A DNA stretch of 39,713 nucleotides from an uncultured Clostridia bacterium (lineage in GTDB: Bacteria > Bacillota > Clostridia > Christensenellales > UBA1242). The number at the start of each line of letters is the position of its first letter. Position 1 is the first letter of the stretch. This document shows positions 1 through 39,713 of the stretch, piece after piece. The stretch lies in contig CAJOLY010000002.1 of NCBI GenBank assembly GCA_905235485.1, forward strand, positions 1 through 39,713, given 5' to 3'. The notes under the pieces are model-generated. The model saw nothing but the letters and a program-made list of their open reading frames with translations, had not been told where the DNA came from and did not search any database. A program made the position numbers and the translations under genes.

Positions 1-3000
1 CTTTTTGGTTGTGGTGACAAATATAAAAACTTAAAAGTTACTTCAAATTTGGAAGATGGAATTGTTTTGTTTTTTAATGATGCAGAAAATTCAACAAAAA
101 CTTTTGAAATTCGTGTTGATGGAGCTTCTGCAGATATAAGCACCAAAATCAAAAGGCCAAATATGTCTGTTGATGGCATTGTTGATGTAAGTATGGAGCA
201 CGATGAAAATTCTCCTGTTACAACAATAACTCTCACAGCCATAAATTATGGCGAAACAGACCTAATTTTCACAACGGAAGAGGGCGGAAAAACGCTTTCT
301 GTTCACGTATCTTGTGAATATAAAATTGAAGGGCTTGCCTTTAACTCACAATATAAACCATATGCTCTTGTTGGACAAACTGTAAAACTCAATTCTTCAA
401 AATGTTTGGTTTATTCTCCAAGTTCAACAACTCAAAAGGATGTTATCTATTCAATGGTTGGCTCATATTCCGGCGTTTCAGTGCTTGAAGATGGAACAAT
501 AATCACAAGTGAAACTGCACAAACTGGATCATTTAGAGTTAGAGCTACAAGCACTAAAAATTCAAATATTTCAGTTGAATTCTATGTTAATGTTTTGCGT
601 GGTGTTGAAAATATTGATGTTACTTTTCAAAGTCCAACTTCAGAATATCAATTATCAAAGGATGATGCGTTGTTTTTTGCAACGAATATGCTTGAAGAAT
701 CTTACAAAATTTTAAACATAAACTTAACCCCAAATGATTATGATTATACACTTGAATATAGATTTTTGGATGAAACTGGAAATGTGACAAGCACCCAAAA
801 CAATTTGAGCAATATTTCAAGTGAGTTGTTTGAGTGTGATGTTATTGATTTAACTCACATAGGTATCACTGCAAAAAATGCAGGAAATGAATATCTTGAA
901 GTTGTTGCAAAAGCTGAGGGATATGAATATACTTCAAGTCCATATATCTTTAAACTTCACAGTGAAAATATCGCAAAAAGTGTGGCTGTTACTGATTTAG
1001 AAGATAACAATCAATATGATCACTATATAATTTATGATGATTATAACGGCACTGAAGGAAAAGCCATAAAAGTTACTGTTGGTGGCGCTAGCCTTGTTCA
1101 GAACACAAATTTTGTAATTAGACTTGTAAATCCAGATCAGGATGCAAGCAAAATTAAAATTTCTACTGGCAGGCGTGATGAGAATGGTAATTTGATATTT
1201 GCAAATTTATATACTGAAGGTTCAACAAACTTTGATGTTTTTGCAAATAATACGGTTTTATATCTTAAGGCTGATACGAACAACATCACAGGAGACAATG
1301 ACAATGTTGTGCTTGATTTTGTAGCTTTTGGCACGATGGGACTTTTGGGAGAAGAATCAAAAGCACGCATTTCATTCGATTTGAGGAATGGTGTTTCAAA
1401 CATTATACTAAACGATACTTACACAAGTGATGGAAAAACTGTTCTTGTTACAGATAGTCTTGTGCTTGTTCCGGTCAAAGAAATGGTGAACGGAGCTACT
1501 CTTGTTGGTGAAACTCAAATAACCTTAAAAATTAAAGCAAGTGAATACACTGAATCAATCTACACAAACAGCACTTCTTCTGGCTATGTGCTTAAAAATA
1601 ACATTGTTACATATGAAAACTCAATTCGTGATGGAAATGATAGGTATTTTGTGTTCACGCTTTATGGTGTTTCTGAAGGCGTTTATACTCTCACATTTTT
1701 CACTCCAAACGGAAGGGTTTTGGATGTAAAAATAAGAGTTTTTGTCAAACTTAACTCGATCACTGCCACAACAGCATCAGTTGAGCAAAATTCTGATATT
1801 GGAGAAATAAATTATAATACTGAAAACAATCTTCCAACACTCAATGGTGGAAGCATTACCATTAAACTTGGTGGAAATGTTGCTCTAAACTTGAATTCAT
1901 ACTTGGGATCATATTTAAGAGGAGTAAATTTTCAAAATTTAGCCTTTTCATTTGAAGATGATGGAAATCAATCTACAACTGTAAGTAGTATAGTTAGAAT
2001 AGACAATACTAATTGCATGATTGGCTATTCTGAGGGTAAAACAAAAGTCACAGTCAGGGTTTCGACCTGGGACAACTCCGAAAGTGGCACAAACTTGAAA
2101 GAATACACTTTATCATTCAACTTGGAAGTTTATGTTGCAATTCAAAATATAGTTCTTAGTGCAAAAAATGCAAAAAATGAAAGTATCAATCCAAAGAGCG
2201 TAACAATTTACACAAAATCAACACTTAGTGATTTTGTTGAAAATGGCATTTCAAACAAAGAGGAATATGGTGAAGTAACGTTTACCTTAAAAATAAATCC
2301 TGAAAAAACAAAAATTGAAGAAAATGCAATTAAAGTTAATTGGACTGGCAATGATGCAGAATCAATCATTATTTTGAATAAAAATGAGAATTACAATTCA
2401 AAAGCAAACACATATACATTAAAAATTTGTGCAAATAGTCTTTTGGCAGGTAGGTTAACAGGCAATGCAAAGCTAATTATCACAGTATCTCAATATGGCA
2501 GAACTTTAACACAAGAGGCTGATATAACAATAAAAGACGCTGTTAAAGTTTCAACTATATATAACATAACAAAAAATCAAAATAATCTTTCGACCAATTT
2601 GATTGATTATGAAAACGCTCCAAAAAATGTGAAGTATATTAAAAATAATAATCAACAAGTTTCAATAGACTTTGATTATTATGTATATTTCGATTCAAGA
2701 GACATGCAAAACGGTCAAATCACATTTGATTTAAATGCAAAAACCGACCCTACTGATGCATTGAATTCAAAGCTTTCGTATATATATAGGGAATTTGAAT
2801 ACGACAATATAAAATATGAAAATGTTTTGTCAATAAATAATAACAGAGTCATAATTGCCAATTCTGGACTTGCATTTATTGACGTATGTGCAGCTGATAG
2901 TTTTGATGCAGAAGCAAATAAATATATCATAAAAAAGACAGTGCTCGTTAAGGTTGCTGATGGTCTTTCACGAAGCACAGCTCTTGAAATTTCTAGCATA

Positions 3001-6000
3001 AGTGATTTAAACAAAATCAATCAAAATGTTGAAAATCTAGAAAAATTTTATGTTGTAACAAAAAACCTGAATCTTTCTACTCAAAATGCTTTCATTCCAA
3101 TTGGATACATCAATGATAATGTGTATGAATTTAATGGTGTGTTTGATGGTTTGATGAATGACAATTTTGGTGAAAAAGTTTGTGCAACAATTTCAGGAAT
3201 TAAATTTACTCAAAATTATAAATATTTGGGCTTGTTTGCAAAACTTAGTTCAGATGCCCAAGTTGAGAATTTGAATGTTAGTATTTCAAAAATTGATGTT
3301 AACACTCATAGTGATACATATTTTGGTGGAATTGCAGGCGAAAGCACTGGTGAAATTAGATCAGTGACAGTTAACTTTATCAACTCAAATTTTGCTATAA
3401 CCGAAAATAAACTTTTTGTTGGTGGAATTGCTGGCAAAAATAATGGAACAATTTATGATTGTTATACCAAAGGTGAAATTCAAATATCTCAAAATACTGC
3501 AATTGAAACTGAAAACCTTTATGTCGGTGGATTCGTAGGTGAAAATGCAGGAAACATCAATGGTAATACAAATTTCTTTAACGAAGCAGAAGTTATAGAT
3601 TCATACAATGTCGAACTTAGTATCACAGCAAAATGCAACGGTTATCTGGGCGGAATTGCTGGAAAATCTACAGGAACAATTTCAAATGTTTCATTTGGTG
3701 GAAAGCTTGATGGAAACAACAATATTGGTGGCATTGTTGGATACATTGCAGGTGATGCATATCAAACAGTACTTGTAAATGCATTTTCAAGTGGAATAGT
3801 TATTGGAAATAACAATGTTGGCGGACTTGTTGGAAAGTTTGTGGGTGATATATACAACAAATCAACTATAACAAACGTTTCTGTCAATATGTTTGATGAA
3901 GAAAATCCAACAGCACATATTATTGGTCAAAACTTTGTTGGTGGTCTTATTGGCTATGCACAAAACCTTGACTTATATAATGCTTATGCAAGAAGTTATG
4001 TTGACCAGCAAAGAGAAGGTTTTGAAGCAGATATGATAGTTTTAGGGAATGATAATTCCTATGCTGGTGGACTTGTTGGATATGCAAAAAACACTAATAT
4101 CCAAAAGGCATATTCAATCCAAAAAGTAAGCAATCCAAACAATGCACAACTTGGTGGGCTTGTTGGATATGGCGATACAATATCACTTACAGACACTTTT
4201 GAACGCAACACTGCAACTTTAACAAAATTGATTGTTGCAAATTCCGAAGGTGCAAACAATGCCGAATGGTTTTATTCATCTAATGATGGTGAGTTTGGTA
4301 TAGAAAATATTTCAAATCCAGATAGATTGATTAAAAATATTACTTTAAGCACAAGTTGGACAGGTTGGTCTTTTACAACAAACAAAAATGAGTTAAGTAA
4401 TAATGTTTGGTACAAAACAAACAATGACACTTATCCATATCTAATATTTGAACAAAATGGAACTGCTAAATTGTTGACTGTTGAAGCTCCAACTTCAATT
4501 GAAATCAGCAAAAAAGAGAATGTTTATTTATATCAGTTAAAAGATGAAAATAATGTTGTGCTTAAAGATTCTTTTGTACTTTATAGAGGTAAAACAAACA
4601 TTATAAGATTTTCAAGTTTATTTGATGTGAATGTTATTCCAAATGATGCACTTTTGAATGTCAGCAAATCTATCACAATAGTTTCAAGCGATTCTGGAAT
4701 TGCACAAATCACAGGAAAAACTGTAAATGACTATCGTTTGAGACTCAATTCAACTGGAAAAGTTACTCTCACAATTTCAAGCAAAATGAATAGTGAAGCA
4801 AAAACAACAATAACGTTATATGTTTTGGATGCAGTTGGCGATTTCGAACTTACATATGAAAATAACGAAAATCTGCTTGTTGGTTCCAATTATGAGCTTA
4901 CTGCGAAAATGAGCACAAGTTATGTTAACAATGACAATTTCTATATTAAATTTACCAACAACAATAATGAGCATTTTGCAATAAACAATGACATTTCAAC
5001 AATAAAATATATAAAAAATAACGAAAAAATCTTTATTTCTGCATCAAAATCGGGGAATTTTTCTATAAATTACAAACTTTTTGTTAAATTAAATATTGAT
5101 GGAAATGAATATGAAGTTCCTCTTGGAAGCGATATCGGCACTGGATTAGACACAACTGAAAAGCATCTTGATTTCTCATTTATATATGGAATCAAAGATT
5201 TTGTTGGCGAAGTAAACAGTGTTGAAACAGGACTCAATGATATAGCAACTCTTGCTTACTTTTTGACAGGCGATGATTTGAGAATTGTTCAAAATGATGA
5301 ATATTATTTACCAACAATAAAGCACAATTTTATAGGTAATCAATATTGGAACTTACAATTTATTTACGCAAATGTATATTTTGGAGAAACAATCAAAAAA
5401 ACAATTTCATGTTCAGAGTTGGACGATCCTGCAGTTCTAACAAAAATTGAGAATTTAACATCTATCAAAGAAATTGATGACCAAATCACAAAAGTTGAAT
5501 TTATTTTTGAGTTGTCAGTTCAAAAAGAAAATGTTAAAAATTATTTTGCTAGTTGTGATGCAAATGAAATAAAGGTTAACAAATTGACAGATGATATAAC
5601 ATTTAAAGCAAGTATTTCAAACAATTCAAATTCAAGCAATGAAAATGCTATCAAAATTGAAACAACAACAATAAATATAAAGAGGCAAAAAGTTGACAAT
5701 GTATCTCTCAATTTTTATACAAATGCAGAGCAAACAAAAAATGGAAATGACACGATTTACACTGTCAACGAAGTACCAAGCACTGCAATTGTTTCAGGTC
5801 AAAAAGGACTTTTGAAAATTGCTCTTTCTCCACTCAATGCAGAAGTCAAGAGTGTTAAAGTAACCTATAAAAACCAAAACGGTTACAATATGAGCATCAA
5901 TCAAATGCTTAAATTTACAGAAAATGATAACAAAATAAGTTATCTTGACCGTTTGCCATATGCAGTTGCAACAGATAATGGTGCAGGAATAATTTTGTAT

Positions 6001-9000
6001 CACAACGAAAGCAATTATATTGAGAATGAAATTCCTTCATATGATGGATATCTGTATGTAAATTGCATAATTTCAAGCAATGTACCAGCTGGTCAAATCT
6101 TCACAGTCACAGTTGAAGCGATTTATAAGGGGGATTATCGTCAAGTTGATTCAACTTATTCAAATGACTATAAATACACAACTTCAATTGATTTGGTTGC
6201 AAGAAAAAAGAGCACTCTTGAAATCGGGTATACATTCCAAAATCAAACATTAAATAACTATGCAGTTATTCCAACAGACATTCAAAAAGAGTTCTATATT
6301 GATTTCACAGAACTTATTGAACCACAAGATTTAAACAATCTTGAAAATATTATTTCACCAAACGCTATTGGCTTGACCTCAGAAAACGCCACAATCGAAC
6401 TTGCAAAAAATGATGATGGATCAGTGAAATACACATATATAAGTTCTAGTGCATCTTATAGAGTTTATTATACAATTAAAACAAGTAATACAGAAGAAAT
6501 TCAACTTCAATCAAAATTTACAAAAACAAAAGATGCAATTCAAACAACATTCCAAAGTGATCCATTCAAATTCCAACCATCAGATTTTGTTGTGACAGGC
6601 ATTTCAATTGTTGATGGAGGAAACAACACCTGGTCAATTCCTCAAACCACACCAAAACAAATAGATTTGCAACTTGAAATTGACACTTCTGACGAGAATT
6701 ATGAACAAACTGAAAACGGTGAAAAAATCTTAAATGACGATATAAAAGCAGAAATTGATGCAATAGTTAATTCAATAAAAACAAATTTCTTATATTGGTT
6801 TGGAAAATCGCAGGGAGAAAATTTATATAAAACTATTGACAATGAAAACACTTATGAAAATTATTTAGTGACAAAATCGAATGAGATTATCACAATTGCA
6901 GTCAAAAATGTTGATCAAAAGGAAATATTGTATTGCGAAATCCCATTAAGTTACAACAATGGAACAGCAGAACTCGCACAAAACACTCAAGATAATTCAA
7001 AAATTGTATCAACAATCATAGGTGATCACACTGTTGGCTTTGACTTTAATGGCGCAATTAAAAATGGAGAAATTCAATATCTTCGTGACGATGTGACGAT
7101 GGATCTTATTAGTGATATATCTTCTGAGCACGCAATTCCAATTTCAAATCAGGCTGATTTTGAAAAAATGAATAGTGGTGACGAACAAGGTATTATGTAT
7201 TATGCTTTGAATGATAATATCACTTTAGAAAATTATCAGCCACGTGATCTTGAATACATCAGTTTTGATGGAAATGGCTACAAGATAACAATCAAAAACT
7301 TTAAACGATCTGAAGATAGTGAAACAGTTGAAAAATATGATTTTGAAAGTTTTGGTTTATTCGATGATATAGATGAAAATTCAATTGTAAAAAATTTAAC
7401 AATAAATTATCAATCATTGACTGATTTGACTCCAAATAAAGAAGACAGCAAACAATATAGCTCAAAGTTAGATACTTCAAATTCAAACATTTCAACTTTT
7501 AGCTTTGGTGGAGTTTGCGTAACAAATAACGGAATTATCTACAACACAAAAGTTGAAGGAAATTTGGAGTTTGTTGGTGACATAACAAAACAGACATATA
7601 TTGCAGGAATTTGTGACACCAACAATGGCTGGATATCATATTCTGAAAGCAATTTGTCATTTACATCAAATTGTGGGTTCACAGCTGGTTTTGTTGCAGT
7701 TAACACAAAAAAGATTTCAAATTCAAAAGTTGTTTTGAATGATAATATTGAAAACACTCTCACAAATTCTGATTTATCTCTAACTGGAGGCTTCGTGGCA
7801 CGAAATTCTGGCGAAATCTTTGGCTGTTATGTTTCTGTTTCATATGATTATGTAAAAACTAGTGATAGTACTTTTGATGAATCAAAAAAATATTATGAAT
7901 TATCTTATGGCTCATATTTAGAAACTAGTGACACAAATTTTGATTCTTCAAAAACATATTACGAAAAAGCAAATGCAACAATTGCAACAATTTCATCTCG
8001 TTCAACAGTTGGTGGATTTGTAAACAAAAATTCAGGCAGAATCAGCAATTCATATTCAAATGTGGATATAGAAAGTGAAACATATGCAAGTGGCTTTGTT
8101 TATGAAAACACGGGCACTATTGAGAGCTCATATTCTTCATCATCAATTCAAACAAGCAGTAGTGTTCACACACCTTTCACAGGCACTGATGAATCTGGAA
8201 ATTACTTGAACTTAGGCACAATTGATGATTGCTACTATATTGGTCAATATCAATCAATTTCAGGTGAACCAGCAACAAAAATTGAAGGAACATCTGATTT
8301 TGCAAAATTTGTGTTTGCAGATAAAGGAAAACTTAATGGAACTTGGAGAATATCTGGCACAAGCAATCCAACACTTGTTGATGCTGATTTGGGAATATTC
8401 TGTCAGCAAGCTTATATTGGAGTTGAAACAGAATTAGATAGTGAAGGCAATAGCATTTCATATCATAATTGGAGATTTGAAGGTGATAATCCAGCTTATG
8501 GAACTCTCAATAACCCTCGAACAATAACAAATATTGATACTGATAATAAAAATTCTAATGAATGGGATTCCATTATTACAAACTATCCTAATGAATATAT
8601 TATTGTTTTGAAAGACTTAACCGCATCAAGAGAAATTACTCCAAAAACAAGTGAACTTGAATTTAGTGGCACACTTCTTGGCAACAATATGCGAATTAGC
8701 AATTTGTATCTTCGTGCAGATTCGACAAACACAAACGAATATTATGGTTTGTTTGCAAAACTATCTGGTGCTACTATAAAGGACATGACACTTGTCGCAA
8801 GACAAGTTATGGCAAATGCAACAAATTGTGTTGGTACTTTTGCTGGATACATAAACAATTCAAATATTATCAACATCTCAGTTGACGGAACAAATATTGA
8901 TGCAGTTCAAGGAAAAAATATGGTTGGTGCCTTTGCAGGACTCATCAACGATTCAATCATAACAAAAATCAATGTTTCTGGAAATGTTAACGCAGGCTAC

Positions 9001-10626
9001 ATTGGTCAAGTGAAAAACTTGAAAAATTATAATAATGACGAAAATAATGATGAAATATATAAATTAACAGACAACGATTATTTAAACGAAGTTAACTATT
9101 CATATTCTGGCACATTTGTTGGGGCTCTTGTTGGTGACACAACTGCAAAACTCATAAATATTACAGGTGAAAACAAAGTTATTGGTTTCTATTCAGGCAG
9201 TGCTGTTGGTTTGGTTGATAAAAATGCAAAACTTATCTTAGCAAGCACAGAAATTGTCTCAGGTCAATATGTAAGGGCATATGCCTTTGCAGGTGGCCTT
9301 GTTGGAGAAAATAGGGGGACAATAGATAGATGCTTTGTTGCTCACAATGTGTCAGTGCAAAAAAATATTGACGAAAACACAAACAATTATAATGTGATAA
9401 GCGGCAGAAATCTCAACTTCTTTGTTGGATCACCTCTATTTGTTGGTGGACTTGTTGGCTTCAATAATGGTGGAACAATAAAAAATAGTTACTCAAAACT
9501 TGATGTTAGAGTTAGTCAATATACAACACTTGCTTCTGGTGGATTTGTTGGACTTGATGTTGACGGAACAATATCAAACTCTTATGCAACGGGAAGTGTT
9601 ACAAATATGTTCATTATTGGTGGATTTATTGGCGTTGAAACAAATAGTGATTTTCTGCTTAATAATCATCAAGAAAAAATAAATGACACAGATGAAACAA
9701 CAAAAATTGTTAGAAATGACAATCACGAAATATTTGACCAAGAAAATGCATATGTCTCAGACAAAAACTCTATTTCTTTAACAAACAATTTAGCATCAAA
9801 CAAATGGATTCTTCCAAGAAACTCTTCTGACATCAATGATGCCGAGCGCTTGTCTCAAGCAGCAACAGGGTTCTTGATAGGAATTGTTGTTGAAAACACA
9901 GAAGCTAAAGATAAAGTAAGCGATATTTATAATCGCTCAGTAAATTTTGCTAATGTCCACAATAATCACTTTAACTCACAAATTTTGAAAGTTTCAACAA
10001 GAACTAACCCTATTATAATAGATTCATTTAGTAGTGCAGATTCAGCAGTGTTACAATCAATAATAAGTATGGATTTGAATGGTAAAGCATTAGTTGCAGA
10101 AGTTAATGCTCATTCAATAGGCGGATACACAAATTCGATTTTGTCCGTTGGCAATAATATTGAAAGAGAAGATTACAAAAATACTAATGATTCGGAATTT
10201 GATTCCAACAAAACTTATTACACGTGGGTAGAAATCACAGACACAACAATATTTGATATAAGTAACGCTTTTGAAAGAAGTGAAACTGATGGAAATTATA
10301 CTTACACCAAAACACCTGACACAACATATAATTCAAATAAAACTTATTACACGTGGGTAGAAATCACAGACACAACAATATTTGATATAAGCAATGCTTA
10401 TGAAAATAAATATGTGGTTGCAAATTGCACAGTTAATGGTGTTCTTGTGAGTTTTGAAAATATTTTGAATAAGGATGAATTATTATTAAATAAAGCTGAT
10501 GGCTTATTTAATAATACAAGTCAAAATAGCAATGCTAATTGGAACAATTCATATTGGAATTTACCTGTTTATAACGATAATTTGTCTCCAATATATCCAA
10601 GCATTATTCAAAATATAAATGTTTAA
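1..10626 (+). CDS. Giant surface lipoprotein with Ig-like regions and GLUG repeats (5' end outside window)
   Basis: The reading frame is open from base 1, and its first visible residues are L-F-G-C-G-D. This is a lipobox whose Cys codon is 10-12, so the signal peptide starts upstream and any start codon near 49 is an artefact. At least 3,538 mature residues follow. The order is Ig-like (Big_2-type) beta domains to about 2960; a lead-in and first GLUG array (repeated G-G-[IFL]-[AV]-G with N-G-T-I) about 3000-4200; more Ig-like sequence about 4480-7100; a second array about 7130-8220; a third about 8500-9650. GLUG repeats are common in cell-surface proteins and adhesins. There is no C-terminal LPXTG or membrane segment, as expected for a lipid-anchored protein. 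It probably acts as an extracellular adhesin or scaffold; the ligand is unknown. A terminator follows, and no same-strand partner is visible downstream. Confidence 0.88.
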   Translation, partial: LFGCGDKYKNLKVTSNLEDGIVLFFNDAENSTKTFEIRVDGASADISTKIKRPNMSVDGIVDVSMEHDENSPVTTITLTAINYGETDLIFTTEEGGKTLSVHVSCEYKIEGLAFNSQYKPYALVGQTVKLNSSKCLVYSPSSTTQKDVIYSMVGSYSGVSVLEDGTIITSETAQTGSFRVRATSTKNSNISVEFYVNVLRGVENIDVTFQSPTSEYQLSKDDALFFATNMLEESYKILNINLTPNDYDYTLEYRFLDETGNVTSTQNNLSNISSELFECDVIDLTHIGITAKNAGNEYLEVVAKAEGYEYTSSPYIFKLHSENIAKSVAVTDLEDNNQYDHYIIYDDYNGTEGKAIKVTVGGASLVQNTNFVIRLVNPDQDASKIKISTGRRDENGNLIFANLYTEGSTNFDVFANNTVLYLKADTNNITGDNDNVVLDFVAFGTMGLLGEESKARISFDLRNGVSNIILNDTYTSDGKTVLVTDSLVLVPVKEMVNGATLVGETQITLKIKASEYTESIYTNSTSSGYVLKNNIVTYENSIRDGNDRYFVFTLYGVSEGVYTLTFFTPNGRVLDVKIRVFVKLNSITATTASVEQNSDIGEINYNTENNLPTLNGGSITIKLGGNVALNLNSYLGSYLRGVNFQNLAFSFEDDGNQSTTVSSIVRIDNTNCMIGYSEGKTKVTVRVSTWDNSESGTNLKEYTLSFNLEVYVAIQNIVLSAKNAKNESINPKSVTIYTKSTLSDFVENGISNKEEYGEVTFTLKINPEKTKIEENAIKVNWTGNDAESIIILNKNENYNSKANTYTLKICANSLLAGRLTGNAKLIITVSQYGRTLTQEADITIKDAVKVSTIYNITKNQNNLSTNLIDYENAPKNVKYIKNNNQQVSIDFDYYVYFDSRDMQNGQITFDLNAKTDPTDALNSKLSYIYREFEYDNIKYENVLSINNNRVIIANSGLAFIDVCAADSFDAEANKYIIKKTVLVKVADGLSRSTALEISSISDLNKINQNVENLEKFYVVTKNLNLSTQNAFIPIGYINDNVYEFNGVFDGLMNDNFGEKVCATISGIKFTQNYKYLGLFAKLSSDAQVENLNVSISKIDVNTHSDTYFGGIAGESTGEIRSVTVNFINSNFAITENKLFVGGIAGKNNGTIYDCYTKGEIQISQNTAIETENLYVGGFVGENAGNINGNTNFFNEAEVIDSYNVELSITAKCNGYLGGIAGKSTGTISNVSFGGKLDGNNNIGGIVGYIAGDAYQTVLVNAFSSGIVIGNNNVGGLVGKFVGDIYNKSTITNVSVNMFDEENPTAHIIGQNFVGGLIGYAQNLDLYNAYARSYVDQQREGFEADMIVLGNDNSYAGGLVGYAKNTNIQKAYSIQKVSNPNNAQLGGLVGYGDTISLTDTFERNTATLTKLIVANSEGANNAEWFYSSNDGEFGIENISNPDRLIKNITLSTSWTGWSFTTNKNELSNNVWYKTNNDTYPYLIFEQNGTAKLLTVEAPTSIEISKKENVYLYQLKDENNVVLKDSFVLYRGKTNIIRFSSLFDVNVIPNDALLNVSKSITIVSSDSGIAQITGKTVNDYRLRLNSTGKVTLTISSKMNSEAKTTITLYVLDAVGDFELTYENNENLLVGSNYELTAKMSTSYVNNDNFYIKFTNNNNEHFAINNDISTIKYIKNNEKIFISASKSGNFSINYKLFVKLNIDGNEYEVPLGSDIGTGLDTTEKHLDFSFIYGIKDFVGEVNSVETGLNDIATLAYFLTGDDLRIVQNDEYYLPTIKHNFIGNQYWNLQFIYANVYFGETIKKTISCSELDDPAVLTKIENLTSIKEIDDQITKVEFIFELSVQKENVKNYFASCDANEIKVNKLTDDITFKASISNNSNSSNENAIKIETTTINIKRQKVDNVSLNFYTNAEQTKNGNDTIYTVNEVPSTAIVSGQKGLLKIALSPLNAEVKSVKVTYKNQNGYNMSINQMLKFTENDNKISYLDRLPYAVATDNGAGIILYHNESNYIENEIPSYDGYLYVNCIISSNVPAGQIFTVTVEAIYKGDYRQVDSTYSNDYKYTTSIDLVARKKSTLEIGYTFQNQTLNNYAVIPTDIQKEFYIDFTELIEPQDLNNLENIISPNAIGLTSENATIELAKNDDGSVKYTYISSSASYRVYYTIKTSNTEEIQLQSKFTKTKDAIQTTFQSDPFKFQPSDFVVTGISIVDGGNNTWSIPQTTPKQIDLQLEIDTSDENYEQTENGEKILNDDIKAEIDAIVNSIKTNFLYWFGKSQGENLYKTIDNENTYENYLVTKSNEIITIAVKNVDQKEILYCEIPLSYNNGTAELAQNTQDNSKIVSTIIGDHTVGFDFNGAIKNGEIQYLRDDVTMDLISDISSEHAIPISNQADFEKMNSGDEQGIMYYALNDNITLENYQPRDLEYISFDGNGYKITIKNFKRSEDSETVEKYDFESFGLFDDIDENSIVKNLTINYQSLTDLTPNKEDSKQYSSKLDTSNSNISTFSFGGVCVTNNGIIYNTKVEGNLEFVGDITKQTYIAGICDTNNGWISYSESNLSFTSNCGFTAGFVAVNTKKISNSKVVLNDNIENTLTNSDLSLTGGFVARNSGEIFGCYVSVSYDYVKTSDSTFDESKKYYELSYGSYLETSDTNFDSSKTYYEKANATIATISSRSTVGGFVNKNSGRISNSYSNVDIESETYASGFVYENTGTIESSYSSSSIQTSSSVHTPFTGTDESGNYLNLGTIDDCYYIGQYQSISGEPATKIEGTSDFAKFVFADKGKLNGTWRISGTSNPTLVDADLGIFCQQAYIGVETELDSEGNSISYHNWRFEGDNPAYGTLNNPRTITNIDTDNKNSNEWDSIITNYPNEYIIVLKDLTASREITPKTSELEFSGTLLGNNMRISNLYLRADSTNTNEYYGLFAKLSGATIKDMTLVARQVMANATNCVGTFAGYINNSNIINISVDGTNIDAVQGKNMVGAFAGLINDSIITKINVSGNVNAGYIGQVKNLKNYNNDENNDEIYKLTDNDYLNEVNYSYSGTFVGALVGDTTAKLINITGENKVIGFYSGSAVGLVDKNAKLILASTEIVSGQYVRAYAFAGGLVGENRGTIDRCFVAHNVSVQKNIDENTNNYNVISGRNLNFFVGSPLFVGGLVGFNNGGTIKNSYSKLDVRVSQYTTLASGGFVGLDVDGTISNSYATGSVTNMFIIGGFIGVETNSDFLLNNHQEKINDTDETTKIVRNDNHEIFDQENAYVSDKNSISLTNNLASNKWILPRNSSDINDAERLSQAATGFLIGIVVENTEAKDKVSDIYNRSVNFANVHNNHFNSQILKVSTRTNPIIIDSFSSADSAVLQSIISMDLNGKALVAEVNAHSIGGYTNSILSVGNNIEREDYKNTNDSEFDSNKTYYTWVEITDTTIFDISNAFERSETDGNYTYTKTPDTTYNSNKTYYTWVEITDTTIFDISNAYENKYVVANCTVNGVLVSFENILNKDELLLNKADGLFNNTSQNSNANWNNSYWNLPVYNDNLSPIYPSIIQNINV
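7858..7971 (+). repeat. Tandem short D-x-x-F-D-x-x-K-x-Y-Y modules inside the giant lipoprotein
   Basis: Two copies of about 66 nt encode T-S-D-S-T-F-D-E-S-K-K-Y-Y-E and T-S-D-T-N-F-D-S-S-K-T-Y-Y-E. They sit between two GLUG repeats (one near 7786, the next near 8008) and interrupt that periodicity, so they look inserted. A related pair lies near the C-terminus. Their function is unknown. Confidence 0.8.
10187..10400 (+). repeat. C-terminal pair of the same module, with an identical 53-nt direct repeat
   Basis: The stretches 10210-10262 and 10339-10391 are identical over 53 nt and lie 129 nt (43 codons) apart. Each encodes K-T-Y-Y-T-W-V-E-I-T-D-T-T-I-F-D-I followed by S-N-A. Exact nucleotide identity inside otherwise divergent coding sequence suggests a recent in-frame duplication. 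The F-D-S-N-K-T-Y-Y core matches the modules at 7858-7971. Confidence 0.85.
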
Positions 10627-10758
10627 AGTTAGAAATTTTAAATATATTAGATTTAATTGAAAAGTTGCTTAAAAGTATTTTCTTTCTTAACACTAAAACT
10701 AGCACTGACAAAAAATTTATTTATCAAATGGAATGTTTAAGTTTTTAATAAAAAAAAC

Positions 10759-10793
10759 AAAAATTGTCTTTGTTTATTGCAAAGGCAATTTTT
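10759..10793 (+). terminator. Rho-independent terminator after the giant lipoprotein gene
   Basis: The arms AAAAATTG-T-CTTTG and CAAAG-G-CAATTTTT form a 14-bp stem with one G-U pair and a 7-nt loop. The A-rich left and T-rich right arms could act in both directions. Confidence 0.75.
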
Positions 10794-10914
10794 AAATTTT
10801 AAAAAAATATATAAAAAAATTAAAAAAATGTACAAAATTAAATTTTTTTAGAAATCAATATTAAATATCTAAATTATATATTTTACATAAAAATTTTGAC
10901 ACAAATGATTTTAG

Positions 10915-10943
10915 TTGTTATTGTTTTTATTTTTGTATATAAT
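10915..10943 (+). promoter_or_regulatory. trxB promoter, predicted leaderless start
   Basis: TTGTTA (10915-10920), a 17-nt spacer and TATAAT (10938-10943). The ATG begins 6 nt after the -10 box, where transcription should initiate, and no Shine-Dalgarno precedes it. Confidence 0.7.
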
Positions 10944-10949
10944 ATTGAT

Positions 10950-11894
10950 ATGGAAAATTTGGAAAAAGAAATTTATGATTTAATCATTGTTGGCGGTGGA
11001 CCTTGTGGGCTTTCTGCCAGTGTTTATGCCGGAAGAAGCAATCTCAAAACATTAGTGATTGAAGAATATGCTTGTGGTGGGCAAATATTGAACACATATG
11101 AAATAAAAAATTATCCTGGATTTGAAAACATCTCAGGTCCAGAACTTGCTGACAAAATGGAAAAACAATCAAAAGCATTAGGTGTTTTGTTTAAGTATGA
11201 AAAAGTTGTTGATTTTGATTTTTCGCAAAAAATCAAGATTGTAAAAACTCAAAAAAATGAATATCTTGCAAAAGCAATCATATTGTCACTTGGTGCCAGC
11301 CCAAGAAAACTTGGACTAGAAAGAGAAACTGAACTCACAGGCAAAGGGGTTAGTTACTGTGCAATTTGCGATGGAGGATTTTTTAAAAACAAAACTGTTG
11401 CAGTTGTTGGTGGCGGAAATAGCGCAATGGAGGATGCACCATATCTCACAAATTTGGCTAGCAAAACATATTTAATAAATAGGTCTGAAAAATTTAGGGC
11501 AATGCAGTCACTCGTTGATAATATGGAAAATTTAAGAAGCCAAGGAAAGATTAACTTGGTTCAAAATTCTGTTGTTACAAAACTTAATGGTGAAAACAAA
11601 CTAGAAAGTATAGATGTCAAAAACACTCAAACAGGTGAAATACAAACAATTGCAGTTGATGGTTTGTTTATTGAAATTGGCAGAGTTCCAAATACTAACT
11701 TTTTGGCAGATAAAATCACTCTTGATGAATATGGCTACATTGTGACTGACAGCAATTTGATGACAAGTGTAAACGGTGTTTTTGCAGGCGGAGATGTCAT
11801 CAAAAAAAGTTTAAGGCAAATTGTAACAGCTTCAAGTGATGGTGCAATTTGTGCAACAAATGCTCAAAATTATTTACAGACTTTTGAAAAATAA
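10950..11894 (+). CDS. trxB: Thioredoxin reductase (NADPH)
   Basis: A cytoplasmic FAD/NADPH disulfide reductase that passes electrons from NADPH to thioredoxin. At 314 residues it has the usual low-molecular-weight TrxB length. The N-terminal FAD fold shows I-V-G-G-G-P-C-G. The redox motif is C-A-I-C (family usual C-A-T-C) followed by D-G, then the NADPH motif V-V-G-G-G-N-S-A, and a C-terminal G-G-D-V FAD-binding segment. I place the start at the ATG at 10950. The upstream in-frame TTG at 10896 would add 18 hydrophobic residues and put the promoter inside the coding sequence. There is no Shine-Dalgarno, so a leaderless message is predicted. The next gene starts one base after the stop, which suggests coupled translation. 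Confidence 0.95.
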   Translation: MENLEKEIYDLIIVGGGPCGLSASVYAGRSNLKTLVIEEYACGGQILNTYEIKNYPGFENISGPELADKMEKQSKALGVLFKYEKVVDFDFSQKIKIVKTQKNEYLAKAIILSLGASPRKLGLERETELTGKGVSYCAICDGGFFKNKTVAVVGGGNSAMEDAPYLTNLASKTYLINRSEKFRAMQSLVDNMENLRSQGKINLVQNSVVTKLNGENKLESIDVKNTQTGEIQTIAVDGLFIEIGRVPNTNFLADKITLDEYGYIVTDSNLMTSVNGVFAGGDVIKKSLRQIVTASSDGAICATNAQNYLQTFEK

Positions 11895-11895
11895 T

Positions 11896-12318
11896 ATGAA
11901 AAAATATTTGATAAGTTCTAATTTTGATTATGAAAAAGTTTGCTATGCAACTCTCAAAAAAGTGTTTAGTGTAACGCTTTTTCCACGAGTTTTATTTAAC
12001 ATTCAAAATCCAGCTTTTGAAAAAAATTTTGCAAAAAAACTTGATTTTGAGTGTTTTTTTGAGCAAAAATTTAAAAATTTTGCAAAAAAAGTGCATAATT
12101 TTGACTTTGACCTTGGAATTTTCTTTTTTGAAAATGATAAAAAAAATTACATAAAGCTTGTTGACGGCAACGGAAAACTAGCTGGAAGTTTTGTGACAAA
12201 TATTTTTGATAATGTCTTTTCAATGTCAAAAAATGAATTTCAAAGATTTAAAACTAAAATTGATTATGAGTATAGCAAACTTGACAAAACAAAACTACTT
12301 GTTGAAAAATTTAATTAG
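11896..12318 (+). CDS. Hypothetical protein, coupled to trxB
   Basis: I do not recognise this 140-residue protein. It starts at the ATG one base after the trxB stop (TAATATG), so it is probably translated by re-initiation; I see no Shine-Dalgarno. Its sequence is rich in Phe, Lys and Asn, with no signal peptide, membrane segment or cysteine pair. The middle has repeated aromatic-basic stretches (F-A-K-K-L-D-F, N-F-A-K-K-V-H-N-F-D). The C-terminal half reads like a soluble alpha/beta domain with G-N-G-K-L-A-G. The position suggests cotranscription with trxB, but this does not establish a redox role. Confidence 0.7.
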   Translation: MKKYLISSNFDYEKVCYATLKKVFSVTLFPRVLFNIQNPAFEKNFAKKLDFECFFEQKFKNFAKKVHNFDFDLGIFFFENDKKNYIKLVDGNGKLAGSFVTNIFDNVFSMSKNEFQRFKTKIDYEYSKLDKTKLLVEKFN

Positions 12319-12350
12319 TAATTATTTACTTAATCAGTTTGCTTAAATAT

Positions 12351-12379
12351 TTGTCGAAATCTAATTTTGGTTGTATAAT
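12351..12379 (+). promoter_or_regulatory. ung promoter overlapping a perfect 0A-box-like sequence
   Basis: TTGTCG (12351-12356), a 17-nt spacer and TATAAT (12374-12379), then AAAAGT and the ATG. The first eight bases, TTGTCGAA, match the Spo0A box, so bound Spo0A would cover the -35 region. Regulation by Spo0A is inferred only. Confidence 0.65.
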
Positions 12380-12385
12380 AAAAGT

Positions 12386-13048
12386 ATGTTTACAATCACA
12401 AACAATTGGTATGAACTTTTGAAAGATGAGTTTGAAAAACCTTATTACAAAACTTTGAGTAATTTTTTGGAAATGGAATATCAAACAAAAATTATTTACC
12501 CAAAACCTGAAAATGTTTTTAATAGCATAAACTGTGTAAAGTATAGGGATGTCAAAGTTGTCATTATTGGGCAAGATCCTTATCACGAACCAAATCAAGC
12601 GCATGGACTTGCATTCAGCGTTGAAAACGGTGTTGAGCTTCCGCCAAGCCTTGTTAACATTTTTAAGGAAATTAAAAATGAATATGGTTTTCAAAATACA
12701 AATGGAAATCTTTTGAATTGGGAAAAGCAAGGAGTGTTACTTCTAAACAGTGTTTTAACAGTTGAAAAAGGCAAGGCAAACAGTCATAAAGGCAAAGGTT
12801 GGGAAAACATAACAAAAAAAATAATTAGTCTACTCAATGATAGAAAAGAACCCATTGTTTTTCTTTTATGGGGTAGATCAGCACAAGAAATTGGAGAGAT
12901 TGTGACAAATCCTTGGCATTTAAAACTTAAGTCCGTTCATCCAAGCCCACTTTCTGCCTATGGTGGATTTTTTGGCTGTGATCATTTTAAAAAAGCAAAC
13001 CAATTTTTGAAACAAAATGGACAAGCTGAAATTGATTGGCGAACTTAA
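12386..13048 (+). CDS. ung: Uracil-DNA glycosylase, family 1
   Basis: Removes uracil from DNA and starts base-excision repair in the cytoplasm. The 220-residue length is typical. The catalytic motif G-Q-D-P-Y-H lies near residues 64-69. The Leu-loop motif H-P-S-P-L-S-A near the C-terminus confirms family 1. L-L-L-N-S-V-L-T-V is the conserved central strand. The ATG at 12386 is chosen because the protein aligns from there and a -10 box lies 6 nt upstream. It has no Shine-Dalgarno. It stands alone between its own promoter and a strong terminator. Confidence 0.96.
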   Translation: MFTITNNWYELLKDEFEKPYYKTLSNFLEMEYQTKIIYPKPENVFNSINCVKYRDVKVVIIGQDPYHEPNQAHGLAFSVENGVELPPSLVNIFKEIKNEYGFQNTNGNLLNWEKQGVLLLNSVLTVEKGKANSHKGKGWENITKKIISLLNDRKEPIVFLLWGRSAQEIGEIVTNPWHLKLKSVHPSPLSAYGGFFGCDHFKKANQFLKQNGQAEIDWRT

Positions 13049-13076
13049 AAAACTTGTCAAACTGATAAGTTTTTTT
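13047..13076 (+). terminator. Terminator after ung
   Basis: A 13-bp stem (AAAAAACTTGTCA with TGATAAGTTTTTT, one G-U pair) and a 3-nt loop, overlapping the last base or two of the ung stop codon. Confidence 0.85.
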
Positions 13077-13098
13077 ATATTTAATTTTTATTTTAGTA

Positions 13099-13127
13099 TT
13101 TACAATTTGCTTTTTGTTTGATATAAT
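13099..13127 (+). promoter_or_regulatory. Promoter of the DUF2726-like gene
   Basis: TTTACA (13099-13104), a 17-nt spacer and TATAAT (13122-13127). It is followed by a short leader with GGAG at 13134-13137 before the ATG at 13144. Confidence 0.75.
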
Positions 13128-13143
13128 AACAATGGAGATAATT

Positions 13144-13716
13144 ATGAAAAATTTATTACTTGTCGATGTGACTTTGATTATAGGAATTATTATATTGGTT
13201 GCTGCTATTGCTGGAGCAATAATTTTAGGAATTAAATTAAACAAAAAAGTATCAAACAATTCTGGCAAAATTGATTGGGAAAAATTTAACGGAAAGGGGC
13301 AACTCAAAAAGCATTCACCAGTTCTTTGGCCAAAGGAGCTTGAATTTTATTATATGTTTAGAACAATTCTTCCAAAAGAATTTATGATTATTCCAAAACT
13401 TGGAATTGATGAAATTGTTAAACCATCTGGCGGAAAAGTTTTGTTTAATGCAGTTAAAGATGAACATGTTGACTTGTGTATTGTGAAAGTTGCAAATATG
13501 GAACCAATAGCTGTGCTTGATACATATTATCAAGGCATAGGGGATAGCACAATGCAGGAGTTGCCAACACCTGTAAAAAAGGCTTTGGAAAGTGTAGAAA
13601 TACCAGTTATAAAATATGAAATTCTTGATGTGCCATATGACAAAGATGCTGTTCTTAAAAAGTTCTTGGACGCAATTGATCCTGTAACTCTTGCCCAACT
13701 AAAAAATAAAAAATAA
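13144..13716 (+). CDS. Membrane-anchored DUF2726-like protein
   Basis: A 190-residue protein with one N-terminal membrane segment (about residues 9-32) and a short basic stretch, then a soluble domain. The domain resembles DUF2726, a restriction-endonuclease-like fold: I-I-P-K-L, H-V-D-L-C-I-V, P-I-A-V-L-D, and an I-P-V-I-K-Y-E-I-L strand near the end. The Asp of H-V-D is kept. Where active nucleases usually carry I-E-L-D, this protein has A-V-L-D, so catalytic competence is doubtful. ATG 13144 is chosen over an in-frame ATG at 13132 because GGAG lies 6 nt upstream of 13144. The family assignment is moderate; any nuclease activity is unproven. Confidence 0.75.
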   Translation: MKNLLLVDVTLIIGIIILVAAIAGAIILGIKLNKKVSNNSGKIDWEKFNGKGQLKKHSPVLWPKELEFYYMFRTILPKEFMIIPKLGIDEIVKPSGGKVLFNAVKDEHVDLCIVKVANMEPIAVLDTYYQGIGDSTMQELPTPVKKALESVEIPVIKYEILDVPYDKDAVLKKFLDAIDPVTLAQLKNKK

Positions 13717-13722
13717 TAAAAT

Positions 13723-13760
13723 AAAAAGTGGATTTGTAAAAAACTTAAATCCACTTTTTT
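13723..13760 (+). terminator. Terminator after the DUF2726-like gene
   Basis: A 13-bp perfect stem (AAAAAGTGGATTT with AAATCCACTTTTT) followed by T residues. It may also stop transcription arriving from the minus strand. Confidence 0.88.
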
Positions 13761-13803
13761 AAAAGGTAATTTTATATCTATAATTTATTGGAATAAATTT
13801 CAT

Positions 13804-14078
13804 AAAAAAACTGTGCAATCTTTTTCGAAAACCAAGCCTAGATGACCTAATGTGATTGTTGCTCCACCAAAGCAACCTTATGGCACACAGACGCATCTGC
13901 TTAATGCTGCTTCCTCCCGGACCTGACATAATTCACAGCCATCTGTTGCACAAGACCTTGATTTCATCACAACAGCCACACTCTCTTTCTAAACAAGAAT
14001 TCCCTAGAAAGATCTTCTGCCTTGCTAAAGCGGATTGCAAGTTCAGGGCACCGCTATCTCCCCACATAGCACAGTGTT
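13804..14078 (-). ncRNA. ffs: Signal recognition particle RNA, long Gram-positive type
   Basis: On the minus strand, domain IV reads GTCAGGTCCG-GGAGGAAGCAGC (near 13905-13930), the universally conserved Ffh-binding helix. The 5' part contains GGGGAGATAGCGGTGCCCTG followed by GCAATCCGCT, close to the Alu domain of Bacillus scRNA as I recall it. The ends pair (ACTGTGC near 14075 with GCACAGT near 13810), and the 3' end runs into seven T residues on the minus strand. The length of about 270 nt fits the Firmicutes SRP RNA rather than the short 4.5S form. The tetraloop is GGGA instead of GGAA, still a GNRA loop. End positions are approximate. The RNA joins Ffh to target ribosomes to the membrane. 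Confidence 0.95.
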
Positions 14079-14083
14079 AATAG

Positions 14084-14110
14084 TTTATACCAAAATAAAA
14101 AAAAATTCAA
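14084..14110 (-). promoter_or_regulatory. SRP RNA promoter
   Basis: On the minus strand, TGGTATAAA is an extended -10 (TATAAA at 14089-14084) with TTGAAT 15 nt upstream. The predicted start, about 14077, matches the 5' end of the RNA. Confidence 0.65.
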
Positions 14111-14164
14111 GCATTTTTTATAATTATAAAATTTTTTAAAAAATTAGTAATATTTATTTAAATT

Positions 14165-14172
14165 TTCGACAA
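14165..14172 (-). promoter_or_regulatory. Perfect 0A-box-like site upstream of the HEPN-CBS gene
   Basis: TTCGACAA is the reverse complement of the Spo0A box TTGTCGAA. It lies between the SRP RNA promoter and the promoter of the gene at 14232. Function is inferred from the match alone. Confidence 0.45.
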
Positions 14173-14195
14173 TATTACAATTTTTGTTTATTTGT

Positions 14196-14225
14196 TTGCA
14201 CTTTTCTTATAATTTGGTATATTAT
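14196..14225 (+). promoter_or_regulatory. HEPN-CBS gene promoter, predicted leaderless start
   Basis: TTGCAC (14196-14201), an 18-nt spacer and TATTAT (14220-14225), then ATTTAT and the ATG. A TATAAT at 14208-14213 is an alternative that would leave an 18-nt leader without a Shine-Dalgarno. Confidence 0.5.
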
Positions 14226-14231
14226 ATTTAT

Positions 14232-14945
14232 ATGAGTAATGCAGAGAGATTTTTAAAAGCATATAATGAAATTGATCATAGCCTCAGAAATCAATACAAT
14301 TTCAAAAGGGCTATGGCTTTTACGGACATAATCAGAAGAAGTGTGCTTATAAATAGTGTTGTTAGAAAATATGAAGATGACCTTGTAGACTATTCAAGAC
14401 TAAGAAACGCAATTGTGCATGGAGGAAACGAAGGTGAAGTAATAGCCGAGCCTCATTTGAATGTGGTTGAAAAACTAGAGCACATAGCAAAATTGATTTG
14501 CACGCCACCAAGGGCAGTTGATAGTATTTGCCGAAAGGATGTTTTGTGCGTTTCTGCAAGTGATAGTGTGAAAAAAGTTGTTGAACTTATCAGCAAAAGT
14601 GGTTACAGCAATTTACCTGTTTACGATGGCGAAAAACTTATTGGAATAGCTAATGGGCAAAGACTTTTGGATGCAATTGGCAGGGCTATGCTCAACAATA
14701 GAAATATTGATAAGTTTGCAAAGGAAATGCTGATTGGTGAAATTGTTTCAAATCAAATAACTGACACTTATTTTGCAATTGCAGACGAAAGCATAACCTT
14801 GGAACAAGCACTTAATTTGTTTTATAAAAATAGAAAAATGCTTGTGATTTTAATTACAAAAAATGGAAGCGACTATGAAAAACCACTTGGTATTATTAGC
14901 GTTGCAGACATTATGGACATAAATAGTGTTTTGGAGAATTACTAA
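14232..14945 (+). CDS. HEPN-like domain fused to a CBS pair
   Basis: A 237-residue soluble protein. Residues 1 to about 85 are helical and contain S-R-L-R-N-A-I-V-H-G. The R-N-x-x-x-H pattern is the R-X4-6-H signature of HEPN domains, which include many RNases and nucleotide-binding proteins. From about residue 95 come two CBS motifs: one with D-S-V-K-K-V-V-E-L-I and L-P-V-Y-D-G-E-K-L-I-G-I, the second ending G-I-I-S-V-A-D-I-M. CBS pairs typically bind adenosine nucleotides such as AMP, ATP or c-di-AMP. A nucleotide-sensing regulator, perhaps controlling an RNase-like domain, is an inference. There is no Shine-Dalgarno and a -10 box lies 6 nt upstream. Its stop overlaps the next start by one base (TAATG). 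Confidence 0.8.
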   Translation: MSNAERFLKAYNEIDHSLRNQYNFKRAMAFTDIIRRSVLINSVVRKYEDDLVDYSRLRNAIVHGGNEGEVIAEPHLNVVEKLEHIAKLICTPPRAVDSICRKDVLCVSASDSVKKVVELISKSGYSNLPVYDGEKLIGIANGQRLLDAIGRAMLNNRNIDKFAKEMLIGEIVSNQITDTYFAIADESITLEQALNLFYKNRKMLVILITKNGSDYEKPLGIISVADIMDINSVLENY

Positions 14946-15625
14946 TGAAAGTTGTGTATGAAGATAATCACTTACTTGTAATAGTGAAGCCACAAAATGT
15001 GCCTAGTCAAAAAGATGACTCGAATGACAAGGATGTTCAAACACTTTGCAAGGAGTATTTGAAGGAAAAGTATAATAAGCCTGGTGAAGCATATTGCGGA
15101 CTTGTGCATAGACTAGATAGACCAACAGGTGGGCTTATGGTTTTTGCAAAAACAAGCAAATGTGCTGAAAGGCTTAGCAAACAAATCAGAGAGGGCGAAA
15201 TGCAAAAAGAATATCTTGCAGTTGTTGTTGGTCACCCAAAATATTCAACAAACTTTTTGGTGAACTATCTCAAAAAAGACGAAAAGACAAACATAGTGAA
15301 AGTTGTTCCAGAACTTGAAACAGGTGCAAAAAGAGCAGAGATGGTGTACAAAGTTTTGGATGAAACTGAAAAGCTAAGTTTGGTGCAGTGTGAACTTATG
15401 ACGGGAAGAAGCCATCAAATAAGGGTTCAAATGGCAACAATAGGGTGCCCTGTGTTTGGTGATGTGAAATACAAAGGTGACATTGCAAAAGGTTGGAATT
15501 TGGCACTTTGGAGTTACAAACTCTCTTTTGAACATCCAATTTCAAAAAAGATAATGAATTTTGTGTGTTATCCGCCCGAAGACGAAATGCCTTGGAAGTA
15601 TTTTAACTTTGCAAGAGTAAAATAA
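14945..15625 (+). CDS. RluA-family rRNA/tRNA pseudouridine synthase
   Basis: Converts specific uridines in structured RNA to pseudouridine. The 226-residue protein is the catalytic domain only; there is no S4 RNA-binding domain. The motif H-R-L-D-R-P-T-G-G-L near residue 55 holds the catalytic Asp, with Gly replacing the common Ser in T-S-G. G-R-S-H-Q-I-R-V-Q and G-C-P-V-F-G-D-V-K-Y are the other family signatures. The start overlaps the preceding stop by one base, with GGAG about 8 bases upstream, so the two genes are translationally coupled. The exact target base cannot be read from the sequence. Confidence 0.92.
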   Translation: MKVVYEDNHLLVIVKPQNVPSQKDDSNDKDVQTLCKEYLKEKYNKPGEAYCGLVHRLDRPTGGLMVFAKTSKCAERLSKQIREGEMQKEYLAVVVGHPKYSTNFLVNYLKKDEKTNIVKVVPELETGAKRAEMVYKVLDETEKLSLVQCELMTGRSHQIRVQMATIGCPVFGDVKYKGDIAKGWNLALWSYKLSFEHPISKKIMNFVCYPPEDEMPWKYFNFARVK

Positions 15626-15634
15626 GAGTCGCTC

Positions 15635-15685
15635 GATAGCTTTTTTCTTGCTCCACGCTTTGCTAGCGCTAACGAAAAAACTATC
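15635..15685 (+). repeat. Hairpin repeat, copy A
   Basis: GATAG-C-TTTTTTC pairs with GAAAAAA-CTATC around a 26-nt core that begins TTGCTCCACGCTTTGCTAGC. Inside the core, CGCT and AGCG can form a small inner stem. Copy B repeats this core with 3 differences in 33 nt; copy C is diverged. It lies downstream of the rluA-like gene and no gene overlaps it. Confidence 0.75.
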
Positions 15686-15733
15686 TCGTAACTGGAAATA
15701 TAAGGATTTTGATGATATGTTGCCCGATAGATA

Positions 15734-15798
15734 TTGCTCATATGATTTTTTCTAGGCTGGTGCTTTGCAAGGCCGTCGAAAAAATATATATATCGCAA
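15734..15798 (+). repeat. Hairpin repeat, diverged copy C
   Basis: The arms are TTGC-TC-ATATGATTTTTTC and GAAAAAATATATATAT-C-GCAA. The core is diverged: it keeps GGTGCTTTGC and GTC before GAAAAAA. The arm sequence differs from copies A and B but is self-complementary. Confidence 0.6.
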
Positions 15799-15816
15799 TT
15801 TGAAAAGAATAAGGAT

Positions 15817-15872
15817 TTGAAATTAAATTCTTTCTTGCTCCACGCTTTGCTGGTGCTGACGAAAAAATTCAA
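15817..15872 (+). repeat. Hairpin repeat, copy B
   Basis: The core is almost identical to copy A; the three changes (A to G, C to T, A to G) turn the inner stem pairs into G-U pairs or leave it unaffected. The arms here are TTGAA...AATTCTTTC and GAAAAAATT-CAA, unlike the GATAG/CTATC arms of copy A. Confidence 0.7.
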
Positions 15873-15896
15873 CTGAATTATAATAATTAATCAAAT

Positions 15897-15927
15897 AAAG
15901 ATAAATCTGCATAGATTTATCTTTTTT
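15897..15927 (+). terminator. Terminator downstream of the rluA-like gene and hairpin repeats
   Basis: AAAGATAAATCT and AGATTTATCTTT form a perfect 12-bp stem with a GCAT loop, then T residues. It ends transcription from 14.2-15.6 kb before the oppositely oriented spmB. Confidence 0.85.
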
Positions 15928-15940
15928 GTTGATTTATATT

Positions 15941-15963
15941 TTAAAAATAACGCAAATTTTGCG
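15941..15963 (-). terminator. Possible weak terminator after spmB
   Basis: CGCAAA-T-TTTGCG at 15951-15963 is a short stem just beyond the spmB stop. On the minus strand it is followed by an interrupted T run, so it is weak. Confidence 0.35.
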
Positions 15964-15978
15964 ATTTATATTTAATTT

Positions 15979-16488
15979 TTACATTATTCTACAAAACAAA
16001 CACGAAAGCACAACACTTAAAACCGTCGCACATAATGCAACAGGTATGGCTATCCCTAATTTTTTCACACTGGTTTTTGAAAAATAAACTGTGCTAACAT
16101 AAAACACCGTGTCACTTGATGCAAGAATCACACTTGCACATCTTGAAATATAACTATCAACTCCATAAGTATCAAAAATATTTTGAAGGATTGCAAGCCC
16201 CCCACTGCCACTAAATGGTTTTAAAATGGTGAGTTTTGTGAGTTCGGTTGGCACACCCAAAAAGTTAAAAACAGGGGAAAGTGCTGTTGTAAGATAATCG
16301 CAAAGTCCACTTGCATCGAATATTTCAATAAAGATAAACACTGCAACAATATATGCAAATATGTCCATAACAAGACTTATTGAGTCTTTTGCACCTTCAA
16401 CAAAACTATTGTATGGCTTTGTTTTTTTTATGGTTGCAAACACAAGCAAAACAAAAATGAGTATTGGTAAAACATAGTTACTTACCAT
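15979..16488 (-). CDS. spmB: Spore maturation protein B
   Basis: An integral membrane protein of the nucleoside-recognition (Gate) family, needed with SpmA for full dehydration of the spore core. The 169-residue length matches the family. Signatures are L-K-P-F-S-G-S-G-G-L near the middle, A-S-V-I-L-A-S-S-D-T-V-F-Y and V-Y-F-S-K-T-S-V-K-K-L-G near the end, among hydrophobic segments at the N-terminus, middle and C-terminus. It begins inside the end of spmA with an 11-nt overlap and has an AAGGAAA Shine-Dalgarno, so the pair is one operon. The transported molecule, if any, is unknown for the family. Confidence 0.93.
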   Translation of the reverse strand: MVSNYVLPILIFVLLVFATIKKTKPYNSFVEGAKDSISLVMDIFAYIVAVFIFIEIFDASGLCDYLTTALSPVFNFLGVPTELTKLTILKPFSGSGGLAILQNIFDTYGVDSYISRCASVILASSDTVFYVSTVYFSKTSVKKLGIAIPVALCATVLSVVLSCLFCRIM

Positions 16489-17053
16489 ATTTCTTTTTCC
16501 TTGCTTTAAATATTAGTTTAAGTATGGCGATAGTTACCACCCCTGTTATGATGCTTGTGAGAATAGTAGGGAAAATGATGCTGCTTGCATTTGCACTTCC
16601 TGCGCTAACTCTAAGCCCCATTATTGTTGTTGGAATAAGTTGAAATGATAAGCAATTCACAACCATAAGCATTGTCATTGGGTTGTTTATCTTTCCACTT
16701 CCGTCATCTAGCCCTTTCATAGCATTTATAGCACTAGGTGTTGCTGCATTTCCAAGTCCCAAGATGTTACTGCTTATATTTATTGCAATTTGACTTTTGG
16801 TGTATTCGTCAATATTTGATCCAAACAAAAAACCAATCACAGGGGATAGCCATTTTGCAAGTTTTTTTGAAAATCCGGTATCGTCTAATATCTTTAATAA
16901 TCCTAGCCAAACAGCATAAATTGCAAGCAAACTTACACAAAGCGTAACGCTTTTTTCGCTTGCAGATATCATTGTGCTGGCAAGAAGTTCTGGTGACTTT
17001 ATGATGATCATAGCGGTGCCAACAATCATAATAGCAATCCAAACAATATTCAT
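16478..17053 (-). CDS. spmA: Spore maturation protein A
   Basis: The partner of SpmB, a 191-residue polytopic membrane protein of the same Gate family. The signature N-I-L-G-L-G-N-A-A-T-P lies in the middle, followed by M-T-M-L-M-V-V-N and Q-L-I-P-T-T. Five or so hydrophobic segments run from the N-terminus to a basic tail ending K-A-R-K-K-K-Y-G-K. The ATG at 17053 has no Shine-Dalgarno. A sigma-E-like promoter lies directly upstream, and its predicted start coincides with the ATG. In Bacillus spmAB is expressed in the mother cell under sigma-E, which fits. Confidence 0.93.
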   Translation of the reverse strand: MNIVWIAIMIVGTAMIIIKSPELLASTMISASEKSVTLCVSLLAIYAVWLGLLKILDDTGFSKKLAKWLSPVIGFLFGSNIDEYTKSQIAINISSNILGLGNAATPSAINAMKGLDDGSGKINNPMTMLMVVNCLSFQLIPTTIMGLRVSAGSANASSIIFPTILTSIITGVVTIAILKLIFKARKKKYGK

Positions 17054-17059
17054 ATAAAA

Positions 17060-17092
17060 TATCTATGCAAAAAAATGCTTCAATATGTCGAA
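17060..17092 (-). promoter_or_regulatory. Sigma-E-like promoter of spmA with an embedded 0A-box-like site
   Basis: On the minus strand, CATATT, about 14 nt, then CATAGATA resembles the sigma-E elements (ATATT-type -35, CATACANT -10). The -10 box ends 6 nt before the spmA ATG. TTCGACA (17092-17086) at the upstream edge matches the 0A box. Both assignments rest on consensus matching only. Confidence 0.45.
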
Positions 17093-17176
17093 TTTTGAAA
17101 TCAATTTGATTTAAATAAAAAAATAATGATATTGTAAAATCTATTTAAGTTAATTCATTTTATTTTTTAAATATAT

Positions 17177-17205
17177 TTTACAATCAAAATATATTTTGAT
17201 ATAAT
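17177..17205 (+). promoter_or_regulatory. metG operon promoter
   Basis: TTTACA (17177-17182), a 17-nt spacer and TATAAT (17200-17205). The leader carries AGGAG at 17218-17222 before the ATG at 17229, a conventional arrangement. Confidence 0.78.
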
Positions 17206-17228
17206 ATTGTCGATTATAGGAGCAAAAT

Positions 17229-19202
17229 ATGAAAAACGAGAAATATTATATCACAACCCCAATTTACTATTTGAGCGGCACTCCACATCTTGGCACTTGC
17301 TCAACAACTGTTTATGCTGATTCTCTTGCAAGGTTCAATAGACTTTTGGGCAAAGATGTGTTCTTTTTAACGGGTAGTGATGAACACGGTCAAAAAGTTG
17401 CTGAAAGAGCAGAAAAACAAGGCCTTACTCCAAAAGAATTTTGTGATGCTCTTGATGTAAAATTCAAAGAACTTTGGAAGATGCTTGGCATATCTTATGA
17501 TAAATATGTTCGAACAACTGATAATTATCACATTGAGACAGTGCAAAAAATCTTTCAAAAATTGTATGATAAGGGTGACATTTATCTTTCACAATATGAG
17601 GGACTCTATTGCACACCTTGTGAAACATTTTTTACTGAAAGTGAACTAAAAGATGGCAAATGCCCAGTATGTGGCAGAGAAGTTAAAAAAGCGCAAGAAG
17701 AGGCATACTTTTTTAAACTTTCAAAATATGCAGATAGGGTGAAAGAGTATATTCTGTCACATCCTGATTTTGTTAAACTTGATGCAACAAAAAATGAAAT
17801 GCTCTCATTTATTAATCAAGGGCTCAACGATTTGTGCGTTTCAAGAACATCAGTCAAGTGGGGTGTTCCTGTGCCATTCAATAAAAATCATACAGTTTAT
17901 GTTTGGATTGATGCTCTTCCTAACTATATTTCTGCACTTGGCTATTTGAGTGATGATGATAGTCTATTCAAAAAATATTGGCCAGCAGATGTACATTTGA
18001 TGGCTAAGGAAATTGCTAGATTTCATATAATCATTTGGCCAGCTATTCTTATGGCACTTGATTTGCCACTTCCAAAAGTTATTCATGCACATGGGTGGCT
18101 AACTCAATCAGGCCTCAAAATGGGGAAAAGCCTTGGAAATGGTTTCAATCCATATGTGCTTTGTGATAGATACGGTGTTGATGCTGTTAGATATTTTCTT
18201 TTGAGAAATGGACCAATACTAGGTGACGCTCCATATGATAATGAAACATTTTTGAAACTCATAAACACTGATTTGGTTAACGACTTGGCAAATCTTTTGT
18301 CAAGAACATCTGCAATGCTTGTTCAAAACTTTGATGGAGAGCTTCAACCACTTTCAAACAATGTTTTGGATATTGATAAAAATCTAGCCAGTGAAACTGT
18401 GTGCCTTGTTGAAATTGTAAAGCAATACATGGATAGACTTGAGCCAAACAATGCTCTTCAGGCAATATGGAAAGTTGTTAGACTTGCAAACAAATATATT
18501 GAGGATACAGCGCCTTGGACGCAAAAAGAAAATAGAGAAAGACTTGGAGATATTCTTCACAACCTATATTTTGTTTTGCATTCAGTTGCAGTTCTCCTTC
18601 AAGCATTTATTCCGGAAACAGCAAACAAAATTTTGGTTGCTCTTCAAAATGACGATAAAACATTTGATACGATTTCTCACGAATACAATCAAAAAATTTT
18701 TGGACAAAAAGTTGAAAAAACAGCATTATATCAAAGACTTGATATTCAAAAAGAAATTCAATATCTTGAAGTTGATTCTGTTAACAAAATAGAAAATGTA
18801 AGGGAGAAAAATATGGAAGAAAATGTTGAAAAACAATCTCTTAATAATGAACAAGAAAAATTTAATCACAAGCCAACAATTGATTTTGCTGATTTTGAAA
18901 AAATTGAAATTATGGTAGGTAGAATTTTAACTGCAGAAAAAGTTGAAAATGCAGATAGACTATTAAAATTTTCAGTAAAACTAGGTGATGAAACAAGAAC
19001 AATTGTTTCAGGCGTTTCAAAACACTATGAGCCTGAATATTTGCTTAACAAGGAAGTGCTTGTTGTGACTAATTTGGCTCCAAGAAAAATTCGTGGAATT
19101 GAAAGCAATGGTATGATTCTCTATGCATTCAATGAAGATGAAACTGAGTTTTATTTTGTCACTCCAGAAAAAGATATGACCGATGGAGCACTTGTTGGAT
19201 GA
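17229..19202 (+). CDS. metG: Methionyl-tRNA synthetase with C-terminal tRNA-binding domain
   Basis: Charges tRNA-Met with methionine. It is a class I enzyme of 657 residues. The first signature, usually H-I-G-H, is H-L-G-T here (residues 20-23). The second is K-M-G-K-S (297-301) instead of K-M-S-K-S. A zinc knuckle with two Cys-x-x-Cys pairs (C-T-P-C and C-P-V-C) lies near residues 127-150. The helical anticodon-binding domain follows, then a charged linker (about 515-550) and a C-terminal Trbp111-like domain (about 555-657) with I-M-V-G-R-I and L-A-P-R-K-I-R-G-I-E-S-N-G-M. AGGAG precedes the ATG. The last 4 bases overlap the tatD start (ATGA), giving coupled translation. Confidence 0.96.
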   Translation: MKNEKYYITTPIYYLSGTPHLGTCSTTVYADSLARFNRLLGKDVFFLTGSDEHGQKVAERAEKQGLTPKEFCDALDVKFKELWKMLGISYDKYVRTTDNYHIETVQKIFQKLYDKGDIYLSQYEGLYCTPCETFFTESELKDGKCPVCGREVKKAQEEAYFFKLSKYADRVKEYILSHPDFVKLDATKNEMLSFINQGLNDLCVSRTSVKWGVPVPFNKNHTVYVWIDALPNYISALGYLSDDDSLFKKYWPADVHLMAKEIARFHIIIWPAILMALDLPLPKVIHAHGWLTQSGLKMGKSLGNGFNPYVLCDRYGVDAVRYFLLRNGPILGDAPYDNETFLKLINTDLVNDLANLLSRTSAMLVQNFDGELQPLSNNVLDIDKNLASETVCLVEIVKQYMDRLEPNNALQAIWKVVRLANKYIEDTAPWTQKENRERLGDILHNLYFVLHSVAVLLQAFIPETANKILVALQNDDKTFDTISHEYNQKIFGQKVEKTALYQRLDIQKEIQYLEVDSVNKIENVREKNMEENVEKQSLNNEQEKFNHKPTIDFADFEKIEIMVGRILTAEKVENADRLLKFSVKLGDETRTIVSGVSKHYEPEYLLNKEVLVVTNLAPRKIRGIESNGMILYAFNEDETEFYFVTPEKDMTDGALVG

Positions 19203-19972
19203 TTATAGACACTCATTGCCATCTTAATGATGAAGTTTTTGACGAGGACAGAGTTGCAATAATTGAAGAACTTTCAAAAAACAACATTCAAAGTGCTTTT
19301 GTTGTCGGAACAAATTTTGAAACTTGCAAATCAGCAATTGAACTTGCAACGAGATATCAAAATTTATATGCAATAGTTGGAATGTATCCTGAATACTGTG
19401 AACAATATGACAATGAATTTGAAAGATTTTTGGAGTCAATACTTTCAAATCCAAAGGTTGTTGCAGTTGGAGAGATAGGCTTAGATTTTCACTATGAAGG
19501 TTACAATCAAGCTCTTCAAGAAGAGATTTTTGCAAAACAAATCCGTCTTGCAAAAAAATATGACTTGCCAATTTCAATTCACACAAGAGACGCTTTTGAT
19601 AGAACAATAAAAGTTTTGAAAGATAACAAAGAATTTTTGAATGGTGGCGTTATTCATTGCTTTTCAGGTAGCCCAGAAATTGCAAAAGAATTCATCAAAC
19701 TTGGCTTCAAACTTGGCTTTGGGGGAGTTTGCACTTTCAAAAATGCACGAAAGGTTGTTGATACTTTAAGTGTAATTGACACAAAAGATATTTTGCTTGA
19801 AACAGATGCTCCATATCTTGCACCAACTCCTCATAGAGGTAAAAGAAACGAGCCAAAATACACCAATTTGGTTTTGGATAAGATTGCTGAAATACGTGGT
19901 GAAAGCAAGGAAAAATTGGAAGAACAAATTTTATTAAATACTTTGAATACTTTTAAAAGATTTAAAATCTGA
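19199..19972 (+). CDS. tatD: TatD-family metal-dependent DNase
   Basis: A TIM-barrel metallohydrolase of 257 residues; family members have 3'-5' DNase activity. It shows I-D-T-H-C-H-L at the N-terminus (metal site), G-E-I-G-L-D-F-H in the middle, P-I-S-I-H-T-R-D, V-I-H-C-F-S-G, and L-L-E-T-D-A-P-Y-L-A-P near the end. The common G-x-H-P motif reads G-M-Y-P here, so one usual His is Tyr. The start overlaps metG by 4 bases. The metG-tatD-rsmA order resembles the Bacillus metS-yabD-rnmV-ksgA region, but rnmV is absent from this window. Confidence 0.93.
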   Translation: MIIDTHCHLNDEVFDEDRVAIIEELSKNNIQSAFVVGTNFETCKSAIELATRYQNLYAIVGMYPEYCEQYDNEFERFLESILSNPKVVAVGEIGLDFHYEGYNQALQEEIFAKQIRLAKKYDLPISIHTRDAFDRTIKVLKDNKEFLNGGVIHCFSGSPEIAKEFIKLGFKLGFGGVCTFKNARKVVDTLSVIDTKDILLETDAPYLAPTPHRGKRNEPKYTNLVLDKIAEIRGESKEKLEEQILLNTLNTFKRFKI

Positions 19973-19983
19973 TAGATTTTTTT
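19964..19983 (+). terminator. Possible weak terminator at the end of tatD
   Basis: AAAATCT-GAT-AGATTTT makes a 7-bp stem followed by three more T residues. The tatD stop TGA lies in the hairpin. It may only attenuate transcription into rsmA. Confidence 0.4.
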
Positions 19984-20032
19984 AAATTTTATTTATTTAG
20001 AATGAAATAATCAACTTAAATTGTAGGTAATA

Positions 20033-20875
20033 ATGGAAACAAATGAAATTTTGAATAATTGTAATTTTGAGTTTAAAAAAAAATTTGGACAAAATTTTAT
20101 AACAGATAAAAATCTTTTGGCTGCAATTTGTGATGATGCAGAAATTAGTGAAACTGATGAAGTACTTGAAATTGGCGTCGGCGCCGGAACACTAACAAAA
20201 ACTCTTGCTAGTCTTTCAAAGAAAGTCGTTGGTTATGAAGTTGACAAGTCGCTATTTGATGTCTTATCACTATCTCTTAAAGGCTATGAAAACATTGAAA
20301 TTGTTTTTAAAGATTTTTTGAAAGCTAGCTCTAGTGAAGTGAATACAATGTTTAATGGCAAATTCAAAGTTGTTGCAAATTTACCTTATTATATAACTAC
20401 AAACATAATATTTAAGCTTATTGAAGAAGACTTTAATGTAACAAGTTTAACACTTATGGTGCAAAAAGAAGTTGCAGAAAGGCTAACAAGCAAGGCTGGA
20501 ACAAAGGACTATGGAACAATAACGGCAGAACTGGATAGTATTGCAGATGTTGAAATAAAACGAATTGTAAGTCGCAATATGTTTCTTCCAATGCCTAATG
20601 TTGATAGTGCTGTAATTAACATAAAACTTAACAGAAACAAATATGAAATAAAAGATATCAAACTTCATCAAAAAGTGATAAGAGCAAGTTTTTCAATGAG
20701 AAGAAAAACGTTGGTCAATTGTTTAAAAAGTAATTTTTCATTAAATTCAGAGCAGATAGAAGCACTTTTTGAAAAATTAAAATATGACAAAACAATTAGG
20801 GGAGAAGTGTTAACAACAAAAGATTTTGTTAATCTTTCAAATGCAATTTATGATATGAGTAAAAAAAAGTTATGA
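20033..20875 (+). CDS. rsmA: 16S rRNA dimethyladenosine methyltransferase (KsgA)
   Basis: Dimethylates the two adjacent adenosines (A1518/A1519 in E. coli numbering) at the 3' end of 16S rRNA, a late step in small-subunit assembly. The 280-residue length is typical. The SAM-binding strand is L-E-I-G-V-G-A-G-T-L-T, preceded by K-K-F-G-Q-N-F at the N-terminus. The catalytic motif N-L-P-Y-Y lies near residue 119. The start has AGGT 5 nt upstream. It follows tatD by 60 bases and may be reached by read-through or its own promoter. The stop codon lies inside the terminator stem. Confidence 0.95.
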   Translation: METNEILNNCNFEFKKKFGQNFITDKNLLAAICDDAEISETDEVLEIGVGAGTLTKTLASLSKKVVGYEVDKSLFDVLSLSLKGYENIEIVFKDFLKASSSEVNTMFNGKFKVVANLPYYITTNIIFKLIEEDFNVTSLTLMVQKEVAERLTSKAGTKDYGTITAELDSIADVEIKRIVSRNMFLPMPNVDSAVINIKLNRNKYEIKDIKLHQKVIRASFSMRRKTLVNCLKSNFSLNSEQIEALFEKLKYDKTIRGEVLTTKDFVNLSNAIYDMSKKKL

Positions 20876-20890
20876 TTACATAACTTTTTT
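20863..20890 (+). terminator. Terminator of the metG-tatD-rsmA operon
   Basis: AAAAAAGTTATG and CATAACTTTTTT form a perfect 12-bp stem with the 4-nt loop ATTA. The left arm includes the rsmA stop codon. Confidence 0.88.
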
Positions 20891-20951
20891 ATTTTTAATC
20901 AAGTAGTTTTATAAATATTTAACATCATTTTATTTTTTGTTTAGAAATATT

Positions 20952-20972
20952 AAAAAAGTGGCGTTTGCCACT
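20952..20972 (-). terminator. Terminator of the minus-strand gene at 20971-22098
   Basis: On the minus strand, AGTGGC-AAAC-GCCACT is followed by TTTTTT. The gene's TAG stop overlaps the beginning of the stem. Confidence 0.82.
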
Positions 20973-22098
20973 AAACAATATCAACTGAAATGCTTTTGCC
21001 GGTTTCTGCATCTTGATACATCATATAAAATCCATCACCTGTATTATCACTCGTGTCAATTGGAAACCATTGATAGAGGTTAGACATTTCTTTTGGTGGT
21101 TTATCACCTTTTTGAGCAGGTATGCCATAGCAAAGATATTTTGGTGATGTTTCATCATAAATTATTCCAAAAACATAATAACCTGTTTTGTCATCAAATT
21201 CAACTCTGCAAAATTTGCTATTTGGTATGATTTCATTTAAAACGTCTTCTGGAATGTTACTTTCAAACATTTTGTTTATCTGTGGTGATAATCTTTCAAA
21301 AAATGTTTGCTCTTCATTTGATTTTTTAATACTGCTTTTTGTTTTAGTATTTGATTCTTCGTCGCTCATCTCAATAACTTTGTCAATAAAATTCTCAACC
21401 TCTTCATCATCAATACTATAAATTGAACTTTTGCTTTCAATATTATCTAAATTATTTATTGATTGTTCATCAATCTCTTGATTGTTAAGTGAGAAATTTG
21501 TTTGTTCATCAACAAAATTTTTATATTGATTTTGAGTATATTGGGCATAAAGATCTTTATCATTTTCAAAATAATTTTCTTTTTCGTTATCAAAAGATTC
21601 TATGTTAATATGATTGTTAATATTTTTAAAAATTTCATTATTTTGCAATTTTTTTTCAAAATTTTCAGCTTTTTTTATGATATTTTCATTATTTTTTTTA
21701 TTTTGATTTGGTTTTATTGCAAAATCATTATCGCTTTCAAGCATCATTTGAAGGGTGGATTTCCAAGCCGCGTTGATTTGAGTGCTCCCCCAAAGAATAA
21801 TATTGTAGTCATTTTGTCCAATATCCAATAGAACGCAGCTAATTTCATCATTATTTTTTATTGTTTCTTTTATTTTAAAATCAAATTGTTTTGCGTTTTT
21901 AGGATTGATTTCAAATTTATTTAATTTTCCATTTATTGCGACACCCAAAATTAAATTTTTATCAACATTTAAGTTATAGCAACGCAAAAGGCAATCTGTT
22001 AAGTTATCATAACAATCCAAACTTAAAAGCCCTTTTGTGATTGATATGCCATCATAATCACTTGGAACTAAAATAATATTTTTTCTGTATAAAAACAT
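20971..22098 (-). CDS. Uncharacterised protein with low-complexity linker
   Basis: I do not recognise this 375-residue protein. Residues 1 to about 135 form an ordered domain starting M-F-L-Y-R-K-N-I-I-L-V-P. A long Asn/Glu/Lys-rich disordered stretch follows (about 140-260). Then comes a compact C-terminal domain (about 265-375) containing F-C-R-V-E-F-D-D, Y-Y-V-F-G-I-I-Y-D and F-Y-M-M-Y-Q-D-A-E-T-G. No signal peptide or membrane segment is seen. The ATG at 22098 is chosen for its AGGAG and because the upstream extension would cover the promoter. It is divergent from a lipoprotein gene. A two-domain adaptor is possible, but no function is claimed. Confidence 0.8.
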   Translation of the reverse strand: MFLYRKNIILVPSDYDGISITKGLLSLDCYDNLTDCLLRCYNLNVDKNLILGVAINGKLNKFEINPKNAKQFDFKIKETIKNNDEISCVLLDIGQNDYNIILWGSTQINAAWKSTLQMMLESDNDFAIKPNQNKKNNENIIKKAENFEKKLQNNEIFKNINNHINIESFDNEKENYFENDKDLYAQYTQNQYKNFVDEQTNFSLNNQEIDEQSINNLDNIESKSSIYSIDDEEVENFIDKVIEMSDEESNTKTKSSIKKSNEEQTFFERLSPQINKMFESNIPEDVLNEIIPNSKFCRVEFDDKTGYYVFGIIYDETSPKYLCYGIPAQKGDKPPKEMSNLYQWFPIDTSDNTGDGFYMMYQDAETGKSISVDIV

Positions 22099-22154
22099 AA
22101 AATCTCCTATCAAAAAAATTATACTCGCTGTGTCATTAAAAGATAAATACTTAT

Positions 22155-22182
22155 ATTGTAAAAAATAACAAAGGTTTGTCAA
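22155..22182 (-). promoter_or_regulatory. Promoter of the minus-strand gene, with palindrome
   Basis: On the minus strand, TTGACA (22182-22177), a 16-nt spacer and TACAAT (22160-22155) give a leader of about 50 nt. The -35 overlaps the palindrome GTCAAA-A-TTTGAC (22178-22190), which could be a repressor site for this divergent region. Confidence 0.6.
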
Positions 22183-22340
22183 AATTTGACTTTTTTGCAA
22201 GATTTATATGTTTATATGAATTGCTAGTAATTTTTGTTAATTTTATTTTAATATATTTTAGTTATTTTTGTTGTTAAATAAGTTATTAAAGTTCGAATAA
22301 AATTAAATAATTTTTAATTTATGTTATTATTTAATTATAT

Positions 22341-22369
22341 TTGACTATAATTTCTTTTGATGATAAAAT
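22341..22369 (+). promoter_or_regulatory. Promoter of the lipoprotein gene at 22395
   Basis: TTGACT (22341-22346), a 17-nt spacer and TAAAAT (22364-22369), then AGGAGA at 22384-22389 and the ATG. Confidence 0.65.
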
Positions 22370-22394
22370 GTATAGGTATTTTAAGGAGACAAGA

Positions 22395-23825
22395 ATGAAA
22401 ACTAAGGTTATAATAAAAATTTCTGCAATACTTTTGGTGCTTGTACTTTGCTTGCTTGCACTTGTTGGCTGTGGCATAAATATGGATTTGCCAAGCACAG
22501 ATGCGGCTGTGACCGGCAATGGAGGTCTAGCTGTTAAAAAGGGCGAGTATATTTATTTTGTAAATGGATATCAGAATGCAACTGATCTTAAAAGTGGTGA
22601 CAATAAAGGTGGAAATAAGTATTCAGCGATTTACAGAACAAAACTTGAAAATGGTGAGCTAAAATATAATGAAAATGGCGAGCTTGAAAATTGTGAAATC
22701 ATAATCGACAAAATTTGTGGATTTGAAAAGACTGCATTATATATCTTTGATGATTGCATTTATTATGCAACACCAAACACTGAAAAAGTTATTAGTGATG
22801 ATAAACTTTCAAATAACTTTGAACTTACAGATTTCTATCGCGCAAAACTTGATGGAACTAATAGAACACATCTTTACAAAACAACAAGAACAAGCAACAA
22901 CACAGACTTTGCATTTTACAAGGTTAACCAGGAAATTCATTTGGTGATATATGATGGCACAGGCCTTGTTATGGTAAACTGTTCAAACGGAAAGGCTACA
23001 GAAGTTTGTGAAAATGTATCAAGCGTTGCACTTCCAAAATATGCTAACTACAATGCACAAAACAATCAAATTGCACAAGGTGCCCAAAATGTTTATTATA
23101 CAAGAAGTGGAAGTGAAGACGAAAATCTTGCAAATGGCAATGTACTTTGCTATGCATCTATTGGCGAAAGTGAAGAACATATCATTGCAAGTGGATACAA
23201 CACTTACACAGTAAAATTAGCAACAAACGAAGCTCTTGTATACTCTAAAAAGAGTGCATATGATTTGAATGCAAACAACTATGTTATCAAATATAATTAT
23301 AATAGTGACAATGAATTGTCGTTAGACGTCCAAAATGCTGGTATACAGCTTGATACAACGGCAAACAGTGAAGTATATCTTTGTACATTTGAAAATGGAA
23401 ATCAAATGGGAATTATCGTTAAAAATTCATCAAATAAACTTGTTTATATAAATTATCAAACAGACAAATATCAAGTTTTGAATGAAGAAACAACTTTAAC
23501 TCCACTTTACGTTTATGGAACAAAAGTTTATGCATATTCAAGTGACAATTCAATTTATCAAATAGACTACAAAACACTAGCACAAAAAATATTGTTTGAT
23601 GTTTCAAATATTGATGAAGAAGTTGAAATCAACACACCTTATTTTTCAGCAAACAAAAATTTCTCAGTTTGCGGAGGATATATATATTATTTTGCTCAAT
23701 ATGAAGGCGATTCTGAAACAGGTTATTATCTTAACAGAATAACCACTGCAATAAGTGAAAATTATACTGTTGAACTTGTTGGAGTTGTTCAAACACAACA
23801 TATTGCAACTAAAGCAGAGGAATAA
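22395..23825 (+). CDS. Lipoprotein, probably beta-propeller-like
   Basis: A 476-residue exported protein. A basic start and a hydrophobic segment (about residues 8-25) lead to the lipobox L-V-G-C, so it should be lipid-anchored. The mature part is beta-rich with repeated short strands ending in tyrosine-rich turns (Y-I-Y-F-V-N, C-I-Y-Y-A-T, N-V-Y-Y-T-R, Y-I-Y-Y-F-A). The pattern resembles DUF5050/propeller-type surface proteins, but the family is not certain. AGGAGA and a good promoter support the ATG at 22395; an earlier in-frame start would place promoter sequence in the protein. Its own terminator makes it a single-gene unit. The ligand is unknown. Confidence 0.82.
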   Translation: MKTKVIIKISAILLVLVLCLLALVGCGINMDLPSTDAAVTGNGGLAVKKGEYIYFVNGYQNATDLKSGDNKGGNKYSAIYRTKLENGELKYNENGELENCEIIIDKICGFEKTALYIFDDCIYYATPNTEKVISDDKLSNNFELTDFYRAKLDGTNRTHLYKTTRTSNNTDFAFYKVNQEIHLVIYDGTGLVMVNCSNGKATEVCENVSSVALPKYANYNAQNNQIAQGAQNVYYTRSGSEDENLANGNVLCYASIGESEEHIIASGYNTYTVKLATNEALVYSKKSAYDLNANNYVIKYNYNSDNELSLDVQNAGIQLDTTANSEVYLCTFENGNQMGIIVKNSSNKLVYINYQTDKYQVLNEETTLTPLYVYGTKVYAYSSDNSIYQIDYKTLAQKILFDVSNIDEEVEINTPYFSANKNFSVCGGYIYYFAQYEGDSETGYYLNRITTAISENYTVELVGVVQTQHIATKAEE

Positions 23826-23840
23826 ATTTATATTTTTATA

Positions 23841-23876
23841 AAAAAAGGCAAGTACATAACGTATTTGCATTTTTTT
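23841..23876 (+). terminator. Terminator after the lipoprotein gene
   Basis: AAAAAAGGCAAGTAC and GTATTTGCATTTTTT pair with two G-U pairs around an ATAAC loop, then T residues. Confidence 0.75.
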
Positions 23877-23943
23877 ATGATTTATGTTTTTTTATTGAAT
23901 AATTAAAAATCTAATTAGTGTACAAAAAATATCAATTTCAAAA

Positions 23944-24047
23944 TGTCATTAGAGAAATGTCAAGCATATCACAAATTTAATAAATTGAATATTCTATAAA
24001 TTGCTTCAAAAATAGCGAAATTGACATTTACCAAAAAAATTTCGACA
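23944..24047. promoter_or_regulatory. Cluster of four Spo0A-box-like motifs upstream of spo0A
   Basis: The 356-base gap before spo0A has no gene. It holds TGTCATT (23944-23950) and TGTCAAG (23958-23964) on the plus strand. On the minus strand it holds TGTCAAT (24026-24020) and TGTCGAA (24047-24041). The first three are partial matches to the TGTCGAA core; the last is perfect. Boxes three and four are 21 nt apart, two helical turns. Autoregulation by Spo0A is a reasonable inference. Confidence 0.5.
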
Positions 24048-24127
24048 TTTATCTACTTTTTGCAACATTCTTTTTAAGAAAATTTGAAAAATTCATATTT
24101 TAAAACTACCATATTTATTACAAATTA

Positions 24128-24136
24128 TGCTAATAT
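24128..24136 (+). promoter_or_regulatory. Possible extended -10 promoter of spo0A
   Basis: TG-C-TAATAT matches an extended -10 element about 45 nt upstream of the ATG. I see no good -35. Confidence 0.4.
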
Positions 24137-24181
24137 TTTTTGTGTTAAATTATTTTTTAACAAAATATTTTGGAGGATTTT

Positions 24182-24940
24182 ATGGTATTAAACAAAACAA
24201 AGGTTTTAATTGTAGATGACACAATTGATACTGTCAACAATTTAAAATCAAGGTTACAGCAGGAAGAAGAATTTGAAGTATTAGGTACAGCACAAAATGT
24301 AGAAGAAGCTTATAACTTTATAAGAGAAAAAAATCCAGATGTGGTTATTACAGAAATTGTTTTAAAAGGGGAAGATGGTTTTGAATTGATGGAAAGATGT
24401 GTTGACAATCACATCAACACAAAGTTCTTTGTGCTTTCATCACTTTCTCAAGAATCTTTTGTTGAAAAAGCAATGAGGCTTGGGGCAATTTATTATATGG
24501 CAAAGCCTTTTAATCCTGAGAATTTTGTTAAAAGACTTAAAGAAGCAACAAATACCATTCAAAATGCAGTTGTGTCAACAAGAGTTCTGTCAAAAGAACT
24601 GGATGAAAAAATCACAAACATTTTCATAACAGTTGGCATTCCAGCGCACATAAAGGGTTATCAATTTTTGAGAGAAGCAATCAAAATGGCTATCGCAGAA
24701 CCAGAAATAATCAATAGCATAACCAAGCGACTTTATCCAAATATTGCTCAAAAATTTGACACTTCAAGTAGTAAAGTTGAAAGAGCAATAAGACATGCTA
24801 TTGAAGTTGCATGGAATAGAGGAAAGATTGAAAACATAAATTCTCTTTTTGGAGTAAAAGTTTATTCTGACAACGAAAAACCTACCAATGGTGAGTTTAT
24901 TGCACTTGTTGCGGATAAGATGTTACTTGAAGGAGTTTAA
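24182..24940 (+). CDS. spo0A: Spo0A sporulation response regulator, phospho-site Asp replaced by Glu
   Basis: The master regulator that commits cells to sporulation. The 252-residue length fits. Residues 1 to about 125 are a receiver domain: the acidic pair D12-D13 (L-I-V-D-D-T), S-S after the fourth strand and the conserved Lys in A-K-P-F are kept. The phospho-accepting position reads V-V-I-T-E-I-V, with Glu58 (codon GAA at 24353-24355) where Spo0A has Asp. The C-terminal domain is strongly conserved: [29 protein letters not shown] and [14 protein letters not shown] lies 5 nt before the ATG at 24182. It is monocistronic, with 0A-like boxes upstream. Confidence 0.95.
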
Positions 24941-25009
24941 TAAAAAAATATCAAAAAAATTTTAAGCATAGAATTAAAAAAAATTTTTTAATTTATTTGT
25001 ATAAAATGC

Positions 25010-25039
25010 TTGACCAAATACATAATAAATTACTATAAT
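25010..25039 (+). promoter_or_regulatory. Promoter of the acidic zinc-ribbon gene
   Basis: TTGACC (25010-25015), an 18-nt spacer and TATAAT (25034-25039), followed by GGAG and the ATG at 25067. Confidence 0.72.
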
Positions 25040-25066
25040 ACGCTTGAAAACATATTGGAGTAATTT

Positions 25067-25615
25067 ATGGGAAATAAAATTGAATATGTAAGATGTCCAC
25101 GTTGTGAATTGAATTATATTGATAAACGTGAAAAATTGTGTAAAGTTTGCCAAAATGAACTAAAAGCAAAAGGGAATAGAGAACTCACTGATGAAGAATT
25201 AAAAGAGTTAAACTTATGCCCAGTTTGCAGAACGAATTATCTTATAGATGATGAGGAAATTTGTTCTGAATGTTTAGCTGAGCGTGATTTGCTTGAAAAT
25301 AACGATTTAAATCTATCTCCAGACGATCAAATGGATGATAAGGATGAACGCGGTGACAATTGGCGAGCATATGTTGAAAATGATGATGCAGAAAGCCCAG
25401 ATGAGGAATTTGGTGATATGACTTCAATCACAACTGAAGATGATGAAGTTCTTGATGATTCAGATTTGGATCTTGATATGGAAAAGGATGAAGAATTTGA
25501 CGAAGAATTTGATGAGGATTTTGACGATGATGATGACTTCGACGAAGACTTTGATGATGAAGACTTTGACGACGACGATGAAGATGATGAAGATGATTTT
25601 GATGATGAAAATTAA
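25067..25615 (+). CDS. Double zinc-ribbon protein with long acidic tail
   Basis: A 182-residue protein of unknown function. Two Cys-x-x-Cys pairs near residues 10-30 (C-P-R-C and C-K-V-C) and two more near 52-68 (C-P-V-C and C-S-E-C) make two likely zinc ribbons. From about residue 85 the protein turns strongly acidic, and the last 50 residues are almost only Asp, Glu and Phe (repeats of D-E-D-F-D). Such tails occur in nucleic-acid-mimicking or RNA-polymerase-associated proteins, for example the delta subunit, but nothing here proves that role. GGAG precedes the ATG, and it is a single-gene unit with its own promoter and strong terminator. Confidence 0.85.
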   Translation: MGNKIEYVRCPRCELNYIDKREKLCKVCQNELKAKGNRELTDEELKELNLCPVCRTNYLIDDEEICSECLAERDLLENNDLNLSPDDQMDDKDERGDNWRAYVENDDAESPDEEFGDMTSITTEDDEVLDDSDLDLDMEKDEEFDEEFDEDFDDDDDFDEDFDDEDFDDDDEDDEDDFDDEN

Positions 25616-25616
25616 A

Positions 25617-25652
25617 AAAAAACCATATTAGATATTTCTAATATGGTTTTTT
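25617..25652 (+). terminator. Terminator after the zinc-ribbon gene
   Basis: AAAACCATATTAGA and TCTAATATGGTTTT form a perfect 14-bp stem with a 4-nt loop, then T residues. The strong inverted symmetry allows both directions. Confidence 0.92.
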
Positions 25653-25721
25653 GTTATTTATTGCTAAATCAAATATTTCATTTATTTAATAATTTATACT
25701 TTTAATTTTTTCTAAATTGTC

Positions 25722-25727
25722 AATAAT
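25722..25727 (+). promoter_or_regulatory. Possible -10 box of veg, predicted leaderless start
   Basis: AATAAT ends 6 nt before the veg ATG (spacer ATTTCT), and no Shine-Dalgarno is present. No convincing -35 is seen at 16-18 nt. Confidence 0.4.
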
Positions 25728-25733
25728 ATTTCT

Positions 25734-25976
25734 ATGAAAAGACAATTAGAAACAATAGAAAGTGTAAAAAAAAGACTTGAAAATTTTAAGGGAATAGATG
25801 TTGAAGTTGCTGTGAATAGAGGCAGAAGAAAAATTGTAAAATTTGATGCAAAACTTGTGAGTATATATCCGAGTGTTTTCACTGTCAGTGTTCCAAATTC
25901 TAGTGAATCAGAAAGGAGTTATTCCTATACTGAAGTTTTGTGTGGCAATGTTAGGATATGTCCAAAAAATATTTAA
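25734..25976 (+). CDS. veg: Veg family protein
   Basis: A small (80-residue) cytoplasmic protein of the Veg (DUF1021) family, highly expressed in Bacillus and reported to affect biofilm matrix genes and germination. The match covers the whole length: N-R-G-R-R-K near residue 29, Y-P-S-V-F-T-V in the middle and S-Y-S-Y-T-E-V-L near the end correspond to the Bacillus motifs G-G-R-R-K, Y-P-S-V-F and S-Y-S-Y-A-D-I-L. In Bacillus, veg lies close to ksgA; here it is about 5 kb downstream of rsmA. No Shine-Dalgarno precedes the ATG. Confidence 0.93.
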   Translation: MKRQLETIESVKKRLENFKGIDVEVAVNRGRRKIVKFDAKLVSIYPSVFTVSVPNSSESERSYSYTEVLCGNVRICPKNI

Positions 25977-26047
25977 TTTTTGTAATTTGATGGAATATTT
26001 GTTTTGTTTCGATTATACAATATACTAATCGATTAGGAGGATTGTGA

Positions 26048-27577
26048 ATGGAAACAGACAAAATTACATCATCTTATAGGGTAAGTTTGGGAGAAACTCA
26101 AGTTACTGTTGATGTATCAATGCAAAACGAAGGAGAAGGAAATATAAGCAAAGTTTTGTCAAATGGTGCAACGGCATATATTGACGAAGTTGAAATGCTT
26201 AATGGTGAGGCACACTATATGGGTGGTGTGGTTTTTGACTTGCTTTTTTTGAATGATGAAGGAGCAAGTTGTGTTTTGTCTGAAAAAGTTGAACTCAATG
26301 GCAAAATGCAAAATGACCAAATCAATCCATTTATGAAACCAGTTTTCAAAGTTGAAACAGTCAGCACAAAAGTTTTGAGTGTTGATGGCGAAACAGCAAA
26401 ACTTTCTGCCACAATAGCTATAAAACTAGACGCTATTCAAACAGATGAAATTGAAGAAGTTAAAATTAATGATAATAGCATTCAGCTAAACAAGGAACAC
26501 GCTGACATAGCACTCGTGGTTTGTAGTGGAACAAAAACATTTGAAATAAATGAAGAATTTGACACCAAAGTAGATATTTGTCGTGTTTTATCAACAAAAG
26601 CACATATTGATTTAAAAGATGTTGATGACGGAACTGGTTATTTTTCTGTTAACGGAAATCTTTTTGTAAACTCATTGCTTGAAGTAAATAACGATGAAGA
26701 GAAGTCACTCAAAAACTTTATGGAAACTATCAATTTTAAAGAAGAATTTGAAGATGAACAAATTCAAAAAGGTGACGAAGTTTTGGCATATGCTTTTGTT
26801 AAGCCACAAGATTGCACTGTTGAATATGATGAAGATGAGGAAAATAACAATAAAACGTTAAAACTAAAAGCAGTTGTTACTGTGAAATATATAGTTCAAA
26901 GAATGACAGAAACAGAAGTCTACACGGATGCATTTTCAATGACAAACAAAACAAATATGCTTTCAGGAACATTTATGACTTCAAAGCCACAACGCCTTGA
27001 AAAATTTGGTGCCACAATTGATGGGCAAACAATACTTAATGATGATGAACCTAGAATTGCTAAAATTTGTGCTACAACAAATGAGCATATTTTAATTGCC
27101 AATGCTGTTGTTGCAAACAATGAATTAACAATTGAAGGTGTCGCTTATGCAACAGTTGTATATCTGACCGATGATGATGTACCAACTTATAATAGTGTTG
27201 ATTTGGAAATTCCTTTTGCTAACAAATTTGAAGTTGACAAGGATTTTTATGGCAATCTATTTGTGACAAGTGAAATCACTGATGTTGACGCAAAAGTCAA
27301 AAAAGGAAAAGAAATAAATATTGCAATTGATGCTTGCTTCTTGGCATATTGCTATTCAATAGAAAATCAAGTTATTGTCAAGGATATTGAGCTCACTGAA
27401 GCATTAACGCCAAGTGAATATTCTCTTGAAATGTATATTGCTCCAAAAGGAAGCACACTTTGGGACATTTCAAAACACTTGCTTATAACTGAAGAAGTAC
27501 TGCTCAAACAAAATCCAGATCTTGTGTTCCCATTAGATAAACCACAAACAGTTGTGTATTTTAGACAAAGGGCATAA
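26048..27577 (+). CDS. sipL: SipL-like spore morphogenesis protein (SPOCS and LysM)
   Basis: A 509-residue soluble protein. In Clostridioides difficile SipL binds SpoIVA and anchors the coat at the forespore surface. The sequence shows repeated SPOCS-type beta units (A-Y-I-D-E-V-E-M-L-N-G-E and later V-L-A-Y-A-F-V-K-P, I-V-Q-R-M-T-E-T-E-V). The C-terminal segment, about residues 455-509, is LysM-like (G-S-T-L-W-D-I-S-K, then Q-N-P-D-L). No signal peptide is present, as expected for a mother-cell protein. The start has GGAGG 8 nt upstream. A terminator separates it from spoIIR. The family is clear; direct SpoIVA binding is taken from the family. Confidence 0.88.
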   Translation: METDKITSSYRVSLGETQVTVDVSMQNEGEGNISKVLSNGATAYIDEVEMLNGEAHYMGGVVFDLLFLNDEGASCVLSEKVELNGKMQNDQINPFMKPVFKVETVSTKVLSVDGETAKLSATIAIKLDAIQTDEIEEVKINDNSIQLNKEHADIALVVCSGTKTFEINEEFDTKVDICRVLSTKAHIDLKDVDDGTGYFSVNGNLFVNSLLEVNNDEEKSLKNFMETINFKEEFEDEQIQKGDEVLAYAFVKPQDCTVEYDEDEENNNKTLKLKAVVTVKYIVQRMTETEVYTDAFSMTNKTNMLSGTFMTSKPQRLEKFGATIDGQTILNDDEPRIAKICATTNEHILIANAVVANNELTIEGVAYATVVYLTDDDVPTYNSVDLEIPFANKFEVDKDFYGNLFVTSEITDVDAKVKKGKEINIAIDACFLAYCYSIENQVIVKDIELTEALTPSEYSLEMYIAPKGSTLWDISKHLLITEEVLLKQNPDLVFPLDKPQTVVYFRQRA

Positions 27578-27671
27578 ATTGACAAATAAAAATAACTAGT
27601 CTAGACTATAGATAAAATTAAAAATTTTACAAAAAAATACAAAAAAATTAAAAAAAAATAAAAAATTTGCA

Positions 27672-27702
27672 AAAAAAGCATCCATTTTGGTGCTTTTTTT
27701 TG
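27672..27702 (+). terminator. Terminator between sipL and spoIIR
   Basis: AAAAAAGCA-T-CC pairs with GG-TGCTTTTTT (one bulged T), followed by T residues. It ends about 25 nt before the spoIIR start codon, so spoIIR must have its own promoter. Confidence 0.75.
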
Positions 27703-27710
27703 TGCTTGCC

Positions 27711-27720
27711 GGAAATAATC
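27711..27720 (+). promoter_or_regulatory. Possible sigma-F-like -10 of spoIIR
   Basis: GGAAATAATC fits most of the sigma-F -10 pattern (GG-N-N-A-N-A-N-T). No good -35 was found; GTGCT at 27690-27694 is a poor fit. The embedded AATAAT ends 6 nt before the ATG. Confidence 0.35.
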
Positions 27721-27725
27721 AATCT

Positions 27726-28265
27726 ATGAAAAAAATGATTTTACTTTTAGTTTTTTTGATTGTTAGTCTGTCTGTTGTTGGAGTTTTGTTTTTAAACACA
27801 AGTACTGAAAAATCAAATAGTGATTATCTGAGAATACATATTCGTGCAAATTCAAATAGTGATATTGATCAAAAAGTTAAGTATGCCATCAAAGATGCAT
27901 ATATAAATTTTTTGACGCCAAAGATAGCTTTGTGTGAAAGCAAGGAAGATGTTACTGATTTAATTATTTCAGAAACAAAAACTCTTGAAGCTTTAGCAAA
28001 TTCAGTGTTAAAAGAAAATGGTTTTGACTATACTTCAAAAGTGAAAATAAACAGTGAAATGTTTCCAACAAGAACTTATGAGGGTTATACTCTTGAAAGC
28101 GGAATTTATGATGCAGTTATCGTTGAACTTGGTGAGGCACAGGGCAACAATTGGTGGTGCGTGATATATCCACCACTATGTTTTACTAATTATTCAAGCT
28201 CAAATTCAACTAGTGTTGTTTATAAAAGTAAAATTTGGGAAATAATAAGACAGTTTTTTAGTTAG
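27726..28265 (+). CDS. spoIIR: Stage II sporulation protein R
   Basis: A secreted signal made in the forespore that triggers SpoIIGA to cleave pro-sigma-E in the mother cell. It has 179 residues. A hydrophobic N-terminus (about residues 4-20) is a signal peptide or anchor. Family motifs: R-I-H-I-R-A-N-S-N-S-D-I-D-Q near residue 35, M-F-P-T-R-T-Y-E-G-Y in the middle and N-N-W-W-C-V-I-Y-P-P-L-C-F near the end. ATG 27726 is chosen because the upstream extension translates terminator sequence. No Shine-Dalgarno is present. It leads the spoIIR-sleB-ypeB operon, with 9 nt to sleB. Confidence 0.94.
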   Translation: MKKMILLLVFLIVSLSVVGVLFLNTSTEKSNSDYLRIHIRANSNSDIDQKVKYAIKDAYINFLTPKIALCESKEDVTDLIISETKTLEALANSVLKENGFDYTSKVKINSEMFPTRTYEGYTLESGIYDAVIVELGEAQGNNWWCVIYPPLCFTNYSSSNSTSVVYKSKIWEIIRQFFS

Positions 28266-28274
28266 GAGAAACAT

Positions 28275-29141
28275 ATGGATAATTCTAAAAAATCACAAAG
28301 CATTAGTAATAATAACGAAAAATTAAATAGTAAATTTAAAAATAGAAATATGACTAGTCAAAGAGCTCAAAAAAAAGATACTGGCAAATCAAAAAATTTA
28401 GTTAAGAAAATAAATCAAAAAAAAGAAAGCACTAAGGAAAACGAAAAAGCAAGCGGCAAAGTAAGTTTAGACACAAAAGTTGCTTTTAAAAGCAAGAATA
28501 TTTTTGCCGTTTTACTTGTTTTTGTTTTAACAGTTTTTTCTGTTGCTAGTGTGGTTGTTTCAGGTAACTTTTCATCAGAAACAGCGGTGACAGCAAATAT
28601 AAGCAACACAAGAATTGTTCAAGCAAAACTTGCAAGCCTTGGATATTTTAATGATGAAATAGATGGGATATATGATAGTGGAACAATTGAAGCCATAAAG
28701 AATTATCAATCAGACAAAAATTTGGCAGTGACGGGTAGTTTGGATCAAGCAACCACAACTGCACTTGGTGTTACGGATAACACACAAGCAAACACTGATT
28801 TGTATCTTCTTGCAAAACTTATTTATAGCGAAGCACGAGGTGAAATCTATGAGGGGCAAGTTGCTGTTGGTGCAGTGGTTTTGAATAGAGTTGCCGATGC
28901 AGGATTCCCAAACACACTACAAGGTGTTATATATCAACCTTGGGCTTTCACTGCACTTCACGATGGTCAATTCAATTTAGAGCCTAATGGAACAGCATAT
29001 CAAGCAGCACAAGATGCAATGAATGGCTGGGATCCAACGTATGGTTGTATTTTTTATTACAATCCTAGAACAGCCACAAGCAGTTGGATTTTTTCAAGAC
29101 AAATAATTGTCACAATAGGAAATCACGTATTTTGTATTTAA
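28275..29141 (+). CDS. sleB: Spore cortex-lytic enzyme SleB with long N-terminal cytoplasmic region
   Basis: A lytic transglycosylase that degrades cortex peptidoglycan during germination. It has 288 residues. The first ~74 are Lys/Ser/Asn-rich and probably cytoplasmic or disordered. One membrane segment follows (about 76-97), then a peptidoglycan-binding domain (about 110-165, G-Y-F-N-D-E-I-D-G) and the Hydrolase_2/SleB catalytic domain (about 178-288) with I-Y-S-E-A-R-G-E; E186 matches the catalytic Glu. Bacillus SleB normally begins with a cleavable signal peptide, so this N-terminal extension is unusual. AGGAGA lies before the ATG at 28275. It sits between spoIIR and ypeB, 9 nt from each. 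Confidence 0.92.
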   Translation: MDNSKKSQSISNNNEKLNSKFKNRNMTSQRAQKKDTGKSKNLVKKINQKKESTKENEKASGKVSLDTKVAFKSKNIFAVLLVFVLTVFSVASVVVSGNFSSETAVTANISNTRIVQAKLASLGYFNDEIDGIYDSGTIEAIKNYQSDKNLAVTGSLDQATTTALGVTDNTQANTDLYLLAKLIYSEARGEIYEGQVAVGAVVLNRVADAGFPNTLQGVIYQPWAFTALHDGQFNLEPNGTAYQAAQDAMNGWDPTYGCIFYYNPRTATSSWIFSRQIIVTIGNHVFCI

Positions 29142-29150
29142 GGAGAATTT

Positions 29151-30476
29151 ATGAAAACAAGAACATTTATTGCAGTTATCATTGCTTTGGCAGTGACAGC
29201 TGGAATATTGGCAGTGGGGTGGATAGGTAGCAACAATCAATATGCGGCAGTATCAGGCAAACTAGAAAGCACATATCAAAAATCATTCAGTGAACTTGTT
29301 ACAAATGTAAACACAATTGAAATTTATCTAAGCAAAGCACTTGTGACTGTTGATAACGATAAGCAACAGGAACTATATCAAAAAGTTAATCAACAGTGTT
29401 CACTTTGCGCTGCAAATTTAAGTAACCTTCCAATAAATCATCAAAGCATTGTTGAAACCACAAAGTTTATCAATCAACTTGGAGGATTTTCTTACTATTT
29501 ATCACAAAAACTCAAAGGTGGCGACACTTTGAGTGAAAGTGATAATAATTCAATAAATGAATTGTATAATTGGTGTGTATATGTGCAAACGGTCATAAAT
29601 GATTATGCAAACAATCAAGATGGCAGTTTTAATATTTTAAACGACACAAATTTTGGCGATACTTCTTCAAATTTTGATCAAATGTTTGCAAATACTTCTG
29701 CAACAGGTACTGAATTTCCAACGCTAATTTATGATGGTCCATTTTCCGATAGCATAAAAAATAAAAAGATTTTGGGCTTGGGGGACTATAAAGTTAGCCA
29801 AGAAGAAGCGCAAAAAGTTGTTGAAGATGCTTTCAAGGATTATAAAGTTAGAAATCTTGAATTTAAGGGTATGGTTGAGGGCAAATTCAGGTCATACAAT
29901 TTCATTTTTGAAACAACTCACAGAAAATATTATGCCGATGTAACAGAACAGGGAGGGCTACTTTTGTCAGTTTCTAGTATTGGAGACTTAAGTATTGAAA
30001 AATTGGATCTTGATGATGCAGAAAAAGAAGCTGAAAATTTTGCAAAAGCTTTAGGGCTTAAAGATATGAAAAGTGTTTGGAGTACAAATTTGAGCGGCAT
30101 TGCCTATGTCAATCTTGTGCCTGTCATAAACAATGTTATGATTTATCCAGATATGATAAAAGCAAAAGTCTCACTTGATACAGGTTCAATTCTTGGTTGG
30201 GAAGCACAAAGTTATGCTTACAATCACAACACAAGAAATGACTTTAATTTTCTTATAACAGAAGAAAATGCTCGCAAAATGGTTAGTTCAGGTTTAAGCA
30301 TATTAAGTATAAAAAAGTGTATTATTCCACAAGAGTATGGTGTTGAACAACTCTGCTACGAATATAAATGCACATATAACAATTACACATATTATGTTTA
30401 TGTTTCAGGTAAAACTGGAATTGAAGTTGAAACTTTGCGTGTGATAAAAACTTCGACAGGCAATTTGTTACAGTAA
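29151..30476 (+). CDS. ypeB: Germination protein YpeB
   Basis: The partner of SleB, needed to localise and stabilise it in the spore. The 441-residue length is typical. An N-terminal membrane segment (about residues 5-25) is followed by a helical N-terminal region and then PepSY-like domains. Signatures include F-P-T-L-I-Y-D-G-P-F-S-D near residue 190, Y-A-D-V-T-E-Q-G-G and Y-V-Y-V-S-G-K-T-G-I near the end. AAGGAG precedes the ATG, and a terminator ends the operon. In Bacillus sleB-ypeB is transcribed by sigma-G; no sigma-G promoter is visible here, so it may rely on the upstream spoIIR promoter. Confidence 0.93.
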   Translation: MKTRTFIAVIIALAVTAGILAVGWIGSNNQYAAVSGKLESTYQKSFSELVTNVNTIEIYLSKALVTVDNDKQQELYQKVNQQCSLCAANLSNLPINHQSIVETTKFINQLGGFSYYLSQKLKGGDTLSESDNNSINELYNWCVYVQTVINDYANNQDGSFNILNDTNFGDTSSNFDQMFANTSATGTEFPTLIYDGPFSDSIKNKKILGLGDYKVSQEEAQKVVEDAFKDYKVRNLEFKGMVEGKFRSYNFIFETTHRKYYADVTEQGGLLLSVSSIGDLSIEKLDLDDAEKEAENFAKALGLKDMKSVWSTNLSGIAYVNLVPVINNVMIYPDMIKAKVSLDTGSILGWEAQSYAYNHNTRNDFNFLITEENARKMVSSGLSILSIKKCIIPQEYGVEQLCYEYKCTYNNYTYYVYVSGKTGIEVETLRVIKTSTGNLLQ

Positions 30477-30480
30477 TATA

Positions 30481-30511
30481 AAAAGTATATCATTTAGTTT
30501 GATATACTTTT
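30481..30511 (+). terminator. Terminator of the spoIIR-sleB-ypeB operon
   Basis: AAAAGTATATCA and TGATATACTTTT form a perfect 12-bp stem with a 7-nt loop. Confidence 0.88.
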
Positions 30512-30513
30512 CT

Positions 30514-30606
30514 TTATTTTTCTATGTCAAGTAGATAGGCTGCCGAAATCTCAAAGATTTTACATAATTCAATGATTATTTTTGAATCAGGTGTACTTTT
30601 ATCTTT
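30514..30606 (-). pseudogene. Remnant of an XRE-family (HTH_3) regulator
   Basis: On the minus strand, about 30 codons between stops read S-K-I-I-I-E-L-C-K-I-F-E-I-S-A-A-Y-L-L, ending D-I-E-K before TAA. This is the last part of a Cro/CI-type helix-turn-helix domain (pattern L-x-K-I-A-x-x-F-x-V-S-x-D-Y-L-L). No start codon or first helices are present, and a stop precedes the fragment. It is probably the tail of a decayed phage- or element-derived repressor. Confidence 0.55.
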
Positions 30607-30645
30607 TTACCATAAAAATATATGATTATATTTCAAAAAGTTTCA

Positions 30646-30651
30646 TAAAAT
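30646..30651 (+). promoter_or_regulatory. -10 box of the lytic transglycosylase gene, predicted leaderless start
   Basis: TAAAAT, then ATATAT and the ATG at 30658. No Shine-Dalgarno is seen. The best -35 candidate (TGATTA at 30623-30628, 17 nt upstream) is weak. Confidence 0.45.
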
Positions 30652-30657
30652 ATATAT

Positions 30658-31209
30658 ATGAGAAAAGTGAGTAAAATTATTTTGAGCATATTAGGTGTTT
30701 TTATAGTTTTGCTTGCATATTTTTGTGGAGTATTTTTTTTGAGTTTCAAAACAAAATATAAAGATATTGTTTTTGCAAGTGCCAATCAGTTTGATGTTCT
30801 GCCATCGCTTATTTTTGCTGTGTTAAAAGCAGAAAGCAAGTTCAATCAAAATGCAAAGTCACGTGCAAACGCTATAGGGCTTATGCAAATCAAATTATCA
30901 ACTGCAAACTATATGCTTTCAATTGAAAACCAAGATGAAATAACCGAAACAGAGCTTTTTGACCCAAAAACAAACATAAATCTTGGCGCAAAATATCTTT
31001 CATACTTAATCAACAAATTTGAGGATTTTGAAGTGAGCATATGTGCATATAATGCAGGAGAAACAGTTGTTGGTGAGTGGCTAAAAAATAGCGAATATTC
31101 AAAGGACGGAAAAACATTAAATCAAATTCCATACAAAGAAACACGAGAATATTTGCAAAAGGTTTTGTTTAATCAAAAAGTTTACAAAAATTTTTTTAAA
31201 TTTGATTAA
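30658..31209 (+). CDS. SLT-type lytic transglycosylase
   Basis: Cleaves the glycan strand of peptidoglycan. It has 183 residues: an N-terminal membrane anchor (about 7-30), then a Slt-like catalytic domain. The catalytic Glu lies in V-L-K-A-E-S-K-F-N; G-L-M-Q-I follows and A-Y-N-A-G-E marks the substrate groove. The membrane anchor places it on the outer face of the cytoplasmic membrane. It follows the XRE remnant and precedes a terminator, so it stands alone. A vegetative wall-remodelling role is as likely as a spore role. The closest functional class may be YjbJ/CwlQ-like, but this is a guess. Confidence 0.9.
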   Translation: MRKVSKIILSILGVFIVLLAYFCGVFFLSFKTKYKDIVFASANQFDVLPSLIFAVLKAESKFNQNAKSRANAIGLMQIKLSTANYMLSIENQDEITETELFDPKTNINLGAKYLSYLINKFEDFEVSICAYNAGETVVGEWLKNSEYSKDGKTLNQIPYKETREYLQKVLFNQKVYKNFFKFD

Positions 31210-31248
31210 AAAGCACAAATGTTGATTGACTTTGTGGCTTTTTTTTGA
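31209..31248 (+). terminator. Terminator after the transglycosylase gene
   Basis: AAAAGC-ACAAA pairs with TTTGTGGCTTTT (one bulged G or C), followed by T residues. It overlaps the lysS promoter region. Confidence 0.65.
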
Positions 31249-31254
31249 TAATAT
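31226..31254 (+). promoter_or_regulatory. lysS promoter
   Basis: TTGACT (31226-31231), a 17-nt spacer and TAATAT (31249-31254). The spacer contains the T run of the upstream terminator. AAAGGA precedes the ATG at 31298. Confidence 0.6.
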
Positions 31255-31297
31255 TTGTTTGTTAAATTTTATCAATATAACCAAAGGAAAATATCAT

Positions 31298-32764
31298 ATG
31301 GAATTAGCACAAGATTTATTTAGAGAAGAAGATATAAGAAAGGAAAAAATCAAGGCTCTCAAAGAGCAAGGCAAAAATCCTTATGCTGACAAATTTGAAA
31401 TCACACACAGCATAAGTGAAGCACTCAAACTTGAAGTGGGCTCAAAAGTTAAAGTTGCCGGCAGAGTTATGCTCAAAAGAGTTATGGGCAAATTTTCTTT
31501 TATCAAAATTGCAAATGTTTTTGATAGATTGCAAGTTAGTTTTAGTCGTAACGAACTTGATGAGGAAGAGTACACATTTTTCAAAAAACAACTAGATATT
31601 GGTGATTTTGTTGGAATTGAAGGCGAATTATATCTCACTCAAACAGGTGAGCTTACTGTAAGAACTCAAAAATTTGAACTTCTTTCAAAAGCACAAAAGC
31701 CACTTCCAGAAAAATTTCACGGACTAATTGACACAGAAGCAAAGTATCGCCAAAGATATTTGGACTTGATTTCAAATGAAGAAGCAAGAAAAGTTTTTGT
31801 TGGAAGAAGTAAACTTGTTGCTTTCATTCGTGACTATTTGCAAAAAAATGGATTTTTGGAAGTTGAAACACCAATCATTCAAAGTGCAGTTTGTGGTGCA
31901 AGTGCAAAGCCATTTTTAACTCATCACAACGCTCTTGACAAAGATTGCAACCTTCGAATAGCTCCTGAAACATATCTAAAACAAGTTGTTTGTGGTGGGT
32001 TCCCAAAAGTTTTTGAAGTTGCAAGATGTTTTAGAAACGAAGGTATGGACCCAAGCCATTTGCAAGAATTCACACAAGTTGAATGGTATGCAAGTTTTTG
32101 GAATTTTGAGGATAACATAAACTTCTATTCAAACTTTATTCGCGAATTGACAACATATATGTTAGGTAAGCCAGAAATCACTGTTAGGGGCGAAACTTAT
32201 GACCTCACAAAAGAGTTTAAGAGAGTTAACTACACTGAAACTCTTTCAAAAGCACTTGGATTTGATATTTTGGAACCTGAAACTGTTGATGAGCTTAAAG
32301 AAAAAGTTATTGCAACTAATCTTTTTGAAGAAAAAGATATTCAAATTCTCAAAACAAAGGGAGCAGTGATTGACTTTGCTTACAAAAGACTTGTTAGGCC
32401 AAACATCATTGAGCCAACATTCCTTTACAACTATCCAACTTGTCTTGTTCCTCTCGCAAGACCTAGCGATGCTGACCCTCGAACAATTGAAATGTTCCAA
32501 TTTTTGATAAATGGAGAAGAACTTTGCAAGTCATATAGCGAGCTTGTTGATCCAGCAATTCAAAGAGCAAGTCTCGAAGAGCAAGCAAAGGCAAAAGCAA
32601 ATGGTGATGATGAAGCTATGGACCTTGATGAAGGTTTCTTGCTTTCAATGGAACATGGAATGCCACCAATGAGTGGACTTGGAATGGGAATTGATAGATT
32701 GCTTGTTATATTATTTGAGCAGCCATCAATAAGAGATGTTGTTTTATTCCCAATAATGAAATAA
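31298..32764 (+). CDS. lysS: Lysyl-tRNA synthetase, class II
   Basis: Charges tRNA-Lys. The 488-residue length is typical for the bacterial class II enzyme. The N-terminal OB-fold (about 50-160) includes V-K-V-A-G-R-V-M. Class II motif 1 lies around F-L-E-V-E-T-P, motif 2 is V-A-R-C-F-R-N-E-G, and motif 3 is G-L-G-M-G-I-D-R-L near the C-terminus. ATG 31298 is chosen for AAAGGA upstream; the longer in-frame opening would include the promoter. It is monocistronic with its own terminator. No T-box structure is evident in the roughly 40-nt leader. Confidence 0.97.
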   Translation: MELAQDLFREEDIRKEKIKALKEQGKNPYADKFEITHSISEALKLEVGSKVKVAGRVMLKRVMGKFSFIKIANVFDRLQVSFSRNELDEEEYTFFKKQLDIGDFVGIEGELYLTQTGELTVRTQKFELLSKAQKPLPEKFHGLIDTEAKYRQRYLDLISNEEARKVFVGRSKLVAFIRDYLQKNGFLEVETPIIQSAVCGASAKPFLTHHNALDKDCNLRIAPETYLKQVVCGGFPKVFEVARCFRNEGMDPSHLQEFTQVEWYASFWNFEDNINFYSNFIRELTTYMLGKPEITVRGETYDLTKEFKRVNYTETLSKALGFDILEPETVDELKEKVIATNLFEEKDIQILKTKGAVIDFAYKRLVRPNIIEPTFLYNYPTCLVPLARPSDADPRTIEMFQFLINGEELCKSYSELVDPAIQRASLEEQAKAKANGDDEAMDLDEGFLLSMEHGMPPMSGLGMGIDRLLVILFEQPSIRDVVLFPIMK

Positions 32765-32767
32765 TTT

Positions 32768-32791
32768 ATGGCACTATGCGTGCCATTTTTT
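32768..32791 (+). terminator. Terminator after lysS
   Basis: ATGGCAC-TATGC-GTGCCAT, then five T residues. Confidence 0.85.
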
Positions 32792-32934
32792 ATTTTGCAA
32801 AGATTAAATCTTTTTTAATAAATTATTAAAAATGGTTTTTTATAAAAAATTATAATATTAAGTAAAATTACTATGTAAAAATTAAAATATATAATTTTAA
32901 ATTTAAAATATGATTAGTAAATGCTTAAAAGTCT

Positions 32935-32963
32935 TTGCTAGATTTAAAATAAATTGATACAAT
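32935..32963 (+). promoter_or_regulatory. Promoter of the amidohydrolase gene
   Basis: TTGCTA (32935-32940), a 17-nt spacer and TACAAT (32958-32963). AAGGA precedes the ATG at 32980. Confidence 0.6.
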
Positions 32964-32979
32964 AAACTAAAGGAATTGT

Positions 32980-34260
32980 ATGAAAACAAAGATAACAAAT
33001 GCTATAATAATTAAAGACTTTGATTCTGAGCCATTTTTAGGCGAACTTGTTATAGAAAAAAACAAGATTGTTTTTGTTGGCGAAAAATCAAATATAGATT
33101 GTGAAAATATTATTGATGCAAAGCAAAACATTGTTATGCCAGGATTTGTCGATGTTCACACACATTCAGCAATGGCGCTTTTTAAAGGAGTTGACAGTGG
33201 CAAAAAACTTCAAGATTGGCTTTATGAAATGCAGTCAAAAGAAAGATTGCTTTCTAGTAGTGATGTTTACTATGGAACACTTCTTTCTTGTCTAGAATTT
33301 GCAAAAAATGGAATAACCACCATAAATGATAACTATCATTTTTGTGATTATTCAGCAAAAGCATTTAAGGATTTTGGAATTCGTGCAGTTGTAGGCATCG
33401 ATCAAAGATATTCAATGAAAAAATTTTTGAATGAAAAAGAATTGGAGTTAAAATATCTTGAAATGTCAAAACTTAGTCCTTTAATTACACCAAGTTTGTA
33501 TTGCCATTCCATTTACAACGCCGATGAAAATATGTTTTCAGCAATTCAAAAACTTGCTGGCAAATATAATGGAATTGTCACCACTCATGCAAGTGAAACG
33601 CTAGAAGAAGTTGGTAAATGCGCAAGTCAAAACGATGATATGTCACCAATAGAGTTGCTTGAAAGTTATGGATTTTTTGATAAAAAAGCAGTTGTGTATC
33701 ATGCAACAAATGTTGATGAAACTGATATTCAAATTTTGGCTAAAAACAAAGTTAGTGTTTGTGCAAATTTTGGAAGTAACCACAAACTTGCAAGTGGAGT
33801 TGCTCCAATATATCAGATGTCAAAATATGGCATAAATATTTGCCTTGGAACAGATGGCAGCGCAAGTAACAATAGGCTTGATATGTTTAGAGAAATGTAT
33901 CTAGCTTCAACAAGTCAAAACATTTTGCTTTCAAATGCAAGTTGCTTCAAACCAAAAGATGTTCTCAAAATGGCAACCATAAATGGAGCAAAAGCCTTGG
34001 GGCTAAACAATGTTGGAACATTGGATGAAGGCAATTTCGCTGACCTTATCATGCTTGACTCACATGGAATCGACAACACACCTTGCTACGACCTTTTTGA
34101 CAATTTGGTGTATAGTTACGGAACAGAAGACATTTTGATGACAATGGTTGACGGAAAAATTTTGTATCAAAATGGTAAATACAATTTTAAAAAATCAAAA
34201 AATACAATTATAAATAAGGTCAAAGAAATTCAAAAAAAGTTTACTGATAAATTTTATTGA
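32980..34260 (+). CDS. Amidohydrolase, MtaD/SsnA-like (possible methylthioadenosine/S-adenosylhomocysteine deaminase)
   Basis: A 426-residue zinc-dependent deaminase or hydrolase of the amidohydrolase superfamily. It shows P-G-F-V-D-V-H-T-H-S-A-M (metal His pair), L-F-K-G-V near it, H-A-S-E-T near residue 205, V-Y-H-A-T-N-V for the next His, N-F-G-S-N-H-K-L-A-S-G-V-A-P, and L-G-T-D-G with the metal Asp. This motif set, especially the N-x-x-S-N-x-K-L-A-S-G-V pattern, is that of the MtaD/TrzA group, which deaminates methylthioadenosine, S-adenosylhomocysteine or related adenosines. Specificity cannot be fixed from the sequence. It lies 54 nt upstream of clpC without a clear terminator between them, so cotranscription is possible. 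Confidence 0.85.
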   Translation: MKTKITNAIIIKDFDSEPFLGELVIEKNKIVFVGEKSNIDCENIIDAKQNIVMPGFVDVHTHSAMALFKGVDSGKKLQDWLYEMQSKERLLSSSDVYYGTLLSCLEFAKNGITTINDNYHFCDYSAKAFKDFGIRAVVGIDQRYSMKKFLNEKELELKYLEMSKLSPLITPSLYCHSIYNADENMFSAIQKLAGKYNGIVTTHASETLEEVGKCASQNDDMSPIELLESYGFFDKKAVVYHATNVDETDIQILAKNKVSVCANFGSNHKLASGVAPIYQMSKYGINICLGTDGSASNNRLDMFREMYLASTSQNILLSNASCFKPKDVLKMATINGAKALGLNNVGTLDEGNFADLIMLDSHGIDNTPCYDLFDNLVYSYGTEDILMTMVDGKILYQNGKYNFKKSKNTIINKVKEIQKKFTDKFY

Positions 34261-34314
34261 TTATACGAAAAGAACTGCAATTTAAAATAAAATATAAAAT
34301 AAGGAAATTTTATT

Positions 34315-36762
34315 ATGCAATATAACATAAATGCAAGTGAAGAAGTTAGCAACTTACTTACTGTTGCAAGTCAAACCGCAAGTGAGCTTAACAGCGGAGA
34401 AATCGCAACAGAATATCTTGTTTATGGAATTTTAAAGCTAAAAAATTCAAAAGCTCAAAAACTGCTTGATGAATTTGGAGTTTTTGAAAGTGAGTTTTTG
34501 GAAGTTTTGAAAGAAGGTAAAACTGAAAATATTTCAAAATCGCCAGACTTAACACCAAAAAGCAAACAAGTTTTTGTTATGGCTCAAAACCTAGCCAAAG
34601 AACTTGGAAGCCAAAGTGTTGATCCTGAGCATATACTTTTTTGCGTGCTTATGAATGGCGATTGTGTGGCAGTTAGCGTACTTGACAAAGTGTTTAATGT
34701 TAGCATCATTGACCTAAAAAATAAATTGCTTGAAATAATAAAAGAAAACGTAAAAACAGAAAATTTACAAAATAATAACAAAAAAACGCTTGAAAATGCA
34801 AAAAAAAGTGAAAAAAAGGCTGAAAATATTAAAATTCCTAAGGAACTTGAAGACTTGGGTGTTGATTTAACTGAAAAAGCAAGGCTAGGAAAAATTGATC
34901 CAATCATTGGCAGAGATACTGAAATTTTGAGGCTAATTGAAATTCTTTGCAGAAAAACAAAAAACAATCCTTGCTTGATTGGCGAGGCTGGAGTGGGAAA
35001 GAGCGCTGTTGTTGAAGGACTTGCCCTCAAAATAATAGAACATGATGTTCCAAATGAACTCAAAGATAAAACTATTTTTTCTTTTGACATAAGCGGGCTT
35101 ATGTCTGGCACAAAATTTAGAGGAACACTTGAAGAAAAACTGAGAAATGCTATTGATGCCATAATAAAAAATGGAAATATTATTTTGTTTATGGATGAAA
35201 TTCACACACTTATTCAAACGTCAAATGAAAAGGGTGAAGTTTCCCCTGCTGATATCTTAAAGCCATATCTTGCTCGTGGAGAGATTAAAACCATTGGTGC
35301 AACAACAACTGATGAATATAGAAAATATCTTGAAAAAGACAAAGCACTTGAAAGAAGATTTCAGCCAATAACTGTCAATCCACCAAGCAAGGAAGACACT
35401 TTTAAAATTCTAAAAGGAATTAGAGATAGTTATGAAGCATTCCATGGAGTAAAAATCACAGACGACGCTTTAAAAGCTGCAATTGAACTTAGTGATAGAT
35501 ACATAACTGAACGAAACTTTCCAGATAAGGCTATTGATTTGATTGATGAGGCAAGTAGTCGTGCAAAGCTTTTTGATAGTGGAGCACCTGCTGATATTGT
35601 GGAAATTGAAAGAGAGGTCGCAAAACTTCAAAAAAAGAAAAGAGAGTGCATTGCAGTGGAAGACTATGAAAATGCTATTGTTTTAAGAGAAAGGATTTTC
35701 AAGTTTAAAGCAGAAATTGAAAGGTTATATTCATTTTATGGCACAGATAAAATCAAAAAAGTTGTTGGTAGCGAAGATATTGCAAGTATTGTGTCTCTTT
35801 GGACATCAATACCTGTCACAAAACTCACTGAAACTGAAACTCAAAAACTTTTGAATTTGGAAAATATTTTGCACAAAAGAGTTATTGGACAAAATGAGGC
35901 TGTTGAAAGTGTTTCACGGGCAATAAGAAGAAGTAGGGCTGGCCTAAAAAGTAGCAAAAGGCCAATTGGTTCATTTCTGTTTTTAGGGCCAACAGGTGTT
36001 GGAAAAACCGAGCTTTCAAAAGCAGTGGCAGAAGCACTTTTTGATGACGAAAATAACTTAATAAGAATTGATATGAGTGAATATATGGAAGCTAGTAGCG
36101 TTTCAAAACTCATAGGCTCACCACCTGGATATGTTGGTTTTGAAGAAGGTGGTCAACTAACTGAACAAGTTAGGCGAAAGCCATATTCTGTTGTACTTCT
36201 TGATGAGATTGAAAAGGCACATGCTGATGTTTTGAATTTACTTTTGCAAATTTTAGATGATGGAAGGTTAACCGATAGTCAAGGCAGGCTAATCAATTTT
36301 CAAAACACAATTGTCATTATGACAAGCAATATTGGAAGTTTTGAGCTTGGAAACACCTTATTGGGAGAATCTGATTTAAACAAAAGAGAAGATATAATTC
36401 AAAAGTATTTAAAAGATTATCTAAGACCAGAGCTTATAAACAGAATTGATTGCATAAGTGTATTTAACAGCTTAGATAAAGAAAGTTTAGCTAAAATTGC
36501 AAAGATAATGCTTACATCTTTGGTTGAAAATTTAAAGAAAAAAAGCATAACACTAAAACTTACTGAAAATGCACTAAGTTATTTAATATCAAAGGGCTAT
36601 AATGCTGAATTTGGTGCAAGACCACTTAGAAGGATTATTGAGCAAGAAATTGAAGCTGTGATTTCTGAAGCAATTCTTAGAAAGGAACTTGGTGAAAAAG
36701 CTAGCATTACAATTGATGAATTTGAAGGTAATTTGGAATTTAATTACACTGAAAAATATTAA
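34315..36762 (+). CDS. ClpC-like AAA+ unfoldase without a clear ClpP-docking loop
   Basis: A two-ring Hsp100 ATPase of 815 residues. The Clp_N repeat domain (about 1-145) is followed by a Lys/Asn-rich linker. The first AAA+ module has G-E-A-G-V-G-K-S (Walker A) and I-L-F-M-D-E-I-H (Walker B). A short middle domain contains a UVR-like motif (V-E-D-Y-E-N-A-I-V-L-R-E-R), typical of ClpC rather than ClpB. The second module has G-P-T-G-V-G-K-T-E and V-V-L-L-D-E-I-E-K-A-H. In place of the V-G-F/L-G-F ClpP-binding loop it reads L-L-G-E-S-D. No ctsR, mcsA or mcsB neighbours are present. AAGGAAA precedes the ATG. ClpC by architecture; ClpP partnership is uncertain. Confidence 0.9.
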   Translation: MQYNINASEEVSNLLTVASQTASELNSGEIATEYLVYGILKLKNSKAQKLLDEFGVFESEFLEVLKEGKTENISKSPDLTPKSKQVFVMAQNLAKELGSQSVDPEHILFCVLMNGDCVAVSVLDKVFNVSIIDLKNKLLEIIKENVKTENLQNNNKKTLENAKKSEKKAENIKIPKELEDLGVDLTEKARLGKIDPIIGRDTEILRLIEILCRKTKNNPCLIGEAGVGKSAVVEGLALKIIEHDVPNELKDKTIFSFDISGLMSGTKFRGTLEEKLRNAIDAIIKNGNIILFMDEIHTLIQTSNEKGEVSPADILKPYLARGEIKTIGATTTDEYRKYLEKDKALERRFQPITVNPPSKEDTFKILKGIRDSYEAFHGVKITDDALKAAIELSDRYITERNFPDKAIDLIDEASSRAKLFDSGAPADIVEIEREVAKLQKKKRECIAVEDYENAIVLRERIFKFKAEIERLYSFYGTDKIKKVVGSEDIASIVSLWTSIPVTKLTETETQKLLNLENILHKRVIGQNEAVESVSRAIRRSRAGLKSSKRPIGSFLFLGPTGVGKTELSKAVAEALFDDENNLIRIDMSEYMEASSVSKLIGSPPGYVGFEEGGQLTEQVRRKPYSVVLLDEIEKAHADVLNLLLQILDDGRLTDSQGRLINFQNTIVIMTSNIGSFELGNTLLGESDLNKREDIIQKYLKDYLRPELINRIDCISVFNSLDKESLAKIAKIMLTSLVENLKKKSITLKLTENALSYLISKGYNAEFGARPLRRIIEQEIEAVISEAILRKELGEKASITIDEFEGNLEFNYTEKY

Positions 36763-36841
36763 AAGCATATCAATAAATAATACGAAATTGTAATTTTAAA
36801 AATTAAAACAAATTGATTAAACTCTTTAAAGCGGAGAATAT

Positions 36842-37558
36842 ATGAGTGACAAAAGATTTTTTTTGAAAGATGTAACTATTGGCAAAAATTATATAGTTGG
36901 CGAGGAACACAATCATCTTGCAAATGTTATGAGATTAAAGCAAAATGATGAAATTCTTTTGATTGGCGATGATGAATATGATTATTATGCAAAAATTTTG
37001 GAAGTGAAAAAAGACAAAACACTTGTTGATGTTTATAAACAAGAACAAAATTTAGCCAATCCACAAGTTGATGTCACTGCGTTTGTTGCTATGAATAAGC
37101 GTGAACATATGAGCTTGATTGTTAGAATGCTTAGCGAACTCGGCATCACAACAATAGTGCCACTAATCACAAAATGGACACTTAAGCAAGATCAAACTGA
37201 TAAAATAGAAAGATTTCAAAAAATTGCCGATCAAAGCACAAAACAATGTAGGCGAAGTATTTCACTAAAAATCACAGAACCAATGAAACTAGTTGATGCT
37301 TGCAAAATTTTTGTGGATTTTGATAAAGTATTTTTTGCCTATGAAAATGAAAATCAAAATAGTTTGGAAATTGATGGTAACTCAAAAAAACTTGCTTTTG
37401 TTATTGGCCCAGTTGCTGGTTTTGACACAGATGAAGCAGAACTTATAAAAAAAAGCGGAGCAGTGGCAATAACTCTTGGCAAAAGAATCCTTAGGGCAGA
37501 CACAGCTTGCATTGCACTTGCAAGTACAATTATGGAACATACAGGTGAATGGAAATAA
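36842..37558 (+). CDS. rsmE: 16S rRNA m3U1498 methyltransferase RsmE
   Basis: Methylates N3 of U1498 in 16S rRNA. It is a SPOUT-family protein of 238 residues with an N-terminal PUA-like domain (about 1-70) and a C-terminal knot domain. It shows H-L-A-N-V-M-R-L-K, R-E-H-M-S-L-I-V, E-L-G-I-T-T-I-V-P, and the knot region L-G-K-R-I-L-R-A-D-T-A. The usual SAM-binding I-G-P-E-G-G-F is I-G-P-V-A-G-F here, two changes in a strongly conserved loop. GGAG precedes the ATG. It is 79 nt downstream of clpC, and a strong two-way terminator follows. Confidence 0.93.
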   Translation: MSDKRFFLKDVTIGKNYIVGEEHNHLANVMRLKQNDEILLIGDDEYDYYAKILEVKKDKTLVDVYKQEQNLANPQVDVTAFVAMNKREHMSLIVRMLSELGITTIVPLITKWTLKQDQTDKIERFQKIADQSTKQCRRSISLKITEPMKLVDACKIFVDFDKVFFAYENENQNSLEIDGNSKKLAFVIGPVAGFDTDEAELIKKSGAVAITLGKRILRADTACIALASTIMEHTGEWK

Positions 37559-37604
37559 AAATAATCAAATTATGGTATAAAATGAGAAAAGTATTTTATC
37601 CGTT

Positions 37605-37643
37605 AAAAAAAGCACAAATGAAAATTCATGATGTGCTTTTTTT
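37605..37643. terminator. Bidirectional terminator between rsmE and the RsmF-like gene
   Basis: AAAAAAAGCACA and TGTGCTTTTTTT flank an inner ATGAA/TTCAT stem. A-rich and T-rich arms serve both converging genes. Confidence 0.88.
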
Positions 37644-37651
37644 CTGATATT

Positions 37652-39091
37652 TCATAACTTTTTTCTCAAGTTTTTTGGATAGTGATTTTTAATTTTTCCG
37701 TTGACACATTTTCCAAAAGAAATTGGAAGATTATTGCATAAAAGCAACACCCAGCCGTCTTTATGATTTGTGCTTAATTCCAATCCTTCCAAATATTTTT
37801 TTGTTTCATCAAGACTTAAATTTTGTATTTGATCAAAATCATCTGCATTCAAAAAGTGTGAAAGATGCAAACTTGGCACAAAAGTTTCTTTTTTGAATTC
37901 TCCCAAAAATAGACTTGCATTCAAAACTTTTAGTTTGTCAATATCTATTGGGCAATTTGCATAAAGATAATCGCCAATCAAACAATAGTTTTTAAATTTT
38001 ATTTTTGAATATCTTGAAAAAAATTCTTCAAAAATCTTGATTTTTTGTATGCTTTTACTATTATTATATCTTTCAAAATTTTTGTGTTTTACTTTAATTT
38101 TATCAATGTTGAAAGTGTCAATATAAAAGTTATTTTGATTTCTACTTTCAAAAAACTTATTTCCTTTTTTGTGAATCACCGCAAAAAAGTGACCTTCGCC
38201 ATTTAAGTTGTAAGGATATAATCTTGCACAATTTGTCAGTCTGCCTGTTTTGTCGATATCAATTCCATTTTCAAAATTATATTTTTCGTGTTCAACAGGC
38301 AAAATTTCAAGGTCATCGAACTCATCAAGTAAAAATTTGATTATTTCTTCATTTTCTTGCAAACTGAAAGTGCAAGTGGAATACACCATAATTCCGTTAG
38401 GCTTTAACATTTTGTAAGCCGACTTCACAATCTCTTTTTGTCTAACAGTGCATTGAATTGGGGAGTTAATATTCCATTCATTTATGGCATTATTGTTTTT
38501 TCTGAACATTCCCTCACCTGAGCAAGGTGCATCAACCAAAATTTTATCAAAGTAATTTTCAAATTTGTTTTCAAGTTCTTTTGGAGAATGGTTTGTTACG
38601 ATAACATTATCTAATCCCAGTCGCTGCACATTTTCGCAAAGTACCTTTGCTCTTTGACTAACAATTTCATTTGCAATCAAAAATCCACCATTCAGTTTAC
38701 TTGCAATTTGTGTGCTTTTGCCACCAGGGGCAGCGCAAAGATCAAGCACAACATCATTTGGCTCAATATTCAAAAACTCAACTGGGCTCATTGCACTTGG
38801 TTCTTGGAGATAATATAGTCCAAGTTCATGAAAAATATTTTTTCCAAGCCTTGCGTCACCATCAACCAAAAATCCTTCCTTACACCATGGAATTTGAGAA
38901 AAATTTGCAAAAATTTCGTTATTTTTCATAAAATTTTCGATATTTTTTGCATTCAACTCAACAAAAGGCAATTTTTTTGGATTAAATCTAACTCCAACAA
39001 TCGCATCATTATCAAAACTTTTTTTAAGTTTTTCAATATTTAAATTTGTAACATCTTTTAAACTTTCAATATATTCAAAAGGTAATTTCAT
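37652..39091 (-). CDS. RsmF-like (NOL1/NOP2/Sun) RNA m5C methyltransferase
   Basis: A SAM-dependent RNA cytosine-C5 methyltransferase of 479 residues. It has the N-terminal NOL1 domain, then the catalytic core: L-D-L-C-A-A-P-G-G-K-S-T-Q (SAM loop), V-D-A-P-C-S-G-E-G-M-F-R-K with one catalytic Cys, and Y-S-T-C-T-F-S with the nucleophile Cys. A C-terminal region of about 190 residues resembles the RsmF/YebU RNA-binding extension. ATG 39091 is chosen because a TATAAT ends 6 nt upstream and no Shine-Dalgarno exists; a start at 39109 would lie upstream of the promoter. It may read 16S or 23S rRNA; the exact cytosine is unknown. Confidence 0.92.
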   Translation of the reverse strand: MKLPFEYIESLKDVTNLNIEKLKKSFDNDAIVGVRFNPKKLPFVELNAKNIENFMKNNEIFANFSQIPWCKEGFLVDGDARLGKNIFHELGLYYLQEPSAMSPVEFLNIEPNDVVLDLCAAPGGKSTQIASKLNGGFLIANEIVSQRAKVLCENVQRLGLDNVIVTNHSPKELENKFENYFDKILVDAPCSGEGMFRKNNNAINEWNINSPIQCTVRQKEIVKSAYKMLKPNGIMVYSTCTFSLQENEEIIKFLLDEFDDLEILPVEHEKYNFENGIDIDKTGRLTNCARLYPYNLNGEGHFFAVIHKKGNKFFESRNQNNFYIDTFNIDKIKVKHKNFERYNNSKSIQKIKIFEEFFSRYSKIKFKNYCLIGDYLYANCPIDIDKLKVLNASLFLGEFKKETFVPSLHLSHFLNADDFDQIQNLSLDETKKYLEGLELSTNHKDGWVLLLCNNLPISFGKCVNGKIKNHYPKNLRKKL

Positions 39092-39097
39092 ATTGAT

Positions 39098-39127
39098 ATT
39101 ATAACACATAAAAATTTTGAATGCTAA
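39098..39127 (-). promoter_or_regulatory. Promoter of the RsmF-like gene, predicted leaderless start
   Basis: On the minus strand, TTAGCA (39127-39122), an 18-nt spacer and TATAAT (39103-39098), then ATCAAT and the ATG. The -35 lies at the stop codon of the upstream acyltransferase gene. Confidence 0.6.
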
Positions 39128-39684
39128 TTATTTGTATCTTTTAAATATATTTTTGCCCTATCTTTTTTTATTGTTTCTCTAACTCTTCCAATCACAAAAT
39201 CACCTTCAATCAAGTCTTGCGTAACAGTTGTGCCAGCACAAATATAAACATTGCTTTCAATTTTGAGTGGGGCAATAAGATTGCAGTTACTTCCAACAAA
39301 AACATTGTCTCCAATTTCAATTTGTTGTTTTATTTTTCCGTTGTAATTCACAAAAATAACTCCACATCCTATGTTGCAATTTTTGCCAATCTTTGCGTCT
39401 CCAACATATGCAAGGTGACTGACTTTTGTTCCATCACCAATAGTGCTATTTTTAATCTCACAAAAATTGCCTATTTTGCAGTTTTTGCCAATTTTTGAAT
39501 TTGGCCTTAAGTGGGCAAATGGACCAATTGTTGTATTTTCATCAACAAAGCTGTCTTCAACAAAGCTTGCAATTACTTTTGCACTTGGATGAATAGTGCT
39601 GTTTTTCACCACAGATTGACTATCAATGTTTTCATAAACATTTTTTTTAAGTTCATTTTCATTTTTGTTTTTAAAATTTTCCAT
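39124..39684 (-). CDS. Stand-alone GlmU-type left-handed beta-helix acyltransferase
   Basis: A 186-residue protein corresponding to the C-terminal acetyltransferase domain of GlmU, which acetylates glucosamine-1-phosphate in UDP-GlcNAc synthesis. It has hexapeptide repeats (I-G-P-F-A-H-L-R-P, I-G-N-F-C-E-I-K) and S-H-L-A-Y-V-G-D-A with the catalytic His. N-I-G-C-G and V-N-Y-N-G-K follow, then I-G-D-N-V-F-V-G-S-N. The uridylyltransferase domain (about 230 residues in full GlmU) is absent, and the start is not cut by the window edge: a GAGGT lies before ATG 39684. The first 30 residues are charged and not helix-like repeats. The partner pyrophosphorylase could be encoded elsewhere. Its stop overlaps the promoter of the downstream gene. 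Confidence 0.85.
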   Translation of the reverse strand: MENFKNKNENELKKNVYENIDSQSVVKNSTIHPSAKVIASFVEDSFVDENTTIGPFAHLRPNSKIGKNCKIGNFCEIKNSTIGDGTKVSHLAYVGDAKIGKNCNIGCGVIFVNYNGKIKQQIEIGDNVFVGSNCNLIAPLKIESNVYICAGTTVTQDLIEGDFVIGRVRETIKKDRAKIYLKDTNN

Positions 39685-39713
39685 TTCATACCTCTATATG
39701 ATATATGAAAAAT

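Follow-up and report, generated by a model that had tools for sequence, protein, structure and literature searches.

A genus-restricted family of palindromic repeats placed directly behind stop codons in an uncultured Clostridia bacterium

Introduction

Most of what is known about palindromic repeats near stop codons comes from proteobacteria. What, then, are the hairpins that follow directly on the stop codon of a pseudouridine synthase gene in an uncultured Clostridia bacterium, and why do they stand there? The window analysed here is the whole stretch of 39,713 nucleotides (contig CAJOLY010000002.1). A sequence-only reading of its positions 15635–15872 had described three hairpin repeats with a shared core and changing but complementary arms, and had proposed a structured RNA element, a small mobile hairpin inserting at palindromes or a protein-binding array. 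The family to which these hairpins belong is present in low copy number in a reduced-genome Clostridia lineage; its arms covary, its cores are interchangeable and its placement at stop codons is near-exact. It is therefore well suited to the question of how such repeats come to be placed, be it by the choice of targets, by tolerance or through an influence on the termination of translation.

Results

Organization of the hairpin array

The window carries two whole hairpin-repeat units and an interrupted one directly 3′ of the stop codon (TAA, 15623–15625) of an RluD-type pseudouridine synthase gene, and convergent genes lie beyond the 15635–15872 stretch. The parts are as follows.

14945–15625 (+): host gene, RluD-type pseudouridine synthase (Pfam PF00849, E 1.4e-35; ORF list)
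15626–15695 (+): unit A, intact (fold; covariance model match of 35.4 bits, the model having been trained without A-type units)
15696–15718 (+): A/T-rich tail of unit A, with a AATAAGGATTT-like motif (alignment of units and tails)
15719–15730 (+): 5′ arm of a second A-type unit (GTTGCCCGATAG), split by unit C (composite alignment)
15731–15802 (+): unit C, intact (fold z-score −2.5; covariance model match of 90.5 bits, unit C having belonged to the training set)
15803–15828 (+): tail of unit C (AAAAGAATAAGGATTTGAAATTAAA region; alignment of units and tails)
15829–15875 (+): 3′ half of the split A-type unit, the copy B of the sequence-only reading (composite alignment)
15894–15927 (no strand assigned): terminator-like hairpin AAAGATAAATCTGCATAGATTTATCTTTTTT, 3′ of the array and between the convergent genes (sequence; predicted stem)

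Elsewhere in the window, positions 49–10626 form one open reading frame of 3525 amino acids, presumably encoding a giant surface protein. A bacterial large signal recognition particle RNA (RF01854, 168.6 bits) lies at 13811–14074 on the minus strand; a small plus-strand ORF (13856–14080) overlaps it and is probably no gene.

A unit consists of a hairpin of about 70 nt and an A/T-rich tail of about 26 nt, often AATAAGGATTT, which is common to most units. The hairpin is built from an outer stem (consensus GTTGC/GCAAC), an internal loop with a constant TC on its 5′ side, a middle stem of one of two types (GTAT/ATAC or GATAG/CTATC), a TTTTTTC/GAAAAAA stem and an apical core. In unit A the outer stem is GTCGC/GTAAC (15628–15632/15688–15692), followed by a TC/TC internal loop, a GATAG/CTATC middle stem (15635–15639/15681–15685), the TTTTTTC/GAAAAAA stem and the core; unit C has ATTGC/GCAAT as its outer stem and ATAT/ATAT as its middle stem, then the same TTTTTTC/GAAAAAA stem and the core TAGGCTGGTGCTTTGCAAGGCCGTC. 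The two middle stems and two cores of the family occur recombined, with GTAT stems carrying the GCTTCACGCTTCGCTAGCGCTA core at two loci (L025 and L017). The fold z-scores of single units range from −1.25 to −4.4.

The sequences and coordinates of the sequence-only reading were correct, and its copies A and C are genuine units. The arms that it gave for these two are real, but they are part of a larger hairpin, the outer 5 bp stem of which it had only partly spotted. Copy B, in contrast, is not a third hairpin with changed arms: its apparent arms (AATTC-TTTC/GAAAAAATT) are accidental and bring together the end of the C tail and the 3′ half of an A unit that was interrupted and has its 5′ half at 15719–15730. 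The cores of A and B do differ at three positions (CTAGCGCTAAC versus CTGGTGCTGAC), as had been stated, and through two of these changes CGCU/AGCG, the predicted inner stem, becomes CGCU/GGUG, with G–U pairs.

To delineate the composite, the window was aligned with A units that are uninterrupted and with a contig 6 locus 3′ of an ABC transporter gene. The 5′ arm of the split unit is followed by a whole C unit with its tail (15731–15828) and then by the A 3′ half (15829–15875), in which the CTATCTCGCAAC arm is partly deleted to CAACTG. The same C-in-A composite, with matching junctions, is found behind the ABC transporter gene, with GTAGCTCGATAG and CTATCTCGCTAC as its outer arms. A single insertion of C into the stem of an A unit explains both loci if the composite later moved or was duplicated; copy B is therefore not an independent hairpin. 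The family forms short tandem and nested arrays, and the C-in-A nesting fits the earlier proposal of a small mobile hairpin inserting at palindromes.

Copies in the genome and their placement

Copies were counted by DNA and model searches of the window's own genome (981,203 bases in 58 contigs). With 15635–15872 as the query, 12 matches were obtained on seven contigs; with the composite query and the covariance model added, nine loci are solid and a tenth is weak (PlsX, E 0.03), together comprising about 17 units or fragments. A search of the genome with the core had been suggested along with the original observation, and the A and C units indeed recur at the nine solid loci, above chance.

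The ten loci agree in position: measured from the end of a same-strand gene's stop codon, the element or array begins no more than 14 bases before this point and no more than 1 base after it (at the TypA locus this range applies to the truncated first copy of the array). RluD is the sole host gene named by a tool (Pfam). The others we take, by sequence recognition, to be RpsU, TypA, PcrA, PlsX, a flippase-like gene and a surface-like gene, all of which end in TAA as RluD does, an ABC transporter gene ending in TAG, and Obg and RNase J ending in TGA. The distance to the next long reading frame is mostly well over 100 bases, and the stop-adjoining placement is therefore far from random. The use of three different stop codons makes a simple word of DNA improbable as the target. 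A clear duplication of the target was not seen: direct repeats of 7–8 bases (AGTGACTC, TGTGGCT) flank only two of the ten loci and could be stubs of a tandem copy.

A REP-like repeat, GTCATTCTGA...GAATCTC, is also present between genes in this genome and in genus-mates (L014 1740–1780, L025 1600–1650, and L066/L067 downstream of a stop), in places beside the hairpin units; these genomes yielded no Y1 transposase.

Pairing and covariation of the arms

Covariation, which had been named as a further check of the original observation, holds over 15 distinct units, with both the outer and the middle stems covarying. In these units 91.3% of cells are paired, compared with 79.5% in shuffles, and 12 pairs are changed on both sides; this alignment was fitted to the covariance model, which favours pairing, although the outer-stem result is already present in a plain MAFFT alignment. 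None of 500 shuffles matched the observed value in any of five measures, and slid-partner controls reached at most 59.7% paired and at most four pairs changed on both sides. The outer stem was 96% paired, with compensatory changes in four of its five pairs, and none of 500 shuffles was as good; in the plain MAFFT alignment of ten C-framed units it was 100% paired, four of the five pairs again showing compensatory changes. An excess of G–U pairs in the apical part rests on few shared changes. Judged from the aligned units, the conserved feature is the pairing of the arms, with their sequence varying.

Distribution among genus-mates

The genus-mates available for comparison are other species, not strains, and the element is absent from them 3′ of the ABC transporter, rpsU, typA, pcrA and plsX orthologues. 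In the genus-mate G003 the ABC transporter gene is 95% identical and is followed by unrelated sequence after its stop. Most orthologous sites are thus empty; the RluD site of G003 is filled, by one C unit with arms GTGGC/GCCAC, so that both filled and empty sites exist. The genus-mate G002 has hairpins with a different core (GGCTCGATAG...CTATCTCGCC) 3′ of obg and of the RNase J gene, and in the present genome units follow both of these genes. At both G002 loci the frame is GCTCGATAG…CTATCTCGC, the same as that of the window family, and the RNase J locus (L073 1090–1510) holds three tandem units with a period of about 154 bp that are 92–100% alike, framed, as at obg, by GCTCGATAG...CTATCTCG. 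The sites shared by the two genomes possibly reflect common descent with core replacement, or repeated targeting.

The frame pattern was absent from other genomes among the 197 of the family that were searched, and the covariance model found the family in the genus alone; its matches at C6:5642, G041, G045 and G004:C74 were rejected on inspection as chance matches in or near coding sequence. The C core was found in one of 84,980 species genomes, namely G003, in a set from which the window's own genome is possibly missing.

A second repeat family also abuts stop codons (L097 1498–1667; L099, L100, L103, L105, L107 and L112; in G001, G002 and G004). In G001 the obg gene is followed by this unrelated repeat of about 150 nt, with the leading hairpin TTTCGTAC...GTGCGAAA; in G002 and G004 copies lie within a few bases 3′ of stops, ruvA, fusA-like and ybaB-like genes being among those concerned. 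The arms of the leading hairpin vary yet pair, most copies have the open frame SALLSSFLLISAKLGLAQDNLVATQFCNNYLKNM, and the family is limited to the genus. Its existence lends weight to the idea that in this genus the ends of genes are sites where insertions are favoured or tolerated.

Discussion

The demonstrated properties of the hairpin family are its dispersal, its nesting, its filled and empty orthologous sites, its placement by strand and stop codon, and its covariation. We consider it probable that they reflect genus-restricted, non-autonomous miniature palindromic repeats that are placed between stop and terminator and serve as 3′-UTR hairpins modestly tuning the upstream gene. The family would spread, or would once have spread, by insertion, non-autonomously, with an element settling between the stop codon and the terminator in the direction of the gene. 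From that position it would be cotranscribed with the upstream gene as a 3′-UTR hairpin. Being stable, this hairpin could enter the ribosome footprint at the stop codon or block 3′ exonucleases, and the outcome would be a modest modulation of the upstream gene, in the decay of its mRNA or in its translation. As for the structured RNA element proposed earlier, the conserved pairing and the same-strand 3′-UTR position speak for it, whereas a function is not supported.

The strict placement could also have other origins. Ordinary intrinsic terminators in the window start about 0–10 bases after stops, so that insertion ahead of a terminator would alone give similar placement. Elements might then insert as single-stranded DNA targeted to the 5′ foot of terminator stem-loops, the stop codon being merely nearby; terminator-like hairpins do lie 3′ of the element at the window, rpsU and L022 loci, and the targets of YPAL repeats span or adjoin dyad symmetry (PMC2229807). 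We regard such targeting as rather unlikely, since inspection of the obg, pcrA and typA loci revealed no clear terminator after the element and a PF01797 search of G000 (the window's own genome) and four genus-mates found no known recombinase. The closeness of terminators to stops, by which any pre-terminator insertion lands at a stop, also weighs against a functional termination-coupled RNA element, i.e. a regulatory hairpin selected exactly at the stops of certain housekeeping genes and not tolerated mobile DNA. The placement at all three stop codons, the covarying arms, the presence of units here at both loci detected in G002 (with another core in the same frame) and the second, unrelated family abutting stops would all suit such an element. 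However, the hairpin is missing at most genus-mate orthologues and is therefore dispensable, and we find this regulator doubtful. A genus-wide device, in which two unrelated families would attach to gene ends via any stop codon with locus-specific complementary arms, the hairpin forming or melting as the ribosome terminates, seems to us quite improbable.

The covariation, for its part, could arise without selection if intrastrand template switching during replication copied one arm onto the other and kept the palindrome perfect. Wobble intermediates are few in the outer and middle stems, with three G–U and four A–C cells against 113 Watson–Crick cells, and with G–U about as frequent as A–C a constraint on RNA rather than on a DNA strand is not demonstrated. 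Moreover, 5′ arms that overlap the stop of the gene (GTAGC, GTGAC) have exactly complementary 3′ arms (GCTAC, GTCAC). The A/T stem is little changed, however, and template switching by itself explains neither the dispersal nor the stop-codon placement; as the source of the covariation it is conceivable, though on the unlikely side. It can act alongside the mobile-repeat explanation, with which it is compatible.

Comparison with known systems

Rfam 15 has no family reaching its gathering score in the element, and with E up to 5 there were only low-scoring matches at chance level. Several known identities were also rejected. In the case of an intrinsic terminator, the T run of the unit belongs to the 5′ arm, and no U tract comes directly after the stem, the tail being rich in A. 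For an integron attC site, the terminal triplets read GTT...AAC, not AAC...GTT, and the hosts are housekeeping genes. For a selenocysteine SECIS element, the host stops are natural protein ends, orthologues ending at about the same place. Regarding a coding role, one frame of unit C is open in several copies (VARMIFSRLVLCKAVEKIYIAT, by eye), is closed in A units and has no Pfam match.

REP sequences are defined by a GTAG or CGTC tag beside a 5–13 bp stem (PMC3733652), and when one stands under 16 nt from a stop, translation is reduced, according to earlier work cited in PMC12306157. Like REPs and REPINs, the hairpins described here are short palindromes behind genes; unlike them, they are longer and number only about 17 units or fragments. 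No such tag beside a 5–13 bp stem was found in the units, which start ATGTTGCTCG-like and have a long interrupted stem. Nor was a Y1 (RAYT) transposase (PF01797) detected in G000 and four genus-mates, which are incomplete MAGs (G000 is 96.7% complete), while the positive controls matched. Mobilization by Y1/RAYT was rejected on this search, and the lack of both transposase and tag sets the family outside the REP/RAYT system.

YPAL repeats (Yersinia palindromic sequences, RU-2) have also been reported close behind stop codons. They are miniature, palindromic and non-autonomous, with filled and empty sites, the dyad-symmetry targets mentioned above and an association with upstream transcripts (PMC2229807), and in Yersinia they measure about 168 bp, with target duplications of 3–26 bp. 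The present family shares their small size, palindromic structure, lack of autonomy and filled and empty sites, and is set apart by its description, namely about 70 nt plus a tail of about 26 nt and no established duplication. ERIC, a 127 bp intergenic hairpin repeat of enterobacteria and as such unlike the Clostridia family, is cotranscribed with its neighbours, and an effect on mRNA stability has been proposed; for YPAL, too, an effect on upstream mRNA has been proposed (PMC2229807). BOX and SPRITE are modular hairpin repeats of a Firmicute, pneumococcus, in which SPRITE is found near the 3′ ends of genes (PMC3049150); their modules are others, whereas the present family swaps cores and arms inside one hairpin frame. 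A REP-like or YPAL-like effect on upstream mRNA or translation is the most likely, putative function. The repeat family is real and resembles YPAL and REP, yet it is a new family, with an unusually strict placement.
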